From: Myxococcus eversor
GTDB lineage: Bacteria > Myxococcota > Myxococcia > Myxococcales > Myxococcaceae
DNA length: 64,000 nt
Direction of reading: 5' to 3'
NCBI RefSeq assembly: GCF_010894455.1
Contig: NZ_JAAIXY010000024.1
Coordinates: forward strand, 1 to 64,000
The notes beneath the pieces are model-generated. The model was not told the DNA's origin. It worked only from the letters and a program-made list of their open reading frames with translations, and searched no databases. The position numbers were made by a program, and so were the translations under genes. Shown here piece after piece: positions 1 through 64,000 of the stretch. Within the stretch, counting starts at the first letter, position 1, and every line of letters begins with the position of its first letter.

Positions 1-51
1 CTTGCGTCGGCCGGGGAGTTCGGCTACTTGTCGCCTCGCTACAGCGGTTCT

Positions 52-125
<74 letters not shown>

Positions 126-133
126 CAAGAGGG

Positions 134-188
134 AAGTGCCTGGAATTCTTGGGGTTTCTACCCGAGCGTCCCAGGCACTTTCTCTTTG
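134..188 (+). terminator. Hairpin terminator after tRNA-Arg
   Basis: A perfect 10-bp stem, AAGTGCCTGG (134-143) and CCAGGCACTT (171-180), is followed by a pyrimidine tract TCTCTTT. It lies directly after the tRNA and fits a rho-independent terminator for the tRNA transcript. The loop is long (27 nt), so efficiency is uncertain. Confidence 0.6.
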
Positions 189-293
189 CGCCGCCCCCTC
201 TGCCCGAAAACTGCCCGAACGGCGCGCACTTAGCGCCGATGGCATGCCCAGTGCGGATGGGAGCTTGGCCCTTGCTGGTTCTGGCGGTGTGCG

Positions 294-545
294 ATGACCC
301 GCCCTACTACTGGTGGCGGCATCACCCGGCCACGCTCGCCCAAGGCGTCGGGTGACGTCCTCCCGGGCACCTTCACCACCAACAGCACGCGCCTCCAGGA
401 CGGCCGCTGGCGTGTCCAGCATGGCGACGCTGGGCCTGCCGAAGCTGCCTCCTGGCTGGAGGCGAGCGTCCGAGCCCTCGTCAACCTTGCCCGTGCGTCC
501 CGCGCGCGGGGGGGCACGTCCACCAAGACGGGCGGTGGCCGATGA
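294..545 (+). CDS. Hypothetical protein, first gene of early operon
   Basis: An 83-residue reading frame begins with ATG at 294 and overlaps the next gene by 4 bp (ATGA at 542), like the other genes of this operon. The N-terminal 30 residues are low-complexity Pro/Gly/Arg-Thr. The rest (GRWRVQHGD, then an Ala-rich helix) looks more protein-like. No family recognised. The stop/start coupling is the main argument that it is real. Confidence 0.45.
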   Translation: MTRPTTGGGITRPRSPKASGDVLPGTFTTNSTRLQDGRWRVQHGDAGPAEAASWLEASVRALVNLARASRARGGTSTKTGGGR

Positions 546-820
546 GCGCCACCGCCAAACCGCACCTCAGGGGCAACCCAGACACTGGCGGGGTCCGGGC
601 CCGCAACAACGTGGGCTGCAGCGTCCGCGTTGCGAAGGGCTTCCGCGCGTGGCAGCGGAAGGAGGGTGGCCACTGGCGCCGAAAGGACCGCGAGCTCATC
701 CCGGATTGCACCGGGACTGGCCCTGCCGTGTCCGCGCGCGCCACCAGGGCCAAGCTCGCTGACGCCCGCGCCGAGCACGCCGCCCTCCAGGAGCCGGCGC
801 GGGATGGGGGTGCATCGTGA
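542..820 (+). CDS. Hypothetical small basic protein
   Basis: This 92-residue protein couples to both neighbours by 4-bp overlaps. Its centre, with GWQRKEGG-like basic/aromatic residues (VAKGFRAWQRKEGGHWRRKD), is strongly positive, and the C-terminal third is an Ala-rich helix (RAKLADARAEHAAL). A nucleic-acid-binding role is possible but unsupported. No family recognised. Confidence 0.5.
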   Translation: MSATAKPHLRGNPDTGGVRARNNVGCSVRVAKGFRAWQRKEGGHWRRKDRELIPDCTGTGPAVSARATRAKLADARAEHAALQEPARDGGAS

Positions 821-1482
821 GCACCTCCGCAACCTGGACGGAGAAGCTGGCTGTCATCCGCGCGCGCCATGCCGCTGCGACGAAGGGCCCGTGGTTCTGG
901 TTCGGGTACCTCCGCTCCCGCTCGGTCGGTCTGCACGTGCGCGGCGCCACGTCGGTCATCGAATTCAGCCGCTGGGGGACGCAAGGTGCGCAGCCCCTGT
1001 TCTCGGTGGAGGGCATCCTCACCGACCTGCCGGAGCTCGTCGTCCCCGACACCGCCACGGGGCGGGGGCGCGTCACGGACATCAACCACCCGGACGCCCG
1101 GTTCATCGCCGCGTCCTGGGAGGATGTCCGTGCCCTGCTCACCCGCGTTGACGAGTTGGAGGCGCAGGTTGCCGCGCCGCCCGCGCCGGCTACTCCCGTC
1201 GTCTGGCAGTACGCCCTCCGCAATGACGCGGGCCACTGGCTCGCCGACATCATCCTTCGGTCCGACGGTTCTCTCTTCGCGCTCTCTGACTGGGGCGGGT
1301 ACGTGTACCGGTGGAACGCGACGGGCTCCGCATGCTTCCGCTCGTGGCTGTCGCGCCTCACGCCCGACTACATCGCGGAGAAGACGAGCCTCCCGTTCGC
1401 CGAGCAGGTGTGGCCGGCGCTGGTTGCTGCCCTTCGCGCGGAGCTGGCCGCCGAGCAGCAGGCTCAGGCGGTGGCGTCATGA
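817..1482 (+). CDS. Ead/Ea22-like early phage protein
   Basis: This 221-residue protein starts at GTG 817, overlapping the previous stop. The N-terminal part carries the hallmarks of Ead/Ea22-like phage proteins: an AATKGPW motif near residue 25 and the later NHPDARFIAASWEDV segment (about residues 85-110) leading into a helical region. The C-terminal half (about 120-221) is different and unrecognised, with aromatic-rich stretches. Ea22-like genes are non-essential early genes of lambdoid phages with no agreed function. Confidence 0.65.
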   Translation: MSTSATWTEKLAVIRARHAAATKGPWFWFGYLRSRSVGLHVRGATSVIEFSRWGTQGAQPLFSVEGILTDLPELVVPDTATGRGRVTDINHPDARFIAASWEDVRALLTRVDELEAQVAAPPAPATPVVWQYALRNDAGHWLADIILRSDGSLFALSDWGGYVYRWNATGSACFRSWLSRLTPDYIAEKTSLPFAEQVWPALVAALRAELAAEQQAQAVAS

Positions 1483-2027
1483 GCACGTGTCCGAGCACAT
1501 GGGCCGTGCTGAGCGACGACCGATGCTACCGGTACGTCCTGGGCCGCCGGTGGAGCGATGCTCCCGCTCTCGTCGTTGTTGGCCACAACCCGAGCACCGC
1601 CGACGAGAAGCTGGACGACAACACCATCCGCAAGGAGGTGGGCTTCGCGAAGCGCTGGGGCTTCGGCGCGCTCGTGAAGGGCAACGTCTGTGCGTGGCGG
1701 GCCACTGACCCGGACGCGCTCACCCTCGTGCCGGGCGCGGTGGGCCCGGACAATGACGCGTGGCTGGCGCTGCTGGTGTCGGGCGCTGACTTCGGCACCG
1801 GCACGGCCGGCGCCGTTGGGCGAGTGATGGCGGCATGGGGGACGCTGCACGCCGAGAGCAAGGCGCAGGTGGTGCGCGAGCGCCCGCGCCAGGTGCTCCG
1901 TGTGCTCACCGCCCATGCGGACGTCTACGCGTTCAAGACGACGAAGGACGGCCACCCGCAGCACCCGCTGTACCTGCCCAACGACACCGAGCCCGTCCTC
2001 TACCGCCCCAAGGCAGGTGGCGCATGA
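1479..2027 (+). CDS. DUF1643 domain protein
   Basis: The protein has 182 residues from ATG 1479, which overlaps the preceding stop by 4 bp; an upstream in-frame start at 1311 was rejected because it would overlap 817-1482. It matches the DUF1643 pattern: an early VVGHNPSTADEKLDDNTIRK motif, a central KGNVCAWRATDP motif, and a C-terminal PQHPLYLPND segment. DUF1643 proteins are common in phages and bacteria; their biochemical role is unknown. Confidence 0.8.
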   Translation: MSTCPSTWAVLSDDRCYRYVLGRRWSDAPALVVVGHNPSTADEKLDDNTIRKEVGFAKRWGFGALVKGNVCAWRATDPDALTLVPGAVGPDNDAWLALLVSGADFGTGTAGAVGRVMAAWGTLHAESKAQVVRERPRQVLRVLTAHADVYAFKTTKDGHPQHPLYLPNDTEPVLYRPKAGGA

Positions 2028-2272
2028 GCACGTGCCCTCCGCCCATTCGTGGGCACATCGCATTCACTTCGGTGCCCGGGCCGCTCGGCTGGCGCACCGT
2101 CATCCGTGGCGACGGACTCGAGTCCGTTGAGGTGGACGCACGGACGCGCCGAGACGCCGACGACACGGCCCGCGACGTCATGGCCCGCCAGGCCTGTGCC
2201 GCCGCCCGCTCGGGCCATCCGCTCAACCTGAACGACTACGCCGTCGAACTGCAACTCGCTGAGGAGGTCTAG
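2024..2272 (+). CDS. Hypothetical protein
   Basis: 82 residues, starting at ATG 2024 inside the previous stop. It begins MSTCPP, almost the same start as its upstream neighbour (MSTCPS), and the two starts share the DNA string ATGAGCACGTG. No domain recognised. The middle is charged (TRRDADDTARD) and probably helical. Confidence 0.55.
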   Translation: MSTCPPPIRGHIAFTSVPGPLGWRTVIRGDGLESVEVDARTRRDADDTARDVMARQACAAARSGHPLNLNDYAVELQLAEEV

Positions 2273-2274
2273 CC

Positions 2275-2622
2275 ATGCCGTGCCCGTACTGTGCTCCTGG
2301 TCGTCGCCGTCCGGCTGCTGACCCTGGCGAACCCACCGCCGCCGCGAAGAATGACCTCACCGCCCGGCAGCGGGAGATTCTCCGTTTCATCGTCGACGTC
2401 CGGGAGCGGCGCGGGTTCTCGCCGAGCATTCGCGACATCGGCAAGACGTTCCGCATCACGTCCACCAACGGCGTCAACGACCACCTCAAGGCGTTGGTGC
2501 GCAAGGGCTGCCTGGACCGCGACGCGATGACTGCGCGCTCCCTGGTGCCTACCGAGTCCGGGCTCCGCGAGGCCTCCCGCCACCCAGTCACTGCCACTAC
2601 CACCGAAGGAGTCGAGTCATGA
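2275..2622 (+). CDS. LexA-type winged-helix DNA-binding protein
   Basis: In this 115-residue protein, residues 25-95 match the LexA N-terminal DNA-binding domain: TARQREILRFIVDVRERRGFSPS, then an RDIGKTF helix and a recognition helix TSTNGVNDHLKALVRKG. The autoproteolytic S24/LexA peptidase domain is absent, so it could bind DNA but not self-cleave on RecA activation. A leading CPYCAPG motif could bind metal. It may be an early transcription regulator; its operator is not identifiable here. Confidence 0.75.
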   Translation: MPCPYCAPGRRRPAADPGEPTAAAKNDLTARQREILRFIVDVRERRGFSPSIRDIGKTFRITSTNGVNDHLKALVRKGCLDRDAMTARSLVPTESGLREASRHPVTATTTEGVES

Positions 2623-2921
2623 GCGAGTCCACCCAGGAGTTCGTGCAGTACACCCGCGAGCAGCTGCTGGAGAAGTCCACGGAGCTGGCCGCCATCCTCG
2701 ACAAGCTCGACACCTGCCGCGAGGCGAAGTCGACGGCGATGAAGGACTTCAAGAAGGAGGAGTCGGACCTGTCCATGCAGGCGCGGACGCTGGCGAAGGT
2801 CATCCGCCAGAAGGGGGAGTTCCGCGACCGGCAGCGCTCCATGTTCGAGGCGGATGAGGACGCGGACGCGGGCGAGGGGCTGGCGACGCCCACCGAGCGG
2901 AAGCGCCGGAGCGACGCGTGA
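2619..2921 (+). CDS. Hypothetical coiled-coil protein
   Basis: 100 residues, overlapping both neighbours by 4 bp. Residues about 10-75 are a charged, heptad-like helix (YTREQLLEKSTELAAILDKLDTC onward), followed by an acidic tail (EADEDADAGEG). It resembles small phage proteins predicted as coiled coils. No specific function recognised. Confidence 0.55.
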   Translation: MSESTQEFVQYTREQLLEKSTELAAILDKLDTCREAKSTAMKDFKKEESDLSMQARTLAKVIRQKGEFRDRQRSMFEADEDADAGEGLATPTERKRRSDA

Positions 2922-3136
2922 GCACCGTACCGCAGGGTCTCACGTTGAAGGGGAAGGTCATCCGCTCGGGCCCCGTCGTCTGTACGTGCGGCAATGTCAT
3001 CGACCGCTCCGTGGCGCGCTTCGAGCCGCTCGGAAAGGACGCCTTCTTTCTCATCATCCGCCCGGCCCATTCGACTGACTCCGGCGCCGAGTGCGCGGGC
3101 CCAGACCTCAACGCGAAGGAGGCTCCCCGTGGGTGA
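2918..3136 (+). CDS. Hypothetical protein with CxC motif
   Basis: 72 residues, starting GTG at 2918. It contains VVCTCGNVIDRSVARFEP, a CxC pair typical of small metal-binding phage proteins. It ends inside the start of the HNH gene. No family recognised. Confidence 0.5.
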   Translation: MSTVPQGLTLKGKVIRSGPVVCTCGNVIDRSVARFEPLGKDAFFLIIRPAHSTDSGAECAGPDLNAKEAPRG

Positions 3137-3713
3137 GACTCACTGCGGCGCTCGGAACCCCAACTGGAAGGGCGGACGCTCCCTCGCCTCCAACGGCTAC
3201 GTGCTCATCCGGGTGGGCGTGGGGCACCCGGCGGCCGACGTCCGCGGCTACGCCTACGAGCACCGCCTCGTCGCCGAGCAGGTGCTGGGGCGTCCGCTGC
3301 TTGAGGGCGAGCAGGTCCACCACAAGGACGGCGACAAGCAGAACAACGCGCCGGCGAACCTCGAGGTGCTCACCCAGCACGAGCACCGCGCCGAGCACCG
3401 GAAGCACGAGCGCGGACTGCGCGTGCCCGGCGGCCCCAACCCGCTGGTCCAGTGCGCATGCGGCTGCGGCTCGACGTTCCCCAAGTACGACGGCTGCAAC
3501 CGCCCGCGCCGCTACGTGAGCGGGCACAACCCGTCGGACTCCCCTGTCCAGCGCAAGGTTCTGGCGGCCCTCGACGCTGGCGTAATGCGCGTGGCGCTGG
3601 TGGCGGAGCACGCCGGGATAACGGTGCGCGCCGTCAAGGCGACGCTCTCGCGACTCGCGAAGTTGAACAAGGTCCGCCGCGTGCGGCACGGAGAGTGGGT
3701 GCGCCATGGCTGA
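3129..3713 (+). CDS. HNH homing-type endonuclease
   Basis: 194 residues; the GTG start at 3129 was chosen because a good Shine-Dalgarno sequence (AAGGAGG, 3117-3123) precedes it. Residues about 20-85 form an HNH_3-type nuclease: YAYEHRLVAEQVLGR, then HHKDGDKQNNAPANLEVLT and HEHRAEH supply the His/Asn residues. A CACGCGSTF zinc motif and a C-terminal helix-turn-helix (about residues 140-190) follow. Free-standing HNH enzymes in phages are either homing endonucleases or packaging/recombination helpers. The early-operon location favours the former. Confidence 0.85.
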   Translation: MGETHCGARNPNWKGGRSLASNGYVLIRVGVGHPAADVRGYAYEHRLVAEQVLGRPLLEGEQVHHKDGDKQNNAPANLEVLTQHEHRAEHRKHERGLRVPGGPNPLVQCACGCGSTFPKYDGCNRPRRYVSGHNPSDSPVQRKVLAALDAGVMRVALVAEHAGITVRAVKATLSRLAKLNKVRRVRHGEWVRHG

Positions 3714-4704
3714 GACGAGCATCGAGTGGACGGACGTCGTCTGGAACGTCACGAAGGGCTGCAGCCGGAAGTCTCCCGGGTGCGGTGGTGGCACTCCCGG
3801 AAGCCGGAAGGGCGGCTGCTACGCAGAGCGAATGGCCATCCGCATGTCAGGGTTGGGCCAGCCGTATGAGGGGCTCGTGGAGTCCACTCCGGCTGGCCCG
3901 CGGTGGACGGGCAAGGTGGTGCTGGACCCCGCGAAGCTTGACGAGCCGCTCCGCTGGAAAAAGCCCCGGCGCGTCTTCGTCAACTCCATGAGCGACCTCT
4001 TCCACGAGGCGCTCTCGTTTGAGGACATCGACCGCGTCTTCGCGACCATGCGCCTCGCGGAGCGACACACCTTCCAGGTCTTGACGAAGCGGGCGGACCG
4101 GATGCGTGAGTATGTGGAGTGGGCGCGCAGGCGCTCTGTCGTCGACGGCATCGAGGTCGTCCCCGGGAGCCCCATCACGTGGGAGCGCGCTCACCCCAAC
4201 GTGTGGCTGGGGGTGTCCGTCGAGGACCGGATGCGCGTCGAGCGAATCGCTCATCTCCGCGCGACGCCGGCGGCGGTTCGCTTCATCTCCTTCGAGCCAT
4301 TGCTCGAGGATGTCGGGACAGTGGACCTGGCCGGCATTCACTGGGCAATCGTCGGCGGTGAGTCTGGGCCAGGCGCTCGTCCCATGCACCCGGTGTGGGC
4401 GAGGCGCCTGCGTGACCAGTGTGTGAAGGCCGGGGTCGCCTTCTTCTTCAAGCAGTGGGGGGCGTGGAAGCCCTACTGCACCATGACGGAGTCCGAGGCC
4501 GACGCGCTCTATGAGGCGCTCCCGGAGGGCGTCCCAGACGACGCGCCGCGCCGCTGCACGGTGGCGTCCGCGACGTTCCCCACCGAACCCCTTCCTGTTG
4601 GAGGCGAGGTCCACACCCTGTTCGAGTTGGGGAAGAAGCACGCGGGCCGGATGCTCGATGGGCGCACCTGGGACGAGTACCCGGCGGAGGCGCGCCATGC
4701 GTGA
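3706..4704 (+). CDS. Phage Gp37/Gp68 family protein (DUF5131)
   Basis: 332 residues. The DUF5131 signature is clear: SIEWTDVVWNVTKGCS at the N-terminus, GGCYAERMA with cysteines, RVFVNSMSDLFHE, FQVLTKRADRM, and the C-terminal WAIVGGESGPGARPM and FFFKQWG motifs. The cysteine pattern and fold resemble radical-SAM-like proteins, but the family activity is not established. It often sits near methyltransferase or replication genes in phages, as here. It overlaps the next gene by 8 bp. Confidence 0.85.
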   Translation: MAETSIEWTDVVWNVTKGCSRKSPGCGGGTPGSRKGGCYAERMAIRMSGLGQPYEGLVESTPAGPRWTGKVVLDPAKLDEPLRWKKPRRVFVNSMSDLFHEALSFEDIDRVFATMRLAERHTFQVLTKRADRMREYVEWARRRSVVDGIEVVPGSPITWERAHPNVWLGVSVEDRMRVERIAHLRATPAAVRFISFEPLLEDVGTVDLAGIHWAIVGGESGPGARPMHPVWARRLRDQCVKAGVAFFFKQWGAWKPYCTMTESEADALYEALPEGVPDDAPRRCTVASATFPTEPLPVGGEVHTLFELGKKHAGRMLDGRTWDEYPAEARHA

Positions 4705-5338
4705 GCGTCCGCTCCTCTTCTCTGGGCCGATGGTCCAAGCGCTGCTGGACGGCCGGAAGACGGTGACTCGTCGGCTTGTGAAGGAGCGACACTTCTCGCC
4801 CGAGTTCCACGCGCGGTGCCCTGCTGTGGGTGTCGCTCAGTCGCTGCGCGAGTTCTCACCCCCTTGCCCCTACGGCCAGCCCGGGGACCGGCTCTGGGTG
4901 CGCGAGACGTGGGCGCTCGATGACTGCGGCGCAGACGGCGAGCAAGTCGTGTGGCGCGCGGACCGTGCCGCCGCATGGAGAGAGAAGCTCGGCGACATCT
5001 ACTACCTCGCGTCGGACTACGAGCCCGAGCGCTGGCGCCCCTCCATCCACATGCCGCGCTGGGCCTCGCGCCTCACGCTGGAGGTGACGGCGGTCCGCGT
5101 CGACCGCCTGCACGACATCACCGAGGACGACGCGGTGGCGGAGGGCGTCGAGCGGCACCCGGAGGCGTGCGGCTGGCGCAACTACGAGCCCGAGCCGGCC
5201 TTCGAGCACGTCACCTACCACCCGACGGCGCGTGAGTCGTTCGCGTCGCTCTGGCGCTCCATCAACGGCGAGGAGTCGTGGGCCGTCAACCCCTGGGTGT
5301 GGCGCGTCGAGTTCGCGCGCGTGGGGGCCTCGACGTGA
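4697..5338 (+). CDS. Phage protein, ASCH/PUA-like
   Basis: 213 residues from ATG 4697. The start MRERPLLFSGPMVQALLDGRKTVTRR is characteristic of a phage family that pairs with DUF5131 genes: residues 10-27 (MVQALLDGRKTVTRRLVK) match the core of ASCH-type RNA-binding folds. GDRLWVRETWA, WRPSIHMPRWASRLTLEV and NPWVWRVEF are further conserved blocks. The ASCH assignment is inference; an RNA- or modified-nucleotide-binding role is plausible. Confidence 0.65.
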   Translation: MRERPLLFSGPMVQALLDGRKTVTRRLVKERHFSPEFHARCPAVGVAQSLREFSPPCPYGQPGDRLWVRETWALDDCGADGEQVVWRADRAAAWREKLGDIYYLASDYEPERWRPSIHMPRWASRLTLEVTAVRVDRLHDITEDDAVAEGVERHPEACGWRNYEPEPAFEHVTYHPTARESFASLWRSINGEESWAVNPWVWRVEFARVGAST

Positions 5339-5520
5339 GCCCTCGCGCCCGCACGGTCGTCCTCGCCGGGCTCGCCCTCGCGTTTTCCTGCGCTGGCGCC
5401 CACTCCGCGCGCGCGGACATCCACCAGTGGCACGCCGCGCTCAAGGCCGGCGTGTCTGTCGTCCTCCTTCTCGGTGCCGCTGTCCTGGCCGGCGCCGCCT
5501 GCCGTCGGAGCCGTTCATGA
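5335..5520 (+). CDS. Small membrane or secreted protein
   Basis: 61 residues from GTG 5335. Residues 8-26 (VVLAGLALAFSCAGAHSARA) look like a signal peptide or membrane segment, and residues 38-55 (AGVSVVLLLGAAVLAGAAC) form a second hydrophobic helix. It is translationally coupled to the methyltransferase downstream (overlap at 5517). No family recognised. Confidence 0.5.
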   Translation: MSPRARTVVLAGLALAFSCAGAHSARADIHQWHAALKAGVSVVLLLGAAVLAGAACRRSRS

Positions 5521-7145
5521 GCTGCAGTCAGGGCATCATCGTGGACCTGTTCGCGGGCGGTGGCGGCGCGTCCACCGGCGTTGCCGCTGCTGTCGGGCGG
5601 GACCCTGACGTGGCCCTCAACCACGACCCACCGGCCATTCGCGTCTACAAGGCCAACCACCCCAACACGCTGTGCCTTGCCGAGGACATCTGGAAGACGC
5701 CGCCTCGCGAGGTGGTGAAGCTTCTGAGAAAGCACCGTGCCAGGTCTGGACGCCCGTTGAAGTCCTGGAAGGTGTGGGCTCTCTGGGCCTCGCCCGACTG
5801 CACCCACTTCGCGAAGGCGCGCGGCTCGAAGCCCCGACAGAAGAACATCCGCTCCCTGGCGCACGTCGTCGTGCGCTGGGCGCGCGACGTCTCGCCGGAA
5901 ATCATCTTCCTGGAGAACGTGGAGGAATTCGTCGGCTGGGGCCCCCTCTACGAGGTGGGCCACGTCATGCCGGATGGGCGCGTCCTGCAGGAGGGGGACA
6001 AGCTCATCGACATGCCCATCCCGGAGCGGAAGGGCGAGTACTTCGACATGTGGCGCGGCCAGCTCGAGCTGCTGGGCTACCGCGTCGAGTGGCGCCTGCT
6101 CACCGCGAGCAAGTACGGCGCACCGACGAACCGCAAGCGCCTCTTCCTCGTCGCACGCCGTGACGGCCAGCCCATCGTCTGGCCTGAGCCCACGCACGGC
6201 CCCGGCCTCCTGCCCATGCACACCGCGGCGGAGTGCATCGACTGGAGCCTGCCGGTTCGCTCCATCTTCGGGCGCAAGAAGCCGCTCGTGAAGAAGACGC
6301 TGTGGCGGGTCGCGCAGGGCATCCGGAAGTACGTGTTCGAGAATCCGCGCCCCTTCATCATCAAGGTGAATCACGGCGGGCTGGTGGACAGGAGTGAATC
6401 CATCGACGCACCGCTGTCCACGGTGACGGCGACGCGCAGAGGCCATGCCCTGGTAGCGCCCACGCTCATCCAGGCGGGGTATGGCGAGCGGCTTGGGCAG
6501 GAGGCTCGGACGCTCAACCTGCACGCGCCGCTGGGCACCGTCGTCGCGCAGGGGCGCAAGCACGCCCTCGTCCAGACGTTCCTCCAGGAGCACCACCTGG
6601 TGGCCCCGTTCATCGCCAAGGGCTACGGCGGTCACGTGACGCCCGGCATCCGGGCGGATGGGCCGTTGGACACCATCACCACCCAGGACCACCACGCGCT
6701 GGCTGCGGTGACGCTGGCGACGTTCCGCGGCACCGCGGCGAACCAGCCGGGCGCCGCCTCCGTGGAGGAGCCACTCGGCACCATCACCGCGGGCGGCATC
6801 CACGTGGCCGAGGTCCGCGCCTTCCTCACCGCCTACTACGGGTCCGGGAGCGAGGGGCAGCGGCTCGACGACCCCATGCGGACCATCACCGCCGTCAGGC
6901 GCATGGGTTTGGTGCTCGTGGAGGGCGTCGAACACCAGATTGTCGACATCGGCCTCCGGATGCTGGAGCCCCACGAGCTCCTCCGCGCCCAGTTCGGGAA
7001 GTACGCCGAGGGCTACGACCTGAGCGCCGTCCCCAGCAAGGCGGGGAAGGTCAGGCTCATCGGAAACAGCGTCTGCCCCGAGGCTGCCGAAGCAGTCGTG
7101 CGCGCCAACCTGGGCGACGCCTTCGCGGGCCGGAGGGCGGCATGA
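5517..7145 (+). CDS. DNA (cytosine-5-)-methyltransferase
   Basis: 542 residues from ATG 5517. SAM-binding motif I is DLFAGGGGASTG (residues 10-21). The catalytic-loop equivalent is SPDCTHFAKARG, with Cys95 in place of the usual PCQ context, a variant typical of phage Dcm-like enzymes. Motif VI is ENVEEF (133-138), and the C-terminal GNSVCPEAAE is motif X. Between VIII and IX, in the target-recognition region, a phrase of type PLxTITxxxxHALV is repeated five times. It probably protects phage DNA from restriction together with the adenine methylase that overlaps its end. Confidence 0.9.
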   Translation: MSCSQGIIVDLFAGGGGASTGVAAAVGRDPDVALNHDPPAIRVYKANHPNTLCLAEDIWKTPPREVVKLLRKHRARSGRPLKSWKVWALWASPDCTHFAKARGSKPRQKNIRSLAHVVVRWARDVSPEIIFLENVEEFVGWGPLYEVGHVMPDGRVLQEGDKLIDMPIPERKGEYFDMWRGQLELLGYRVEWRLLTASKYGAPTNRKRLFLVARRDGQPIVWPEPTHGPGLLPMHTAAECIDWSLPVRSIFGRKKPLVKKTLWRVAQGIRKYVFENPRPFIIKVNHGGLVDRSESIDAPLSTVTATRRGHALVAPTLIQAGYGERLGQEARTLNLHAPLGTVVAQGRKHALVQTFLQEHHLVAPFIAKGYGGHVTPGIRADGPLDTITTQDHHALAAVTLATFRGTAANQPGAASVEEPLGTITAGGIHVAEVRAFLTAYYGSGSEGQRLDDPMRTITAVRRMGLVLVEGVEHQIVDIGLRMLEPHELLRAQFGKYAEGYDLSAVPSKAGKVRLIGNSVCPEAAEAVVRANLGDAFAGRRAA

Positions 7146-8383
7146 GCACCGGCACTCGCCTCCGAGCTCCGTTCCCGTGGTTCGGCGGGAAGTCACGGGC
7201 CGCCCACCTGGTGTGGGAGGCGTTCGGCGACGTCGCCAACTACGTGGAGCCCTTCGCCGGCAGCCTCGCGGTGTTGCTGGCCCGCCCCACGCCCCCGGGC
7301 GTGGAGACGGTGAACGACCGCGACACGTACCTGGCCAACTTCTGGCGGGCGCTCCGCGCCGCGCCGGACGAGGTGGCGAGCCACACGGACTGGCCCGTCA
7401 ACGAGGCGGACCTCCATGCACGCCACCGGTGGCTCGTGGCCCAGGGGGACTTCCGGCAGCGGATGCGCGCGGACCCCGAGTACTTCGACGCGCGGGTGGC
7501 CGGCTGGTGGGTGTGGGGACTTTGCCAGTGGATTGGCAGCGGCTGGTGCGCCCAGCCTTCATGGGAGGCCCAGGAAGCGGCCGGCGCCGAGAAGACGTGC
7601 GGCATCGCCACCAGCGAGTACTCGAAGCGGCCGATGCTCGACAAGCCGGGGCGTGGCGTCCACCAGCTCTCGGTGCGCGAGACCCAGGACGCACGCCTGC
7701 GAGACCTTTGGAGCAACACCGAATGGGCGCGGCGTCCGCACCTGAGCCACGGGAATGGCATCCACGCCCGCCGGGTGCAGGACCTCTCCGGCTCGGCCGG
7801 CTGGGAGAAACGCCCAAGCCTCGCCCGTGGAGGGAAGGGCGTGCTCCGCCTGTCGAACCAGATTCCCATGCTGGCGGGGGACAGCGGAGCCACCGGGCGC
7901 GGAGTCCTCGCGAGCGGGAAGCGGGGGGGCGTCTACGACTGGATGCAGGCCCTGGCGGAGCGGCTGCGGCACGTCCGCGTCTGCTGCGGCGACTGGAGCC
8001 GCATCCTCTCGCCCAACGTCACCGAGCGCATCGGTGTGACGGGCGTGATGCTGGACCCGCCGTACTCCGACGCGGCGGACCGGGACCCGAGCATCTACGC
8101 GGAAGAGGACCTGCAGGTGGCCCACCTAGTCCGCGAGTGGGCCCTGGAGAATGGCGACAACCCCCGGTTGCGCATCGCCCTGTGCGGCTACGAGGGGGAA
8201 CACGAGATGCCCTCGAGCTGGCGCTGCGTCGCGTGGAAGGCGCCCGGCGGCTATGCGGCCGCGCGCGGCAACCACGAGAACGCCCTGCGCGAGCGCATCT
8301 GGTTCAGCCCCTTCTGCCTCTCGCCCGCGGATGAGCCCATGCGAGGCCTGCCCATGGCGGGTCTGCTTGGAGGTGCCCCGTGA
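7142..8383 (+). CDS. DNA N6-adenine methyltransferase (D12 class)
   Basis: 413 residues. N-terminal PFPWFGGKSRAAH is motif X/I of D12-class (Dam-like) enzymes, followed by YVEPFAGSLAVLLARP. The catalytic motif DPPY is present in VMLDPPYSDAADRD (about residue 303). The central part (about 150-265) is an unusual low-similarity insertion with RPHLSHGNGIHARRVQDLSGS-type repeats that may set target specificity. Coupled to the cytosine methylase upstream and the ASCH-like gene downstream. Confidence 0.88.
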   Translation: MSTGTRLRAPFPWFGGKSRAAHLVWEAFGDVANYVEPFAGSLAVLLARPTPPGVETVNDRDTYLANFWRALRAAPDEVASHTDWPVNEADLHARHRWLVAQGDFRQRMRADPEYFDARVAGWWVWGLCQWIGSGWCAQPSWEAQEAAGAEKTCGIATSEYSKRPMLDKPGRGVHQLSVRETQDARLRDLWSNTEWARRPHLSHGNGIHARRVQDLSGSAGWEKRPSLARGGKGVLRLSNQIPMLAGDSGATGRGVLASGKRGGVYDWMQALAERLRHVRVCCGDWSRILSPNVTERIGVTGVMLDPPYSDAADRDPSIYAEEDLQVAHLVREWALENGDNPRLRIALCGYEGEHEMPSSWRCVAWKAPGGYAAARGNHENALRERIWFSPFCLSPADEPMRGLPMAGLLGGAP

Positions 8384-9060
8384 GCGCCTGCGCCACCGAG
8401 CGCGCACCTCTCGTTGCCGTCACCGTGGCACCCGCATGGGCCCGCGCCGTGGCCAGGCGCTGCAACAGCGTCCTCAACGTGCCTGGCCTGCCCGCGGGTG
8501 TCGGCCCGGGCGCATACGTGGCCGTCTGCGCCGGCGAGGGCCGGGACGATGCCCTCGTGGAGTGGTTCCGCCGCGAGGTGGCCATCTGCACCCCGCCCGA
8601 GGACGAGCTCCCGACGCGCGTGGTGGTGGCCGTGGGGCGCCTCGCGGCGGTGTCCGAGTACCCGGCCGCTGCGCAGCACCACCGCTGGCGGCACTTCGCC
8701 AGCAGCCCCTGGTACGGGGGCCCGGTGACGCTGTGGCTGGAGGACGTCGTCACGCTGCCCGCGTCCGTGCCGTGCGAGCTGCGCGGTGAGGGAGAGCTAT
8801 GGGAACTGCCGCCCGACGTCCAGGCCCAGGTCCGCGCCGGGTACGGCCAGGTGGTGCGCGAGGACGAGGAGCGGTGGGCGCAGTACCAGTCGAAGGCCAC
8901 GGGGTGCTCCGTGCCCATCGCCCGCGAGGGGCTCCGTGAGAAGTGCATCGTCAAGTGCAAGCAGCCCGGCTGCACCCTCGCGACGGTGAGGTGCTCCACC
9001 TGCAAGGCGTGGAAGTGCAGTTGCACGCCGCACGTCTGCTCCACGGAGGCACGCCCATGA
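8380..9060 (+). CDS. ASCH-like protein with Cys-rich tail
   Basis: 226 residues from GTG 8380. The segment HHRWRHFASSPWYGGPVTLWLEDVVTLPASVPC followed by GELWELPPDVQAQV resembles ASCH-domain phage proteins (WY.GP..W.L..V..LP..VPC.G..G.W.LP). The C-terminal 40 residues add a dense cysteine cluster (CKQPGC, CSTCKAWKCSC), likely zinc-binding. ASCH proteins are thought to bind RNA or modified nucleosides. The Cys tail is an addition I do not recognise from the family. Confidence 0.6.
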   Translation: MSACATERAPLVAVTVAPAWARAVARRCNSVLNVPGLPAGVGPGAYVAVCAGEGRDDALVEWFRREVAICTPPEDELPTRVVVAVGRLAAVSEYPAAAQHHRWRHFASSPWYGGPVTLWLEDVVTLPASVPCELRGEGELWELPPDVQAQVRAGYGQVVREDEERWAQYQSKATGCSVPIAREGLREKCIVKCKQPGCTLATVRCSTCKAWKCSCTPHVCSTEARP

Positions 9061-9245
9061 GTCCTCTGCTCTTCGCACTCGTGGAGCACCGCTGGCACCA
9101 GGAGCTGGCCCACGTCTGCCGGATGATGGCCAACCGGCAGCAGCTGGGCATCCCCCTGGGGAACCACGCCGTACGCGCCGCGGCCCAGGTCGAGCACATC
9201 GGCTGGTGGCGCTCCTGCTGGCCCCTCGTCGGAGGTGGGCGATGA
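9057..9245 (+). CDS. Hypothetical protein
   Basis: 62 residues, ATG 9057 within the previous stop codon region. Helical, with aromatic/histidine residues (LVEHRWHQELAHVCRMMANRQQ and HIGWWRSCW). No family recognised; the 4-bp overlaps on both sides support translation. Confidence 0.5.
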   Translation: MSPLLFALVEHRWHQELAHVCRMMANRQQLGIPLGNHAVRAAAQVEHIGWWRSCWPLVGGGR

Positions 9246-9511
9246 GCAAGTGCCTCCTCCGCGCCACCCAGTGCTCCGTCTGCGGCGCGATGATGCTGGG
9301 CGGCGAATACACCGACGAGGGTGTGCTGACGCCGCACGCGCCTCTCCCTGCGACGGAGCGCGTCCGGGCCGCCCACCAGGGCGAGTGGCCCACCTGCCAG
9401 CACGGCACCGCCTACCGCGCGGGGTGCCGCAGCCAGCCCGTCCTCCCGGCCTGCTGCTGCGCGCCGACGCCCCTTCTTCCTTCCGCACCTGTCGCCACTC
9501 CGGAGCCGTAG
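9242..9511 (+). CDS. Cys-rich hypothetical protein
   Basis: 89 residues. It carries CSVCGAM (residues 11-17), a later CQHG and a CCC cluster, so it may bind zinc. The C-terminal 25 residues are Pro-rich and low complexity. Last gene before the putative replication gene, separated from it by 3 bp. Confidence 0.5.
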   Translation: MSKCLLRATQCSVCGAMMLGGEYTDEGVLTPHAPLPATERVRAAHQGEWPTCQHGTAYRAGCRSQPVLPACCCAPTPLLPSAPVATPEP

Positions 9512-9514
9512 CCC

Positions 9515-10696
9515 ATGCCCGACTGCCCCACGCCCAGCGCCCAGGACAGCGTCCTCCCCCAGCCGGGGAGTGGCACCCGCGCGCGCGCCGTCGCCGGGCC
9601 CGCCACGGCCCAGGTGGAGGCCATCGCGGCCGACCTGGCCCGCGCCTACGAAGAGATGGAGGCGCTACGCGCGGAGCTGGAGTCCGAGCGCGAGGCGGCG
9701 CTGGAACTGGCGACCCGGGCGGCCCACGCTGAGGGCATCGCCGAGGGCTACCGGCAGGCCATGGCCCAGGTGCTGGAGTCCCGCGCCACGCTGTCCCCGG
9801 TGACTGTCCCCGCTTCGCCGCGTGTGGATGTCCACCAGCCTGTCCACCGCGATGTCCGCGCCACGGAGGTGGACATGTCCACCGAAGTCCACCAGCCCTC
9901 GGTGGACATGAAGGGGGGTAGGGGGGAAGCAACAGCGAAGCCGAAGGCTGAGCTGCAGAGAGCTAAGTGGCGAGACGACAAGAAGCGACAGAGAGCTGAG
10001 AAGAAGGCTGCTGCTGAAGGCGCGCGCGAGATGTCCACCTCGGACACGTCCACCTTGTCCACCTCGGATGTCCACCTCGGACATGTCCACCCGGTGGACA
10101 CGATGGGGCCTGTCGCCGCCCCGGTGGCACCCGCCATCCGCCGGAAGCCGAAGTGGATGGAGGACGCCACCCCGAGTCCGGACAAGGCCTTCTTCGCGTG
10201 GTTCACCGACGAACGGCACCGGCGCTTCCCGGGCGCCGTTGTCGAACGCAGGGCCCCGGCCCGGTGGCCAGAGTGGCATGCGACGGCTCTCGCTGCGTGT
10301 GGCGGCGACGAGGAGAAGCTCCGCACGACGTGCCGGAGCTACCTGGACGACGCGTGGGCCCAGAGGCTCGAGCGGCCGTGCCCGGCATCGGTGCTCATCT
10401 CGGACAGGGTCTGGCCGAAGCACGTGCCCGGCCAGCACGACGGCGCGGTGCTCACCACCCCGGTGGCCCCTGCCGACGCCCGTCGCCGTGCCGACCTCAA
10501 CGTGGGGCGCCAGGAGGCAGTCGGCGGCCCGTGCGCCACCGGGTGCGGACGGGAGGCTGTGTCGGAGATGTGGGGCCACCGGCTGTGCACGCCGTGCTGG
10601 CATGCCGCCGACGCGGGCGTGCACGAGCTCTCCGCGCCCGGCGTCGCTGCCTGGGTGGAATCCCGTCGCGCGCAGGCCCAGGGGGTGGCACCGTGA
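9515..10696 (+). CDS. Putative replication initiator with in-gene iterons
   Basis: 393 residues. Residues about 33-90 are a coiled coil (LARAYEEMEALRAELESERE). Residues about 105-205 are a Ser/Thr/His/Val low-complexity linker encoded by the iteron array. Residues about 212-310 form a folded domain (FFAWFTDERHRRFPG onward to LERPCPASVLISDRVWPKH). The C-terminus has a CATGCG/CTPCWHAAD zinc-type motif. I do not recognise the family from sequence alone. The initiator call rests on the repeats in its own coding sequence, the layout of lambda gene O and its origin, and on the neighbouring RusA, dUTPase and SLOG genes. Confidence 0.5.
   Translation: MPDCPTPSAQDSVLPQPGSGTRARAVAGPATAQVEAIAADLARAYEEMEALRAELESEREAALELATRAAHAEGIAEGYRQAMAQVLESRATLSPVTVPASPRVDVHQPVHRDVRATEVDMSTEVHQPSVDMKGGRGEATAKPKAELQRAKWRDDKKRQRAEKKAAAEGAREMSTSDTSTLSTSDVHLGHVHPVDTMGPVAAPVAPAIRRKPKWMEDATPSPDKAFFAWFTDERHRRFPGAVVERRAPARWPEWHATALAACGGDEEKLRTTCRSYLDDAWAQRLERPCPASVLISDRVWPKHVPGQHDGAVLTTPVAPADARRRADLNVGRQEAVGGPCATGCGREAVSEMWGHRLCTPCWHAADAGVHELSAPGVAAWVESRRAQAQGVAP
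9829..10100 (+). repeat. Iteron array, candidate phage replication origin
   Basis: Twelve copies of the heptamer GTCCACC lie in 272 bp. Forward copies (octamer TGTCCACC unless noted) begin at 9829, 9841, 9876, 9887 (heptamer only), 10032, 10048 (heptamer only), 10056, 10069 and 10084; inverted GGTGGACA copies are at 9868, 9901 and 10093. 9868-9883 is a perfect 16-bp palindrome. The two clusters flank a purine-rich, less GC-rich stretch (9909-10020) that could unwind. The repeats occur in two reading frames of the host gene (DVH versus MST), so selection appears to act on DNA rather than protein. Confidence 0.6.
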
Positions 10697-10980
10697 CGCA
10701 CCGGAAGCTCGACTCGCCGCGCGTGCACCTCCAGGCCGTGCTCGCCGTCATCGGTGCCGTGCAGTCCTCCCAGCGCGGACCGAGCGACGACGTCTCAGCG
10801 CTCATCGAACACGCCGAGCAATTCATGGACGGCCACCCGGATGTGGACTGGGCCAACCGCAAGAGGGCGGCGCCGAGCCGGGAGGCGCTGGTGAGGGCCC
10901 TGGCGCTGGTACCGCGAGCACTCCTCCGGGACCTCCAACCGACGTCGCTCATCCTCCTGGGCGTGGCAGGTGAGGCATGA
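10693..10980 (+). CDS. Hypothetical protein
   Basis: 95 residues from GTG 10693, overlapping the replication gene by 4 bp. All-helical appearance (HLQAVLAVIGAVQSS, SREALVRALALVPRALLRDL). No family recognised. Immediately downstream of the candidate initiator, it occupies the position of a helicase-loader partner in lambdoid phages, but nothing in the sequence supports that role. Confidence 0.5.
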   Translation: MTHRKLDSPRVHLQAVLAVIGAVQSSQRGPSDDVSALIEHAEQFMDGHPDVDWANRKRAAPSREALVRALALVPRALLRDLQPTSLILLGVAGEA

Positions 10981-11462
10981 CCTGCGCAACGAAGCTCATC
11001 CTCTTGGGCACCGGCGCCTCGGGACTGACGCTGGCGCACCTGCCGGAGCTGCGCCGCTACGTGGCCCAGTTCGCGCGGTGCCCTGGCGCGCGCCTCATGC
11101 ACGGCGCCGGCAGCCCGCGGAGGGGCGACCCGCCCGGGGCCCACGGCGCGGACAAGCTCTGGGAGACGGCGTGCCACCTGGAGTGGCCGTGGTTCCGGGT
11201 CGAGGACGTCGACAGGTTCCCCGCGGACTGGGACCTCGGAAAGCGCGCCAGCCGCGTGCGCAACGAGCAGATGCACCGCGCCCTCCGCGGATACGCGCGC
11301 CGGGGCTGGGTGGTGCGCTGGGCTGCCGCCCACACGGACCCGGGCCTGGGCAAGGGGACGAAGGGGATGACCGCCCTGTGCCGGGACGAGGGCTGGAAGG
11401 GGCGCGTGCTGCTGATGGACCCGTACACCGGGGCGCTGCGCCCCGAGGAGGCATCGCCGTGA
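10977..11462 (+). CDS. SLOG-superfamily protein (DUF2493/YspA-like)
   Basis: 161 residues. It matches the DUF2493 layout: a nucleotide-binding start (MTCATKLILLGTGASG), the phrase LMHGAGSPRRGDPPGAHGADKLWETACHLEWPWFRVE, then DRFPADWDLGKRASRVRNEQM and a C-terminal strand. SLOG proteins bind nucleotides or nucleotide-derived ligands. Their phage role is unknown. Confidence 0.7.
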   Translation: MTCATKLILLGTGASGLTLAHLPELRRYVAQFARCPGARLMHGAGSPRRGDPPGAHGADKLWETACHLEWPWFRVEDVDRFPADWDLGKRASRVRNEQMHRALRGYARRGWVVRWAAAHTDPGLGKGTKGMTALCRDEGWKGRVLLMDPYTGALRPEEASP

Positions 11463-11983
11463 ATTGCAACGAGATGAACGCAGTCGGGAAGACGTTATTG
11501 GCTGCGAGGAAGAAGGCACGGTTCAGCGTCCGCCAGTTGGGGAAACTCCTCTCCGTCTCTGGCTCCTACGTCTCGCTCGTCGAGACGGGGCGGACGTCGC
11601 CGCCGCGCGAGCGGTTGATTGAGTGGGCGCGGGCCCTTGGATTGGCCCCCGAGTCCATCCTCGGAGCGGTCGCCCAGCGCCGCGGCGAGTTCGTGCTGCC
11701 GGTGACTGGGCATGGGCGCCACGATGAGGTCGCGGCCATCCTGTCGGCCCGGTGGGCGGCGTTGCCGACGGATGTCATGGACCGCCTCGCGGACGTGGTT
11801 GGGGCGCTACCGGTTCCCCTTGTCCTGCCAGCCCTCGTTCCGCCACGTACCCGCCCCAGTGGCGCGCGGGAGGACTGTGACCTCTGCGGTGGACCGCTCC
11901 CGGAGTACAGCGGCTGGGGCAGGCCGCGCAGGCGACACAGGGGCAAGTGCCCGCAGATGCCACAGGCCGAGGCCGCGCCATGA
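11459..11983 (+). CDS. XRE-family regulator with zinc motif
   Basis: 174 residues from GTG 11459. Residues 8-65 are a Cro/C1-type helix-turn-helix (VGKTLLAARKKARFSVRQL, SGSYVSLVETGR). The C-terminal part has CDLCGGPLPEY and a later KCPQM that could complete a metal site. It and the XRE protein at 12189 are similar over their first domain and probably arose by duplication. Candidate lysogeny or early-late regulator; no operator is assigned. Confidence 0.75.
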   Translation: MNCNEMNAVGKTLLAARKKARFSVRQLGKLLSVSGSYVSLVETGRTSPPRERLIEWARALGLAPESILGAVAQRRGEFVLPVTGHGRHDEVAAILSARWAALPTDVMDRLADVVGALPVPLVLPALVPPRTRPSGAREDCDLCGGPLPEYSGWGRPRRRHRGKCPQMPQAEAAP

Positions 11984-12192
11984 CGTGCCGCAAGCACCCC
12001 GACCAGGACAAGGCGCTGCGCCTGGCGACTGCGCGCATTGCAGAGCTGGAGGAATCGAAACGGAAGTTGGCCCACGCGCTGGACCGCTACGGCAGGCACG
12101 AGCGCGGGTGCCGCTTCTCGCGCAGCAACGCCCGGGAGGCCTGCACGTGCCTCCTACATCAGCGAATCGCAGAGGGAGGTCTCAAACCATGA
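11980..12192 (+). CDS. Small Cys/His-rich protein
   Basis: 70 residues; starts MTCRKH at ATG 11980. A short helix (RIAELEESKRKLAHALDRY) is followed by HERGCRFSRSN and ACTCLLHQ, a C/H pattern compatible with metal binding. It lies between two XRE regulators and overlaps both by 4 bp. Confidence 0.5.
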   Translation: MTCRKHPDQDKALRLATARIAELEESKRKLAHALDRYGRHERGCRFSRSNAREACTCLLHQRIAEGGLKP

Positions 12193-13184
12193 CGTGCGAG
12201 GACGTGAATCGAGTTGGGAGGCTCCTGCGGGAGGCTCGGCTCAAGAAGGGGCTCACCATGAGCAAGCTTGGAAATCTCGTGGGGATTGAACCCACGTACA
12301 TGGGGCAAATTGAACTGGGCAAGAGGCCGCCGTTCTCGTCGCGGGAGAGGATGGTCGCATGGGTGCGTGCGCTCGGGATGTCGCCAGAGTCTGTTCTCCC
12401 GGCGCCGAAGACGCCGAAATGCCAATGCGGCAAGGCGTTCATTCCGCGCCGGCATACTCAAAAGTGGTGCAGTCCCCGATGTGGGGACGAGGCCGCGAAC
12501 CGGAGGCGGACCGGCATGCGCCCACGCGCAGACGCCGTGAGCGATGACCCAGGGTTCGAATACAGCTTGCCGCTGGACGGAGGGGCTGGCGAAATCGCTC
12601 GCGACGGCCGTATTGCAAAGGCGATTCGCCAAGGTGTCAGCATCGGCGCGCTGTGCGAGCGGTTCGGCTGCGAGAGGGGCACCATCCTCCGAGTGGCGAG
12701 GGAGCGCAGCCTAACTGTGGGCGTCGTGGCCCCAGAACCAAAGCAACATGTGCCCCCAGTCCATGGGCAGTCGCCGACGCTCCCCCGGTGCCCGACAGAT
12801 GCGCCTGCCGCCTTTGCGCCCCTGCGGAGTCGCGGTGTGAAGTACGACCGGTCACTCGGGGATACGCTCCGCGACGCGCGCATGCGGGCTGGGTTGTCCC
12901 AACCGGAGGTGGCGCGCCACATCGGCGCGTCTGTCCAACGCGTCAGCGACGTCGAACGCGGCCACCGGGCGCGTCTCACCCATGCCCAATCCCTCCGGGC
13001 GGCGGCGCTCCTCGACGTGAGCCCGGCCCTCATGCTCAGCCTGTGGGCTCGGCGGCGGGAGGACGTGCCGCTGTACCGGACGGGTGAGGAGCGCCGGGAC
13101 TACGTCGCCGCGGCGCTCTCTGCGGTGTGGGACTCGCTGACTCAAGAGGCGGTGGAGAACATCGCGAAGGCGGTGGGGCTGTGA
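12189..13184 (+). CDS. Composite regulator with three HTH motifs
   Basis: 331 residues from ATG 12189. Domain order: XRE helix-turn-helix (6-62, TMSKLGNLVGIEPTYMGQIELGK); a treble-clef-like zinc motif (about 77-100, CQCGKAF...KWCSPRC); a resolvase/Hin-like HTH (about 140-170, GVSIGALCERFGCERGTILRVARE); and a second XRE HTH (about 220-275, GLSQPEVARHIGASVQRVSDVERGHR) with a helical tail. Three distinct DNA-binding modules in one polypeptide is unusual for a phage regulator and suggests gene fusion. Confidence 0.75.
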   Translation: MTCEDVNRVGRLLREARLKKGLTMSKLGNLVGIEPTYMGQIELGKRPPFSSRERMVAWVRALGMSPESVLPAPKTPKCQCGKAFIPRRHTQKWCSPRCGDEAANRRRTGMRPRADAVSDDPGFEYSLPLDGGAGEIARDGRIAKAIRQGVSIGALCERFGCERGTILRVARERSLTVGVVAPEPKQHVPPVHGQSPTLPRCPTDAPAAFAPLRSRGVKYDRSLGDTLRDARMRAGLSQPEVARHIGASVQRVSDVERGHRARLTHAQSLRAAALLDVSPALMLSLWARRREDVPLYRTGEERRDYVAAALSAVWDSLTQEAVENIAKAVGL

Positions 13185-13726
13185 CGTGCGCGCAAGCTGA
13201 AGTGCGTCTGGTTCTGCCGTACCCGCCCAGTGCCAACACGTATTGGAGGGCCAGCAAGGGGCGCGGCATGGTGCCGTCGGACGAGGCCAAGGCGTACAAG
13301 GCCCAGGTCGCCCACGCTGCAGCGCTCGCCCGTACGCAACCGCTCGCTGGGCCTGTGCACCTCGTCCTCACGGTGTTCCGCCCGCGCCGAACGGGTGACC
13401 TCGACAACACCCTCAAGGTGCTGGGGGACAGCCTCAACGGCGTCGCGTGGCTGGACGATGACCAGGTCATCCGCATCGAGGCCTCGCGCGAGGACGACGC
13501 CAAGGCGCCGCGCGTCGAGTTGGTGGCGACCGGCCAGCGGCACGCCACCCCTGCGGAGGCAGCAGCCCACGCCGCCGCCCGCGCCGAACGCGCGCGGAAG
13601 GCCCGTGAGACGCGCAACCGGAACCGGCTGGAGAAGAAGCGCGCTGCCGCAGCCCCACCCAAGAAGTTGGCCGACGTCAGGGCGCTGGCCACGCCTGCCA
13701 CCTACCGCAAGGAGAAGACGCGATGA
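13181..13726 (+). CDS. rusA: RusA-family Holliday junction resolvase
   Basis: 181 residues from GTG 13181. Residues 1-115 match RusA: LPYPPSANTYWRASKGRGMVPS at the start and the acidic metal-binding block RRTGDLDNTLKVLGDSLNG with WLDDDQV after it. RusA cuts four-way DNA junctions, here likely to resolve recombination or packaging intermediates. Residues 120-181 are an extra Ala/Arg/Lys-rich tail not typical of RusA. Confidence 0.88.
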   Translation: MTCAQAEVRLVLPYPPSANTYWRASKGRGMVPSDEAKAYKAQVAHAAALARTQPLAGPVHLVLTVFRPRRTGDLDNTLKVLGDSLNGVAWLDDDQVIRIEASREDDAKAPRVELVATGQRHATPAEAAAHAAARAERARKARETRNRNRLEKKRAAAAPPKKLADVRALATPATYRKEKTR

Positions 13727-13914
13727 AGAAGCTGACGACGCTGAAACTGAAGCTGGCGAAGCTGAAGACGAAGCTGACGAAGCTGCGCCTGACGCGGGAG
13801 CTATTCGTTTGGACGATGGCTGTGCTGCTCGTTCTGGGCGGACTCGCCCACGGGATGAGGGGGTGCAGGACGCTGGCGTCGGAGCAGACGCAGCCGGAGG
13901 GTGGTGTGCCGTGA
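13723..13914 (+). CDS. Small membrane protein
   Basis: 63 residues. A strikingly repetitive basic N-terminus (KKLTTLKLKLAKLKTKLTKLRL) is followed by one transmembrane helix (LFVWTMAVLLVLGGLAHGM). The Lys/Leu repeat is amphipathic. No family recognised. Confidence 0.55.
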   Translation: MKKLTTLKLKLAKLKTKLTKLRLTRELFVWTMAVLLVLGGLAHGMRGCRTLASEQTQPEGGVP

Positions 13915-14291
13915 AGCTGACCACGACCGTGCTGGACGACCTGGAGGCCAAGGCGAAGGCGGCGACTCCGGGGCCGTGGGTGGCGGCCATAGAGCCCCAG
14001 CAGGCCCCCGGGGGAGATGACGCGGACCTGCCGTCGTTCGTGCGCAGCGCGGACCGGAAGCTGGTGCGGCACATCCGCGAGCTTCGCGAGAGCCTCCTGG
14101 CGCTGACGCCCGGGCACCTGCATGGCACGGAGTGGGACGGCAAGGGTGTGAATCCGATTCACACCGTTTCGGGCCCGTCCGTTCCGGAGGGGGTCTGTTC
14201 CGTCCAGTCCCCTGAGGCGAAGGGTCAGAACGGTTCTGACCCCCTGGAGGGCAAGCCGCCCTCGTACTTCTTCGGAGGGGATGCCCCATGA
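13911..14291 (+). CDS. Ead-like short protein
   Basis: 126 residues from GTG 13911. The N-terminal half resembles the start of Ead/Ea22-like proteins (LDDLEAKAKAATPGPWVAAIE, then DLPSFVRSADRKLVRHIRELRESLL). The last third is a low-similarity segment whose DNA contains two perfect 21-bp palindromes (14145-14165 and 14222-14242), suggesting that the 3' end was shaped by a regulatory or mobile DNA element. Confidence 0.55.
   Translation: MKLTTTVLDDLEAKAKAATPGPWVAAIEPQQAPGGDDADLPSFVRSADRKLVRHIRELRESLLALTPGHLHGTEWDGKGVNPIHTVSGPSVPEGVCSVQSPEAKGQNGSDPLEGKPPSYFFGGDAP
14145..14165. repeat. 21-bp perfect palindrome A
   Basis: GGTGTGAATC and its exact reverse complement GATTCACACC flank one central base (14155). 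It lies inside the 3' part of the Ead-like gene. Size and symmetry fit a dimeric repressor operator or a small hairpin; nothing here shows which. Confidence 0.6.
14222..14242. repeat. 21-bp perfect palindrome B
   Basis: GGGTCAGAAC and GTTCTGACCC flank one central base (14232). It has the same architecture (10-1-10) as the palindrome 57 bp upstream but a different sequence. Both fall in one gene segment of low coding quality. Confidence 0.6.
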
Positions 14292-14656
14292 AAGCGTGCG
14301 GACACCGGGATGCGCAGTACAAGTGCGACGGGTGCGTGGCGGCCGTCCGAGCTCGCTTCCCGCAGTTCCCCCTCATGATGGACCGCCGCTCGAAGCCGGG
14401 CCCGCTGAGCGTCCCGTGGGCCGTCGCCGAGCGCTCCTGGGCGGCCTATGCGCAGCAGTACGGTACCCAGCAGAGCGTCGAGCGGATGGCCGAGCGCGGT
14501 GGATTTTACTGGGGTGAGATGGACGCTCAGTGCCCTGAGTGGCGCGAGGCAACGGACGCGTGGGTCCTCCTCGCGAAAGAGAACGTGGACCTCAAAGCCG
14601 AGGTGGCGCGTCTCACGCTCGAGCTTGAACAGGTGCGCGGAGGGGTCGCCCCATGA
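14288..14656 (+). CDS. Conserved phage hypothetical protein
   Basis: 122 residues. N-terminal CGHRDAQYKCDGC is a possible zinc site. The central GPLSVPWAVAERSW, AQQYG and QSVERMAERGGFYWGEMD phrases are recurrent in phage hypothetical proteins. The C-terminus is a coiled coil (VDLKAEVARLTLELEQV). Function unknown. Confidence 0.6.
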   Translation: MKACGHRDAQYKCDGCVAAVRARFPQFPLMMDRRSKPGPLSVPWAVAERSWAAYAQQYGTQQSVERMAERGGFYWGEMDAQCPEWREATDAWVLLAKENVDLKAEVARLTLELEQVRGGVAP

Positions 14657-14871
14657 CGCTCCTGACGCCGCTGGAAGAGAAGAGGCGCCGCAGGTGGCTC
14701 CGTGCTCGGGGTGCGGCCCTGGGGCTGGCAGGTGGCGCGCTGTGGTGCGCGAGCGCCAGCTTCTGGATGGAGGGCGAACTGGGCCGCGCGCTGGTGCTCG
14801 ACGTCGCAGGCCTCGTGCTGGTGGTGGCCGGGGACAGGGCCGCGGTGCGTGCCGAAGGGACGCTGTCATGA
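14653..14871 (+). CDS. Small two-helix membrane protein
   Basis: 72 residues with two hydrophobic segments (about 20-37, AALGLAGGALWCASASFW, and 45-60, ALVLDVAGLVLVVAG) after a basic N-terminus. Overlaps neighbours by 4 bp. No family recognised. Confidence 0.5.
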   Translation: MTLLTPLEEKRRRRWLRARGAALGLAGGALWCASASFWMEGELGRALVLDVAGLVLVVAGDRAAVRAEGTLS

Positions 14872-15266
14872 CGTGCCCGGAGAGGAAGTGCTCCCGGCCC
14901 GGGTGCGAGAACCCGGCAGGCAGGAAGAGCAGGGGCGCCCCCAGCGACTGGTGCAGCGAGAAGTGCGGGCGGCTGTACGCCCGTGCCCGGAAGCAGGCAT
15001 TGCGGAGGAGCCTCGCAACGGCCCCGCGCAACGGGCAGGACGAGGGCCCCGACGCGCCGCTCAACGGGTGGACGCTGGCCATGGCACGGGAGCGACGGGA
15101 CGCCATCGCCGCCGACATGCTGAGGGAGGGCTGGCCAGCCGAGGCGGTCCTCGAGCGGTTCGCTGGCTTCGAGCCGACCATCTCCGACATCCGCCGGCGC
15201 TTCGGAATCCCAGCCGCCCCGCCCGGCTCTGGTGGCCACCTGCCCGCTGGGCCCCCGGTGAGGTAG
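14868..15266 (+). CDS. Zinc-motif protein
   Basis: 132 residues from ATG 14868. The N-terminal CSRPGCENPAGRKSRGAPSDWCSEKC is a C-x4-C...C-x2-C zinc motif resembling bacterial treble-clef or CGNR-type fingers. A helical middle (RRDAIAADMLREGWPAEAVLERF) follows. The last 30 bp belong to a direct repeat that recurs at the end of the dUTPase gene. Confidence 0.55.
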   Translation: MTCPERKCSRPGCENPAGRKSRGAPSDWCSEKCGRLYARARKQALRRSLATAPRNGQDEGPDAPLNGWTLAMARERRDAIAADMLREGWPAEAVLERFAGFEPTISDIRRRFGIPAAPPGSGGHLPAGPPVR

Positions 15267-15271
15267 TCATG
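15241..15271 (+). repeat. Gene-end direct repeat, copy 1
   Basis: TGCCCGCTGG, then CCCCGGTGAGGTAG and CATG, repeat at 16945-16974 with one gap and two mismatches. This copy spans the stop codon of the gene at 14868 and the start codon of the zinc-motif gene at 15269; the other spans the dUTPase stop and leads to another zinc-motif gene. Confidence 0.8.
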
Positions 15272-15730
15272 GCCGACTGCGCGCAGCCGAAGAAGGGGTG
15301 CATCGTCGACGGGTGCGTTCGGCCTGTCCGTGTGAAGGGGCTGTGTGACACCCACCGGAAGCGAAAGGCACGCGGGCGCCCACTCGACGCGCGACGCCAC
15401 CGCTCGAAGGATGCGGACGCGGAGACGGAAGGCTGGCCCGTCATCACCGCCCGGCTCGCCTCGCCAGAGATGCTCACCTTCTTCAATGGCCTCGCCGACG
15501 CCCGGGGAGGCTCACGCAACGACGTCCTGCGTGAGGCCCTCAGCGTGTTCGCGGCGAGCCAGGGCTACGTGCCACCGCCCGTCCCTGAGTGGGTGGCCGA
15601 TGCCGTGGCGGAGCTCCGGGAGGCCCGGCGCAGGGTGGAAGAGTCCACGCGGCGCCTGTGGGAGATGTTCGAGCGCGCGCGGGGTGACTGGTATGCCGAC
15701 GAATGTGTTCCGCCTGTCGGATATCTATGA
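15269..15730 (+). CDS. Zinc-motif / ribbon-helix-helix-like protein
   Basis: 153 residues. N-terminal CIVDGCVRPVRVKGLCDTHRKRKARG is a compact C-x4-C-x9-C-x2-H motif. Residues about 60-100 (MLTFFNGLADARGGSRNDVLREALSVFAAS) look like a ribbon-helix-helix or CopG-like dimerisation segment, then a helical tail. Similar in plan to the genes at 16170 and 16998. Last gene before the promoter at 15776. Confidence 0.55.
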   Translation: MADCAQPKKGCIVDGCVRPVRVKGLCDTHRKRKARGRPLDARRHRSKDADAETEGWPVITARLASPEMLTFFNGLADARGGSRNDVLREALSVFAASQGYVPPPVPEWVADAVAELREARRRVEESTRRLWEMFERARGDWYADECVPPVGYL

Positions 15731-15775
15731 CCATATGTGGAAAATTGCGAGAATGGCGAGTCCGGCCCTATTGAT

Positions 15776-15804
15776 TTGACAGACGTGTTCTATCTGTATA
15801 TATC
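15776..15804 (+). promoter_or_regulatory. Sigma-70-type promoter
   Basis: A perfect -35 TTGACA (15776-15781), a 17-bp spacer and a -10 TATATC (15799-15804) lie in an unusually AT-rich pocket for this genome. It is 48 bp upstream of the ATG at 15852 and is the clearest promoter of the plus-strand arm. Confidence 0.75.
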
Positions 15805-15851
15805 TCCCATCGACGCGCCACTGACGGCGGTCGACACACGGGGAGCACGCC

Positions 15852-16058
15852 ATGCAGACGACGAAGCAGATTGAAGTGGACGGGCAGGGGAAGCACATCA
15901 AGCACAACGGAGTGAAGTACCGCCCGTTCTCGCTGGCCACGGTTTTGAGCGAGGGGAAGGCATCGGTGAACTTCCCCCGCCCCAGCACCTCGGATGACAG
16001 CTACGCCACGGTGACCCAGGGGGAGCTGTCCGAGGCCTGGAAGCCCGCCGGAGTCTGA
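15852..16058 (+). CDS. Hypothetical protein
   Basis: 68 residues. A GGGGAG Shine-Dalgarno lies upstream of ATG 15852, and it is the first gene after the strong promoter. Sequence: KQIEVDGQGKHIKHNGVKYRPFSLATVL, probably beta-rich. No family recognised. A GC-rich hairpin follows, so it may be expressed as a separate short transcript. Confidence 0.6.
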   Translation: MQTTKQIEVDGQGKHIKHNGVKYRPFSLATVLSEGKASVNFPRPSTSDDSYATVTQGELSEAWKPAGV

Positions 16059-16063
16059 AGTAC

Positions 16064-16093
16064 CGGGGCCGCCGCCAGCACGGGGTGGCCCCG
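16064..16093 (+). terminator. GC-rich hairpin, possible terminator
   Basis: CGGGGCC (16064-16070) pairs with GGCCCCG (16087-16093) around a 16-nt loop, 5 bp after the stop of the preceding gene. There is no T tract, so termination is unproven. Confidence 0.35.
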
Positions 16094-16169
16094 CCCCTCT
16101 GGGGGCCGCCGGGCCAGGCACAGGCCCCCAGGACGCCCTGGGCTATGTTTGAGGGCGGGAGGAGGAAGG

Positions 16170-16466
16170 ATGACGGTTTGCATAGCGCGTGGGGATGGGT
16201 GGGTGTGCGAGAGGGAGGCCAAGACCAAGGGGTTTTGCTCGGGCCACTACCAACAGGTTTTCCGGAAGAAGCCGCTGGCACCACTCAAGGGGGAGCACGG
16301 CGCCCCAGCTGAGGAGTCGGTGCACAAGGCGGTGCGGTACCCGAAGTCCGACGCCGAAGCCATCGCGGCGCTGGCGAAGGCGAGGGACCTCGATGAGGCG
16401 GTGCTGTACCGGGAAGCCGTCGCGCAGTACTTGCGGCGGGAGAAGCCGGGACAGGACGGCGGGTAG
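16170..16466 (+). CDS. Zinc-motif protein
   Basis: 98 residues; ATG 16170 chosen because GGAGGAAGG sits just upstream (an in-frame TTG at 16149 was rejected). CIARGDGWVCEREAKTKGFCSGHYQQ gives a C...C...C-x2-H motif, followed by a helical segment (SDAEAIAALAKARDLDEAVLYREAVAQYLRR) similar to that in the protein at 15269. Probably a paralogue. Confidence 0.55.
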   Translation: MTVCIARGDGWVCEREAKTKGFCSGHYQQVFRKKPLAPLKGEHGAPAEESVHKAVRYPKSDAEAIAALAKARDLDEAVLYREAVAQYLRREKPGQDGG

Positions 16467-16505
16467 TCATCCCACTTGTCTGCGGGACCATCGAAAGGAG
16501 GACGC

Positions 16506-16964
16506 ATGGTGAAGGTTCACGTGAAGCGAATCGGGACGCATGACCTGCCGCTGCCGGCATACGAGAATGACGGTGCCGCCGGCATGGACCTGCGGGTCTG
16601 CGTCCAGAGTCGGAACCCGGCAGGCGGCGAGGGGTGGGACGGCATCCACGTCAAGGCGGGAGCTACCGTCCGGCTACATAGCGGCTTCGCCTTCTCCATC
16701 CCTTCAGGCCACGAGGGACAAGTCCGGCCGCGAGGAAGCTCCAATTTGCGAGGGCTGAACGTTCACCTCGAAACCATCAACAGCGGGTATGGCGGCGAAG
16801 TTTTTATGGTGGTGACGGCGGGCAACTCCGACGTGCAGTTCCGGCACGGGGAGCGCATTGCCCTATTCGTCATTGCTCCCGTTGTGCGTGCAGAGCTTGT
16901 CGAGACGGATGACTTTCCGGATTCGGCGCCTGGGTCCGGCTGCATGCCCGCTGGTCCCCGGTGA
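16506..16964 (+). CDS. dUTPase-like protein, active site altered
   Basis: 152 residues from ATG 16506, preceded by AAAGGAGG. Trimeric dUTPase motifs are recognisable: I (AAGMDLRV), II (RPRGSSNLRG), III (TINSGYGGEV) and IV (RHGERIALFVIAPV). The motif III aspartate that activates the catalytic water (ID in the family) is Asn here. Motif V, the C-terminal arm normally reading GGFGSTG, is lost: after PGSG the protein ends CMPAGPR, encoded by a repeat copied from elsewhere. Catalysis is doubtful; it may be decaying or act as a nucleotide-binding regulator. Confidence 0.8.
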   Translation: MVKVHVKRIGTHDLPLPAYENDGAAGMDLRVCVQSRNPAGGEGWDGIHVKAGATVRLHSGFAFSIPSGHEGQVRPRGSSNLRGLNVHLETINSGYGGEVFMVVTAGNSDVQFRHGERIALFVIAPVVRAELVETDDFPDSAPGSGCMPAGPR

Positions 16965-16974
16965 GGTAGCCATG
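16945..16974 (+). repeat. Gene-end direct repeat, copy 2
   Basis: Copy of 15241-15271. It encodes the aberrant last residues of the dUTPase and its stop codon, then leads into the zinc-motif gene at 16998, as copy 1 leads into the zinc-motif gene at 15269. This indicates duplication of a segment made of one gene's end plus the next gene. Confidence 0.8.
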
Positions 16975-16997
16975 CGAATCCAGGAGAGGAGGGGAAA

Positions 16998-17351
16998 GTG
17001 ACGGCGTGTGCCCAGGAGAGGTGCACAATCGGCGACTGCACCCGCACCGCCGCGCCAGGTCGGAGGCAGTGCCACGCGCATCAGAAGAGGGCGACGCGGG
17101 GCCAGTCCCTGTCCACGCCCGTGGCGGAGACGTACGCCACGCCGTGGGAGAGGCTCGTCGCGGCCGCCCTGGCCTACGCGGACGCTGGCGACGACGAGGA
17201 GGAGTTCGCGAGGGCGAAGGACCGGCTCCGGAAGGCTGCCCAGTCCTATGCCCGTAGCCTGCTCCTTCAGCCTCCGGCACCCCTGGCCCCTCGGGCGCGG
17301 AAGGAGAGCGGGGCCGGGCAGCTCGAGCTGTGGCCCGAGTCCAAGGGCTAG
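16998..17351 (+). CDS. Zinc-motif protein
   Basis: 117 residues; GTG 16998 preceded by GAGAGGAGGGG. CTIGDCTRTAAPGRRQCHAHQKRATRG repeats the C-x4-C...C-x2-H plan and even the following basic RG of the protein at 15269. The C-terminal half is helical. Part of the duplicated family. Confidence 0.55.
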   Translation: MTACAQERCTIGDCTRTAAPGRRQCHAHQKRATRGQSLSTPVAETYATPWERLVAAALAYADAGDDEEEFARAKDRLRKAAQSYARSLLLQPPAPLAPRARKESGAGQLELWPESKG

Positions 17352-17420
17352 CGCTGGCTTGCGAGGTATCCCCCGACGCTGAAAGCATACACCCCTGCTC
17401 ATTCATCTGACGGGGGGACC

Positions 17421-17765
17421 ATGACCAGGTTGATGGTGTTGCTCGTGGCTGCGCTGACACTGCAGGGGTGCGACATGGAGACGAAGGCCGGAGACTCCTG
17501 CAAGGCCGAAGGCGTGGGGTCCAGAACGTGCGGCGACGGGGATGTTCTTCACTGTGTTCCCTCGTCGGCCGGTGGTTCGTGGGAACTCCTCGAGAACTGT
17601 CCCAGGGGCTCCGACTGCGACCTCGACTCCTTCGCCTGCGAGTCCACCTCGGGCGGCGGTGGAGGCACGTGCTGCAAGCGCTGCGGGACCACGAGCAAGC
17701 CCTGTGGTGACTCCTGCATCCCGAAGGCGAACACGTGCCACCAGGGGCCGGGGTGCGCGTGTTGA
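17421..17765 (+). CDS. Cys-rich lipoprotein
   Basis: 114 residues. Type II signal peptide: MTRLMVLLVAALTLQGC with the lipidated Cys at 17. The mature part has many cysteines. The C-terminus CCKRC...KPCGDSCIPKANTCHQGPGCAC is a Cys-rich module seen in secreted proteobacterial proteins. Likely an outer-membrane or periplasmic lysogenic-conversion protein (moron). Expressed from its own 69-bp leader. Confidence 0.7.
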   Translation: MTRLMVLLVAALTLQGCDMETKAGDSCKAEGVGSRTCGDGDVLHCVPSSAGGSWELLENCPRGSDCDLDSFACESTSGGGGGTCCKRCGTTSKPCGDSCIPKANTCHQGPGCAC

Positions 17766-17944
17766 ACGAGCTCAAGGATTGGGTGCGCCGAATGCAGTAC
17801 GTCTATTGGCGCGAGGAACTGGAGCGACGGAAGGATCTGCGGCTTGCTACGGCGGACGGAAGCCCGGCATGGATTGCCGCAGATAAGCTGGTTGATGAGG
17901 CCGAGATGCGCGTGACGAGGCTCATGAGAGAGCTCAACCTCTAG
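17759..17944 (+). CDS. Hypothetical protein
   Basis: 61 residues from GTG 17759, which overlaps the lipoprotein stop. Charged helices (LKDWVRRMQYVYWREELERRKD, VDEAEMRVTRLMREL). No family recognised. Confidence 0.5.
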   Translation: MLNELKDWVRRMQYVYWREELERRKDLRLATADGSPAWIAADKLVDEAEMRVTRLMRELNL

Positions 17945-17988
17945 TCCGCTGACGGACGCCGTCCACGAGCGCCCCGACGCTGGTCTGC

Positions 17989-18675
17989 ATGGCAGGTGTT
18001 GATGCCCGTGCCCGGGGCGAGTCGGCGGATGGTGAAGAAGGGGCTGCCCGCCCCCTGACGGTGGACCAGCAGCGTCTCTGTGAGATGTGGCGCCCGCTGG
18101 CCGTGGGGCTGACGCTGAAGCGCCTGCACGGGGCTGGGCTCGGGCACCACGAGGACGAGGCCGCGGGGCTGGCTGCCGATGCGCTGGTGAGTGCCGCCCA
18201 GCGGTGGGTGCCCTCCGAGAGTCGATTCCCCTGGTACCTCCGGATGCGTGTCCAGGCGGTGATGTCGCGTTTCATCCACCGACACCCCGAGACGACGAGC
18301 CTGGACGAATTGCTCCCTGGCAGCGACCTGGACACCTTCGCCAGCCGGCTCGCGGCTGGGCGCGAGGAGGAGGGTGCCGCCAGTGATGCCCGGGAGCTGG
18401 CGCAGCGGGCGGAGGCGGAGATTGTCGCCCGGCTGGTCCAAGGGCGGGACGGGGATGTGGCCCGCCGTCAGGCACACGAGGCCTTCGAGATTTGGTGGGG
18501 GTGCGCGATGGAGGGCCGCTCCGGCGCCGAGGTGGCCCGCGAGCGCGGAGTCTCCCCGCAGGCCGTGGCGATGCGGCTGGCCCGCGTCCAGCGCGTCGTT
18601 GAGGCGTGGGGACGGGTGGTGCGAGGGGAGGCGCCACGGAGGCAGAGGACGGCACCGCTCCGGCCCGGCGTGTAG
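17989..18675 (+). CDS. Sigma-factor-like late regulator
   Basis: 228 residues. Residues about 35-115 resemble sigma-70 region 2 (GLAADALVSAAQRWVPSESRFPWYLRMRVQAVMSRFIHRHPE, then TSLDELLPG). Residues about 165-215 resemble region 4 with a helix-turn-helix (GRSGAEVARERGVSPQAVAMRLARVQRVVEAW). Placed directly before the terminase genes, it is a good candidate for switching on late head-tail transcription. Its target promoter is not identified. Confidence 0.65.
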   Translation: MAGVDARARGESADGEEGAARPLTVDQQRLCEMWRPLAVGLTLKRLHGAGLGHHEDEAAGLAADALVSAAQRWVPSESRFPWYLRMRVQAVMSRFIHRHPETTSLDELLPGSDLDTFASRLAAGREEEGAASDARELAQRAEAEIVARLVQGRDGDVARRQAHEAFEIWWGCAMEGRSGAEVARERGVSPQAVAMRLARVQRVVEAWGRVVRGEAPRRQRTAPLRPGV

Positions 18676-19314
18676 TTGCCCCGGAAGCCGTCCACGCCCG
18701 CGCCAAGACTTGTCGCCGTGGCACGAAAGCCCCCCAGCACCCAGCCTGACGCCCCGGAGCCGGATGACGGCACGGGCGATGCCTCGCGCGAGCTGACGCC
18801 CAAGCAGCGCGCCTTCGTCCGGGAGTACCTGAAGGACTCCTGCGCGGCTCAGGCCGCCATTCGCGCCGGCTACTCCGCGAAGACGGCGGACTCGGCGGGC
18901 TCGCGGTTGTTGAGGAATGTCAAGGTTCAGGCTGCGCTGGAGGAGATGGAGGCGGCGCTCGCCGAGGCGGTGGGGGACGAAGTCACCGTCGAGGTGGCGG
19001 AGGTCATCCGCGAGCTGCGGTACCTGGCCTTCTCCGACATCGGCCAGGGCGTCGGCGAGCTGGGCGGGGTGCGCAACCTGAAGGACATGCCCGAGGGCTT
19101 CCGCCGGGCGATCTCCAGCATCGAGGTGGAGGAGCTGTTCGAAGGGAAGGGCGAGGAGCGGGAGCAGGTCGGCATCGTCACGAAGGTGAAGCTCTGGCCG
19201 AAGGACAAGGCGCTGGAGCTGCTCGGCAGGTTCCTGAAGATGTTCACCGACAAGGTGGACCTCGAAGCCACTCTCAAGAAGAGCCACGAGGACGCGCTGG
19301 GAGAGCTGGAGTGA
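18676..19314 (+). CDS. Terminase small subunit
   Basis: 212 residues if started at TTG 18676, immediately after the sigma-like gene; GTG 18718 is the alternative start. The core LTPKQRAFVREYLKDSCAAQAAIRAGYSAKTADSAGSRLLRNVKVQAALEE is the DNA-binding HTH of the Terminase_2 family. It binds the packaging site and recruits TerL, whose gene overlaps its end by 4 bp. Confidence 0.88.
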   Translation: MPRKPSTPAPRLVAVARKPPSTQPDAPEPDDGTGDASRELTPKQRAFVREYLKDSCAAQAAIRAGYSAKTADSAGSRLLRNVKVQAALEEMEAALAEAVGDEVTVEVAEVIRELRYLAFSDIGQGVGELGGVRNLKDMPEGFRRAISSIEVEELFEGKGEEREQVGIVTKVKLWPKDKALELLGRFLKMFTDKVDLEATLKKSHEDALGELE

Positions 19315-20897
19315 GCGTGGCGCGCCAGGCCCGGCGGAGCCCGTCCGTCCGGACGCAGGTGGCCCGGGGGCGGGAGCCTCGCATCCTCCGGAAGCGGCTC
19401 GGGCGGCAGCGGCCCGAGAAGAAGGCCCTGCTGTCGCCGCGCGAAAAGGCCATTCGCCAGCGGTTGAAGGACGACTTCCCACACTACTCGTCGCGGTGCC
19501 TCTTCATCCGGACGAAGAAGGGGGGCGTCGAGCCCTTCGTCCTCAACGCGGCCCAGACGTACCTGCACAAGCGCCTGGCGGAGCAGCTCCGGGTGACGGG
19601 ACGGGTGCGTGCCCTCATCGTGAAGGGGCGCCAGCAGGGCTGCACCACCTACGTGCAGGGGCGTTTCTTCCAGGCCCTGTCTCACCGCGAGGGCGTCCGG
19701 GCCTACATCCTCACGCACGAGGACGCGGCCACCAACAACGTCTTCGAGATGACGAAGCGGTACTACGAGAACTGCCCCGCTCTCGTCAGGCCCAGCAAGG
19801 GCGCCGCGAACGCGAAGGAGCTCGTCTTCGACAAGCTCTCGTCCGGGTACAAGGTGGGCACCGCGGGCAGCAAGGGGACGGGGCGCTCCTCCACGGTGCA
19901 GTACTTCCACGGCAGCGAGGTGGCGTACTGGCCCAACGCCGACACCCACGTGGCCGGTGTCCTCCAGGCGGTGCCAGACGAGGACGGGACCGAAGTCATC
20001 CTCGAGTCCACCAGCAACGGGCCCGAGGGACTCTTCTACGACCTGTGCATGGCGGCGCAGCGGGGGGAGGGCGACTACCAGCTCATCTTCATCCCCTGGT
20101 TTTGGAGCTCCGAGTACCGGAAGAAGGTGCCGGCGGGCCTCGCCCTCACCTCGGAGGAGGAGCGCTACAAGGAGGCGCACGGCCTCGATGACGGGCAGAT
20201 GGCCTGGCGCCGGGCCAAGGTGGTGGAGCTGGGCGGCGTGCACCACTTCCGGCGCGAGTACCCGGCGACGGTGGAGGAGGCCTTCAAGGCCGCTGCGGTG
20301 GGCGCGCTGTGGACGCAGGAGCTTCTGGACCTGCACCGCGTGGCGGAGCGCCCCAGGGATGCCGAGGGCAAGCCGCTGCCGATGGTGCGCGTGGCCGTGG
20401 CGGTGGACCCTGCCGGCGGCGATGGGCCGGACAACGACGAGGTGGGCATTGTCTGCGCGGGCGTCGCCTCCAACGGGCACGCCTACGTGTGGCGGGACGA
20501 CTCGGCGAAGTACACGGCGGAGGGCTGGGCCTCCAAGGCCCTGGCCGTCTACGAGAAGGAGATGGCCGACGTCCTCGTGGGCGAGAAGAACTACGGCGGC
20601 GACATGGTGGAGACCACCATCCGCAGCAAGGCCCGTGAGTCGCGCAAGCACGTCAACGTGAAGGTGGTGACGGCCTCGCGTGGCAAGGCGAAGCGCGCGG
20701 CCCCCGTGGCGGCCCTCTACGAGCGTGGCCTCGTGCACCACGTGGGCCGCCTCATTGCCCTGGAAGACGAGCAGACGACGTGGGTGCCGGGCGAGACGAA
20801 GTGGAGCCCCAACCGCATGGACGCCGCAGTGTGGGCACTGACGGAGCTGATGCTGGGCAAGGGCGCCGACACCTTCAAGGTGGGGAGCTACCGGTGA
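19311..20897 (+). CDS. Terminase large subunit
   Basis: 528 residues from GTG 19311. The ATPase half has a Walker-A-like KGRQQGCTTYVQGR (about 104), the adenine-side YILTHEDAATNNVFEM segment and a Walker-B/coupling region around EVILESTSNG. The nuclease half starts at VAVDPAGGDGPDNDEVGIV (about 364) with RNase H-like acidic residues and ends near the PNRMDAAVWALTEL motif typical of TerL. Motor for DNA packaging. Confidence 0.92.
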   Translation: MSVARQARRSPSVRTQVARGREPRILRKRLGRQRPEKKALLSPREKAIRQRLKDDFPHYSSRCLFIRTKKGGVEPFVLNAAQTYLHKRLAEQLRVTGRVRALIVKGRQQGCTTYVQGRFFQALSHREGVRAYILTHEDAATNNVFEMTKRYYENCPALVRPSKGAANAKELVFDKLSSGYKVGTAGSKGTGRSSTVQYFHGSEVAYWPNADTHVAGVLQAVPDEDGTEVILESTSNGPEGLFYDLCMAAQRGEGDYQLIFIPWFWSSEYRKKVPAGLALTSEEERYKEAHGLDDGQMAWRRAKVVELGGVHHFRREYPATVEEAFKAAAVGALWTQELLDLHRVAERPRDAEGKPLPMVRVAVAVDPAGGDGPDNDEVGIVCAGVASNGHAYVWRDDSAKYTAEGWASKALAVYEKEMADVLVGEKNYGGDMVETTIRSKARESRKHVNVKVVTASRGKAKRAAPVAALYERGLVHHVGRLIALEDEQTTWVPGETKWSPNRMDAAVWALTELMLGKGADTFKVGSYR

Positions 20898-21397
20898 GCG
20901 TCGCGTGCGCCACCGCGCCGGCACCGGGTGCCGTCCTGTACGTGTCCGGCCCGTACCGCGTCTGGGTGCGGCGCACCGTGCTGGCGAAGGCCCAGCGCCT
21001 GGCCCGCGTGCGTGCCCCGCTGGAGACGGGCGGGCTGCTGCTGGGGCAGGTGGTGGACGGCGAGGCCCACGTGCTGGCGCTGACGGGCCCGGGGCGGCGC
21101 GCGCGTCGCAGCCGCCTGGGCTACGAGTCGGACGGGGCGCGGGACACCCGGCTGGTGGCGCGCGTCTACCCGCAGCTGCACTACCTGGGCGACTGGCACA
21201 CCCACCCGGGCGGCCCCGCGGTGCTGTCCGCGACGGACGTGGCCTCCATTCGGGGGGCGCTGTCGCCCTCCCGGCCCGAGGTGCTGCACCTGCTGCTGGC
21301 GGGCCCGGCCGACATGGGTGACGCCGTGGCCTCTCTCTTCACCCTGGTGTGCGGCGAGTCCGCCGCCCGCCGCATGACGCCCGAGGTGGCAGCGTGA
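20894..21397 (+). CDS. JAMM/MPN metallo-isopeptidase-like protein
   Basis: 167 residues from GTG 20894. Complete JAMM zinc site: Glu in LETGGLLLGQ, then HTH-PGG and the downstream Ser/Asp of VLSATD, giving E...H-x-H-(x)n-S-x2-D. This is the fold of Rpn11-type deubiquitinases and prokaryotic JAB peptidases. It lies between terminase and a proteasome-like gene, overlapping both by 4 bp, so the three are co-translated. A second JAB domain is fused in the tail protein at 53095. Possible roles: processing of head proteins, or protein-tag removal linked to its neighbour. Confidence 0.8.
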   Translation: MSVACATAPAPGAVLYVSGPYRVWVRRTVLAKAQRLARVRAPLETGGLLLGQVVDGEAHVLALTGPGRRARRSRLGYESDGARDTRLVARVYPQLHYLGDWHTHPGGPAVLSATDVASIRGALSPSRPEVLHLLLAGPADMGDAVASLFTLVCGESAARRMTPEVAA

Positions 21398-21930
21398 CGT
21401 GCATAGCTGGAGTGGTGGCGAAGGGCCGTGTGTACCTGGGAGGGGATAGCGCGGGCGTCGGTGGGTACGAGCTCACCGTCCGCTCGGACGTGAAGGTGTT
21501 CTCCAACGGCCCCTTCCTCATTGGCTTCACCTCGTCCTACCGCATGGGGCAGTTGCTCCAGCATGCCTTCAGCCCGCCACCGCCGCCGAGGAAGCCCGGG
21601 GCGCTGGGCCGGTACATGGTGGTGGACTTCGTCGACGCCGTGCGCGCGGCGCTGAAGGACAAGGGCTGGGCGACGAAGCAGAGCGAGCAGGAGCTGGGAG
21701 GCACCTTCCTCGTCGGCGTGGCGGGACACCTCTTCCGCCTCGAGGCCGACTACCAGGTGGGCGAGGCCCGAGACGGCTTCGACGCCGTGGGGTGTGGCAG
21801 CGAGGCCGCGCGTGGGGCGCTCTTCGCGTCCTGGCACCTCAAGCCCGAGTCCCGAGTGCGCATGGCGTTGCGTGCCGCGGAGCGCCTCAGCGCGGGCGTG
21901 CGCGGCCCCTTCCGGGTGGTGTCGGGGTGA
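21394..21930 (+). CDS. Proteasome/HslV-like Ntn hydrolase
   Basis: 178 residues from GTG 21394. After removal of fMet the mature N-terminus is Thr1-Cys-Ile-Ala-Gly. Counting from Thr1, Asp17 (GGDSAG) and Lys33 (SDVKVF) fall exactly at the catalytic positions of proteasome beta subunits and HslV, followed by an IGFTSSYRMGQLL strand/helix equivalent. Length fits HslV (about 175). No dedicated ATPase partner lies nearby in the head module. No classical prohead protease is visible in the window, so this is a candidate for that role. Confidence 0.75.
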   Translation: MTCIAGVVAKGRVYLGGDSAGVGGYELTVRSDVKVFSNGPFLIGFTSSYRMGQLLQHAFSPPPPPRKPGALGRYMVVDFVDAVRAALKDKGWATKQSEQELGGTFLVGVAGHLFRLEADYQVGEARDGFDAVGCGSEAARGALFASWHLKPESRVRMALRAAERLSAGVRGPFRVVSG

Positions 21931-22163
21931 GCTGCCGCGCACCCACGCCGCCGGTGGCCGGACGCCGCCGTGCCGCCTCCACCTGGCGCCTGCGCGGGCG
22001 CGGGCTGCCCCGTGCCGCCCGGCGCGACTCCACCGTGCTGGTGCTGCGCTTCTTCGCCTACCTCGAACACCGGACGTCCACGCGCTTGTCCCGGCTGTCC
22101 CTCCGGGCATGGCAGTACGTCCACCTCCGCCGCCCCGGCCATGCAGAGAGGGCCCGCCCATGA
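21927..22163 (+). CDS. Small basic protein
   Basis: 78 residues from GTG 21927, overlapping both neighbours by 4 bp. Arg-rich (RRRAASTWRLRGRGLPRAARRDS) with an aromatic helix (LVLRFFAYLEHR). No family recognised. Evidence is the coupling and lack of an alternative frame here. Confidence 0.45.
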   Translation: MSCRAPTPPVAGRRRAASTWRLRGRGLPRAARRDSTVLVLRFFAYLEHRTSTRLSRLSLRAWQYVHLRRPGHAERARP

Positions 22164-23716
22164 CGTCCGACGTGAGCAACAAGAGCAGCGCCTACAAGGC
22201 GATGGAGCCGCACTGGGCCATGGTGAAGGCCCTCCAGGGTGGCACGGAGGCCATGCGCGCCGCTGCGACGACGTACCTGCCTCGGCACGCGCGAGAGTCC
22301 GACGAGGCCTACAGCGAGCGCCTCCAGCGCAGCTTCCTCTTCAACTACTTCGAGACGTCCCTCTCCACGCTGGCGGAGATGCCCTTCACCAAGCCGGTGG
22401 TGCTGGCGGACTCCGCGCCCGAGGAGCTGCACAACCTCGTGGGCGACGTCGACAGGCAGGGCAACGACTTGACGTCCTGGGCCCGCAACGTCTTCACGGA
22501 CGGGCTGGCCAACGGGCTGACGCACATCCTCGTCGACTTCCCCAAGGTGGACAGGGCCCGGGTGCAGACACGGGCGGATGAGGTGGAGGCGGACGTCCGC
22601 CCCTACTTCGTCCACGTGCCTGCCGACTCGCTCCTGGCTGCCTACGCCACCGTGGAGGGCGGCGCCCAGGTGCTGACGCACATTCGCTTCCGCGAGACGG
22701 TGACGCGGGCGTCCGGCTTCGAGGAGGTGGCCGTGGAGCGCGTCCGTGTCCTCGAGCGGAAGGCCTGGGCGGTGTACGAAAAGGACGGGAACGGCGCCTG
22801 GGCGCAGGTAGACAGCGGGGAGAACACGCTGGGCTTCATCTCTCTCGTCACCTGGTACGCGGGCAAGCCGAAGGGCTTCATGCTCATCCGCCCGCCGTTG
22901 CTGTCCCTGGCGGAGAAGAACCTGGAGCACTGGCAGTCCGCCAGTGACCAGCGAAACATCCTCACGGTGGCGCGGTTCCCCATCTTGGCGGCCTCGGGCG
23001 TGACGGAGGCGTCGCCGCGGGAAGAGCGCACCAGCACGGAAGGGATGAGCGCCGAGGATGTGGAGTTCCTCGGGCGTCCCGGTGCGCGGGCGGGAATCAC
23101 CATCGGCCCCCACTCGCTGCTCACCACCACCAACCCCCAGGGGAAGTTCTACTACGTCGAGCACACCGGGGCGGCCATCGACGCCGGTGCGAAGGACCTG
23201 GAGCGCCTGGAGGACCAGATGGCGGCGCTCAGCATCGAACTGGTCGTCCGGAGGAAGGGCAACACCACGGCGACGGAGAAGGACATCAACACCGGGCAGA
23301 GCTACTCGAAGCTCCAGTCCATGGCCCGCCGCTTCGGAGATGCGCTTGCGCTGGCCTTCCACTTCGCGGCCCGGTGGGTGTCCCTGGAAGTGCCGGACGA
23401 CCAGCTGAAGGTGTCCGTCCACACGGACTTCGGCGTGGAGGAGGGCGACTCGCAGGGGCTGGAGGTACTCCTCAAGACGCGCCAGGCGCGGGACCTCTCC
23501 CGCCCGGCCTACCTGAAGGAACTCAAGCGGCGGGGCACTCTCTCCGCGGACTTCGACGTGGCGGTGAACCAGGAGGAACTGGATGCGGAGGGGCCTGCGT
23601 TGGGCACGCTTCGCTCCGAGCCGAAGGACAAGCCCCAGCTTCCCGGCCAGACGGTGCCCCCGCAGCCGCCCGCCGCTGGTGGCGGTCCCCCTGTCGCTGC
23701 TGGAGGTGCAGCGTGA
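22160..23716 (+). CDS. Phage portal protein (DUF4055-like)
   Basis: 518 residues from ATG 22160. Layout fits DUF4055 portal-like proteins: YLPRHARESDEAYSERLQRSFLFNYFETSLSTLAEMPF near the N-terminus, IPLVTWY-like FISLVTWYAGKP, NLEHWQSASDQRNIL in the middle, and DIEEQMAALS-like LERLEDQMAALSIELV before a Thr-rich loop. The C-terminus is Pro/Gly-rich. It forms the dodecameric DNA entry ring; position after TerL agrees. Confidence 0.85.
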   Translation: MTSDVSNKSSAYKAMEPHWAMVKALQGGTEAMRAAATTYLPRHARESDEAYSERLQRSFLFNYFETSLSTLAEMPFTKPVVLADSAPEELHNLVGDVDRQGNDLTSWARNVFTDGLANGLTHILVDFPKVDRARVQTRADEVEADVRPYFVHVPADSLLAAYATVEGGAQVLTHIRFRETVTRASGFEEVAVERVRVLERKAWAVYEKDGNGAWAQVDSGENTLGFISLVTWYAGKPKGFMLIRPPLLSLAEKNLEHWQSASDQRNILTVARFPILAASGVTEASPREERTSTEGMSAEDVEFLGRPGARAGITIGPHSLLTTTNPQGKFYYVEHTGAAIDAGAKDLERLEDQMAALSIELVVRRKGNTTATEKDINTGQSYSKLQSMARRFGDALALAFHFAARWVSLEVPDDQLKVSVHTDFGVEEGDSQGLEVLLKTRQARDLSRPAYLKELKRRGTLSADFDVAVNQEELDAEGPALGTLRSEPKDKPQLPGQTVPPQPPAAGGGPPVAAGGAA

Positions 23717-24009
23717 CCCTCGACGCCTGCTTCATCCGGGAGGTACTCGGCGGAATGAACCGCGTCGAGGCACTGCCGTGCCTTGTCCCTCTTCCTGGTA
23801 CGTGGGGTTTCAACTTCCAGTGCAACCGGAAGGGCACGCGGAAGGTGCGCCGTGTCCTGCGCGACTGGCACCGGACGCTGCTGCTCCGGCTCATCCACGG
23901 GGGCTGCAAGGCGCTGGTGCTGGAGGGCGACCTGGTGCTGACGCGGGAGGCGTTCGTCACGGCGCTCGCGGCGCGGCAGGTGCTCACGAAGGGCGGAGGT
24001 GCCGCGTGA
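23713..24009 (+). CDS. Hypothetical protein
   Basis: 98 residues from GTG 23713, coupled to the portal gene. Contains LPGTWGFNFQCNRKGTRKVRRVLRDWHRTLLLRLIHGG, a basic/aromatic segment. No family recognised. Confidence 0.5.
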   Translation: MTLDACFIREVLGGMNRVEALPCLVPLPGTWGFNFQCNRKGTRKVRRVLRDWHRTLLLRLIHGGCKALVLEGDLVLTREAFVTALAARQVLTKGGGAA

Positions 24010-24719
24010 AGCGGCTCCGTGTCATGGGGGCCGAGCTGGCGTTGAAGGTGGCGTCCGTGCTCGCCGACGTGGAGGGGGCGTCGGCAGCCCGGTGCGAGTG
24101 CGGGGAGTGGCTCAGGGAGGCCTGCGCCACCTGCACTCGGTGCGGAGCCTCGCCACCTCGATGGGAGGACGCCGGGGTGAGGGCGCGCCGCTGGCCTCGC
24201 TGCTCCTGCTGCTCGGAGCCGATGGACGCCAGCCGCCTCACGGCCTGCGTCCATTGTGCGGCCGCGCTTGAGCAGCGCGCGGTGCGGGAGGCGTTGGCGC
24301 GCCTGGTTGGTGCGCACGGTGAGGCGCCCGAAACGACAGGGGACCCGGGCGGAAACTCCTCGGAACCCGGGCAGTCGGTGCGCACCGCTGAACAGCCCGC
24401 CGCCGAACTGGACCTGGAAGAGCTCGAGCGCGTGGCCCGCGCGGCCGCACGGCACGACGACGGCTGGACTCTGGAGACCGCGGAGACGTCGCCCCACCTG
24501 GCCGAGGATCCGGCATCCTCCGTCCACCTGCCGCTCGACGTGAGGTGGACGGCCACCATCGTCACCCGAGCACCATGGAGCGTCCTGCTGGAGGTGGTGG
24601 GCAACGTCACCGCCGTGCCGGACCGGGCGCGCCACATCCTCGCCTTCCAGCCCCGCGTGGCCCTGGCCCTGCTCGCCGAGATGCGCCGCCTGCGTGAGGG
24701 GAGGGGTGGCGGGTGCTGA
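24006..24719 (+). CDS. Zinc-motif protein with Ead-like C-terminus
   Basis: 237 residues from GTG 24006. Two CxxC-type clusters: CECGEWLREACATCTRCGAS and RCSCCSEPMDASRLTACVHCAA (about 30-90) suggest a double zinc ribbon. The C-terminus (about 195-237, VVGNVTAVPDRARHILAFQPRVALALLAEMRRLRE) resembles Ead/Ea22 proteins. An early-type gene embedded in the head module. Confidence 0.5.
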   Translation: MKRLRVMGAELALKVASVLADVEGASAARCECGEWLREACATCTRCGASPPRWEDAGVRARRWPRCSCCSEPMDASRLTACVHCAAALEQRAVREALARLVGAHGEAPETTGDPGGNSSEPGQSVRTAEQPAAELDLEELERVARAAARHDDGWTLETAETSPHLAEDPASSVHLPLDVRWTATIVTRAPWSVLLEVVGNVTAVPDRARHILAFQPRVALALLAEMRRLREGRGGGC

Positions 24720-25549
24720 CGTCGTGCGTGCAGCGGTGGAGCGGGCGGCGGGCCAGCTACCGGCCTGCCGGCGAGCCGATCCGCGCCAGCGACTACGAGG
24801 TGGCACCCCTGGCGCGCGACACCGAGGCGCGGGCCTTCGTCGAGGAGCATCACTACAGCGGCTCCTACCCGGCTGCCCGGTGGCGCTTCGGACTCCATCG
24901 CCGGGGTCAGCTCGTGGGCGTCGCGGTGTTCTCCCAGCCCGTCAACGACAAGTCCCTGGCCGTCTTCCCTGGTGGGGCGGCCTCCGCGGTGGAGCTCGGG
25001 CGCTTCGTGCTGCTGGACGACGTGCCCGCCAACGGGGAGACGTGGTTCCTCGCGCGGGCCTTCGAGGTGCTGGCGCGCGACGGGGTGGTGGGCGTCCAGT
25101 CGTTCGCGGACCCGGAGCCGCGCACCACCGCGAGCGGCGAGGTGGTGTTCCCCGGGCACGTGGGCACCATCTACCAAGCGCACAACGCGGTGTACCGGGG
25201 ACGGGCGACGCCGCGTACGCTACACCTGCTGCCCGACGGGACGGTGTTCAGCGCCCGCGCGGCGCAGAAGGTGAGGGCGCGGGAGCAGGGCTGGCGGTAC
25301 GCCGTGGCGCAGCTGGTGGAGTCCGGCGCCCAGCAGCCCGCGCCCGGCGAGGACCTGCGCGGGTGGCTCCGGGAGTGGCTGCCCCGGGTGACGCGCCGAC
25401 AGCGCCACCGGGGCAATCACCGCTACCTGTGGGGGCTGCGTCCAGCAGTCCGCCGGCACCTGCCACCGTCGCTGCCGTACCCGAAGTGGGAAGTGCGGTT
25501 GGTGTCGGAACGAGCTGCGCTGAGCGGCCGCAGCCCGGGAAACGTGTGA
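24713..25549 (+). CDS. Mom-like DNA-modification protein
   Basis: 278 residues from GTG 24713. The core matches the Mu Mom-like GNAT-fold family: EEHHYSGSYPAARWRFGLH, GVAVFSQPVN, ELGRFVLLDDVPANGETWFLARAFEVLARDG, SFADPEPRT and HVGTIYQAHNAVYRGR. Mom converts adenine to a methylcarbamoyl derivative that blocks many restriction enzymes. The C-terminal 100 residues are basic and extra. Its place inside the head operon implies late expression, when genomes for packaging would be marked. Confidence 0.75.
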   Translation: MLTSCVQRWSGRRASYRPAGEPIRASDYEVAPLARDTEARAFVEEHHYSGSYPAARWRFGLHRRGQLVGVAVFSQPVNDKSLAVFPGGAASAVELGRFVLLDDVPANGETWFLARAFEVLARDGVVGVQSFADPEPRTTASGEVVFPGHVGTIYQAHNAVYRGRATPRTLHLLPDGTVFSARAAQKVRAREQGWRYAVAQLVESGAQQPAPGEDLRGWLREWLPRVTRRQRHRGNHRYLWGLRPAVRRHLPPSLPYPKWEVRLVSERAALSGRSPGNV

Positions 25550-25595
25550 TTAGAAATGCGCTGGTGACGTGGGGTAGTGCCTGCTTCGCGAAGCA

Positions 25596-25973
25596 TCAAG
25601 GACCGCAAGACCACGTCCGTACTTCTGTGCACTCGCAACGCCACTCATACCCGCCAGAGTCGCAGCAGATCAGGCTAACTCCCTGGCGTCTGCAGGTCCT
25701 GTCCTGAAAATTGGAACACGGTTCAGCGTCGCACGTGGGGGACGGCGTGGGGCACGCGATTGAGGTGCCATCGCACGTCACTCCCACTCCGTTCGTCGCG
25801 GTGCAGTTGACCGTCGTCGCCGGGCAACTCACCGAGCCCTGTGCACAGGTGGCGGTGCAGGCCGTCAACTCCTGAGACGAGGCGTTCATCTCCTCGCTCT
25901 CGGTGGTCACTCCTCCGCACCCCACAGCGAACGCGGCGGCGCACGCCAACACCAACAGCTTCAAGCTCTTCAT
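25596..25973 (-). CDS. Cys-rich lipoprotein (minus-strand moron)
   Basis: 125 residues. Lipoprotein signal MKSLKLLVLACAAAFAVGC. The mature region is Cys/Thr-rich (CTATCAQGSVSCPATTVNC, later CRRQGVSLICCDSGGYEWRCEC). GGGGATT lies upstream of the ATG. Convergent to the Mom-like gene and divergent from the metalloprotease gene, so it has its own promoter in 25974-26137. Typical lysogenic-conversion cargo. Confidence 0.7.
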   Translation of the reverse strand: MKSLKLLVLACAAAFAVGCGGVTTESEEMNASSQELTACTATCAQGSVSCPATTVNCTATNGVGVTCDGTSIACPTPSPTCDAEPCSNFQDRTCRRQGVSLICCDSGGYEWRCECTEVRTWSCGP

Positions 25974-26137
25974 GGTGAATCCCCTGTCGTGAGGGTGTGC
26001 GAGCGAGAGGACGACCGGGCTGGTGGCATCTTCGGCAATTCATGCGACAGCCGCAATTCGCGCCGCCGCATGGGTCGGTAGCGCCCGGGGCTCCGATGCC
26101 CATCGCACAGGTGGCGCGGACCGCGTCCTCACCTGCG

Positions 26138-26611
26138 ATGACGCTCGGGCCCATGCGTTCCCGTGCAGACGCAAGCCGTGTCCTATCGCGCCAGAGTAGG
26201 CCGCCCGCCGTCACCATCGGTGGGCTGCCCCGGGCGCTTCCTCGCGTCCGCTTCGTTCGCCACCGCAGCCCCCACGCCCTGGCGCGCGTCTACTTCCGCC
26301 CCATGGGGCTGCGGCCTCGTGACGTTGCTGAGTGGCCCGCCATGCGTCGGGGCATCCTTGCCATGGGTGCATGGGCCTTCGCTGGACGGCGGCCGAAGGG
26401 GTCCGTGGTTCACTACTGGGCGGCACCCAGCGTCTCCCCGCTCCACCTCGCCTACATCCTCGGGCACGAGGTGGGGCACGTCTCGGGCAAGCAGCTGCGC
26501 TCCCGGCGCAACGCGTGGAGGGAGGAACTGCGCGCGGACGAGTACGGCGCGGCGGCGTACCTGTCGCTGAAGCACGTCCTTGCCGTTGCTGGGAAGGCTG
26601 GTGCCGCGTGA
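26138..26611 (+). CDS. HExxH zinc protease-like protein
   Basis: About 157 residues; the start is uncertain (ATG 26138 or 26153; frame open from 25997). The convincing part is the C-terminal 100 residues: HLAYILGHEVGHVSGKQ, then EELRADEYGAAAYLSLKHV, giving HExxH plus a downstream Glu/Asp as in M48- or ImmA/IrrE-type metallopeptidases. The upstream segment may be partly non-coding. It is the third peptidase-like gene of the head module. Confidence 0.6.
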   Translation: MTLGPMRSRADASRVLSRQSRPPAVTIGGLPRALPRVRFVRHRSPHALARVYFRPMGLRPRDVAEWPAMRRGILAMGAWAFAGRRPKGSVVHYWAAPSVSPLHLAYILGHEVGHVSGKQLRSRRNAWREELRADEYGAAAYLSLKHVLAVAGKAGAA

Positions 26612-26859
26612 GTCCCGGAACCGGGGAGGAGCACGCCGCGGCGGAGGTCCAGCGGCAGTTCGCGATGATTGAGTGGCTGGAGCAGCAGAGCCCGATTCTG
26701 ACGGCGTTCCCCTTCGCCGCGCTGCCGCCGGAGCCGCTCATGATGTGCCGCACGCCGCTGGCGTCGTCGCTGGATGCGAGCTGGCACGCGGAGCCGGAAG
26801 GGTGCCCGACCTGGACGGACGCTGCGGAGTGCCAGTGCATGCGAGGGGGCGAGGCGTGA
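26608..26859 (+). CDS. Hypothetical protein
   Basis: 83 residues from GTG 26608, overlapping both neighbours. N-terminal helix (EEHAAAEVQRQFAMIEWLEQQSPIL) and C-terminal WHAEPEGCPTWTDAAECQCM with three cysteines. No family recognised. Confidence 0.5.
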   Translation: MSPGTGEEHAAAEVQRQFAMIEWLEQQSPILTAFPFAALPPEPLMMCRTPLASSLDASWHAEPEGCPTWTDAAECQCMRGGEA

Positions 26860-27197
26860 GGCCTCTCGTCCTGGATGTGTTGCTGAAGGCGCCGGGGGCC
26901 GCTCTTCGCGCACTCTTCAACTCCCCGAAGACGCACGACTACACGGAGCGGTACTGGGGGCACGACTACTCCATTCAGGAGGTCCGCGACGATGGCCGGA
27001 GCCTCACTGCCATGGGGTGGGGCTGCGGCATCGAGGAAGGCCACTTCCTGCTTCTCCGGAACGGGGCTGGATCCACGCGCTACCTCGTCCGGCGCATTCG
27101 GTACATGGCCGACCCTCACGACATGTGGAGCGCGAGCCTGGAGTTCGCGCCGCGTCAGGGGCCGTCGCCAGAGACAGAGGACGGCGCCGGACGGTGA
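26856..27197 (+). CDS. Hypothetical protein
   Basis: 113 residues from GTG 26856. Mixed alpha/beta appearance with aromatic residues (TERYWGHDYSIQEV, GCGIEEGHFLLLRNGAG, YMADPHDMWSASLEF). No family recognised; coupled to the head-morphogenesis gene by a 4-bp overlap. Confidence 0.5.
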   Translation: MRPLVLDVLLKAPGAALRALFNSPKTHDYTERYWGHDYSIQEVRDDGRSLTAMGWGCGIEEGHFLLLRNGAGSTRYLVRRIRYMADPHDMWSASLEFAPRQGPSPETEDGAGR

Positions 27198-28411
27198 GCA
27201 CCGGCCCGACGATGAACGAGGAGCTGCTGGAGCGCTCCATCGCCCACGGGGTGCAGGTTGAGCGCTACAAGGCGGGCCTCGTTCGGCGCGTGGTGGAGGT
27301 GCTCAACGAATCCGAGGAGGACCTGGAAGCCGAGCTGACGAAGCGCCTGTCCCGCATCGAGGCGGCGGGCGGGTACGACGCCGGGCCCCAGGTGACGAAG
27401 CGCCTGGAGGAGATGCTGGCCCGGGTGGGCGGCGTGCGCGCCGAGGCGTACGGCACGGCGATGGGGCTCATGACGGAGGAGCTGGGCGCCTTCGCGCTGC
27501 ACGAAGCCAGGTGGCAGGCGGCGGTGCTGCAGGAGACGCTCATCGTCGAGCTGTCCGTGGCCACGCCCTCCGCGGAGGTGCTGCGCGCGGCCGCCTTCTC
27601 TCGGCCCTTCGAGGGGCACGTGCTGAAGGACTGGGCGGACTCGCTCGCCCCCGCCGACGTGGACAGGCTGGGGCGCGTAGTGCGCCAGGGCGTGGTGGAG
27701 GGCAAGACGACGCAGCAGATGGTGCGCGAAGTCATGGGCACCCGCGCGGAGGGCTACTCCAACGGGATTCTGGAGACGAGCCGGCGCAACGCGGAGTCGG
27801 TGATTCGCACCGCCACCAGCCACGTCGCCACCCAGGCCCGGGAGGAGGTGTTCAAGGCGAACGCGGACATCGTCCAGTCCGTCCGCATGGTGGCCACCCT
27901 CGATGGCCGCACCACGCTGGGGTGCATGGCGCTGGACGGGAAGGTGTTCCCCGTGCGCGACGGACGCCGTCCTCCCTTCCACCGAGGCTGTCGCACAACC
28001 ACGTCGCCCGTCATTGACGGCGTGAAAATGGTGGGAGACCGGCCCTCTGTCACGGACACACGCACAAGGCGTCAGCGGGACATCGACTTCCGCGCCGAGG
28101 CCAAGGCCAAGGCGGGCGAGGCGCGCTGGACGGCCATGTCCGAGAAGGAGCGCGCGGCCGCCATCTCCCGTCAGCGCCAGAAGTGGACGCGGGAGAACGT
28201 CGGCCAGGTGCCGAAGGGCCTGTCCTACGAGGAGTGGCTCCGGAAGCAGCCCACGCCATTCCAGGACGAGGTGCTCGGGCCCACGCGCGCCCGGTTGTGG
28301 CGCGACGGCCGCTTGCCGTTGGGGCGCTTCACCGACGCCAGCGGGAAGACGCTGACGCTGGAGCAACTGCACGCGGCGGAGGCCGCGTCTTTCAAGCGGG
28401 CGAAGTTGTAA
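27194..28411 (+). CDS. Phage head morphogenesis protein (MuF-like)
   Basis: 405 residues from GTG 27194. A helical N-terminal two-thirds leads to the MuF signature: ATLDGRTTLGCMALDGKVFPV followed by PPFHRGCRTTTSPV (about residues 233-270), the conserved D-x-R-T...C...G...P-x-H-x-x-C-R block. In Mu and SPP1, homologues are minor head proteins carried in or on the procapsid. A basic C-terminal extension follows. Confidence 0.85.
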   Translation: MSTGPTMNEELLERSIAHGVQVERYKAGLVRRVVEVLNESEEDLEAELTKRLSRIEAAGGYDAGPQVTKRLEEMLARVGGVRAEAYGTAMGLMTEELGAFALHEARWQAAVLQETLIVELSVATPSAEVLRAAAFSRPFEGHVLKDWADSLAPADVDRLGRVVRQGVVEGKTTQQMVREVMGTRAEGYSNGILETSRRNAESVIRTATSHVATQAREEVFKANADIVQSVRMVATLDGRTTLGCMALDGKVFPVRDGRRPPFHRGCRTTTSPVIDGVKMVGDRPSVTDTRTRRQRDIDFRAEAKAKAGEARWTAMSEKERAAAISRQRQKWTRENVGQVPKGLSYEEWLRKQPTPFQDEVLGPTRARLWRDGRLPLGRFTDASGKTLTLEQLHAAEAASFKRAKL

Positions 28412-28446
28412 CGGGCCCGCGCGCAGGACGAGAGGAGAGGACGCAC

Positions 28447-29202
28447 ATGCCGTTCGAGTGGCAGCCGGAGCTGGAGAAGCTGGATGAGGTGCCCGAGACG
28501 TACCGCGGGTTGTACGCGAAGAAGGACGGCGCGGAGGGCGAGGCCCCGAAGTTCACCCTCGACGCCGACCTGGCGAAGCGGATGGACACCTCCGCCCTCG
28601 CCAACACACTGAAGAAGGAGCGCGACATCGGCAAGGAGCTGAAGAGCCAGCTCGCCGGATTCACGAAGCTGGGGAAGGCGCCAGAGGAAGTCGAGAGACT
28701 GGTGGCCGACTTGCGCGCGGAGCTGGCCGAGGCGCGGAAGGGGAAGGAGGGCGCGGACGCGTGGGACAAGCAGCGCGCCACGCTGGAGGCGAACCACACC
28801 AAGACCCTGGGCGAGAAGGATGCCGAGGTGAAGCGGCTGACGTCCGTCATCCACAAGCGCATCGCCGAGTCCGCTGTCCGAGACGCGCTCGTGAAAAATG
28901 AAGGGGCTGTCGATCTTCTCTTACCAATCGTCGCGCCCAACGTGACTTTGGTGGAGGAAGACGGTGATTTTTTGGTCCGGATTACTGACGAGAAGGGCAA
29001 CCCTCGCGACAGCAAGTCGGGCAGCCCCATGACGGTCGAAGAGTACGTCCTGGAGCTCAAGAAGGATCCGCGCTTCGCTCGTGCCTTCAAGGGCACGGGT
29101 TCCTCGGGCGGTGGGACGCCCCCGGGGGCGAACTCGGGAGGGATTCCCGGGAGTACGAAGATGACCCCGCTGGATCGCATCTCCAAGGGGTTGAAGAAGT
29201 AG
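28447..29202 (+). CDS. Scaffolding protein
   Basis: 251 residues; ATG 28447 after GAGAGGA. A long charged helical centre (LKSQLAGFTKLG, VERLVADLRAELAEARKGKEG, about 55-145) and a Gly/Ser-rich C-terminus with a basic end (DRISKGLKK) fit phage capsid scaffolds. Its position immediately before the major capsid gene agrees. Confidence 0.75.
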   Translation: MPFEWQPELEKLDEVPETYRGLYAKKDGAEGEAPKFTLDADLAKRMDTSALANTLKKERDIGKELKSQLAGFTKLGKAPEEVERLVADLRAELAEARKGKEGADAWDKQRATLEANHTKTLGEKDAEVKRLTSVIHKRIAESAVRDALVKNEGAVDLLLPIVAPNVTLVEEDGDFLVRITDEKGNPRDSKSGSPMTVEEYVLELKKDPRFARAFKGTGSSGGGTPPGANSGGIPGSTKMTPLDRISKGLKK

Positions 29203-29370
29203 CACCCGTCGCAGGTGCGCGTGATGCGGCCCGCGACAAACCGGGAGGGATTCCCGGCGGCAGTCACTCTTCCTCAAAGCCAGACATGACCGAGGGCTTC
29301 TGACAGCCCCGCCCTTGGCGCACCCACCGCCTGTCTTTCTTTCCCTCGCTCCGAGGAGGAGCGCCTTCCT

Positions 29371-30291
29371 ATGCCTTCAATCACCCTTGTCGAAGCCGCC
29401 AAGCTCAGCCAGGACGACCTGGTCGGTGGAATCATCGACAACATCGTCACCGTCGACGCCTTCTACCAGCGCCTCCGCTGGGAGTCCGTGGAAGGGCCGG
29501 CCATCGTCTACAACCGCGAGTCCTCGCTGGGCGACGTGCAGATGCTGGGCGTCGGCGGCACCATCACCGCCAAGTCGCCCACCACCTTCGTCCAGGTGAC
29601 GAGCGCCCTGAAGCGCATTATCGGCGACGCCGAGGTGGACAACTTCATCGAGGCGACGCACTCGGACACCACCGACCAGAAGGCGCTCCAGGTGGCCGGG
29701 AAGGCCAAGGCGGTGGGCCGCAAGTACGCCAACCTGCTCGTCAACGGCACCGGTGCCAATGACGAGTTCGAGGGCCTGCTGGGGCTGGTGAGCGCGGGCC
29801 AGACGCTGGTGGCCGGGCCGAACGGCGCCGTCCTCTCGTTCGACTTGCTGGACCAGCTCCGGCAGAAGGTCACCGCGAAGGACGGGAAGCTCGACTTCTA
29901 CATGATGTCGGGCCGCACCATTCGCTCCTTCAAGAAGCTGCTGCGTGCGCAGGGCGGTGCCGGCATCATCGAGACGGTGGAGCTGGCGGACGGCGTGGAG
30001 GAGGTCCTCGTGTACGAGGGCGTCCCCATCTTCAGGAACGACTGGATTCCCACCAACCAGACGCAGGGCACCAGCACCACCTGCACCTCCATCATCGCCG
30101 GGTGCCTGGACGACGGCACCCGCAAGGTGGGCATCGCTGGCCTGCACGCGAAGAAGCAGATGGGCATCCACGTCGCTGACATCGGCGAGGCGGAGCTGAA
30201 GGACGAGTCCATCACCCGCGTGAAGTTCTACTGCGGCCTGGCCGTGTTCAGCGACCTGGGGCTGGCGGTGCTCCAGGGCGTGACGGACTGA
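29371..30291 (+). CDS. Major capsid protein
   Basis: 306 residues; ATG 29371 preceded by GAGGAGG. An N-terminal helical arm is followed by beta-rich HK97-type sequence: IVYNRESSLGDVQMLGVGG, KAVGRKYANLLVNGTG, DFYMMSGRTIRSFKKLL, YEGVPIFRNDWIPTNQT, and a terminal VKFYCGLAVFSDLGLAVLQGV. Strong start signal, position after scaffold and a long 168-bp leader all fit the most expressed structural gene. Confidence 0.85.
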   Translation: MPSITLVEAAKLSQDDLVGGIIDNIVTVDAFYQRLRWESVEGPAIVYNRESSLGDVQMLGVGGTITAKSPTTFVQVTSALKRIIGDAEVDNFIEATHSDTTDQKALQVAGKAKAVGRKYANLLVNGTGANDEFEGLLGLVSAGQTLVAGPNGAVLSFDLLDQLRQKVTAKDGKLDFYMMSGRTIRSFKKLLRAQGGAGIIETVELADGVEEVLVYEGVPIFRNDWIPTNQTQGTSTTCTSIIAGCLDDGTRKVGIAGLHAKKQMGIHVADIGEAELKDESITRVKFYCGLAVFSDLGLAVLQGVTD

Positions 30292-30305
30292 GCGACGCGC
30301 TTCTC

Positions 30306-30350
30306 GGCCGGGCCTGCCCGCGGGGACTTCCTGCCTGGGTGGGCCCGGCC
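30306..30350 (+). terminator. Hairpin after major capsid gene
   Basis: GGCCGGGCC (30306-30314) pairs perfectly with GGCCCGGCC (30342-30350). It begins 15 bp after the capsid stop. There is no T tract; it may be a partial terminator or mRNA-stabilising hairpin that favours capsid expression. Confidence 0.4.
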
Positions 30351-30400
30351 CTCAACCTCGCGCCCGGCGTGTGCTGGGCGCATTCCCTGTGGAGCAGGAC

Positions 30401-30868
30401 ATGGCTGGAAACCGACTGACGGTGGACGTGGCGTTGGTGGGGCCGCGCGAGGGGGATACGTGCAGCCTCGCGGGCTTCGACTTCAAGGACGGAGTGGCCG
30501 AGGTGCCGAGACACGCGGCGACGGCCCTTCACATTCTCGGCAAGTACCACAACGCCTTCCAGGTGGACTCGCGCGAGTATGAGGAGGCCCAGGCGAAGTG
30601 GGCGAAGGAGAAGGCGAGCGCGGAGTCCGCCGGCGCTGCGGACCCGAAGCTGGTGTCCGCGCTGGAGGACGCCCAGTCGCACATCGATGCGCAGAACGCG
30701 GAGATGGAGCGGCTGCGAGCGCTGCTGCGTGAAACGCAGGGGCTGGTGCCGAGCGCCGCGAAGGCCCAGGCGACGACGGAGCTGACGAAGGCCCCGGAAG
30801 AGCCCGCCCCGGCCGACGCGAAGGGCCCCAAGGCGCCGAAGGCCCCCAAGGCGCCGAAGGGCGAATAG
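30401..30868 (+). CDS. Hypothetical structural protein
   Basis: 155 residues. A beta-like N-terminal domain (LTVDVALVGPREGDTCSLAGFDFKDGVAEVPRHAA), a helical centre (AQSHIDAQNAEMERLRALLRETQ) and a Lys/Pro/Ala tail (KGPKAPKAPKAPKGE). Between major capsid and connector; possibly a head-decoration or head-tail linker protein. No firm family. Confidence 0.55.
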   Translation: MAGNRLTVDVALVGPREGDTCSLAGFDFKDGVAEVPRHAATALHILGKYHNAFQVDSREYEEAQAKWAKEKASAESAGAADPKLVSALEDAQSHIDAQNAEMERLRALLRETQGLVPSAAKAQATTELTKAPEEPAPADAKGPKAPKAPKAPKGE

Positions 30869-30886
30869 GCCGAGGAGCAACCGCCC

Positions 30887-31378
30887 ATGCCCATTGACGC
30901 GACGCCGGGCGGCCCTGCCGCCGACTCGTACTGCACCCTGGTGGAGGCGGACGCCTACCACTCCGCGCGCGCGCACAACGCGGCGTGGGAGTCCGCCACC
31001 GTTGAGCAGAAGGAGCGCCACCTGAAGTGGGCCACGAGCCTCTTGGACACCCACTTCCAGTACCTGGGCGCGCGCGTCAGCGACGCCCAAGCGCTGGCGT
31101 GGCCCCGGCGTGGCGTGCGTCTGGACGGCGTGGACGTGTCGCCCCTCACCGTGCCGCTGCGCTTGCGCGGCGCGGTGGCGGAGTTCGCCTTCCGCCTCAT
31201 GCCCGAGGACTGGACGGCGGGGCTGGGGCCCGTGGTGGACCAGGGCGTCCAGGTGGGACCGCTGAAGACGACGGCGGAGACGCACGTGCCCATTCCGGCC
31301 CAGGTGGCGCAGATGCTGGCGCCGCTGGTGCGCCCGCGGCCGGCGGGCATTGGCTCCCTGCAGGTGGTGCGAGGGTGA
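30887..31378 (+). CDS. Head-tail connector, DnaT-like fold
   Basis: 163 residues. The phrases DSYCTLVEADAYHSARAHNAAW, KERHLKWATSLLDTHFQYLGARVSDAQALAWPRRGV and the following LRGAVAEFAFRLM match the phage adaptor family annotated as DnaT-like ssDNA-binding proteins, in fact head completion/adaptor proteins by position. It sits on the portal as the first connector. Confidence 0.75.
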   Translation: MPIDATPGGPAADSYCTLVEADAYHSARAHNAAWESATVEQKERHLKWATSLLDTHFQYLGARVSDAQALAWPRRGVRLDGVDVSPLTVPLRLRGAVAEFAFRLMPEDWTAGLGPVVDQGVQVGPLKTTAETHVPIPAQVAQMLAPLVRPRPAGIGSLQVVRG

Positions 31379-31764
31379 GTGCCCAGGCGGACAGGCTGGC
31401 GCGCAAGGCTCTCGCGCTGCTGGAGAAGTACGGGGAGGAGGCCTTCCTCACCCGACGCACGACGGGGGAGTACGACGTCGCCACCTCGGCGCCGGCAGTG
31501 ACGGTGGCCAGCCATGAAGTGAAGGTGCTGGTGCTGGCCGACAGCGGGCAGGACAAGGAGGGCGACTCGCTGGCGAAGGGCAGCACGGTGAAGGCCGCTC
31601 GCCGCAAACTGCTGGTGGCGGCCGGCGGCCTGGCCGTAGTGCCGGTGCCAGGTGACGAGGTGGGCCCGCTGGAGGTCCGCACCTGGACAGTCCTCGCGAC
31701 GGACCCGCCCGTCCAACTCGGCGGGACGCCCATCCTCTTCACGCTGCGGGTGGCCTCGACATGA
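31375..31764 (+). CDS. Head closure protein
   Basis: 129 residues from GTG 31375. Beta-rich in the second half (KVLVLADSGQDKEGDSLAKGSTVKAARRKLLVAAGGLAVVPVPGDEV). It occupies the stopper/head-closure position between the adaptor and the gp10-like protein; assignment is by position and length. Confidence 0.6.
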   Translation: MSAQADRLARKALALLEKYGEEAFLTRRTTGEYDVATSAPAVTVASHEVKVLVLADSGQDKEGDSLAKGSTVKAARRKLLVAAGGLAVVPVPGDEVGPLEVRTWTVLATDPPVQLGGTPILFTLRVAST

Positions 31765-32228
31765 GCACCGTCAAGCGCACGGACGCCAAGGTCCGCAAGG
31801 GTGCCAGCTTCTCCCGGCAGGTGGAGGCCTTCGTCGGCATGGCGAAGGAGCGCGCCAACGTCGTGGTGCGGAAGACAGCCCTCGGCTTGCTCGCCAACGT
31901 CGTGGAGGCGTCGCCGGTGGACACCGGGCGCTTCCGGGGCAACTGGCAGGTGGGCATCGGCGCGCGGCCCTCGGGCACCACGGAGGACTCAGACAAGGAC
32001 GGCAGCGGCGTCGTCACCGCCGCGGCGTCCCAGCTCGAGGCCGCGACGCTGGGCAACACGGTGTACGTCACCAACAACCTGCCGTACGCCCGCCGGCTGG
32101 AGTTCGGCCACTCGGCCCAGGCTCCACGCGGCATGGTGCGCATCACCGTCGCCCGCCTGCGAGAAATCCTCGAGGGGGCGGTGGAGGACGCGAAACAGGG
32201 TGGGGGTGGAGGGGGCGGTGGCACGTGA
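31761..32228 (+). CDS. HK97 gp10-family tail completion protein
   Basis: 155 residues. ASPVDTGRFRGNWQVGIG and NTVYVTNNLPYARRLEFGHSAQAPRGMVRITV are the gp10-like signatures (VDTGxLRxSW, PYAxxLExG). A Gly8 run ends the protein. It joins head and tail. Confidence 0.82.
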   Translation: MSTVKRTDAKVRKGASFSRQVEAFVGMAKERANVVVRKTALGLLANVVEASPVDTGRFRGNWQVGIGARPSGTTEDSDKDGSGVVTAAASQLEAATLGNTVYVTNNLPYARRLEFGHSAQAPRGMVRITVARLREILEGAVEDAKQGGGGGGGGT

Positions 32229-32650
32229 GCACCGTCCTGCTGGACATCACCCAGGCGCTGGAGGCGCGAGTGGTGGAGGTGCTGGAGCCCGTGCTGGGCC
32301 CCGGCCACCTGGCCTTCCCCAACGTGCCCTTCACCCCGGTGGCGGGCACCCCTTGGGCGAAGGTGGACCACCTGCCGGCGCGCACCGCGGCGGGCAGCGC
32401 GGGCGTGGACGCGTACACGCGCCGCCCCGGCGTCCTCCAGGTGTCCCTCTTCTTCCCCCTGGGCGCGGGGACAGCTCCTTCCCTCATTGCCGCCCAGGCG
32501 GTGTGTGACGGCTTCAAGCGGGGCACCACGCTGGCGCGCGGGGACACCACCGTCCGCGTCCAGTCCGCCTCCGTCGCCCCGGGTTTCCGCGACGAGCCGT
32601 GGTGGGCGGTGCCTGTCTCCGTCTGGTGGTTGGTGCACTCAATCGACTGA
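32225..32650 (+). CDS. Tail terminator-like protein (DUF4128-like)
   Basis: 141 residues from GTG 32225. DITQALEARVVEVLEPVLGPGHLAFPN, YTRRPGVLQVSLFFPLGAGTAPSLIAAQAVCDGFKRG fits the tail terminator fold placed between gp10 and the tail tube gene in long-tailed phages. It caps the tail tube. Confidence 0.72.
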   Translation: MSTVLLDITQALEARVVEVLEPVLGPGHLAFPNVPFTPVAGTPWAKVDHLPARTAAGSAGVDAYTRRPGVLQVSLFFPLGAGTAPSLIAAQAVCDGFKRGTTLARGDTTVRVQSASVAPGFRDEPWWAVPVSVWWLVHSID

Positions 32651-32678
32651 GCCGCCACGAGCGGCAGGAGGTACTCAC

Positions 32679-33830
32679 ATGGCTTCTTCGGCTTCAGGGC
32701 AGCGCACCGCCGTGCGCTTCGTCGCGGAGGGCGACTACGGCGTCCCCGCCAGCACCACGTACCAGGCGCTCCGCTTCACCGGCACCAGCCTCAACCTCGG
32801 CAAGGAGACGTTCCAGTCCAACGAGATTCGGGCGGACAGGCAGGTGGCGGACCTCCGCCACGGCATGCGGAGCGTGGCCGGGGACGTCTCCTTCGAACTC
32901 TCCCGCCTCACCTTCGACGAGCTGCTCGCGGGGGCGTTGGGCGGCACCTGGGAGGCGGTGACGACGGGCGCGGTGTCGCTGGAGGCGGACGCGGATGACG
33001 AGTCCTTCGTCCGCACCACCGGCAGCTTCCTCGCCGAAGGCTTCCTCCCGGGCGACGAGGTGTCCGCAACCGGCTTCGCGACGGCGGGCAACAACGGCCG
33101 GGCCAAGGTGGTGTCCGTCACCCCGCTGTCCCTCACCGTGGACAAGGCGCTCGCCGCGGACGCCGCAGCGGCGGCGCGCACCGTGGCCCTGGTGGGGCGG
33201 CGGTTGAAGAATGGGACGCTGCTGAAGACGTACAGCATCGAGCGCGCCTTCACCGACATCGGCCAGTACCTCCTGTACCGGGGCTGCGCGGTCAACGGGC
33301 TGAAGCTCTCCATCCAGCCCGGGGAAATCGTCACCGGCAGCGTCACGTGGTTGGGCAAGGACATGGTGCAGGCCACGGCCTCGCATGCCACCACCCTCAC
33401 CCCGCCCGGCACCGGCAGCCCCTTCGACGCCTTCACCGGCGCGTTGCTGGAGGGTGGGGTGGTGGTGGCCAACGTCACCGGCGTGGAGCTGGACATCAGC
33501 AACGGCCGCACCACCAAAGGCGTCGTCGGCCAGGCGTCGCCCACCGAGGTGCATGAGGGCGGCTTCGGGGTGTCCGGCACCCTCAGCGCCTACTTCCAGG
33601 ACGGCACCCTCCTCAACCGCTTCATCGACGAGGAGGAGTCCTCCCTCGAGGTACTGCTGCGGGACGTCAACGGCGTGGACTTCCACCGGCTGTACATCCC
33701 CCGCCTCAAGTACACGGGCGGTGACTTGGACAACCCGAAGGAGGGCCCCGTCGTCGTCTCGCTGCCCTTCACCGCGCTCCTCGACTCCGTGTCCGGCGCC
33801 ACCCTCGTCTACCAGCGCAGCAACGCGTAG
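32679..33830 (+). CDS. Major tail tube protein
   Basis: 383 residues; ATG 32679 after GGAGGT. N-terminal FVAEGDYGVPASTTYQALRFTGTSLNLGKETFQSNEIRADRQVADLRHGMRSVAGDVSFEL is the signature of one major-tail-protein family; an Ig-like or insert domain (about 85-175) and a C-terminal GGDLDNPKEGPVVVSLPFTALLD strand pair follow. The tail tube polymerises from it. Confidence 0.85.
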   Translation: MASSASGQRTAVRFVAEGDYGVPASTTYQALRFTGTSLNLGKETFQSNEIRADRQVADLRHGMRSVAGDVSFELSRLTFDELLAGALGGTWEAVTTGAVSLEADADDESFVRTTGSFLAEGFLPGDEVSATGFATAGNNGRAKVVSVTPLSLTVDKALAADAAAAARTVALVGRRLKNGTLLKTYSIERAFTDIGQYLLYRGCAVNGLKLSIQPGEIVTGSVTWLGKDMVQATASHATTLTPPGTGSPFDAFTGALLEGGVVVANVTGVELDISNGRTTKGVVGQASPTEVHEGGFGVSGTLSAYFQDGTLLNRFIDEEESSLEVLLRDVNGVDFHRLYIPRLKYTGGDLDNPKEGPVVVSLPFTALLDSVSGATLVYQRSNA

Positions 33831-33893
33831 CCCCTCCCGCTCGTGGCGCTCGCCGCGGGCACACACCCTCGTTGTTCCCGAAGGAGCACCTCC

Positions 33894-34334
33894 ATGAACG
33901 GACCCACCGGTTTCGACCTTTCCTCCATCCAGCACCGTGACACCTCGGTGGTGGAAATCCGCCACCCCGTCACCGCCAAGCCCGTCGGCGTCCAGGTGGA
34001 GGTGGCCAGCGCCGACTCCTCCCTCGTCCGCGAGGCGGAGCGGGAGCTGCGGGAGCAGTCCCTGGCGCGCTACCAGCTCAACCGCGGTGCCGCGCTGACG
34101 GCGAAGGAGATGGAGTCCGACGCGCTGGAGTTGCTGGTGCGCCGCACCGTCTCCTGGAGCGGCGTGCTGGAGGGTGGCAAGCCTCTGGCCTACACCCCGG
34201 ACAACGCCCGGCGCCTGTACACCTCCCTCCCGTGGCTGCGCCGCCAGGTGGACGAGGCGTGCGCGGACCGCGCCCGTTTTTTCGTGGACTCGGTGAGCAG
34301 CTCCTCGGCTTCGCTCGCCACGAATTCGGACTGA
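33894..34334 (+). CDS. Tail assembly chaperone G
   Basis: 146 residues, zero-frame product; ATG 33894 after AAGGAG. Acidic/charged protein in the position of lambda gpG, directly before the tape measure. A slippery heptamer near its end lets some ribosomes shift to the -1 frame and make the longer GT product. Both forms chaperone the tape measure during tail assembly in lambda. Confidence 0.78.
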   Translation: MNGPTGFDLSSIQHRDTSVVEIRHPVTAKPVGVQVEVASADSSLVREAERELREQSLARYQLNRGAALTAKEMESDALELLVRRTVSWSGVLEGGKPLAYTPDNARRLYTSLPWLRRQVDEACADRARFFVDSVSSSSASLATNSD

Positions 34335-34639
34335 GCCGGGCCCCGGAGGGCAGTGACGTCTCCCTCCGGGCCCACCTGGAGCAGGTGGCGAAGGCGACGG
34401 GGCAGGTGCCGGCGGAGCTGGTGAACGAGTACGAGCTTCCGGCGGCGCTCGCCCACGTCTGGGAGTGGTTCTGCGAGCTGAGTGGCGCGCGTGGGGCGGG
34501 CATGTACTCGCTCGCCCCCATCACCTTCCAGGACATCGCGGCATGGGCCCGGCTCACCGGGCACCGACCCTCACCCGCGGAGGTGGGGCTGCTTCGTCAG
34601 CTCGATGACGTCTTCCGCGAGGAGCTGAACCCGAAGTGA
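33894..34639 (+). CDS. Tail assembly chaperone GT (-1 frameshift product)
   Basis: Predicted fusion of 248 residues: 130 codons in the starting frame up to 34283, then -1 into a frame that runs to the stop at 34639. The downstream frame is good protein (LRAHLEQVAKATGQVPAELVNEYELPAALAHVWEWFCELSG). It lacks its own start signal, as expected for the T part of lambda gpGT. Confidence 0.75.
34277..34283 (+). promoter_or_regulatory. -1 ribosomal frameshift site T_TTT_TTC
   Basis: In the zero frame the codons are CGT TTT TTC. T_TTT_TTC is a canonical X_XXY_YYZ slippery heptamer and the only six-T run in this gene, conspicuous in such GC-rich DNA. Slippage by -1 links the G frame to the T frame. Confidence 0.8.
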
Positions 34640-34664
34640 CGAGGTGGCGGTGCTGCTGCAACTC

Positions 34665-35105
34665 CTAGTTCTGAAGTGGTTGCTCGGCCTTCTTCTTCTC
34701 CTCCTCGGCTCGCTCCTTGGCTGCGAGGTCCGCCATGACGGCGTCGATGCCGCGGAGCTCGGACACGGGCTTCGTCATCTCGATGCCCGTGTCTCGGTCC
34801 CGGAACCCGACGTGTGTCCATCCCTCTTTCTCCATTTCCTCCTTGCCACCGTCGTAGTTCGGCATCTCCTTCATCATCGCGGCTCGAATCTCGTTCGGGT
34901 TCGTCGAGCCGAATGGCTGGATGCGGAGGATTGTTGTGTGGTGCTTCCCCGCGGTGGCCCAGCGAAGCTGTGGGGTACCCGCAGTGTCGTTGCTCTGCTG
35001 GATCATCTGGATCCGTTTTGCTTCGAGCCGTTTTGCTTCCTCCGTGCGGAGGTCACAAGCAGCGACGAGAAGAGACACGGCCAGGAGGGCGTAGGGCGCA
35101 CGCAT
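34665..35105 (-). CDS. Lipoprotein moron
   Basis: 146 residues on the minus strand; start placed at 35105 because MRAPYALLAVSLLVAAC is a good lipoprotein signal (longer in-frame starts exist to 35417 but would overlap the tape measure). Mature protein is hydrophilic (TEEAKRLEAKRIQMIQQSND, WTHVGFRDRDTGIEMTKPV) ending in a charged Glu/Lys helix. It sits between the tail chaperones and the tape measure against the direction of transcription, a classic moron position. Confidence 0.65.
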   Translation of the reverse strand: MRAPYALLAVSLLVAACDLRTEEAKRLEAKRIQMIQQSNDTAGTPQLRWATAGKHHTTILRIQPFGSTNPNEIRAAMMKEMPNYDGGKEEMEKEGWTHVGFRDRDTGIEMTKPVSELRGIDAVMADLAAKERAEEEKKKAEQPLQN

Positions 35106-35196
35106 GGGGCAGGAGGCGAACACAGCCCGGGCCAGGTGGTCCACTGGTCGCGCGTTCAGTCGGGCGGCTACAGCCCCTCGCTGACGGGAGGCGCCC

Positions 35197-38100
35197 ATGT
35201 CTGAGGGGGTCGACCTGGCGGAGTTGTCGATTCGCATCGACACCTCGGAGTCCGCCGCCGGAGTGCAGGGACTCAACGACCTGACGAAGGCATCCGAGAA
35301 GACGGAGACGGCCACCAAAAAGGTGGAGACGGCCAGTGAGCAGTTCCAGCGCGAGATGGCGCGGATGCACAAGGAAGTGGAGGCCAACGTCAGGGCCTTC
35401 GAGGAGATGCGCAACAAGTTGAAAGATTTGGAACGAGTGACTGCGCTCGCGAAGACCTTCGACGCCGCGGCGGAGGCCGCGAAGCGGTTTCAGAAGTCGA
35501 TGGAAGACACGAAGGTGTTGGACGCCTTCAACGAGAAGCTGAAGCAGTTGGAGGGCTCGGCGGGCCGCCTCACGTCCGCGTTCGGGGACACGGGCACCAT
35601 CCACCGGTTCATGAACGAGCTGAACAAGGCCTCGTCTGCCATGTCGAAGATGCAGGACGACATGCGCGCCGCGAAGTCCATCCAGGAGGTGGCGAAGGCA
35701 GCGGACCTGGCGAAGTCGCCCGTGGAACAGCTTACGAAGGGGCTCGGGGGACTCGCCGGCAACGTCATGGGCATGGTGGCAGTGGGGGCGACGTTCCGCA
35801 GCGTCACCACGGAGGCCATGGGGTTCTCCACGGCCATGGCGCAGGTGAGCACTCTGCTGGAGGACGACCAGCTCGGAATGATGGGGCAGCTCGCGGACAG
35901 CGCGAAGCGCCTGGGGGCGGAGTTCGGTCGAGGGCCCACCGACCAGGCCAAGGCGTTGTACGAAATCATGAGCGCTGGTGCGGCGGACGCGGCGAAGGCC
36001 ACGGAGATGCTCGCTGTCGCCAACAAGCTCGCCATCGGCGGCGTGACGGATGTGAGCGTCGCGGCGGACGGACTCACCAGCATCATGGCGAGCTACGGAA
36101 ATCAGCTCCGTAACGCCACCCAGGCCGCCGACGCCATGTTCATCTCCGCTGCTGACGGGAAGACGTCCATCGAGACCATCGCCCGGCACATCGGCAAGGT
36201 GGCGCCCATCGCGTCGCAGACGGGCGTGTCCCTTCAGGAGTTGCTCGCGGCGAATGCGGCGCTCACGAAGGCCGGTATCAAGACGGAAACGGCCATGGAG
36301 GGCGTCCGGAGCATCCTCGCCCAGGTTGCCAAGCCCTCCGGCGAGGCGGCCATCCTCGCGAAGGAGCTGGGCATCCAGTTCGACACCGCGGGGCTGAAGT
36401 CCAAGGGGCTTTCGGGCTTCCTCCAGGACATGAAAGACAAGACGGGTGGTAGCACCGAGTTGCTCGCCGCTCTCGTCGGCGGCGTCGAGGCGCTACTCCC
36501 CGCGATGACCCTCTCGGGGACGGCCTCGGCGGACTTCGCCGCGTCGCTCCGGCACATGGAGACGTCGGCGGGAAAGACGGAGACCGCCTTCCGGAAGATG
36601 GCGGAGACGCCGCAGATGAAGGTGGACCAACTCCGAGCGCGCTTCGCCGCGCTGCGCATCGAGGTGGGCGAGGACCTGCTCGGAACCATCTCGCCCGCCA
36701 TGGACGGACTGCTGCGCAACTTCGACGAGGTGACGACGGCCGCGCGCTATCTCGGCCAAGCGGTGGCGGTGATCGCCGCGGCGCGCGTGGTCTCCTGGGG
36801 CCAGGAGTGGACGAAGGCGCTGTATGAAAAGGCCGCTGCGGCGAAGAAGGCGAGGGAGGCGGTCGTCGAGGCCGCACTGACTGAGTCGCTCTACAAACGC
36901 GTCCAGGGGGAGAGCCGGGCCGAGTCGTTGAAGAACGCGATGGCCCAGCTTGAAAAGCGGCAGGCCACGCTACAGACGGCGGCGGCGCTCGAACTCTCAA
37001 TGACTGCCTCCCGCAAGGCGGCCATTGAGTCCAATCTGTTGGCGCAGGCGAAGGTGCGCGAGGCGATTGCCATCGAGGGGGCGACGTTCGCCACCCGGGC
37101 GGGGTCTGCCGCGCTGGCAGCCATGGGCGGCCCCATCGGAGTGGTCGTCATCGCGCTTGGCGCGGCGGTCACCGCTTTCGCCGAGTTCGGGCGGGCCGCG
37201 GAGGAGGCCCGGGAAAAGGCAATGCAGCACGCCCAGGAGTCAGCCGCTGCGGTTGGGCGTGGCGCACAAATCGTAGTGGACCTCATGAAGCAGACAAAGG
37301 CTATGGAGGGCCAGACGAAGGCAGTTGACGACCAGCGAAAGGCATTGGAACTGCTCGTCATTGCAAAGGAAGAGGTCGGCGCTCTTGGCGGGAAGTACCA
37401 AGACCTTCTGACGAGCGAGGTCGACACAGTTGGAGAACTTAGATCCGTCGTTCGGGCGGTCGCAGATGAGGACTTGAGGGTCGCCCAGTCAGAGGTTGCG
37501 CGACTGTCTGCCGCAGTGAAGGAGAAGCAGAACCTCATCGTCTCTGTGAATTGGAGGTGGGCTGGTCGAGGGAAGCCGTTCTCCGAGGTTCGGAAAGACT
37601 CGCGGTTCGCCGAGCAGATCGAAGAAAAGCTCGTTCCCTTGGAGAAGGAACTCGCTGTTCACCAGCAGCGCGCCGCTGAAGTCCAGAAGGCCCTCCTTTC
37701 GATAGAGGAGGCGGCGAGGGAGGAGGCCAAGCTGGCCGACAAGGTTGCCGGCGCCCATGGCCGCGTGGGAGCCGCAGCCACGAAGTCGGCTACCGAGATG
37801 ATTGACGCGGCCAAGGCTAAGGATGCGGAGGCGAAGAAGGCCACGGCGTGGCTGGAGAAGCTGGAGGAGGACGTCCGGGGTATCGGGAAGACGAAGGCGG
37901 GCGCCCTCAACCAGTCGGACGAGTACAAGGCGCTCACGGAGGAGCAGAAGAAGCTCGCCGACGCGGCCATTGCGAAGCTCCAGGACGCTGAGGCCACGAA
38001 GAAGCAGGCCCAGGCGCGGGACGAGCTGGCGAAGAAGTCCGTGAACTGGCTGCAGCGCATCGAGGAAGAGGCGCGTGCCGTCGGAAAGGCGAAGGCGGAG

Positions 38101-39090
38101 GCGCTCAATCTCACCGACGAGTACAAGGCGCTCTCCGCCGCGCAGAAGAAGCAGGCGGACGTGGCCATCGCGAAGCTGCGCGAGGCGGAGGTCGCGAAGG
38201 AACTCGCCAAGGCCGAGGAGAAGCGCGTCCAGGTGCTCCAGGAGCTGAACCGAGAGCTCGGGGACCCGGCGAGCTCGAAGTACATCGAAGCTCAGCAGGC
38301 CCTGCGCGCGGAGGTGGAAGCCCACCGCCTCCCGTTGGAGCAGTATGCCGAGTTGCTCTCCAAGGCGCGGGCACTGTGGACGCCGGAGGGGCGCGCGGAG
38401 GCCCAGCTTGCGAAGGAGCTGGAGCAGTTGGAGAAGCAGCTCAACCCGCTGGCCGACGCGCAGAAGCGGATGGAGGCCGTGCAGAAGCTCTTCGACAGCC
38501 AGCGCATCAGCGCGGCGGCGTACCGGAAGGAGGTGGCGAAGCTCCAGGAGCAGCTCTCCGCGGGGTTCGCGACGGCCCAGGAGTCCGTCTCCATCGCGGC
38601 CCAGCACATGGAGGACGCCTTCGTCACCTTCGCCACCACCGGGCAGTTCAGCTTCCGGTCCATGGTCGACGGCATGCTGAAGGACCTGGCGCGCCTGCTG
38701 GCCCACAAGGCCTTCGTCGCGCTGGTGGACACGGCCACCACGGCGCTCGTCGGCGCGACGGCGTCACCGGCCGGCACCTCGGGCGGGGCCGCGCTGGGTG
38801 GGGCTGGGAAGCTGAGCCTGGGAAGTGGGGCACCCCAGGCTCCGAAGCTCTACGTGCCCAGCAAGGCGGACATCCTTCCGCCGGCTGGGGAGGGTGGGGA
38901 GCAGGTCACCGTCTCGGTGGTCAACCACTTCGGCCAGGACGGCTCGGTGACGTCGGAGGTGCAGTCGTCGGGCGGGAGGGCCGACGCCGAGCGCATGGCC
39001 CGCGGACTGAGCGTGGCCATCCGCAAGGCGCTCCTCGAGGAAATGCAGCCCGGCGGCTCCATCTACAATTTCACGGCGCGGCGGCGGTGA
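35197..39090 (+). CDS. Tail tape measure protein
   Basis: 1297 residues. Coiled-coil N-terminus; TP901-type core at about 205-395 (MGFSTAMAQVSTLLED, LYEIMSAGAADAAKATEMLAVANKLA, VAADGLTSIMASYG); an Ala/Gly hydrophobic stretch near 640-670; a 66-residue tandem repeat (198 bp, from about 37849 and 38047; WLEKLEEDVRGIGKTKA versus WLQRIEEEARAVGKAKA); and a C-terminal region with FRSMVDGMLKDLARLLAHKAF. Length sets tail length. A copy of its last 80 codons recurs at 41162-41398. Confidence 0.92.
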   Translation: MSEGVDLAELSIRIDTSESAAGVQGLNDLTKASEKTETATKKVETASEQFQREMARMHKEVEANVRAFEEMRNKLKDLERVTALAKTFDAAAEAAKRFQKSMEDTKVLDAFNEKLKQLEGSAGRLTSAFGDTGTIHRFMNELNKASSAMSKMQDDMRAAKSIQEVAKAADLAKSPVEQLTKGLGGLAGNVMGMVAVGATFRSVTTEAMGFSTAMAQVSTLLEDDQLGMMGQLADSAKRLGAEFGRGPTDQAKALYEIMSAGAADAAKATEMLAVANKLAIGGVTDVSVAADGLTSIMASYGNQLRNATQAADAMFISAADGKTSIETIARHIGKVAPIASQTGVSLQELLAANAALTKAGIKTETAMEGVRSILAQVAKPSGEAAILAKELGIQFDTAGLKSKGLSGFLQDMKDKTGGSTELLAALVGGVEALLPAMTLSGTASADFAASLRHMETSAGKTETAFRKMAETPQMKVDQLRARFAALRIEVGEDLLGTISPAMDGLLRNFDEVTTAARYLGQAVAVIAAARVVSWGQEWTKALYEKAAAAKKAREAVVEAALTESLYKRVQGESRAESLKNAMAQLEKRQATLQTAAALELSMTASRKAAIESNLLAQAKVREAIAIEGATFATRAGSAALAAMGGPIGVVVIALGAAVTAFAEFGRAAEEAREKAMQHAQESAAAVGRGAQIVVDLMKQTKAMEGQTKAVDDQRKALELLVIAKEEVGALGGKYQDLLTSEVDTVGELRSVVRAVADEDLRVAQSEVARLSAAVKEKQNLIVSVNWRWAGRGKPFSEVRKDSRFAEQIEEKLVPLEKELAVHQQRAAEVQKALLSIEEAAREEAKLADKVAGAHGRVGAAATKSATEMIDAAKAKDAEAKKATAWLEKLEEDVRGIGKTKAGALNQSDEYKALTEEQKKLADAAIAKLQDAEATKKQAQARDELAKKSVNWLQRIEEEARAVGKAKAEALNLTDEYKALSAAQKKQADVAIAKLREAEVAKELAKAEEKRVQVLQELNRELGDPASSKYIEAQQALRAEVEAHRLPLEQYAELLSKARALWTPEGRAEAQLAKELEQLEKQLNPLADAQKRMEAVQKLFDSQRISAAAYRKEVAKLQEQLSAGFATAQESVSIAAQHMEDAFVTFATTGQFSFRSMVDGMLKDLARLLAHKAFVALVDTATTALVGATASPAGTSGGAALGGAGKLSLGSGAPQAPKLYVPSKADILPPAGEGGEQVTVSVVNHFGQDGSVTSEVQSSGGRADAERMARGLSVAIRKALLEEMQPGGSIYNFTARRR

Positions 39091-39121
39091 GCAGAGGGGA
39101 CTCCAGGAGGTGCGACGACGC

Positions 39122-39694
39122 TCACTCAGAGGCGCGTGATGCGCGCCGCAAAGCTTTCTCGTGCTGCTGCCGGGTGAGGTTGCGCCACATTTCTTGGAGC
39201 GATACGGCGGGGTCGACTGGCGCGTATCCCGAGGAGAAGACGTGGAACTCCGACTCAAGTTGCGCAGCGAGCGGCTCCTCTAGAATTCGCCACTCCTGTT
39301 GGGCTCGGCGTAGCCCGTCGCGCCGCTCTTCCGCTTGGCGAATAGACATCGCATTCTGAGCAGGCTCTTGTGATTGCGACGACAGCTCGTTTTCGATTTC
39401 GGCAAGCTCGTACTTGGCGCTCTCTGGGGTGATGCGAGTCTCCCAGCGCCCGACGCCGCTCCTCCGGAGATGGTGGAGGCTGTGTGACTCCGTAGGGGGC
39501 CAATCGTTGACGTGGTAGCTGTAGAGCATCGTCATTTCGACGAAGTCGAACATCCAGGTGTCCACGAAGACGTCGTGGCGCCTCCAGTGTTCGACTCGGC
39601 GAAGGGCCAAGGAAGTTTCGGCACGGAGCCCCTGGTTCATTTTCCAGAACATCCAGCCGATGACTGCTGCGATGACGCCCCACTCGATGCTCAT
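39122..39694 (-). CDS. Membrane-anchored hypothetical protein
   Basis: 190 residues. One N-terminal transmembrane helix (WGVIAAVIGWMFWKM) then a long soluble, helical region (RVEHWRRHDVFVDTWMFDFVEMTMLYSYHVND, later Gln/Glu-rich coiled coil). Reduced GC relative to its surroundings indicates recent acquisition. No family recognised. Confidence 0.6.
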   Translation of the reverse strand: MSIEWGVIAAVIGWMFWKMNQGLRAETSLALRRVEHWRRHDVFVDTWMFDFVEMTMLYSYHVNDWPPTESHSLHHLRRSGVGRWETRITPESAKYELAEIENELSSQSQEPAQNAMSIRQAEERRDGLRRAQQEWRILEEPLAAQLESEFHVFSSGYAPVDPAVSLQEMWRNLTRQQHEKALRRASRASE

Positions 39695-39919
39695 CGCTCA
39701 ACCTCTCTCGTCCGCCCCGGTAGGCGCGTCGCACGGGGCCATGAGCTTCCGCTACGAGAGAGAGCCGGTCAATCTGTGCGCACAGTGGCTTGACGTCCGG
39801 TTCCGTGACCGCGGGATGGTCAGGCGGTGGCGGTGCCTGCAACTGGAAGCGAAGGCGTTCGGGGCGTGCCGTCCGGGCCTGGGAGGCCCGGCTCCGCTCG
39901 CCCGAGGCGGACGCGTGGG

Positions 39920-40588
39920 TCATTCAATGACTGGGAGACCCGTCCGAGCAGGGCGAGGCTCGAGGTCGAACTCGACGTTCGCTCGTGCCTTGCGGGTCGG
40001 GCACCGTCCATTGGTCTCGCCCACAGTCTCCAGGACGAGATGGCCCGCGACGCGCGTGGCGTCGTTCACCCACAGATCCATGGTCCCAGTCACCTCAAGG
40101 TGCATGTCGCCTGATTGATACGGGCCCTCGTAACAGAAGGAGCTGGCGAATGCGGACTGGACGGCTGGGCTGTGTCCCTGGCGAGGCGCGAAGGCGGTCT
40201 CGTGTGCGGCCCACCCCTCAGGCGCTTTTGCCAGTCCATCAATCACGAGGGTTGTGGGTCCTGTTCCGAGCAGCGCCGTGTCGACGTCGATGAGGAAGCA
40301 GAGCCCGGTATCGTCGTACATGTTCTTGCGAGAGCCGTCATCGTCGGCTCCGCAGACTTGGATTCTGCTGGCATTGGGTCGGGCGTCGCGTACAGGTGAA
40401 ACAGCGGAGCCACCCTGGTTGTCGCTGAAGTGCCGCCACTCGCCGCCGTACTCCCCATCAATCGTGCCCAGCACTCCGAAGGGCGCGTTGTCTGGGCCGC
40501 AGCCCGTGAGCGACAGGAGTGCGAGGGAGTGGAGCAACGCGAGGTAGGAGGAGGGGACGCGGCTCGACGGCACGGAGGTCTGATTCAT
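39920..40588 (-). CDS. Lipoprotein moron
   Basis: 222 residues; start at 40588 gives a lipoprotein signal SSYLALLHSLALLSLTGC. Mature part is beta-rich (FGVLGTIDGEYGGEWRHFSDN, GLCFLIDVDTALLGTGPTTLVIDGLAKAPEGW, GDMHLEVTGTMDLWVNDATRVAGHLVLE), with a few cysteines. The 225 bp between it and the gene at 39122 show a possible short plus-strand frame from 39742 but nothing convincing. Confidence 0.68.
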   Translation of the reverse strand: MNQTSVPSSRVPSSYLALLHSLALLSLTGCGPDNAPFGVLGTIDGEYGGEWRHFSDNQGGSAVSPVRDARPNASRIQVCGADDDGSRKNMYDDTGLCFLIDVDTALLGTGPTTLVIDGLAKAPEGWAAHETAFAPRQGHSPAVQSAFASSFCYEGPYQSGDMHLEVTGTMDLWVNDATRVAGHLVLETVGETNGRCPTRKARANVEFDLEPRPARTGLPVIE

Positions 40589-40629
40589 GGAGTCCGCGTG
40601 GCTGCATACCACGTGCCCGAAGCGCTCCG

Positions 40630-41106
40630 TCAGGCTTGCCCGGTGGACGCGAGCAGCAGCGGCACCTGCTCGGGCTCCTTCGGCACGGAGAGGTGCCCGT
40701 ACTTCTTCGCGAACCACGCCACCCCAGCGGGCGTCACCAGCGTCTGGGGGCGGGTGTGGGGCTCGTCCTGGCCGGGCTTCTGCCGGCGCAGCACACGCAC
40801 CTGGTACACGAGACGGCCGTCCCGGATGAAGGACGCGAAGGGCACCCACGGACTGTCCTTGTCCTTCTTGAAGCACACCGCGTCCCGCTCCAGCCACTGG
40901 AAGAAGTCGCGGATGGGCAGGCGCAGGTGCCTGGCCGTATCCATGAGACTCATCAGCCGCGTGGTAGAGAGGAAGTCGTCGGCCAGCTTCACCGCGGGCG
41001 CCTGGGCCTCGAGCTGGCGCTGCTGCTCGCCGAACTGGGCGGCCGGCGCTCGTTCTCCTCCGCCATGTCCGCAGTGAGTTGGTCGAGGGCGGACTTCGGC
41101 TGGGCG
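40630..41106 (-). pseudogene. Antirepressor C-terminal half (KilA-C), decayed
   Basis: Minus-strand remnant. From 40992 down to 40630 an intact frame encodes VKLADDFLSTTRLMSLMDTARHLRLPIRDFFQWLERDAVCFKKD...AWFAKKYGHL, the KilA-C antirepressor domain. Upstream (41106-41040) the expected linker QPKSALDQLTADMAEEN lies in another frame, so a frameshift separates them. Its N-terminal partner is at 43390-43804, the two halves being split by 2.3 kb of inserted DNA. Confidence 0.75.
41085..41106. repeat. 22-bp direct repeat, left copy
   Basis: GAGGG[C/T]GGACTTCGGCTGGGCG, one mismatch with 43390-43411. Both copies encode the same antirepressor residues (AQPKS). The repeats bracket the inserted cassette; deleting one copy plus the intervening DNA would rejoin the antirepressor halves. 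Confidence 0.8.
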
Positions 41107-41161
41107 GAGGCGTCAATAATCTGGCCTGGGGGCCGAGCAACCATGGGCGCTGAGGCTGTCA

Positions 41162-41398
41162 GTGCCGAGCAAGGCTGACATCCTCCCGCCGGCGGGGAGG
41201 GTGGGGGCGACGTCACCGTCTCGGTGGTCAACCACTTCGGGCAGGACGGCTCGGTGACGTCGGAGGTGCAGTCGTCAGGCGGGAAGGGGGACGCGGAGAA
41301 TCTCGCGCGCGGGATGGAGGCCATCGTCACGCGCGTCATCGTCCGGGAGATGCAGCCCGGGGGATATCTCTACAATTTCAGAGGGCGCAGAGGGTAGA
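41162..41398 (+). pseudogene. Tape-measure 3'-end fragment
   Basis: Plus-strand copy of the last 80 or so codons of the tape measure (compare 38851-39090): PSKADILPP, VTVSVVNHFGQDGSVTSEVQSSGG and the end EMQPGG-YNF-RGR are all recognisable. A one-base deletion in a GGGG run near 41196 breaks the frame and there is no start, so it is a fragment. It differs enough from the resident copy to have come from another phage rather than from local duplication. Confidence 0.85.
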
Positions 41399-41476
41399 GC
41401 TGTGCCTGGAGTTGCGGGAAGTCGTAAAGACTAGGAAGGAACTTGTGCAATCAGTTGAATGGGGTGAGGCAAATGC

Positions 41477-42325
41477 CTACAGGGGCTCAAATGTCGCTGC
41501 CAGCGAAGTCGAGAAGACGATGTCGGACAAGTCCGCTTTGCCAGTCGCCCCGAGCTGGAAATACAGCTCTCGGGGGGTTGTTGCGTTCGGCTGGCTGTTT
41601 TGTGAGCCGAGTCTTACTGGGACAGTGAGAGTGGCCGATAAGCCACTGCTTTTGTTTAGCTCTTGATGAAGTGCGCTGTCTGCGCCCTTAGAGACCCAGT
41701 AGTGATTGTACTGCACTCCTAGATAAAAGGAGGCTAGCCATACTGCAAGAGTGGCCTCGACTGTTCCGATTGCGAAGCTCGATTTTTCCAGCTTGCCTTG
41801 GGTAGATGACTGCTCTGGCTGCACAGTGTCGGCGGCCTGGTAGCCTCCTTGTCCTGCCACTCGAAAGTCGAGTCCAATCGATCCGTCGTTCGGGTCCGAG
41901 TTGACGGCCTCTGGGAACCATGAAAAGCGTAGTCCAGCGTTTGCATTCCCAACTCCTGCGACCGACCGAATGCGCTTGGCTACTGTTTCAGGAGAGCCGG
42001 TATTTGGTTTTGGGTTTATGTCCAGGCGAAGCTGAAGGAGTAGCGATCTTGGCGAATTGGTATCGCCCATAAGATAGCGCTCGGACTGTGCTTGAACCCG
42101 GGGAAGTGGGCTTGCTCCGTCTCCGTCAAAGTTGAATGTAATGTTGGGAGCGAGGACAAGCGGCTTTAGTTTTCGAACCTCGCCGCGCAGTGGTCCATTG
42201 GCAGGATTGATCTCCTGAGGCCTTCGAAGCGAGATTGCCTGCTGCGCGTAGGAGGAAAATCCGATCGAGAGTAAGCCAGTCATTAGGAGTCGGTGAGTCA
42301 CATTGATTCGAAATGGACTTGGCAT
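41477..42325 (-). CDS. Predicted outer-membrane beta-barrel protein
   Basis: 282 residues, low GC. Signal peptide (MTGLLSIGFSSYAQQ; residues 15-29). The mature region alternates short beta-like strands with Asn/Gly/Ser turns (SLLLQLRLDINPKPN, NANAGLRFSWFPEAV, IGLDFRVAGQGGY, AVWLASFYLGVQYNHYW) and ends in Phe-Glu-Pro-Leu. It starts 5 bp after the caspase gene stop, so the two are an operon. No specific family recognised; barrel call is inference. Confidence 0.6.
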   Translation of the reverse strand: MPSPFRINVTHRLLMTGLLSIGFSSYAQQAISLRRPQEINPANGPLRGEVRKLKPLVLAPNITFNFDGDGASPLPRVQAQSERYLMGDTNSPRSLLLQLRLDINPKPNTGSPETVAKRIRSVAGVGNANAGLRFSWFPEAVNSDPNDGSIGLDFRVAGQGGYQAADTVQPEQSSTQGKLEKSSFAIGTVEATLAVWLASFYLGVQYNHYWVSKGADSALHQELNKSSGLSATLTVPVRLGSQNSQPNATTPRELYFQLGATGKADLSDIVFSTSLAATFEPL

Positions 42326-42330
42326 GTTGA

Positions 42331-43188
42331 CTAGGTCCCGGGCGCGCGTTGGGTGTTGGTGCTGAGTGGTTGAGGTTGGGGTCGTGTTTGAGGCTGTGGC
42401 TGAGGTTGAGGTTCAGACTTACGGAAGGAGAATGAGCCTTCCGTGAGTGAGTGTTGCACCCAGGGGCGTTGCGTCTTTTGGCTGGCTGTGAGGACCAATG
42501 TCGTGACTCGCCTGAACATCATGTCAATGTCGTCGCCGTCGAATTTGTCGAGAGTTGCCAGTATCGCTGAGGCGAAAGGACTATTGGTGTTTGGCAATCC
42601 GTCGGAGGCGGCGTTGCCTGGTTGGGTGGAGAAGACGATGTATGCCCCGTCCACTCCGGCTTCAGGAACAAAGCCGACTCCTTCGCCTTGGCGGCTCGGG
42701 TCCGTGCGGCAAGCATCGAATATCATGATGTTGAGGCCGGAGTAGTTTCTTTGGCTGAACTGAGACAAGAGTGACTGCAGGCTTGTTCGGCGGGGCCTGT
42801 TCGGGGTGTGATCAATGCCAAGTAAATAGTTTATGCCGTTTGACTCGGCTCCATGCCCCGCGTAATGGAATAGTGCTGTGTCGTCGTTGGAGAGTATGTC
42901 GACGAAGGTTTCGACGGCGACGCCGATGTTGCCGCCGCGAAGGTCTTTGCAGATGGTGACTGCAAAGCCTCGGCGCTCAAGTGCTTCGGCCATTGAGTCG
43001 ACATCGCGAGCAGGGTTGCTCAAGGCGGGCAGCGCCGCGTAGTTGGTGTTCCCGATCAAAAGCGCCTTCCGGGGCGAGCTAGTTTTAGAAGGCTTACATC
43101 CCGATGGGAATATATTCTTGTCTGTCTGGGCACTCGCTACGGTTGGGTGCATCCAAAAGAGCAATGCTGCAATGAGCGCGATTCGCAT
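42331..43188 (-). CDS. Secreted caspase-family (C14) peptidase
   Basis: 285 residues, low GC. Signal peptide MRIALIAALLFWMHPTVASAQ. Caspase-like domain: KALLIGNTNYAALPALSNPARDVDSMAEALERRGF, catalytic His in ALFHYAGHGAESNG, catalytic Cys in IMIFDACRTDP (p20 subunit complete). A Pro/Gln repeat tail (QPQPQPQTRPQPQP) ends the protein. Export of the enzyme argues against an intracellular suicide role; a periplasmic or surface function with the downstream barrel protein is more likely. Confidence 0.82.
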   Translation of the reverse strand: MRIALIAALLFWMHPTVASAQTDKNIFPSGCKPSKTSSPRKALLIGNTNYAALPALSNPARDVDSMAEALERRGFAVTICKDLRGGNIGVAVETFVDILSNDDTALFHYAGHGAESNGINYLLGIDHTPNRPRRTSLQSLLSQFSQRNYSGLNIMIFDACRTDPSRQGEGVGFVPEAGVDGAYIVFSTQPGNAASDGLPNTNSPFASAILATLDKFDGDDIDMMFRRVTTLVLTASQKTQRPWVQHSLTEGSFSFRKSEPQPQPQPQTRPQPQPLSTNTQRAPGT

Positions 43189-43389
43189 GGTCAGGCCCCC
43201 CGGCGTCCTTGCGTGTCGTGGTCACTTATATCATAGCGTTGAACTGATGGCATCATGGGTAGATTTTGCCCTGGTTCGAGGTGATCCCATTGTGTCCTGA
43301 TTGTTGATGTGCAAAGCACTGGTTGTAGGGAGTCTTGGCTGCGTGGGGCATTCCCTCTCTCTCGGGCTCCAAATGTGCAATGTTTGGAG

Positions 43390-43411
43390 GAGGGTGGACT
43401 TCGGCTGGGCG
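43390..43411. repeat. 22-bp direct repeat, right copy
   Basis: Right-hand partner of 41085-41106, at the 3' edge of the BRO-N antirepressor remnant. The 193 bp between the caspase start (43188) and this repeat hold the caspase leader; no other gene is seen. Confidence 0.8.
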
Positions 43412-43804
43412 AGCAAGGCGGCCACCGGGTCGGGCGGCTGGGGCTCCGGGACGACGGAGTATTTCCCCGTCTTCCGGATGGAGGGGACGACGTCGTGGGC
43501 CAGCCGGCGCTTGAACTTCTCCGCGCGCTACACTCGTGAGCCGAAGGTGGCCCGGTACATGCCGGACTCGTTCACCACGGCCATTCGCAGGGTGCCGCCA
43601 GGGGTACGCACTTCCGCGTATCCCTTCTCGTCTGCGGCCAGCGAGCGCGTCATGTCGCTGGCAATGCGGTAACGAGCCGAGGGCCACGGCGATGTCGCCC
43701 GCGACGAACCACGGCTCGCCGGACTCGACGACGACGCGCACCGGGTGCTGCTCGAAGAGGAATGAGAGCGGCTCGACGGGGGAGGGTGGGTTGCAGACGG
43801 GCAT
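43390..43804 (-). pseudogene. Antirepressor N-terminal half (BRO-N), decayed
   Basis: Start ATG at 43804 with a GGAGGTG ribosome site. Encodes FLFEQHPVRVVVESGEPWFVAGDIAVALG, then a one-base frameshift near 43685, then YRIASDMTRSLAADEKGYAEVRTPGG...MAVVNESGMYRATF, an in-frame TAG at about 43528, and KFKRRLAHDVVPSIRKTGKYSVV...DPVAALLAQPKS. This is a BRO-N antirepressor domain with a frameshift, a premature stop and loss of its KilA-C half to the insertion. Confidence 0.8.
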
Positions 43805-44105
43805 GGCACCTCCAGGAAAGGCATCCCCTCCCCGGAGCCGTACACACCGGGAAGGGGGCGGCGCCACACGACTGGGGGGAACGTCGTGGGCGTCTTGTGG
43901 TGGGGCCTGGGAGGAAGCCTCCTGCACCGAGAGGACGGCGTCCGTTGGACCAAGTTGCTCGGTTGGGGGCTATGCCGACACCAGAACGGAGGTCGTGTCG
44001 CGCAGCGATGGCGGCCTGAAGACGCAAGGGATCGCGTCGGTGCCGAAGCGCGGAAACACCTGATGCGCTAGGCTACCTACGTTGAACAACGGGGGATGTG
44101 CCGAG
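43805..44105. other. Intergenic, no gene recognised
   Basis: 300 bp between the antirepressor remnant and the membrane-protein gene. Short open frames exist on both strands but have neither a ribosome site nor protein-like composition. It probably holds the promoters of the divergent genes; I cannot assign them. Confidence 0.5.
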
Positions 44106-44558
44106 ATGGCCTTCGTGGGACACCTGTTCATCCTTGCCGCTCTTGGCGGGGGCCTTCTGCTGTTCTTGGTCCACCCTCGCTCGGTGACGTTCTTCGGCAT
44201 AACCCTGTTCGTAGGATTCCTCGGGAGTTCTGCCGGGCTTGCTGGGACCGTGATGGGGCTGCTGATTGGAGCCGTTCTCGGAGGGGCTGCAGCCGGTGCT
44301 GTTCATGGGGGCATCAGCATGATGTCCGGGATTGCACAAGGCCGTGCGCATCCTGAGAGTCTACAGGCCCTACGCCAACGGCACGAGAGACGCCGCGCGC
44401 GTCAGCAACAGCCTTCCCGTGTTGCGCCCGAGCCGGCGCCTCCAGCCCGCCCTGCTGGTCTGGGCCCCAGTCCGGCGCAGCTCCAGGCATACGCAGAAGA
44501 GGAACCGGAGAAGACGGTCGTTTGGCGACGGCCAAAGCCCCCTCCTCCGAAGAAGTAG
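44106..44558 (+). CDS. Small membrane protein
   Basis: 150 residues; ATG 44106 after GGGGGA (in-frame TTG at 44082 rejected). Two to three transmembrane helices in the first 85 residues (LFILAALGGGLLLFLV, FFGITLFVGFLGSSAGLAGTVMGLLIGAVLGGAAAGAV), then a basic, Gln/Arg/Pro-rich cytoplasmic tail ending KPPPPKK. No family recognised. Confidence 0.6.
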   Translation: MAFVGHLFILAALGGGLLLFLVHPRSVTFFGITLFVGFLGSSAGLAGTVMGLLIGAVLGGAAAGAVHGGISMMSGIAQGRAHPESLQALRQRHERRRARQQQPSRVAPEPAPPARPAGLGPSPAQLQAYAEEEPEKTVVWRRPKPPPPKK

Positions 44559-44627
44559 GAGGCCAAGACGCTGCGCTCAGAATGCTCCTTTCGGAGGTCG
44601 GCACACCTCCTGCTTTTCCCCTGGGCC

Positions 44628-44849
44628 ATGGACGACAGGGCTCGGCGGGAGGCGCTCGTTCAGCGTCTCGGGGAAGTGGAGAGGGAGCTGCAGCGGGCGG
44701 TGGCGGAGCGGGACGGGAGTCCGGCTGCGAGGATGCGGTACGCGCGGGCCCGTGCGGCGCACGAGTGGACGACACGGGAAGCCGTTGCCGTCCTCCGCGC
44801 TACCGTGCTGACGGACTCGCCCCATGGCGCTGAAGGCGGGGTGGGGTAG
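44628..44849 (+). CDS. Hypothetical protein
   Basis: 73 residues. Entirely charged helix (REALVQRLGEVERELQRAVAERDG, ARMRYARARAAHEWTTREAVAVL). No family recognised. Lies between membrane-protein gene and the next small gene, 9 bp before the latter. Confidence 0.5.
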   Translation: MDDRARREALVQRLGEVERELQRAVAERDGSPAARMRYARARAAHEWTTREAVAVLRATVLTDSPHGAEGGVG

Positions 44850-44858
44850 AAGGCCGCC

Positions 44859-45185
44859 GTGCCACACGATAGAAGCAAGACGCGCCCTGAGCGGCGGAAG
44901 GCCCCTGCTGGCTCTACTGTCCGGATTGACGGCCTCCACGTCTCCCGCGCCGCGTGGGCGCGCGTGGAGGCTCTCGTCGAGCAGATGAACCGGGCCGGTA
45001 TTCCCCGGGCTCACCGCTCCGGTGCGCTGGACCTGCTCCTCGTCCACCCGGAGCTGGCCGCCCAGGTCCTCGCGGGTGGATGCACCGTCCACTGGTGCGC
45101 CACCTGCGCTGCGTGGCTGCCCGGAGTCCCGAACGAGGAGCATGCGGGGCATCAGGTTCAGGGCTTCGATGTGCCGTTCAACTAG
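44859..45185 (+). CDS. Hypothetical protein with CxxC
   Basis: 108 residues from GTG 44859. Basic N-terminus, a helical middle (RIDGLHVSRAAWARVEALVEQMNRAG, SGALDLLLVHPELAAQVLAGG), and CTVHWCATCAAWLPG. No family recognised. Its stop overlaps the end of a convergent minus-strand gene. Confidence 0.5.
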   Translation: MPHDRSKTRPERRKAPAGSTVRIDGLHVSRAAWARVEALVEQMNRAGIPRAHRSGALDLLLVHPELAAQVLAGGCTVHWCATCAAWLPGVPNEEHAGHQVQGFDVPFN

Positions 45186-45391
45186 TCATGGGAAATGCCC
45201 TCCCATGGCCCAGGTGAACTGGCATCCGCGACGATTCGTCTGAAGCGGGGCTTGCTCAGGTCGAACTCGATCCAGTCGAACGTTATTGGATTGCTCCAGC
45301 GCTCGACTCCACGGAGAAAGCCATCGCCTGTGTCGGCGGTTGCTGTTTCAAGAAGGATATAGTGATTTGTAATTCCTGTTTTATTGGTCAT
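45182..45391 (-). CDS. Small hypothetical protein, low GC
   Basis: 69 residues on the minus strand, with GGAGGGG a few bases before ATG 45391. Sequence ITNHYILLETATADTGDGFLRGVERWSNPITFDWIEFDLSKPRFRR is protein-like and the DNA is lower in GC than its neighbours. No family recognised. Convergent with 44859-45185 by 4 bp. Confidence 0.55.
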   Translation of the reverse strand: MTNKTGITNHYILLETATADTGDGFLRGVERWSNPITFDWIEFDLSKPRFRRIVADASSPGPWEGISHD

Positions 45392-45534
45392 GCACGAGCC
45401 CCTCCACTGGGGCTCACCTAGATCTTGTTAGGAGTCGTTCCGAGGGACCTAAGCGCCTCTGTCTCTTGTTTTTGGCTTGGTCAGATGGGCTGCAACGAGG
45501 CCTCGCTTCGAAGTGCTGCCGGACCCCGTCCACC

Positions 45535-46143
45535 ATGCCGGCGACGCTGTTGGGCATGGAGCGCTTCCCCCACGTGCCGGACTACGGCGCCCAGCAGCAG
45601 ACTCAGCCGCGTGTCCTGAAGGCTCAGTTCGGTGACGGCTATGCCCAGCGCTCGGAGGACGGCATGCGTACTGTCCTCCCGCGCTGGGCTCTCCAGTTCA
45701 ACGCCCGCCGGAAGGTGGATGCCGACGCCATCGAGGCCTTTCTCCAGGCCCGGAGGGGCGTGGAGCCCTTCGAGTTCGTCGTGCCGTCCAGCGCCTGGGA
45801 CGTCACCGGCTTCCCGGTGGGCACCGGGGACGGGGTGCGCACGCAGTACCTCCTCGAGCGGCCCGTGTCTCCGGAGGTGCCCGACGAGCGGGTGCCGGCG
45901 ACTGGCTGGACGGCACCTCCGCAGGTGTACCGGAACGGGGTGCTCCTATCCGCGGGCGTGGACTACGTGCTCTCCAGCTCCGGACTTGTCACCTTCGCCG
46001 CTGCCCCAGTGCTTGGTGCGGCGCTCACCTTCACGGCCAAGGGCGAGCGTGTAGCGCGCGTCGTCTGCGAGAGCTGGTCGTCCACGGCGAAGGGCTTCAA
46101 CTCGCACGACGTCAGCGCCGAGTTCCAGGAGGCGGTGGGGTAA
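45535..46143 (+). CDS. Minor tail protein M-like
   Basis: 202 residues; ATG 45535 preferred (45556 possible). FPHVPDYGAQQQTQPRVLKAQFGDGYAQRSEDGMRTVLPRWALQFNARRKVDADAIEAFLQARRGVEPFEF matches lambda gpM-like distal tail proteins. The C-terminal half adds a phage-tail beta domain (VYRNGVLLSAGVDYVLSSSGLVTFAAAPVLGAALTF) as in DUF2460-type proteins. In lambda order it follows the tape measure; here 6.4 kb of cargo separates them. Confidence 0.82.
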   Translation: MPATLLGMERFPHVPDYGAQQQTQPRVLKAQFGDGYAQRSEDGMRTVLPRWALQFNARRKVDADAIEAFLQARRGVEPFEFVVPSSAWDVTGFPVGTGDGVRTQYLLERPVSPEVPDERVPATGWTAPPQVYRNGVLLSAGVDYVLSSSGLVTFAAAPVLGAALTFTAKGERVARVVCESWSSTAKGFNSHDVSAEFQEAVG

Positions 46144-46262
46144 GGCGTGTTCTTACCTGGGATCGCTAGCCGCCTCACTATTTCAATGGGTAATGTAAAT
46201 ATATAGCATTTGCCCTCGCCGGGGCGCGTAGCCACTAAGGGCATCACGGCCACGCGCGTAGC

Positions 46263-47318
46263 TCAGAGTCCAGATTTGAGTGCTTTGGTGGGGGTTGGGC
46301 CAAAGGGTTCAAAGTTCATTGTCGACATCAGTGTTGCTGCTTTGAGGCGTTTGGCGAACAGGAAGGGCATGAAGGCATCGCTGAAATTTGAGCGACGGGT
46401 GACAGGAAACAAGATGCGCCAGTGGGCGGAACGGCCGTATTCGGTAGGCTCATCGCGCTCGATGAAATCCATTTCGGAAAGGAGTCGCAAGTCTCCTTCT
46501 GTGTCTGCCAGTTGGACCTTGCGGTTTACGAGGTCGTAGTTCACGCGAGCCGAACGGCCAGGCTCGAGTGTGGCTGATGTCTGGTCTATAAGCCAGCCAT
46601 AGAGTTCTCTGGTTAGACGAGGCAGGAAACTTAGCTTTGTAATGAATTCGTCCAGTCTGTCGCGGGCGTCATCCACGCTTGTGAAGAGACTTTCGGTCGT
46701 TTCATCACTGAAGAAGATGGTTGCATCCGATCGGATTACTGTTGGCATGGGTTCGACGAAATCAGCGATTGTGGTCGCGTATCCGCCTCCTGGCAGTCGT
46801 GGTTCGAGTTCAATGCGAATTCGAGCCTGCTCGTTTGCTACCTTTCTATGAACGGACTGAAGCGTTGTAATGTCTAGGCCCAGGATCTCGCGGCCCAGGT
46901 CGGTCATGTCGACCACATTTTTGCTTGTGAAGTTCAGAGCTGAGGCGGCGTCCGGGTCAAGATCGTACTTTGCTTTCTTTTCCCCAATGATGAGCACGAA
47001 AACCGTCTTGAACTTGGTGCGCTGCTCGTCTGTTATCTTCTTTAGTGTGGAGTTGATCTTTGTGGCGTCCGAGCGTGAGGTGATTTGAAATGCTATCTTT
47101 TCTGTTTCGTCGCCAAGATCGAGCCCTGGCTCGTTGCTCCGATCTGCATTTAGGTTCGTGAGATTGATCCCACGAACAAGGTTCAGGACATCTCGGAAGA
47201 AGTTCTCAAGTACTCCGTTTAAGTCAGTTTGACCCAGCGCACACCGCGCTCTGACTTGGCTGGCAATGGCGTCTAGGTCGTCGATGACTTGGCCCACAAA
47301 GAAACCCCTGCTTGACAT
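46263..47318 (-). CDS. SMEK-domain protein
   Basis: 351 residues, low GC. Residues 1-100 match the SMEK domain: RGFFVGQVIDDLDAIASQVRARCALGQTDLNGVLENFFRDVLNLVRGINLTNLNADRSNEPGLDLGDETEKIAFQITSRSDATKI, with the D...Q-x-T pattern of a PD-(D/E)xK-like nuclease fold. The rest is alpha/beta, without recognised domains. SMEK genes recur in bacterial defence neighbourhoods. It stands alone between tail genes M and L with its own promoter. Confidence 0.72.
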   Translation of the reverse strand: MSSRGFFVGQVIDDLDAIASQVRARCALGQTDLNGVLENFFRDVLNLVRGINLTNLNADRSNEPGLDLGDETEKIAFQITSRSDATKINSTLKKITDEQRTKFKTVFVLIIGEKKAKYDLDPDAASALNFTSKNVVDMTDLGREILGLDITTLQSVHRKVANEQARIRIELEPRLPGGGYATTIADFVEPMPTVIRSDATIFFSDETTESLFTSVDDARDRLDEFITKLSFLPRLTRELYGWLIDQTSATLEPGRSARVNYDLVNRKVQLADTEGDLRLLSEMDFIERDEPTEYGRSAHWRILFPVTRRSNFSDAFMPFLFAKRLKAATLMSTMNFEPFGPTPTKALKSGL

Positions 47319-47371
47319 TGGTCCTCCAGGCCTGCATGGAATCGCCTACTCTATGATCGTTGCGATGGGAC

Positions 47372-47402
47372 AGTATATGTTCTCTTGGTCTCGGGATGAC
47401 AA
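47372..47402 (-). promoter_or_regulatory. Promoter for SMEK gene
   Basis: On the minus strand, TTGTCA (47402-47397) and TATACT (47377-47372) are 19 bp apart, or CATATA at 17 bp, in AT-rich DNA 54 bp upstream of the SMEK start. Fits a host sigma-70 promoter allowing expression from the lysogen. Confidence 0.5.
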
Positions 47403-47601
47403 GGTGTCCACCGCTCTTGCGCTACCGTCATCCGAATGGGTTGGTCCATGTTGATCGAGGTGATCATTCATTGGGCGCCGTTCGCTGGAGATAGCGACGG
47501 TTATTCCTAAGTCGAGGCCGCGCGAATCTTTCGGGTGATGCGAGTTGGTAGCGAACCGCGCTCCAACGGACGGCGTCCACCGCCCGGGCGAAGAGGGAAG
47601 G

Positions 47602-47685
47602 ATGGACCACCACGCTCTTGTCGCCGCGCTTTTCGCTGCTTCTGCCTTCGGCGCCGCTACCGCGCGGGCAAGGGGCGCCTTGTGA
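47602..47685 (+). CDS. Short hydrophobic peptide upstream of L
   Basis: 27 residues, MDHHALVAALFAASAFGAATARARGAL. AGAGGGAAGG lies just before ATG 47602, and its TGA overlaps the GTG start of the L gene (GTGA at 47682). It resembles a lone signal peptide or membrane helix; it may serve to couple translation to L. Confidence 0.4.
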   Translation: MDHHALVAALFAASAFGAATARARGAL

Positions 47686-48377
47686 GCATCGCCGAGGACA
47701 TCCAGAAGTTGGAGCCAGGCGCCCTGGTGGAGCTCTTCGTCCTTGACGCGTCGTCCATCCCCGGAGGCGGCATCAGCCACTTCCACGCGGGCACTAACGG
47801 TCTGGGCGGGCCCGTGGTGTGGCAGGGCGCCTCGTACCAGCCCTGGCCCGTGCAGGCCCGCGGCTTCGAGAAGTCGGGCACCGGGCGCTTTCCCCGGCCC
47901 ACGCTCACCATGGCCAACCTCCAGGGCACGCTGGGGGCCCTCGCTCGGGACTGCAACGACCTGCTCGGTGCTCGCGTCATCCGCAAGCGCACCTTCGTCC
48001 GCTACCTGGACGCGGTGAACTTCCCCGGTGGCGTCAACCCCACCGCGAGCCCGTCCGAGGGCTTCCCGGACGACGAGTTCGTCGTGGATGCGAAGACGAC
48101 GGAGAACAAGCACCTCATCGAGTTCACCCTCGCGGCGCGGTGTGACCTGGAGGGTGTCCGCATCCCCCTCCGCGTCATCACCCAGATGTGCGGGTGGCAG
48201 TACCGAGGGGAGGGGTGTGGCTATGCTGGGCCTCCAGTGGCTCGGGCCGATGACTCGCCGACGTCCAGCCACATCGAGGACAGGTGCGGGAAGCGCCTCT
48301 CAAGCTGCAAGGCGCGCTTCGGGGCTACGGCCGTTCTTCCGTACGGGGGCTTTCCGGGCGTGGGATTGCTCCGGTGA
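47682..48377 (+). CDS. Minor tail protein L-like
   Basis: 231 residues from GTG 47682. N-terminal SIAEDIQKLEPGALVELFVLDASSIPGG and GHFHAGTNGLGGPVVWQGASYQPWPVQARGFE are gpL hallmarks. The C-terminal cysteines (MCGWQYRGEGCGY, DRCGKRLSSCKARFG) match the four-Cys iron-sulfur site of lambda gpL. Distal tail component next to K, I and J. Confidence 0.88.
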   Translation: MSIAEDIQKLEPGALVELFVLDASSIPGGGISHFHAGTNGLGGPVVWQGASYQPWPVQARGFEKSGTGRFPRPTLTMANLQGTLGALARDCNDLLGARVIRKRTFVRYLDAVNFPGGVNPTASPSEGFPDDEFVVDAKTTENKHLIEFTLAARCDLEGVRIPLRVITQMCGWQYRGEGCGYAGPPVARADDSPTSSHIEDRCGKRLSSCKARFGATAVLPYGGFPGVGLLR

Positions 48378-48386
48378 CGACTGCCC

Positions 48387-48539
48387 ATGTCGTTCCAAAC
48401 TAACGCCGAGCAGATGTACGCTTGGTTGTTTCGCAATGCGTCGGATCGAAAGCGGCCGCTGTACGCGGACTTCAATGTTGACACGGGCCGCCATGCTGAG
48501 CGAGCGACTCAGGAGTGGGCGGAGGACGGGACTCTATAG
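48387..48539 (+). CDS. Small hypothetical protein
   Basis: 50 residues, MSFQTNAEQMYAWLFRNASDRKRP onward, beginning 9 bp after L. Protein-like, but no family recognised; its end overlaps the convergent minus-strand membrane gene by 68 bp, so one of the two ends may be a recombination scar of the inserted cargo. Confidence 0.45.
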   Translation: MSFQTNAEQMYAWLFRNASDRKRPLYADFNVDTGRHAERATQEWAEDGTL

Positions 48540-49053
48540 GTGTGGAGGGAAGAAGGTTCGCTGGTGTCTTTGGAGATGCTTCTACTGGTGTGTTTAGAGG
48601 TGGAATTGGTGGCTTGCCTACACGCCCGAGCACAACGATTCCAAGCAAGAGGTAGGCAGCGAACAAGAAGTAGATCTTCCCGTGGTAGGGAATTTTGATC
48701 AGCAGGCGTGCATTTCCAATTGGGATGACCTGCAAGTCCTTCTTTTCTGCTTGGTTTAGGTGATAGCCATAAATCTTGGCAGCAACTACGTACTGAAGAA
48801 AATCCAGCGCCAGGGCGACGACGACGAGAAAACAAGAAAAGAGCAACCCGCCCCGTAGTCCTCCGAGGCTCTGGTCTGCCACGACCCAAATGATTGCGAC
48901 CGCTCCAAGAGCTAGCGTCCGAACGTTCTCGCTAGCCCGACCTGTATATGCGTCGTACTCCTTGGCAAGTAGGTCGACATCCATTTCTTCGCTAGCGTGT
49001 GGGGTTGCGCTAGTGCTGGGAGTAGATGGTTGCCCAGATGAGGGCGTGCTCAT
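48472..49053 (-). CDS. Four-helix membrane protein of protease operon
   Basis: 193 residues, low GC. After a Ser/Thr/Pro-rich N-terminus come hydrophobic segments (TLALGAVAIIWVVADQ, GLLFSCFLVVVALALDFLQYVVAA, and IYFLFAAYLLLGIVVLG) with a Pro-rich cytoplasmic tail. ATG 49053 overlaps the stop of the basic peptide gene (TGATG). Last gene of the AAA/subtilisin operon; a possible membrane effector or anchor. Confidence 0.65.
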   Translation of the reverse strand: MSTPSSGQPSTPSTSATPHASEEMDVDLLAKEYDAYTGRASENVRTLALGAVAIIWVVADQSLGGLRGGLLFSCFLVVVALALDFLQYVVAAKIYGYHLNQAEKKDLQVIPIGNARLLIKIPYHGKIYFLFAAYLLLGIVVLGRVGKPPIPPLNTPVEASPKTPANLLPSTPIESRPPPTPESLAQHGGPCQH

Positions 49054-49226
49054 CAGGTGCTCCTTCGCGGCAGTTTCTTCTTGGGCCCACCAGTTCGAAC
49101 CTTGACTTTTTCGGCCGACTTACCGGTGGTTCTCTTGCCGAGAGCTCTTTTCTTCAGCGCAGGTTTCTTCGAGGTTCCTCTTTTTTTGACTGTCTTCGTA
49201 GGTGCTGACTTCTTCTTGGTCGCCAC
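49053..49226 (-). CDS. Lysine-rich basic peptide of protease operon
   Basis: 57 residues, MATKKKSAPTKTVKKRG then KPALKKRALGKRTTGKSAEKV and a KKKLPRRST end. GTG start at 49226 with AAAGGAG 7 bp before it. Nearly all Lys/Arg/Thr/Ala/Pro, like histone-H1-type nucleoid proteins. It lies 95 bp after the subtilisin gene and overlaps the membrane-protein start. It could be a DNA-binding partner or the protease's substrate. Too short for routine gene calling. Confidence 0.6.
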   Translation of the reverse strand: MATKKKSAPTKTVKKRGTSKKPALKKRALGKRTTGKSAEKVKVRTGGPKKKLPRRST

Positions 49227-49321
49227 GCAATTTCTCCTTTGGGTGCTGTTTGGCTGGAAGGATGCAGCGTTGCTTTATTGCAGGGAAGTCATGCGGGGCT
49301 GGCCTGTTGATGCCGCGCCGA

Positions 49322-51697
49322 CTATGCGCTTGTTATGATACGAACAGGCAGGTGGGTCGCAATTGGGGATAGAATCCGGAACTGCTGTCGGACTAGGTCG
49401 TAAAGTGGAACGTTCGCGTCCGCGCGTATGGTTGCCACCATGGTCATATTTAGGGGAGGTACTTTCCTGGTGAGTCCTCCGTCGTCACGGCTTGTATGTA
49501 TGAGGTCTAGCCGCGGCAGGTAGAGGTCAGAGGCGCTGAAGCGAACGCGACCCCGGAGGATTGTTTCCCATTTGCCTGCTGCTCGGCGGGAGCTCTCATG
49601 GCCAGATTTCAGCCGATTTGAATGGGCTTTCGGAGCGTAGCTGATTGTCCATCCATCGAGGACTAGTTGTTCGGTGTCGATCTTGTCGAGCCTCACGTCC
49701 ATGGATTCGTCTTTTCGTGTTGCAGAGCGAATCAGGTCGTGAGGTCGAAAGATTTCTTCGATACTGCTCAGTGTGTAGTCCGTCGCATCCGACGGGTCGA
49801 TTTTGGATGTGAATGCTATCGTCCAATCGATTTCGATGGTTGTGAACTCGTCAATGCCGGTGCGTGGTACGGGCAGCCGCATTGCAACGACTTCGTCCCG
49901 TGCGAGCGTGTCTTGGTAGATGACGCTCACCTCATGTGGTGCGCATGCGAAGATTTCGTTGTATGAGCTAGGTATGCGGCCGAAGCCTAGTTCGATGGAA
50001 TTGTGCCCGCGCTGTGCGCGCTCGGAAAAGTGGGCACTGAAGGAACGAATGGCTGAAGGGGTTGTTCGTTTCTTCCCTAGAATTGTGCCAAGTTGAACCG
50101 CTCCGCGCATCGCTAGTGGCGACGCAAGGCTTGTCCCTGCGGATTCGACGTAGCGGCCGCGCTGATCAAGTCCACCAAAAGGCAGTTCGTCACATCCGCC
50201 AAAGGCAACGCAAATAGGTTGAACACGCTGGCCAGCACGCCCTGGACCAATGGCGCTGTAGCTGGCTCGAACGGCTTTTTTGCCTGCGTGCGTGCTTGTC
50301 GCACCAATGGCCAGTCCGTTTACCATGTCGCCAGGGACTTGGACTCTATTGAAGCCGAGCTTGCCGTCTTCGTTGCCATTGTTTCCCGCAGCAAGGAAAA
50401 ACGTAACGCCCAATTCTTCGGCTAGAGTGTCGAGCTGCGAAGTCCAGTAATGAGGGTCGCCGTCGTCAACAACTTCATCGGGACCGAGACTTAGGTTTAC
50501 AAACTTGTATTTGCGCTCGCGGACTGTGTTCTTGATGGAGTCGAGGCATTGATACAGGCCGTGGTCGAATTTGGTCGACGGGGCAAGGGGAAGGACGCGA
50601 AAATGATCAACATAGGCTACAGGCGTTTGGAGGACTGTGTCGGTAGGCGCAATGTGGCCAAAGAGGAAAGCACTTGTTACCATCGAGCCATGTCTCATAT
50701 CCTCACTTGTCGGAGCGGCCGTAGTTAGGTCTTCGGCCGTCACGAATGGTTGGAGGTAAGGACTCAGCTGATTAATGCCTCCGTCGAAGATCGCCACTCG
50801 CTCATTTGTAAGAGGCCGTGCATCTGCGGCTGGAGGAGTTGGTCTCTTAGAGGAGCTTGCAGTTCGTCGGAACGTCGGCCGATACGGTCGAATCGACGGC
50901 ATCGGTCGAATGGCTCGCACGAGGTTGAATCGCGCGGCCTCATGTATTGCTTCCGCGTGAAGTGCGATGGGGACAAATATGACGCCGCCTAGTTCTCTAC
51001 GGAATTCGATGTCAACATCTCCATCGAGGTCCCGTATGTGCTTGACCCAGCGTAGGAATGCCTCTGGTTCCAGGTCTGACCGCTCATTCTTGTTGCGCCC
51101 GATCGGATTGAGGACGGTCTCCCACGTGATGACTTCGCCATCTCCAAGAGCCACCTTAGGGGCTTTGACGATGTCGTCTGGAGTGGCCAAGCGGATTTCC
51201 GAGAGTTCGCGTAGCTTGCTCCATTCGGGGTCCTTCTCTCCAACGGGCCTGCGCATTGCTGCGTTCGCGAAGCTGAGGACGTGAGCGGGGTCGCCTGCAA
51301 TTAGGATTGTCTTGGTTGGAGCGTCGTCTTTTTGTTTCTTCTTTGTTTTGAGGACGCCCGTTGCTTGGCGAGTTCCGACCGGATAGAGGCTATGTGCCTC
51401 AAGCAATGCAGTTGGAAAATATGAGGGCGCCAAGTAGTTTGGAAGCAGGGTTGCTTCGAAGACAATATGGCGCGCTCTTAATGCTTGTGGCATTTTCGTT
51501 ACTGCTTTTGCTAGTGACCCTGCCTGTGGTGCCAGCAGTGCATGAGCTTCGGCTAAAGTGTGTGGATGGAACTTGGGGCGACCGCCCTGCGCGATCGTGA
51601 CAACCTCCCTTAGATGTTCCCCTCCACCCAATAGTGGGCGCCGAACTTCTGGGCCGCCGCGACCACCACTTCCCTTTCCATCATTGCTTTTTTCCAT
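49322..51697 (-). CDS. Subtilisin-like serine protease (S8)
   Basis: 791 residues, low GC. Residues about 1-280 form an N-terminal region without recognised domains. The S8 catalytic domain follows: Asp in VAIFDGGINQL, His in MRHGSMVTSAFLFGH, oxyanion Asn in FFLAAGNNGNEDGK, Ser in SAGTSLASPLAMRG; the triad is intact. No signal peptide, so it acts in the cytoplasm. It overlaps the AAA+ gene by 17 bp. AAA/S8 pairs are annotated as anti-phage (IteA/IteS names, from memory), and this pair fits that pattern. Confidence 0.85.
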   Translation of the reverse strand: MEKSNDGKGSGGRGGPEVRRPLLGGGEHLREVVTIAQGGRPKFHPHTLAEAHALLAPQAGSLAKAVTKMPQALRARHIVFEATLLPNYLAPSYFPTALLEAHSLYPVGTRQATGVLKTKKKQKDDAPTKTILIAGDPAHVLSFANAAMRRPVGEKDPEWSKLRELSEIRLATPDDIVKAPKVALGDGEVITWETVLNPIGRNKNERSDLEPEAFLRWVKHIRDLDGDVDIEFRRELGGVIFVPIALHAEAIHEAARFNLVRAIRPMPSIRPYRPTFRRTASSSKRPTPPAADARPLTNERVAIFDGGINQLSPYLQPFVTAEDLTTAAPTSEDMRHGSMVTSAFLFGHIAPTDTVLQTPVAYVDHFRVLPLAPSTKFDHGLYQCLDSIKNTVRERKYKFVNLSLGPDEVVDDGDPHYWTSQLDTLAEELGVTFFLAAGNNGNEDGKLGFNRVQVPGDMVNGLAIGATSTHAGKKAVRASYSAIGPGRAGQRVQPICVAFGGCDELPFGGLDQRGRYVESAGTSLASPLAMRGAVQLGTILGKKRTTPSAIRSFSAHFSERAQRGHNSIELGFGRIPSSYNEIFACAPHEVSVIYQDTLARDEVVAMRLPVPRTGIDEFTTIEIDWTIAFTSKIDPSDATDYTLSSIEEIFRPHDLIRSATRKDESMDVRLDKIDTEQLVLDGWTISYAPKAHSNRLKSGHESSRRAAGKWETILRGRVRFSASDLYLPRLDLIHTSRDDGGLTRKVPPLNMTMVATIRADANVPLYDLVRQQFRILSPIATHLPVRIITSA

Positions 51698-52886
51698 TCG
51701 ACTGTGCCCCCGCTTTTCTCTTTGGCCTGAGGTCTTGCCCGCTGGTTGAGTTGGTGGTTGCCCAGTGCCGTATGTATTTTCCTACAGTGACGTGGGATAC
51801 GTCTAGATGCTGCGCGATCTCGCGCTGCGTCATGCCGAGCATGGCGTTGGCCAAGCCAGCATAGGAAATGCGTTGTGCCTCCGACCCGCGCTTCAAATAG
51901 TTCAGCGCGCGTGCTGTGAGAATCGGTGTCAGGTGTGGGTCATTTCCGACTACGAAATCTCGAATGGCTTCAGAGGTTAGTCTTCCTATGTCGGAGCCTG
52001 ACATTCCGGTGGTCGCAATTGCAAGTGTGGTGACGTCTCCGTCAGCTAGCGACTGGTTGTGAGTTGCTAGCGTCCGTATGAGAATTGCGTGGCGAAGAGC
52101 GAGGTCTGGGAGGGGCAAGCTGAGAGTCCGTTCGAAACGTCGCCACACTGCTCGGTCGAGAAGTTCAGGATGGTTTGTCGCGGCAACGAGTAGCCCCGTT
52201 GGAGGCCACCGGTCGATTTCCTGCAGCAGGACGTTGACGATCCTCTTTAGCTCGCCAACATCGCTGTCATCGTCTCGGCGCTTGGCGAGGGCGTCGAACT
52301 CGTCGAGAAAGAGGACTGACCTGTTTCGCTGGCCGAAGTTCAGGGCTTGCCGCAAGTTCTGCCCAGTTTTCCCTAACAGGGAAGAGACTAGGGCCGCCAA
52401 GTCTACGGTGAAAAGTGGCCATCCGATCTGGGCAGCAAGGTATCTCGCCGTCATCGTCTTTCCGACCCCGGGGGCGCCCGTGAGTAGAAGTGTTCGAGTT
52501 GGCTCTAGCCCGGCGGCTTGGAGGACTTGTGGGCGCTTTCTCTCGGCTACCACCTGCTGGACCACTCGCTCGACGTCGTTCGGAAGGAACGGTGACGGAG
52601 CCTCATCTGCTTCGTCGACATGGACTAGGGGGAAGAAGGAGGAGTCATCGACGGGGGGCGATTCCCGACTGATGTGATGTGTGCGGCCATCATTTGAGCG
52701 TCGAAGACTCCTGGACGGCTCCGACTCGCTCAGCAGAGGGACTAGAAGTTCACGGAGCCTGACCTCATCTGGGGACTGTTTGTCGGAAGCCTTGGTGAGC
52801 CGGGAGGCGAGGCGGCGGATGGATGCTTGGTCGCCTAGGAGTCCGAGCCGAACGAGGTCGGCGATCATCTGAATGAAGTCCGTCAT
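51681..52886 (-). CDS. AAA+ ATPase with C-terminal HTH
   Basis: 401 residues; ATG 52886 with AAGGG before it, preferred to a TTG at 52943. Walker A GAPGVGKTMTARY, Walker B SVLFLDEFDAL, sensor/arginine-finger segment AATNHPELLDRAVWRRFE. The C-terminal tail has a helix-turn-helix (TQREIAQHLDVSHVTVGKYIRHW), unusual for this ATPase class; with the repeats over its promoter this suggests autoregulation. Probably unfolds or gates substrates for the subtilisin encoded next. Confidence 0.85.
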   Translation of the reverse strand: MTDFIQMIADLVRLGLLGDQASIRRLASRLTKASDKQSPDEVRLRELLVPLLSESEPSRSLRRSNDGRTHHISRESPPVDDSSFFPLVHVDEADEAPSPFLPNDVERVVQQVVAERKRPQVLQAAGLEPTRTLLLTGAPGVGKTMTARYLAAQIGWPLFTVDLAALVSSLLGKTGQNLRQALNFGQRNRSVLFLDEFDALAKRRDDDSDVGELKRIVNVLLQEIDRWPPTGLLVAATNHPELLDRAVWRRFERTLSLPLPDLALRHAILIRTLATHNQSLADGDVTTLAIATTGMSGSDIGRLTSEAIRDFVVGNDPHLTPILTARALNYLKRGSEAQRISYAGLANAMLGMTQREIAQHLDVSHVTVGKYIRHWATTNSTSGQDLRPKRKAGAQSNGKKQ

Positions 52887-52980
52887 TGGTAACCCTTGGT
52901 AAGTCCTATTACCAATGTTCACATCGTGAGCATGAAGACGCAATGACGGCGGTGGTAACCGTCGGTCTTCCTACTTACCA
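52885..52980. promoter_or_regulatory. TGGTAA/TTACCA operator array
   Basis: Five copies of the hexamer TGGTAA or its complement occur in 94 bp at 52887, 52897, 52909, 52953 and 52975. ATTGGTAA (52885-52892) and TTACCAAT (52909-52916) form an exact 8-bp inverted repeat at the AAA+ start codon. A likely binding site for the ATPase's own HTH or another repressor. Confidence 0.55.
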
Positions 52981-53094
52981 GGGATGATGGTTCTCCTGCC
53001 GCTCTAAGCGGGCACTCTAGTGGCGCGCGGACACGGTCTACCGGGTGCTCGACTATTGGAGTGGCTAGGTGCGCATCGATTCCGGAGCGTGTGA

Positions 53095-53826
53095 ATGTCC
53101 CCCGTAGTCACGCCCGAGTTCTCCTCGGCCGCTGTCGCCTCCGCTGTTGCGCATGCCCGCGCGGATTTTCCTCGCGAGTCCTGCGGGTTGGTGGTGCGCG
53201 TCGCGGGAGAGCTGGTCTATCGGCCCTGCCGGAACCTCGCTGCGGGCCAAGCCCACTTCCACCTTGCGCCAGAGGACTTCGCGAGCGCCGAATCAGCAGG
53301 CGAGGTGGTGGCGGTGGTGCACTCCCACCCTAACGCCTCCCCGGAGCCGAGCGAGGCGGACCGCGTGATGTGCGAGCGCTGGGGCCTACCCTGGCTCATC
53401 ATCAACGTGCCGGTGGGGCACTGGCAGGTGCTGTACCCCTCGGGCTACCGCGCGCCGTTGCTGGGCCGGGAGTTCTCCCACGGCGTCCTGGACTGCTTCT
53501 CCCTCATCCGCGACTACTACCGCGAGACGCTGGGCCTGGAGCTGCCCGACTTTGAGCGCCCCGACGACTGGTGGGCTAAGGGCGGGAACCTCTACCTGGA
53601 GGGCTACGAGAAGGCGGGCTTCGTCGACGTGACGGGCTCGCCGCTGCGCGAGCACGACGTCCTCCTCATGCAGCTCCGGGCGAAGGTGCCCAACCACGCG
53701 GGCGTCTACTTGGGCGCGGACGTCGTCCTCCACCACCTCCAGGCTTCGCTCTCCAAGAGGGAGACGTACAGCGGCTTCTGGGCACGGGTGACTCGGAAGG
53801 TTGTGCGGCATCGCACCCTATGCTGA
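53095..53826 (+). CDS. Tail assembly protein K-like (JAB + NlpC/P60)
   Basis: 243 residues. N-terminal JAB/MPN domain (ESCGLVVR, then VAVVHSHPNASPEPSEADR, a complete JAMM motif) and C-terminal NlpC/P60 domain with catalytic Cys in GVLDCFSLIRDYYRETLG and His in PNHAGVYLG. This is the architecture of lambda gpK, a tail-tip assembly/cell-wall protein. It overlaps gene I by 7 bp. Confidence 0.9.
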   Translation: MSPVVTPEFSSAAVASAVAHARADFPRESCGLVVRVAGELVYRPCRNLAAGQAHFHLAPEDFASAESAGEVVAVVHSHPNASPEPSEADRVMCERWGLPWLIINVPVGHWQVLYPSGYRAPLLGREFSHGVLDCFSLIRDYYRETLGLELPDFERPDDWWAKGGNLYLEGYEKAGFVDVTGSPLREHDVLLMQLRAKVPNHAGVYLGADVVLHHLQASLSKRETYSGFWARVTRKVVRHRTLC

Positions 53827-54896
53827 CGACGGTGGTGCTCGGCGGGCCCCTGGGAGCTCGCTTCGGGCGGGAGTGGAAGCTGGAGCTGGGAGTGCCCTCG
53901 CCCGCGGAGGCGGTGCGGGCCCTCTGCGCGGTGTGCGCGGGCTTCAGCCGCTACCTCGCGGAGAACAGCGCGCCCGGCTACCACGTCCTCGTCGGCGAGC
54001 GCGATGTCGGCGCCAAGGAGCTGGGCGTCGTCACGGGCGAGAAGCGCATCACCATTCTCCCGGCCCTGGCGGGCGCGAAGCAGGCGGGTGTCCTCCAGGT
54101 GGTGCTGGGCGCGGTGCTCATCGCCGGCGGCGCGGTTCTCTCCGTCTACGACTACGGCGCGGTGGGCGGACAGCTCATCGCCCTGGGCAGCAGCCTCGTG
54201 GTGGGCGGCGCCGCGCAGCTCCTCTTCAAGCCGCCCTCGGCCACGGGCCCGCTGGAGAAGCCCGACACCCAGCCCAACTACGTCTTCAACGGGCCGGTGA
54301 ACACGCTGGCCCAGGGCCACCCGGTGGCCCTCTGCTACGGCGAAATGGTGGTGGGGAGTTGCGTGGTGTCCGCTGGCATCTCCACCGAGTGGAGCGCGGG
54401 CGGCGGCTTCGGCGGCTCCGGGAGTGGCCAGCACGGCCCGGGTGGGCAGGGGCCCGTGGGCGGAGGGTGCCCGGCGCCGTGGGTGCCCATTCTCCTCTCG
54501 GACGGCCGCGAGGTGCACGCGGGTGACGTGCGCGTGGGCGCGTGGGTGCGCACCCAGGACGAGGTGACGCTGGAGTGGGGCGACTACCCCGTCTCCCACG
54601 TCTCCACCCTGGAGGCGGAGTGCTGGCGCCTGGTGCTGGAGGACGGCCGGGAGCTGGTGGGCACCTACAACCACCGGGTGCGCACGGAGGCCGACTGGGT
54701 GGAGCTGCGCCACCTGGACGCGGGCATGCGCCTCGTCGGCGAGCGACCCGGCGTGGTGGCCCGCGCGGAGGCGGCCGGGCGCGGCCCCGTGGTGCGCATC
54801 ACCGTGGCGGGCGCGCACACGTACCAGACGGTGGGCTTCCTCTCGCACAACACCAAGAACGAGGACCCGGAGCGGCCCCATGACGAAGCACCTTGA
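53820..54896 (+). CDS. Tail assembly protein I-like with C-terminal Hint domain
   Basis: 358 residues. Residues 1-185 are lambda gpI-like: VVLGGPLGARFGREWKLELGVPSPAEAVRALCA, a hydrophobic helix pair near 88-135, and GPVNTLAQGHPVALCYGEMVVGSCVVSAGI. After a Gly-rich linker (193-216) a Hint domain begins at Cys217 (CPAPWVPILLSDG), has the TYNH block and ends SHN344-Thr345, leaving only 14 residues. At 128 residues it is a mini-intein without homing endonuclease. With Cys1, HN and Thr+1 it could splice or cleave. Confidence 0.85.
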   Translation: MLTTVVLGGPLGARFGREWKLELGVPSPAEAVRALCAVCAGFSRYLAENSAPGYHVLVGERDVGAKELGVVTGEKRITILPALAGAKQAGVLQVVLGAVLIAGGAVLSVYDYGAVGGQLIALGSSLVVGGAAQLLFKPPSATGPLEKPDTQPNYVFNGPVNTLAQGHPVALCYGEMVVGSCVVSAGISTEWSAGGGFGGSGSGQHGPGGQGPVGGGCPAPWVPILLSDGREVHAGDVRVGAWVRTQDEVTLEWGDYPVSHVSTLEAECWRLVLEDGRELVGTYNHRVRTEADWVELRHLDAGMRLVGERPGVVARAEAAGRGPVVRITVAGAHTYQTVGFLSHNTKNEDPERPHDEAP

Positions 54897-57399
54897 GCGG
54901 GGGGCGCTGCGAGGCGCGGGCGGGGGAAGCGGAGGGAAGGGCGGAGGCGACGCCCAGCGCTCGCCTGTGGAGTCCCCGGACACGCTGAAGTCCGCCGCGC
55001 ACGCGCGCGTGCTGGACGTGTTGTGCGAGGGGGAAATCGAAGGACTCGTCGGTGGGCTGAAGGGCGTCTTCCTGGACGGCGTCCCGGTTCACACCATCAA
55101 CGACGCGCCCAACTTCCGCGACGTCACCGTGTACGACGTCCCGGGCACCCAGGGGCAGGAGTACATCCCTGGCTTCACCGCGGCGGAGGCGGAGTTCAAC
55201 GTCAACGCGGAGGTGAAGAAGAACCTGCCGGCCGTCCGCACCATCTTCGATGCGGAGGTGGACGCGGTGCGCGTCACGCTGCAGGTGCCGCAGTTGACGT
55301 TCCAGCACCCCGAGACGGGGGACTTGCAGCCGTCCACCCTCAACGTCGCCATCGACGTGCAGAGCAACGGCGGTGGTTGGGTGGAGCAGGACCTGCAGGG
55401 CGCGGGCGTCATCCGAGGGAAGTGCACCAGCCCCTACGAGAGGACGTACCGCGTGGAGCTCACCGGCAGCCCGCCGTGGGACATCCGCGTGCGGCGCCTC
55501 ACGCCGGACTCCGACACCGTCGCCCTCCAGAACCGTACGTTCTGGAAGTCCTACGCGACGTTGATTGACGAGAAGCTGAGCTTCCCGAACACCGCCATCG
55601 TGGCCCTCGAGGTGTCGGCCCGGCAGTTCGGCAGCGTGCCCACGCGCAGCTACCGGATTCGCGGGCTGAAGGTGAAGGTGCCCAGCAACTACAACCCAGC
55701 GACGCGCGAGTACTCGGGTACGTGGGACGGCACCTTCCAGGTGGCGTGGACGGACAACCCGGCGTGGTGCCTGTACGACTTGTTGACGACGAAGCGGTAC
55801 GGCCTGGGGCGCTATCTGGACGAGGCCCAGGTGGACAAGTGGGGCCTGTACACGGTGGCCCGCTACTGCGACGAGCTGGTGCCGGACGGCAAGGGCGGCA
55901 TGGAGCCGCGCTTCACCTGCAACCTCTACCTCCAGACGCAGGCGGAGGCGTACCAGGTGGTGGGCAACCTCGCCTCCATCTTCAGAGGACTCGTCTACTG
56001 GGCCAGCGGCGCGGTGTACGTGGCCCAGGACGCGCCCCGGGACGCGGAGTACCTCTTCACGCCCTCCAACGTGGTGGACGGCCTCTTCACCTACTCGGGC
56101 ACCTCGCGGCGCGCGCGGCACACCGTGGCGTTGGTGACGTGGAATGACCCCGGCAACCAGTACAAGGCTGCGGTGGAGCACGTGCCGGACGAGGAGGGGA
56201 TGCTCGACTACGGCTACAACCCCACGGACGTGGTGGCGCTGGGGTGCACCTCGCGCAGCCAGGCGCAGCGGGTGGGCCGGTGGCTGCTGCACACCGAGCG
56301 GCTGGAGACGGAGACGGTGGTGTTCCGCACGGGCATGGAAGGCGCCCTGCGCAACCCCGGCGCCGTCGTGAAGGTGGTGGACCCGACGCGCGCGGGACGG
56401 CGCTGGGGCGGGCGGGTGGTGGAGGCCACCGCGTCGCACGTGGAGCTGGACGCGGACGTCACCCTCGAGGCTGGGAACACGTACACCCTCTCCGTGGTGC
56501 TGCCCGACGGCACGGTGGAGGAGCGGCCGGTGGCGACCCTGCCGGCGGCGCCCTACCGCGCCCTCACGCTGGCCGCGCCGTTCTCCGCCGCGCCCGTGGC
56601 CCAAGCCGTCTGGGTGCTGGCGGCGAATGACTTGGTGCCCACCCTCTGGCGCGTGCTGGCCGTCGCCGAGGTGGAGCCGCACGTCTTCGAGGTGACGGCG
56701 CTGGCGCACCACCCGGGCAAGTACGCCGCAGTGGAGCAGGGGGTGAAGCTCCAGCCGCTGCCCACCTCCGTGCTGCCCTCGTCATCCCCACCCGAGGGGC
56801 TGGTGGTGGGGGAGGGGCTCTACAAGACGACAAACGGCGGGGTGCGGGTGCAGCTCAACGCGCGGTGGACGCAGCGGCCCGGCGCCGTCGCGTACGTCGT
56901 GCGCTGGCGCCTGTCCGAGGGCAACTGGAGTGCCGAGGACCGCCTCCAGACGCACTTCTGGGAGCTGGCGGACGTGGCGCCGGGGCCGTACCGGGTGCAG
57001 GTGGCGGCCGAGCTGGGAGGCTTCACCACCGCGTTCAGCGAGGCGGCGTACACCGTACTGGGCAAGGCGGCGCCCCCGTCGGACGTGGCGGGCTTCCAGT
57101 GCACGCTCAACGGCAACACCGTCACGCTTCGGTGGGCGGAAATCCCGGACCTCGACAGGGACATGTACGAGCTGCGGTATGGGGGCTCGAGCTGGGAGAC
57201 GGCCTCCCTCATCGCCAAGGTGCGCGCCACCTCCTTCGAGTGGGCCCTGCCGGCGCTCGGCGTCAACCAGGTGGTGCGCCTCAAGGCCATCGACACCACC
57301 GGGAACTACTCCACCAACGCAGTCAGCCTCACGGTGGTGGCGGCGCCCACGGTGCCGTCCTCCATCACCATGACGGTGTCCTCGACGCCGCCGGCCTAG
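54880..57399 (+). CDS. Tail tip/host-specificity protein J-like
   Basis: 839 residues. Gly-rich N-terminus then gpJ-type baseplate hub blocks: SAAHARVLDVLCEGEIEGLVGGLKGVFLDGVPV, the MHP-like SYRIRGLKVKVPSNYNPATREYSGTWDGTFQVAWTDNPAWCLYDLLTTKRYGLG, and NLASIFRGLVYWASGAVYVAQDAPR. Two fibronectin-III-like domains follow (about 640-830). It recognises the host receptor and starts 17 bp inside gene I. Confidence 0.9.
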   Translation: MTKHLERGALRGAGGGSGGKGGGDAQRSPVESPDTLKSAAHARVLDVLCEGEIEGLVGGLKGVFLDGVPVHTINDAPNFRDVTVYDVPGTQGQEYIPGFTAAEAEFNVNAEVKKNLPAVRTIFDAEVDAVRVTLQVPQLTFQHPETGDLQPSTLNVAIDVQSNGGGWVEQDLQGAGVIRGKCTSPYERTYRVELTGSPPWDIRVRRLTPDSDTVALQNRTFWKSYATLIDEKLSFPNTAIVALEVSARQFGSVPTRSYRIRGLKVKVPSNYNPATREYSGTWDGTFQVAWTDNPAWCLYDLLTTKRYGLGRYLDEAQVDKWGLYTVARYCDELVPDGKGGMEPRFTCNLYLQTQAEAYQVVGNLASIFRGLVYWASGAVYVAQDAPRDAEYLFTPSNVVDGLFTYSGTSRRARHTVALVTWNDPGNQYKAAVEHVPDEEGMLDYGYNPTDVVALGCTSRSQAQRVGRWLLHTERLETETVVFRTGMEGALRNPGAVVKVVDPTRAGRRWGGRVVEATASHVELDADVTLEAGNTYTLSVVLPDGTVEERPVATLPAAPYRALTLAAPFSAAPVAQAVWVLAANDLVPTLWRVLAVAEVEPHVFEVTALAHHPGKYAAVEQGVKLQPLPTSVLPSSSPPEGLVVGEGLYKTTNGGVRVQLNARWTQRPGAVAYVVRWRLSEGNWSAEDRLQTHFWELADVAPGPYRVQVAAELGGFTTAFSEAAYTVLGKAAPPSDVAGFQCTLNGNTVTLRWAEIPDLDRDMYELRYGGSSWETASLIAKVRATSFEWALPALGVNQVVRLKAIDTTGNYSTNAVSLTVVAAPTVPSSITMTVSSTPPA

Positions 57400-57410
57400 C
57401 GGGACTCACC

Positions 57411-59513
57411 ATGCGCTCACGCGAGCAGGAAATGCAGGGCGGCATTGTCGAGGACGGAGAGCCGGGCCAGCCGCGCCCGCGCGTCATCAAACCGAAGTAC
57501 CTCGACATCCGCTGGACGCATGAGGAGACGCTTCCCGCCCACCTCCTGGAAGGCTTCCAGGTGGCAGTCTTCACGGGGAACGACCCGAACAACGCTGACG
57601 CCTACCTCGTTGAGCCCAAGCGCGTAGGGCCTGCGGAGCGCCGCGTGGTGGTGACGCTGCGGGTGACGTCCACCACGAGCGCGAAGTGCGCGGTGCAGGC
57701 TCTCTACGCCAACGGCAACCAGGGAAGCTGGAGGGTGCTGGGCGGCACCGTGGTGGCGGACCCGGATACCCTCACGGTGGCGACGCAGACGCTGTCCAAC
57801 GTGCCCGACGGCAGCGTCGACACCGGCCTCCTGAGCCCGGGGGCGGTGACGTCCAGCAAGGTGGCGCCGGCCGCCATCGCCACGCAGCACCTGCTGCTGC
57901 CGCCCTCGGACAACCTGGTGCCCAACGGCTACGGCGAGGCGGGCACCGCTGCGCTGGGGAACTCTCCGGAGGGGGACTTCCTCGTGGAGGAGCCGGCCAA
58001 CGCGAAGGAGGGCCGGTGGTGCCGCAGGGTGCCTCTCAACGCGGCCGGGTACCGCACCGCTGTCTGGACGAAGCGGATTTCCTGCGCGGCGGGCGACGAG
58101 TTCTCCGCGGAGGCGTGGTTGAAGTCGTCCGCGCCGCTGTCGGGCAACCAGGGGGGAGGGCTGTACTTCTTCTGGTTGGACGCCTCGGGCAACTACGCGG
58201 GTGCCAACACCCTCACGGTGGTGTCGGGACTCACCACCGCGTACCAGCGGTACAAGGTGAAGGGGGCGTGCCCGGCCGGGTGCACTGGCCTCCTGCTCGT
58301 CTGGGAGCTCAACGCGGCCGCCGCGGATATCGGCAAGGCGGTGTACCTGGACGCCATCAGCTTGCGGAAGTCGGTGACGTTCGACTTGCTGAGCGCCAAC
58401 ACGTTGCAGACGTCCAACTACGCGGAGGACGGCAGCGGAGTGCCCGTCGCGGGCGCGAAGCTGGACAACGTGGGCGTGGCGCTGAAGGTGGCCAGCCAGA
58501 ATCTCCAGGTGGGCCGCTACCCGCTCGAGGCGCTCTTCTACAAGGGGCTGGTGACGTTGGACGGGCCGGGGCCCGGCAACCGCTGCTTCTATCGTGGCAA
58601 CAACCAGGGCGCGGTGCGCGGCGGCGCGCCCAACATCGACCGCGTGCGGGTGGAGTGCGCGGACAACATCACCACCGCGTCCCTCTCCTGGGCGACGTGG
58701 CAGATCTTCCTCCAGCCCCAGGCGCTGGACGACAACTTCGACGCCATGAGGTACGCGCGCGTGGAGCTGTGGGTGCGGCCGACTGCTGGAAGTGCATTCC
58801 GTCACCAGGTGCTGCACGTCGCGCTGACGGACAGGGTGTACCGGGACGCCACCGAGTCCTCGGCGAACAATGAGGGCCGCGCGAGCTGGAGCTACATGTT
58901 CTCGGGCTCGGCATCCGCACTCAGCACCTCGGCGACGTCCGTCTGGTACCTGCTGGTGTCCGTCGTCAACGCGTACGGGGCGAGCGCCTCGAAGTGGTTC
59001 GTGCCGGCCGCCGGCCGCAACGCGGCCTTCGCCTCCCAGTACAACTCGCCGGTGGGTGGCGGCGTCGACGGCGGCGGCGGTGGCGGTGGCAGCGACGGGG
59101 GCGGGTACTGCCCCGCGCCGTGGGAGCCCATCCTCATGGAGGACGGGAGCGAGCTGCCGGCGGAGCTGGTGCGGCCCGGCATGCGCGTCCTCACCCAGCA
59201 CGAGACGTCCCTGAAGCTGGACGCCTACCAGGTGGCCGCCGTGCAGCGCGCCCGCGCGCATTGGCACCGGCTGACGCTGGAGGACGGGCGCTCTGTCGTG
59301 GCCTCCAGCCTCCACCCCCTCTTCGTCGACGGCGCCGGCTGGACGGCGCTCTCGGCGCTGCGCGCGGGGGACACGCTGCTCGGCTCCCGGCCTGGCCGAG
59401 TGGTGGGCGTCGAAGCGGTGGGAGAGGGCGACGTCGTGCGCCTCACCGTCCACGGGGCCCGCACCTACAACGTGCAGGGCCTGCTGTCACACAACGCGAA
59501 GCCCCGCGAGTAG
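57411..59513 (+). CDS. Distal tail protein with C-terminal Hint domain
   Basis: 700 residues. A beta-rich body (FnIII-like start, carbohydrate-binding-like centre GDEFSAEAWLKSSAPLSGNQGGGLYFFWLDASGN) suggests a receptor-binding or fibre-tip protein after J. A Gly-rich linker leads to Cys567 (CPAPWEPILMEDG) and a Hint domain ending SHN695-Ala696, then KPRE. Ala at +1 cannot splice, so cleavage or anchoring is expected. Same Hint subfamily as in the I-like protein. Confidence 0.8.
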   Translation: MRSREQEMQGGIVEDGEPGQPRPRVIKPKYLDIRWTHEETLPAHLLEGFQVAVFTGNDPNNADAYLVEPKRVGPAERRVVVTLRVTSTTSAKCAVQALYANGNQGSWRVLGGTVVADPDTLTVATQTLSNVPDGSVDTGLLSPGAVTSSKVAPAAIATQHLLLPPSDNLVPNGYGEAGTAALGNSPEGDFLVEEPANAKEGRWCRRVPLNAAGYRTAVWTKRISCAAGDEFSAEAWLKSSAPLSGNQGGGLYFFWLDASGNYAGANTLTVVSGLTTAYQRYKVKGACPAGCTGLLLVWELNAAAADIGKAVYLDAISLRKSVTFDLLSANTLQTSNYAEDGSGVPVAGAKLDNVGVALKVASQNLQVGRYPLEALFYKGLVTLDGPGPGNRCFYRGNNQGAVRGGAPNIDRVRVECADNITTASLSWATWQIFLQPQALDDNFDAMRYARVELWVRPTAGSAFRHQVLHVALTDRVYRDATESSANNEGRASWSYMFSGSASALSTSATSVWYLLVSVVNAYGASASKWFVPAAGRNAAFASQYNSPVGGGVDGGGGGGGSDGGGYCPAPWEPILMEDGSELPAELVRPGMRVLTQHETSLKLDAYQVAAVQRARAHWHRLTLEDGRSVVASSLHPLFVDGAGWTALSALRAGDTLLGSRPGRVVGVEAVGEGDVVRLTVHGARTYNVQGLLSHNAKPRE

Positions 59514-59543
59514 CCGGCCAGGCGCGCCGGACAGGAGCAGCTC

Positions 59544-60077
59544 ATGTCCCTGACGTCCTCAGAGGTGTACCAGCGCAATGCCGTCGAGTCCCGCAAGCGC
59601 GACGTGTCGTGCGCGCTGGCCCGCGTGCGCGGAGAGCTCGACGCCGCGGGCGCCTCCGCCCGGCACTTCGCCACCGTCGGCCAGGGGCTCCAGGTGCGCC
59701 GCGCGGAGCTGGAGGGCGAGATGCAGGCACTGGCGGCCAGCGGCGTCGCCGGGCTCACCGACGATTGGGGCAAGTACAGCGCGCTCGAGCTGGCGGCCCA
59801 GGAGGAGCGCTACCCCGCCAAGGCCCTCGCCTACGACTGGCTGGTGGCGCACCCGACGGCCACCTTCCTGGAGACGGCGGGCGAACTGGAGCGCCTCATG
59901 CTGGAGGCGCGCACCGCGGCGGGCCGGCCCTGGCTGCTGTGGCGCGCGGACGGGCTGCTGCGCGAGTGGCAGGCCAACGCGGTTGCCCGGGGGCACGTCG
60001 CCGGCAACACGTGGGAAGCGTTTCGGGACTACCTCCTCGTCATCGGGAAGGATGCTGCCCTCGGGGGCATGTTGTGA
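59544..60077 (+). CDS. Hypothetical tail-proximal protein
   Basis: 177 residues; GGAGCAG upstream of ATG 59544. Mostly helical: VSCALARVRGELDAAGASARHFATVGQGLQVRRAELEGEMQALA, later WLLWRADGLLREWQANAV. In the place where fibre chaperones often sit, but no family recognised. Confidence 0.55.
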   Translation: MSLTSSEVYQRNAVESRKRDVSCALARVRGELDAAGASARHFATVGQGLQVRRAELEGEMQALAASGVAGLTDDWGKYSALELAAQEERYPAKALAYDWLVAHPTATFLETAGELERLMLEARTAAGRPWLLWRADGLLREWQANAVARGHVAGNTWEAFRDYLLVIGKDAALGGML

Positions 60078-60194
60078 GAGGCGCTGCCGGGTTGGAGCGC
60101 TGAGTCCCGGACAGCCCTACCTGAGGGGGCTTGTCTGGATTCGGCGTTCTTTCAGGGCGTTCTAATTTATCCTGGCTGAGGGTGTGATGGGGCA

Positions 60195-60929
60195 ATGCCT
60201 CTCGGCACGTGGGAACGGACGCTTCCGGTCAGAACCTCGAAGGGGTGGCCCGAGCCCGCGAAGTGGCAGCCGTGCGCGTTCTGCGGAAAGCCAGCGCATG
60301 CTCTGGCGGAGGCGCCCGGGTCGAACGACGGCAACTCCGGGACGCTGAGTAGGAACATCCTCAATGGAGCGGAGCCTGAATCGCACCCGTGGTTCACGGG
60401 CTCCTACTCGATTGCGGCGCACCACCTCATCTGCTCGGAGTCGATGAGCGGTGATGAGGACTGGGCCTGCATCTGCTGGTACTTCGGGTACGACATCAAT
60501 GGACCGAAGAACGGCGTGTTCCTGCCGTCGGTGCCCTCGGTGGCGTGCGAGCTCCACGTCCCAGTTCACCGCGGCCCGCACTTCGGTGGCTGGGCCTACG
60601 ACATGGACCTCTCGTATCCCGAGGCGGTGATGGAACTACTGGAGGGCTATGCCGAGTCGGCGCGTCGCGGGCGCTACTGTGGCAATCCTTCCGGGCTGGG
60701 CAGCGACCTTGATGGGCTCAGCGGCACCATCCTGCGCAAGGTGGCGACCGGACGGTGGACCATCACCACCGACGGCCTCGACTACCAGGCTGGGGGGAAC
60801 GGCTGCTCTGGGGTGACGAGCCTCCAGGGGAAGCCGCCGCTGCCCTGTCCACGTGGGCGGCGCCACGGCTCGCGACACGGGACGACAAGGAAGCCTCTCG
60901 CTCGCCGTACGCTTCAGGTGGGGGCCTAG
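60195..60929 (+). CDS. AHH-family nuclease
   Basis: 244 residues. N-terminal CAFCGKPAHAL is a zinc knuckle-like motif. The AHH nuclease core is SIAAHHLICSE, GYDINGPKNGVFLP and HVPVHRGPHFGGWAYDMDL, giving the AHH, Asn and His residues of the HNH-like fold. A standalone toxin domain, without transport region. It precedes an Imm11-type gene by 2 bp, forming a toxin/immunity pair. Confidence 0.8.
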   Translation: MPLGTWERTLPVRTSKGWPEPAKWQPCAFCGKPAHALAEAPGSNDGNSGTLSRNILNGAEPESHPWFTGSYSIAAHHLICSESMSGDEDWACICWYFGYDINGPKNGVFLPSVPSVACELHVPVHRGPHFGGWAYDMDLSYPEAVMELLEGYAESARRGRYCGNPSGLGSDLDGLSGTILRKVATGRWTITTDGLDYQAGGNGCSGVTSLQGKPPLPCPRGRRHGSRHGTTRKPLARRTLQVGA

Positions 60930-60931
60930 TC

Positions 60932-61510
60932 GTGCAGCGCGAGTACTTCGTTCTGAAGCGAGCGCGCTCCCAAGAGCACCCGCTGCTTGCGTGGGCGCAG
61001 TCTGCGGCAGCGTTCCGCAAGGGCGGCAAGGTCGCAGAAGACGTGCCTGTGCAGCTCCGCCTTGGTGAGCCCGAGCCGTCCAGACCAATCATGGTCGACC
61101 ACCACAGTCTGCCGGCCCCCGTCGTTTCGCCGCGACTGAAGACGGTCCTGGAGTCTGCGAAGCTCGAGGGAGTCCAGTTCGTGCCGGCGGACGTTCACGT
61201 GCGCGACTCGGTGCTCCGTTATTGGCTGGTCCACATGTGGCGGCGAATCGCCTGTATGGACCCGGAGCGCTCGGTCTACGAGCGGTCGCCGAGCGGCGCC
61301 ACGCTGATGGGATTGGACCGCCTGGTGCTCGACGAGTCTGTTCTCGGCGACATCCCGGTGGAAGAGCGACTGGCCTTCCGTCTCGACGAAGCGGTTGTCC
61401 ACCTCTTCCATCGTTCGGTGGTGGAGCAAGTGCTTTCGATGTCGCCTCCACCGGAGGGGCTGCGGTTCATCCCGGTGGAAGAGTGGAACGACTCCTCGGC
61501 ATTCCGGTGA
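60932..61510 (+). CDS. Imm11-type immunity protein
   Basis: 192 residues from GTG 60932. Resembles the Imm11 (DUF1629-like) family often paired with AHH or other nuclease toxins: the LPAPVVSPRLKTVLESAKLEGVQFVPADV block and the C-terminal EGLRFIPVEEW. Probably neutralises the nuclease encoded immediately upstream and is co-expressed with it. Confidence 0.7.
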   Translation: MQREYFVLKRARSQEHPLLAWAQSAAAFRKGGKVAEDVPVQLRLGEPEPSRPIMVDHHSLPAPVVSPRLKTVLESAKLEGVQFVPADVHVRDSVLRYWLVHMWRRIACMDPERSVYERSPSGATLMGLDRLVLDESVLGDIPVEERLAFRLDEAVVHLFHRSVVEQVLSMSPPPEGLRFIPVEEWNDSSAFR

Positions 61511-61523
61511 TGCTCCGGCCCCA

Positions 61524-61772
61524 TCACGCCGCCACGGCCTCTACCTCATCTCTGGGGCGGGCCCCCGGATGCAGTTGCTCGACCAACTCCAGCGCCGCCC
61601 GCGCGCCCAGGACGGCGATGGCCTCCATCTCCGCCGCGCGGTAACCGTCCCGGGCCCAGGCCAAGAGCGTCTCCGCCTCCGGACTGCCGTCCAGCCCTGA
61701 GACGGCATCCAGGTAGCCCGCCTCTGCCTCAACCAGACGCTGCGTGAGCGTCCCCCTCTGCTGCGTGTCCAT
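61524..61772 (-). CDS. Hypothetical protein, minus strand
   Basis: 82 residues. The start at 61772 yields MDTQQRGTLTQRLVEAEAGYLDAVSGLDGSPEAETLLAWARDGYRAAEMEAIAVLGARAALELVEQLHPGARP, an all-helical protein. Upstream in-frame residues antisense to the coiled-coil gene were rejected. No family recognised. Confidence 0.5.
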   Translation of the reverse strand: MDTQQRGTLTQRLVEAEAGYLDAVSGLDGSPEAETLLAWARDGYRAAEMEAIAVLGARAALELVEQLHPGARPRDEVEAVAA

Positions 61773-61844
61773 GCGGGGGCTCGGACAGCATGCGCCGTGC
61801 CGGGCGACGGACGCTGTCCGCACGGGCACGGACCATGCCGTCGC

Positions 61845-62435
61845 ATGTCCCCCACGCCCCACCGCTCCCCCCTCCGCGAGGACGTCGTCAGGCTCGACGA
61901 GAAGCTGGAGGCCGTCGCCCTCCGCACCACGGAGAAGCTGGAGTCCGTTGGCCTGCGCTCCGACGAGGCGAAGCGCGCTGCTGAGCGGTACGCCGTCGAC
62001 ACGCACCGCCTCATCGAGGGCGTACGCGACGAGCTGCGTGCGCTCGCCGAGCGAGTGGCGACTGCCGAGCAGGTCCGACGCCTTGAGGAGCATGTGCGCC
62101 GGGTGGACGAGCGCGTGGACAGCGTCGACAGGCGCGTCACCGAGCAGAAGTCCGTCGTCGAGATGGTGCCCAAGCTCGTCGAGCGCATGGACGAGTTGGA
62201 AGAGCGGCTCGGCGCCCAGGACTCGCTGGTGAAGTCCATCCCCGACCTGTCCGCGCGCATGACAGGTGGCGAGCACCGCGCCTCGCGCATAGCGGGCGCC
62301 CTCTGGGTGGTGGGCGCTCTCGTCGCGGTGCTGGGGCTGGCGGGGCTGCGCGAGTTGGGGCGCTGGTTCGTCCAGGTCGCTCCGCCTGTCGTCCACGTCG
62401 AGGAGCCCGCCATCCCGCCCCGGCGCCGTCAGTGA
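61845..62435 (+). CDS. Coiled-coil membrane-anchored protein
   Basis: 196 residues; ATG 61845 chosen over 61797. A long charged coiled coil (LREDVVRLDEKLEAV through LEERLGAQDSLVKSIPDLSARM, about 10-140) and one transmembrane helix (IAGALWVVGALVAVLGLAGLREL, near 150-172), then a short tail. Located before the endolysin; possibly a lysis accessory protein. Confidence 0.55.
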   Translation: MSPTPHRSPLREDVVRLDEKLEAVALRTTEKLESVGLRSDEAKRAAERYAVDTHRLIEGVRDELRALAERVATAEQVRRLEEHVRRVDERVDSVDRRVTEQKSVVEMVPKLVERMDELEERLGAQDSLVKSIPDLSARMTGGEHRASRIAGALWVVGALVAVLGLAGLRELGRWFVQVAPPVVHVEEPAIPPRRRQ

Positions 62436-62463
62436 GTTTCCCCGGTCCACTTTCGGAGTCCCC

Positions 62464-62916
62464 ATGTCCGCCCAGCGCAATGCCTTCCTCGTCGCCGTCC
62501 TCTCGCAGATGCATGCGCCCTACCGGTGGAACGGCAAGGGCGAGCGCGACAGCACCACCGGCCAGCGCGTCTTCGACTGTTCGGGGTTGGTCACCTGGGC
62601 ATTCCGCGAAGCGGGCGGCCCAGACTGGCGCGCCCACGCCAACACCGACGTCCTGTGGGCGCGGTGTGCGGTCGTGCCGGAGGCGGAGCTGCTCCCCGGC
62701 GACCTGGTGCTGTACCACCGCAAGGGCGACCCCACCGACGCGGAGCACGTCATGGTTCACGTGGGCGGAGGCGTGGTGGTGGGCGCCTCCGGAGGCGGGA
62801 GCACGACGCTCACCCTGGCCGACGCCGCCAAGGCCAGGGCGTACGTGAAGACGTTCTCCAGTCTCGACTACCGCGCTCGTCGCATGGGTATCCGACGCCT
62901 GCCGTTCCGGCCGTGA
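62464..62916 (+). CDS. NlpC/P60 endolysin
   Basis: 150 residues. Catalytic Cys in VFDCSGLVTWAFREAGG, His in HVMVHVGGGVVVGASGGG: the NlpC/P60 papain-like peptidoglycan peptidase. N-terminal PYRWNGKGERDSTTG is the usual substrate-side loop. Standalone, next to the holin: the host-lysis enzyme. Confidence 0.88.
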   Translation: MSAQRNAFLVAVLSQMHAPYRWNGKGERDSTTGQRVFDCSGLVTWAFREAGGPDWRAHANTDVLWARCAVVPEAELLPGDLVLYHRKGDPTDAEHVMVHVGGGVVVGASGGGSTTLTLADAAKARAYVKTFSSLDYRARRMGIRRLPFRP

Positions 62917-62986
62917 GCGTCATGGCCTGGCGCGTGGCGCTCACTTTCACCCCCGCAGTCCCCTCGCAGTCGCATGGAGTTCCCTC

Positions 62987-63607
62987 ATGAAGAAGCTGTT
63001 CATCTTCGCCGCCCTCGCGGCCGTCCTCACCTCGCCCACGGCGCTGGCGGAGGCGGCCACCAGCCCGCCCGAGCCCTCGCTGTCGTCTGTTGTCTCATCC
63101 ATCCTCGTCAGCGTGGTGCCGGTGCTGGCGACCGCGCTGGCCGCTCTCATTGTCTCGGGGCTCACCGGGCTCACGAGGAAGTTCCAAGCCCAGGCCGGGG
63201 AGTCGAAGCTCGCGCTCGTCGCGGCCCGCGTCAGCATGCTGGCCGAGGGCATCGTCCGGGACATCGAAGTCACCATGAAGCCGAAGCTCGAGGCTGCGGC
63301 GGCGGACGGTGAGCTGACCCCGGCCGAGTTCCAGCAGCTCAAGGATGAAGCGCTGCAACGGCTGTTGAAGTCCCTGGGCGACCGTGGCCTCGCGGAGCTG
63401 CAGCAGGTCCTCCAGCTCTCGGCGGGCAGCGTGGGCTTGTTCCTGAGTGGCCTCATCGAGGCGGCCCTCGACAAGATGAAGGCCGGCCGTGGTGGTTCCA
63501 CCGTGGACGACGTGATGACGGCCGCGCTGTCGCTCGGTGCCATCGGCAGCTCGGCTGCGCTCGCCCCGGCGGTGGCGGCGGTCCCTCAGACGCCCCGCGG
63601 CTCGTAG
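62987..63607 (+). CDS. Holin (LLH-type)
   Basis: 206 residues. N-terminal signal-anchor (MKKLFIFAALAAVLTSPTALA), a transmembrane helix (VSSILVSVVPVLATALAALIVSGL), then ALVAARVSMLAEGIVRDIEVTMKPKLEAAAADGELTPAEFQQLKDEALQRL, matching the LLH-type superfamily 6 holins. It permeabilises the membrane to release the endolysin. Its stop codon is in the terminator loop. Confidence 0.8.
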   Translation: MKKLFIFAALAAVLTSPTALAEAATSPPEPSLSSVVSSILVSVVPVLATALAALIVSGLTGLTRKFQAQAGESKLALVAARVSMLAEGIVRDIEVTMKPKLEAAAADGELTPAEFQQLKDEALQRLLKSLGDRGLAELQQVLQLSAGSVGLFLSGLIEAALDKMKAGRGGSTVDDVMTAALSLGAIGSSAALAPAVAAVPQTPRGS

Positions 63608-63619
63608 TCGCCGCGGGGC
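63592..63619 (+). terminator. Strong terminator at end of late operon
   Basis: A perfect GCCCCGCGG/CCGCGGGGC stem (63592-63600 and 63611-63619) encloses a 10-nt loop that contains the holin stop codon (63605-63607). The following TCTCCCGTGTTCTCG is pyrimidine-rich. It likely ends the late transcript. Confidence 0.7.
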
Positions 63620-63639
63620 TCTCCCGTGTTCTCGCTGAC

Positions 63640-63819
63640 GTGCCGGTGAGGACGGGTTACCTGGAGGCGCAGGCCGGTGCTTCCTCCCTCACCGGCGCGT
63701 ACGCGCGGCTGGAAGCGGGCGCGAGGTTGAGTCCGGACCTGGGCCTCTTCGCGTTCGGGGAAGCGAACCAGCGCGAGCAGATGGCTGGCGCTGGCGTCCG
63801 GTGGACGTTCGGCTGGTAG
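63640..63819 (+). CDS. Small beta-rich protein
   Basis: 59 residues from GTG 63640. YLEAQAGASSLTGAYARLEAGARLSPDLGLFAFGEANQREQMAGAGVRWTFGW resembles a short run of barrel-like strands. It ends with Trp, as outer-membrane proteins often end in an aromatic. The frame is also open upstream through the terminator. Nothing firm can be said about function. Confidence 0.45.
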   Translation: MPVRTGYLEAQAGASSLTGAYARLEAGARLSPDLGLFAFGEANQREQMAGAGVRWTFGW

Positions 63820-63873
63820 GGCACACGGCCCGCTCCTGAGCACCGGGGCGGGCCGTCGCATGTCACGGTGAGG

Positions 63874-63993
63874 ATGGCGGCGCGCAGAACAGAGGCTCGG
63901 AAGGTGGAGGCTGCGCTGGCGCAGGAGTTTCGGTCGAAGCACCCGCACCGCACTTCGGCACGAATAGCGGGAACAGCGTGGCTGCTAGGCTGA
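63874..63993 (+). CDS. Very short basic ORF, doubtful
   Basis: 39 residues (MAARRTEARKVEAALAQEFRSKHPHRTSARIAG). The only plus-strand frame in the last 180 bp with a plausible ribosome site (GGTGAGG). Low confidence that it is a gene. Confidence 0.25.
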   Translation: MAARRTEARKVEAALAQEFRSKHPHRTSARIAGTAWLLG

Positions 63994-64000
63994 CCACACT

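Follow-up and report, generated by a model that had tools for sequence, protein, structure and literature searches.

Predicted Cap3-like isopeptidase and HslV-like hydrolase genes as probable accessory genes in the terminase-portal junction of an epsilon15-like myxobacterial prophage

The window (the whole stretch of 64,000 nucleotides that was analysed) lies on contig C41 of an 11.4 Mb genome. Its head module is encoded on the forward strand and includes genes for the terminase small subunit, TerS (Terminase_2; 18676..19314; PF03592, E 1.3e-33; phrog_51, 9.3e-37), the terminase large subunit, TerL (19311..20897; PF17289, 1.5e-10; phrog_979, 1.2e-21), and a portal protein (DUF4055 / phrog_145; 22160..23716; phrog_145, 3.2e-123; PF13264, 6.2e-36). 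Three genes lie between terL and portal: one for a predicted Cap3-type JAB/JAMM isopeptidase (20894..21397; hereafter JAB), one for an HslV/BPH-like Ntn hydrolase (21394..21930; hereafter Ntn), and a small basic ORF of 78 codons (21927..22163). Downstream of the portal, on the same strand, are genes for a MuF-like head morphogenesis protein (27221..28411, start approximate; phrog_241, 2.8e-126), a head scaffolding protein (28447..29202; phrog_206, 2.5e-34) and a major capsid protein of the epsilon15 gp7 type (29371..30291; NF045672, 8.7e-36, above cut-off). Capsid residues 5-303 align to positions 1-308 of the 309 in the NF045672 model, so that the protein covers the model nearly end to end and has no extra N-terminal domain. 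Within the MuF-like protein, the MuF part has a second match, to phrog_595 ('head maturation protease'), at 7.5e-16. Both the JAB and the Ntn gene are found with 99-100% identity on a 92.8 kb IMG/VR viral contig, and among the best 80 of 184 loci from the genome collection a Myxococcaceae MAG is the nearest named record, with Corallococcus slightly more distant.

The genes of the junction are tightly packed. The TerL stop (20897) and the GTG start of JAB (20894) share a 4-base GTGA overlap, as do the JAB stop (21397) and the GTG start of Ntn (21394); Ntn ends at 21930 and overlaps the small ORF by GTGA, and the small ORF overlaps the portal start (22160) by ATGA. The JAB-Ntn pair is therefore coupled to the portal via the small ORF. 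When all overlaps were re-read, the coordinates and the 4-bp coupling to TerL given in the initial annotation proved correct, with the portal being reached through the small ORF. From these overlapping starts and stops we infer that JAB and Ntn are co-translated with the head genes. The small ORF, recognised by its identity to copies in other prophages, is 53-93% identical where such copies are present and 100% identical in the near-identical contig, and it has no match in the remaining relatives of the prophage group.

The JAB protein matches PF14464 (Prok-JAB) with an E-value of 5.8e-12 and 45.9 bits (cut-off 25), and matches the PADLOC JAB models at 5e-18. The complete JAMM motif that the initial annotation had read in this gene is intact, and all 19 aligned sequences, the window among them, share the HxHx7SxxD motif (HTHPGGPAVLSATD) and the upstream Glu without exception. 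Structure prediction, which had been proposed as a check, gave confident models of JAB (pLDDT 90) and Ntn (pLDDT 95) that show the JAMM and Ntn folds, respectively. The best PDB match of the JAB model is 9ild_A, Cap3 bound to CD-NTase (Foldseek E 3.7e-11, Z 19.8, rmsd 2.3, 145 aligned), and the second is an archaeal Rpn11 homologue (Z 19.2, E 3.5e-8); for the predicted fold the two tie as nearest by Z-score, and the E-value favours Cap3. By sequence, JAB is nearest to the VC0181/6A-MBL/Cap3 models of NCBIfam and PADLOC, below their cut-offs. Against the Cap3 equivalog NF050170 it scores 35.0 bits, far under the cut-off of 200 bits, which the Cap3 candidates of the host genus also fail to reach (best 111 bits).

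The prophage encodes another JAB domain protein in its tail region (53095-53826), a JAB-NlpC/P60-like protein of the lambda gpK type. It matches the PADLOC JAB models weakly (0.0026, versus 5e-18 for the head-operon JAB), and this contrast, together with a poorly supported tree in which the tail JAB has a very long branch, disfavours a lambda-type tail JAB as the source of the head-operon gene. Recent capture of a Cap3 gene from a host of the genus is likewise unsupported, as host Cap3s branch apart from phage JABs in a weak tree.

The profile that recognises the Ntn protein is phrog_1040 ('peptidase HslV family', E 6.3e-20); Pfam and NCBIfam, HslV family models included, give zero matches up to E 1. 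A sequence search of the PDB returned no proteasome relative; one was found by the fold search alone. The predicted structure, obtained with 71 rows selected from the Ntn loci plus one further match set, has four main helices and is nearest to BPH (5ovs_J and 5ovt_A, both Z 21.8, with rmsd 2.2 and 2.1 over 169 and 167 aligned residues), and HslV comes next with Z up to 19.9. Loss of Thr1, Asp17 or Lys33 among homologues would have argued against a proteasome-type hydrolase; the three residues are kept in 159 of the 159 homologues aligned from 160 loci, one row (L057) having been dropped because it is cut by the contig end. The alignment required Thr as the second codon, so that conservation of Thr1 is partly by construction and that of Asp17 and Lys33 is not. 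Four of the 159 rows, all from Rhizobium, stop after 38 codons. At the position that we take to be that of the oxyanion-hole Gly, aligned by eye against an HslV sequence, 93 of the 159 rows have Ser and 53 have Thr. Given Ser or Thr there in most homologues, activity of the Ntn protein is likely rather than certain.

Ratios of dN/dS range from 0.43 to 0.76 for JAB (8 comparisons) and from 0.20 to 0.42 for Ntn (6 comparisons). They point to purifying selection on both genes, weaker on JAB, with overlapping frames and recombination blurring the values, and the higher ratios of JAB may reflect either an arms race or weak constraint.

The terL-portal junction was then compared among relatives. Twelve of 20 IMG/VR JAB loci (L190-L201) form the group of the window, and in all twelve the portal gene comes after JAB, either directly or with Ntn, the small ORF or both in between. 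Seven of the twelve have Ntn and five lack it. The junction holds JAB only in L196 and L199, JAB and the small ORF in L194, L200 and L201, JAB and Ntn in L195, L197 and L198 as well as in L114, and all three genes in L190-L193. It is empty in L279, from genome G022, where terL runs straight into the portal gene, the stop of the one overlapping the start of the other. TerS, TerL, portal, MuF, scaffold and capsid of L279 each align as a single unbroken match (identity to the window 72% for TerL, 60% for portal, 66% for MuF and 81% for capsid), and neither the Ntn protein nor the Cap3 family finds a match in genome G022. An empty junction within a whole head module suggests that both genes are accessory to that module. 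In L194, L200, L201 and L227 the window TerL has no match at 1e-5, and JAB nonetheless stands upstream of the portal; the TerL of L227 is a diverged member of the same PHROG. The relatives are also mosaic: one has an Ntn 99% and a JAB 89% identical to those of the window, another a JAB 93% and an Ntn 66% identical, and this divergence indicates that the two genes have different histories. A search for the same gene pair between terL and portal in other phages, as the initial annotation proposed, thus recovers it in relatives from the group, as an optional arrangement in a junction that may also be empty or hold JAB only. On our best reading, this epsilon15-like myxobacterial prophage has probably accumulated JAB and Ntn between terL and portal as accessory late genes.

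Homologues of Ntn were examined at 160 loci, comprising the best 80 of 350 viral and the best 80 of 184 genomic loci. A motif scan detected a JAMM protein in the flanks of nine of the 160, all from the group of the window; two of the nine (L037 and L113) appear to be the same contig, the scan may miss a divergent JAB, and less than 9 kb of sequence is available at 10 of the 80 viral loci. Four more candidates (L081, L101, L137 and L144) were rejected as chance motif matches on the basis of their peptides, and a stricter motif returned the same nine. The pairing of JAMM and Ntn enzymes that had been read from the window therefore holds within this prophage group and breaks down elsewhere, with 151 of 160 Ntn loci showing no JAB, and even within the group five of 12 JAB loci have no Ntn.

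Profile searches of the 80 viral loci (best 80 of 350) found TerL or portal proteins of the tested families in the flanks of 53 and a relative of the phrog_80 head-maturation protease in 34, of which 31 also have TerL or portal. The TerL/portal counts are minimum values, and the set includes a few near-duplicate loci; an earlier count of the 80 by BLAST clusters had given 42 with TerL/portal and 24 with the protease. At 10 of these viral loci the TerL stop lies at most 30 bases from the Ntn start. In Azospirillum the Ntn gene occupies a recurrent non-phage neighbourhood (gene identities from sequence only), in two annotated large phages it is found among hypothetical and DNA-metabolism genes, and genome G026 holds a copy with a broken frame. 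Judging from these neighbourhoods, Ntn is a mobile gene, often placed near the terminase, whose presence does not by itself mark a head protease.

Scans of viral contigs for JAB proteins, bound to YLGDWHT / LG[DE]WHTHP-like patterns, gave at least 24 contigs: the 12 of the window group, seven with other types of head module (L202/L203, L204, L205, L206/L207 and L209) and five others. Neighbours were annotated for L202, L204, L205, L207 and L209. The gene order is TerL, JAB, small gene, portal (weak match) and head protease in L204; TerL, head-tail adaptor, small gene and JAB in L207; JAB, TerL and portal in L209; and head-closure protein and JAB in L202. In L205, JAB adjoins a head protease and TerL is further upstream; L204 and L205 thus each have their own head-maturation protease besides JAB. 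In MW202482.1, as annotated, the order is TerL, portal, carboxypeptidase, JAB and MuF. Cap3-type JABs are, by their gene neighbourhoods, a recurrent and unexpected element of head/packaging modules in several unrelated phages. The other JAB contigs are L254 and L267, with a Zot-like gene (by eye), L255, with E1, L262, with E1/E2, and L268. At a further locus, L208/L026, which we class as a defence locus, the JAB has as neighbours an E1/E2 and a gene hit by defence models of the metallo-beta-lactamase fold.

Within the host genus, Cap3 matches with an E-value of 9e-27 or better occur in five of 27 genomes, none of them over the curated cut-off. Three of the five were checked, and a CD-NTase was found within about 2 kb in all three, with E1/E2 adjoining in one. 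No second Cap3 match occurs in the genome that carries the prophage, and contig C41 has zero E1-type matches when searched by ThiF. In the titles and abstract openings of the literature, with subscription papers mostly outside the search, we found neither a Cap3-like JAB in a phage head operon nor a JAB-Ntn pair, and no anti-CBASS or anti-Bil class of late phage Cap3-type deconjugases.

In published work, Cap2 is described as conjugating CD-NTase to targets and Cap3 as cutting the conjugates; Cap3 releases cGAS, and CBASS is reported to respond late (PMC10097602, PMC11153139). T4 fibritin is among the reported targets of cGAS conjugation (PMC10449767). We tentatively favour, at a little short of an even chance, the reading that JAB is a stand-alone Cap3-like isopeptidase serving counter-defence against CBASS type II or a similar ubiquitin-like conjugation system, that Ntn is a separate protease, and that both are accessory. 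The phage JAB would cut the C-terminal amide link that forms when Cap2-like E1/E2 enzymes of the host couple a CD-NTase, or a different ubiquitin-like protein, to proteins of the host or the virion. A phage Cap3-like enzyme would thereby shift the balance to deconjugation, and CBASS type II, or a conjugation defence related to it, would be blunted in the late phase. Ntn would be a separate, probably compartment-forming threonine protease, which might process or degrade host or phage proteins independently.

Counter-defence is favoured because JAB is nearest to Cap3 both by sequence families and by predicted fold, because of the series of junction states and the mosaic histories, because Cap3-type JABs recur in head/packaging modules of other phages, because genomes of the genus carry Cap3 matches, with CD-NTase nearby in the three that were checked, and because Cap3 is reported to cleave cGAS conjugates and CBASS to act late. 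It is weakened by the low equivalog score of JAB (35 of 200 bits, a threshold that the genus candidates miss as well), by the archaeal Rpn11 homologue that ties with Cap3 by Z, by the dN/dS of JAB, which exceeds that of Ntn and has the two explanations given above, and by the lack of another Cap3 match in the prophage's own genome. JAB is moreover a late gene, and many counter-defence genes are early genes. The effect of Cap3 on CBASS also goes both ways in print, being required or helpful against some phages and antagonistic in another proposed model (PMC10097602, PMC11153139).

The position of JAB just upstream of the portal in 12 of 12 group loci could also mean a structural role, and processing of head proteins by JAB is the main rival to counter-defence. 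JAB, though not Ntn, would then serve head assembly in this phage group, by trimming the portal, MuF or some other minor head protein or by removing conjugates from it. The position is kept even where the window TerL is unmatched, and in unrelated phages, too, Cap3-type JABs lie near TerL, portal or connector genes. However, the sister prophage L279 has the same head genes without JAB, in a genome without a Cap3 family match, and L204 and L205 are already equipped with a head-maturation protease, so that we consider such a role unlikely. L279 also bears on the proposal of the initial annotation that JAB and Ntn jointly form a capsid-maturation protease. Both genes do lie inside the head operon, and no stand-alone head protease was seen among the ten scanned region proteins, where the MuF part alone matches phrog_595. 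A head protease should, however, be present in every phage sharing the head module, and L279, with uninterrupted head genes, has neither JAB nor Ntn; the capsid of the window is of the epsilon15 type, full length to its model, and has a separate scaffold gene; and a relative of the canonical head protease coexists with Ntn in 34 of the 80 viral loci (best 80 of 350). We have abandoned this proposal as extremely improbable.

JAMM and proteasome-type enzymes act jointly in eukaryotes, and the adjoining, translationally coupled genes of the window invited a second proposal, namely that the two proteins work as one device, JAB removing tags and Ntn degrading, in the manner of Rpn11 and the proteasome. 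The frequent occurrence of either gene without the other (five of 12 group JAB loci and 151 of 160 Ntn loci), their different recombination histories, and the lack of an E1-type (ThiF) match on contig C41 all speak against it, and we regard it as very unlikely; the part that survives is tag removal by JAB alone, as a presumed Cap3-like isopeptidase, and an obligate link to Ntn does not. A last alternative is that both genes are cargo, neutral or of benefit to the host, which a tolerant junction has taken in and which plays no part in the fitness of the phage. The variable presence of the genes and their mosaic histories would suit such cargo, as would the broken Ntn frame of G026 and the four truncated Rhizobium rows, but the catalytic residues of JAB and Ntn are conserved, purifying selection seems to act on both genes, and unrelated phages hold such JABs in their head modules too, which leaves this alternative quite doubtful.

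Returning to counter-defence by JAB, it is possible, if on balance somewhat doubtful, that unrelated phage lineages captured Cap3-type isopeptidases into their head operons as late deconjugases, which would strip CD-NTase or ubiquitin-like tags off the cyclase or virion proteins. If JAB does strip conjugates, phages would be fighting ubiquitin-like immunity with the immune system's own off-switch, co-expressed with virion proteins of the sort that these systems can tag, for example T4 fibritin, the reported target named above. The empty, single and double states of the junction in related prophages offer natural controls, and the case speaks against taking phage HslV-like genes for head proteases.

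Among known systems, the JAB protein most resembles Cap3, the JAB isopeptidase of CBASS type II (VC0181 family), with which it shares a single JAB domain, a similar size and the ETGG...HTHP...SxxD pattern, and which provides its nearest solved structure (9ild) and its nearest NCBIfam and PADLOC models. It differs from Cap3 in sitting in a phage head operon, with no Cap2 or CD-NTase found beside it, and in branching apart from host Cap3s in a poorly supported tree. The JAB-NlpC/P60 tail protein of the same prophage likewise has a JAB domain, but one that is fused to an NlpC/P60-like part and encoded in the tail region. For Ntn, BPH and HslV are the closest solved folds, although identity is only about 20% and no HslV family model is matched; BPH is reported as inert toward standard substrates (PMC5777263). 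Phage-borne proteasome homologues, PPH and AAH, have already been defined (Fuchs et al. 2021, PMC8665760), with AAH reported from phages, alpha-proteobacteria and Actinobacteria. PPH lacks H2, whereas the window Ntn has four main helices. AAH and PHROG 1040 share with Ntn a Group-I HslV-like single domain, Thr1/Asp17/Lys33, an Ntn fold and four flanking helices, and the genomic Ntn loci (best 80 of 184) are largely from Azospirillum, rhizobia and Streptomyces. The window Ntn differs from AAH in standing beside a Cap3-like JAB and in its apparent oxyanion position, occupied by Ser or Thr. Set against the description of AAH in that paper, the architecture and host range of Ntn fit the AAH kind.

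The prophage in the window carries several genes besides the terL-portal junction pair, among them a Mom-like DNA modification gene (24713-25549, forward strand), which lies between the portal and MuF genes and was recovered both by a profile search (PF25680, 1.8e-25) and by a search of the PHROG profiles (phrog_1384). Directly ahead of the tail JAB gene, the second JAB gene of this prophage, lies an IetAS-like gene pair (49322-52943, reverse strand), whose AAA ATPase and S8 peptidase match the PADLOC models for IetA (3e-84) and IetS (9.7e-38), respectively. This pair is likely a defence system carried by the prophage. A tail-protein-I-like ORF (53820-54896, forward strand) seems by eye to contain a Hint/intein-type-like domain in its C-terminal third.

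Elsewhere, a Cap3-like JAB is encoded on two contigs (L254 and L267) on which a Zot-like gene was also recognized by eye. The Ntn homologue of one relative (G026:C10:149488-149942; L006, L008) is a decayed copy, its coding sequence divided between reading frames and carrying an internal stop. At Azospirillum loci, for example L156, L160 and L177, Ntn occupies a recurrent chromosomal setting that lacks the phage gene clusters scored in this analysis, as if the gene had been domesticated.

In Streptomyces, profile searches placed TerL, portal and head-protease relatives downstream of the Ntn genes of loci L127 and L135, which are of the AAH type of proteasome homologues; these Ntn genes therefore look prophage-borne. 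This setting contrasts with Fuchs et al. 2021 (PMC8665760), who found no indication that phages transmit AAH in Actinobacteria.
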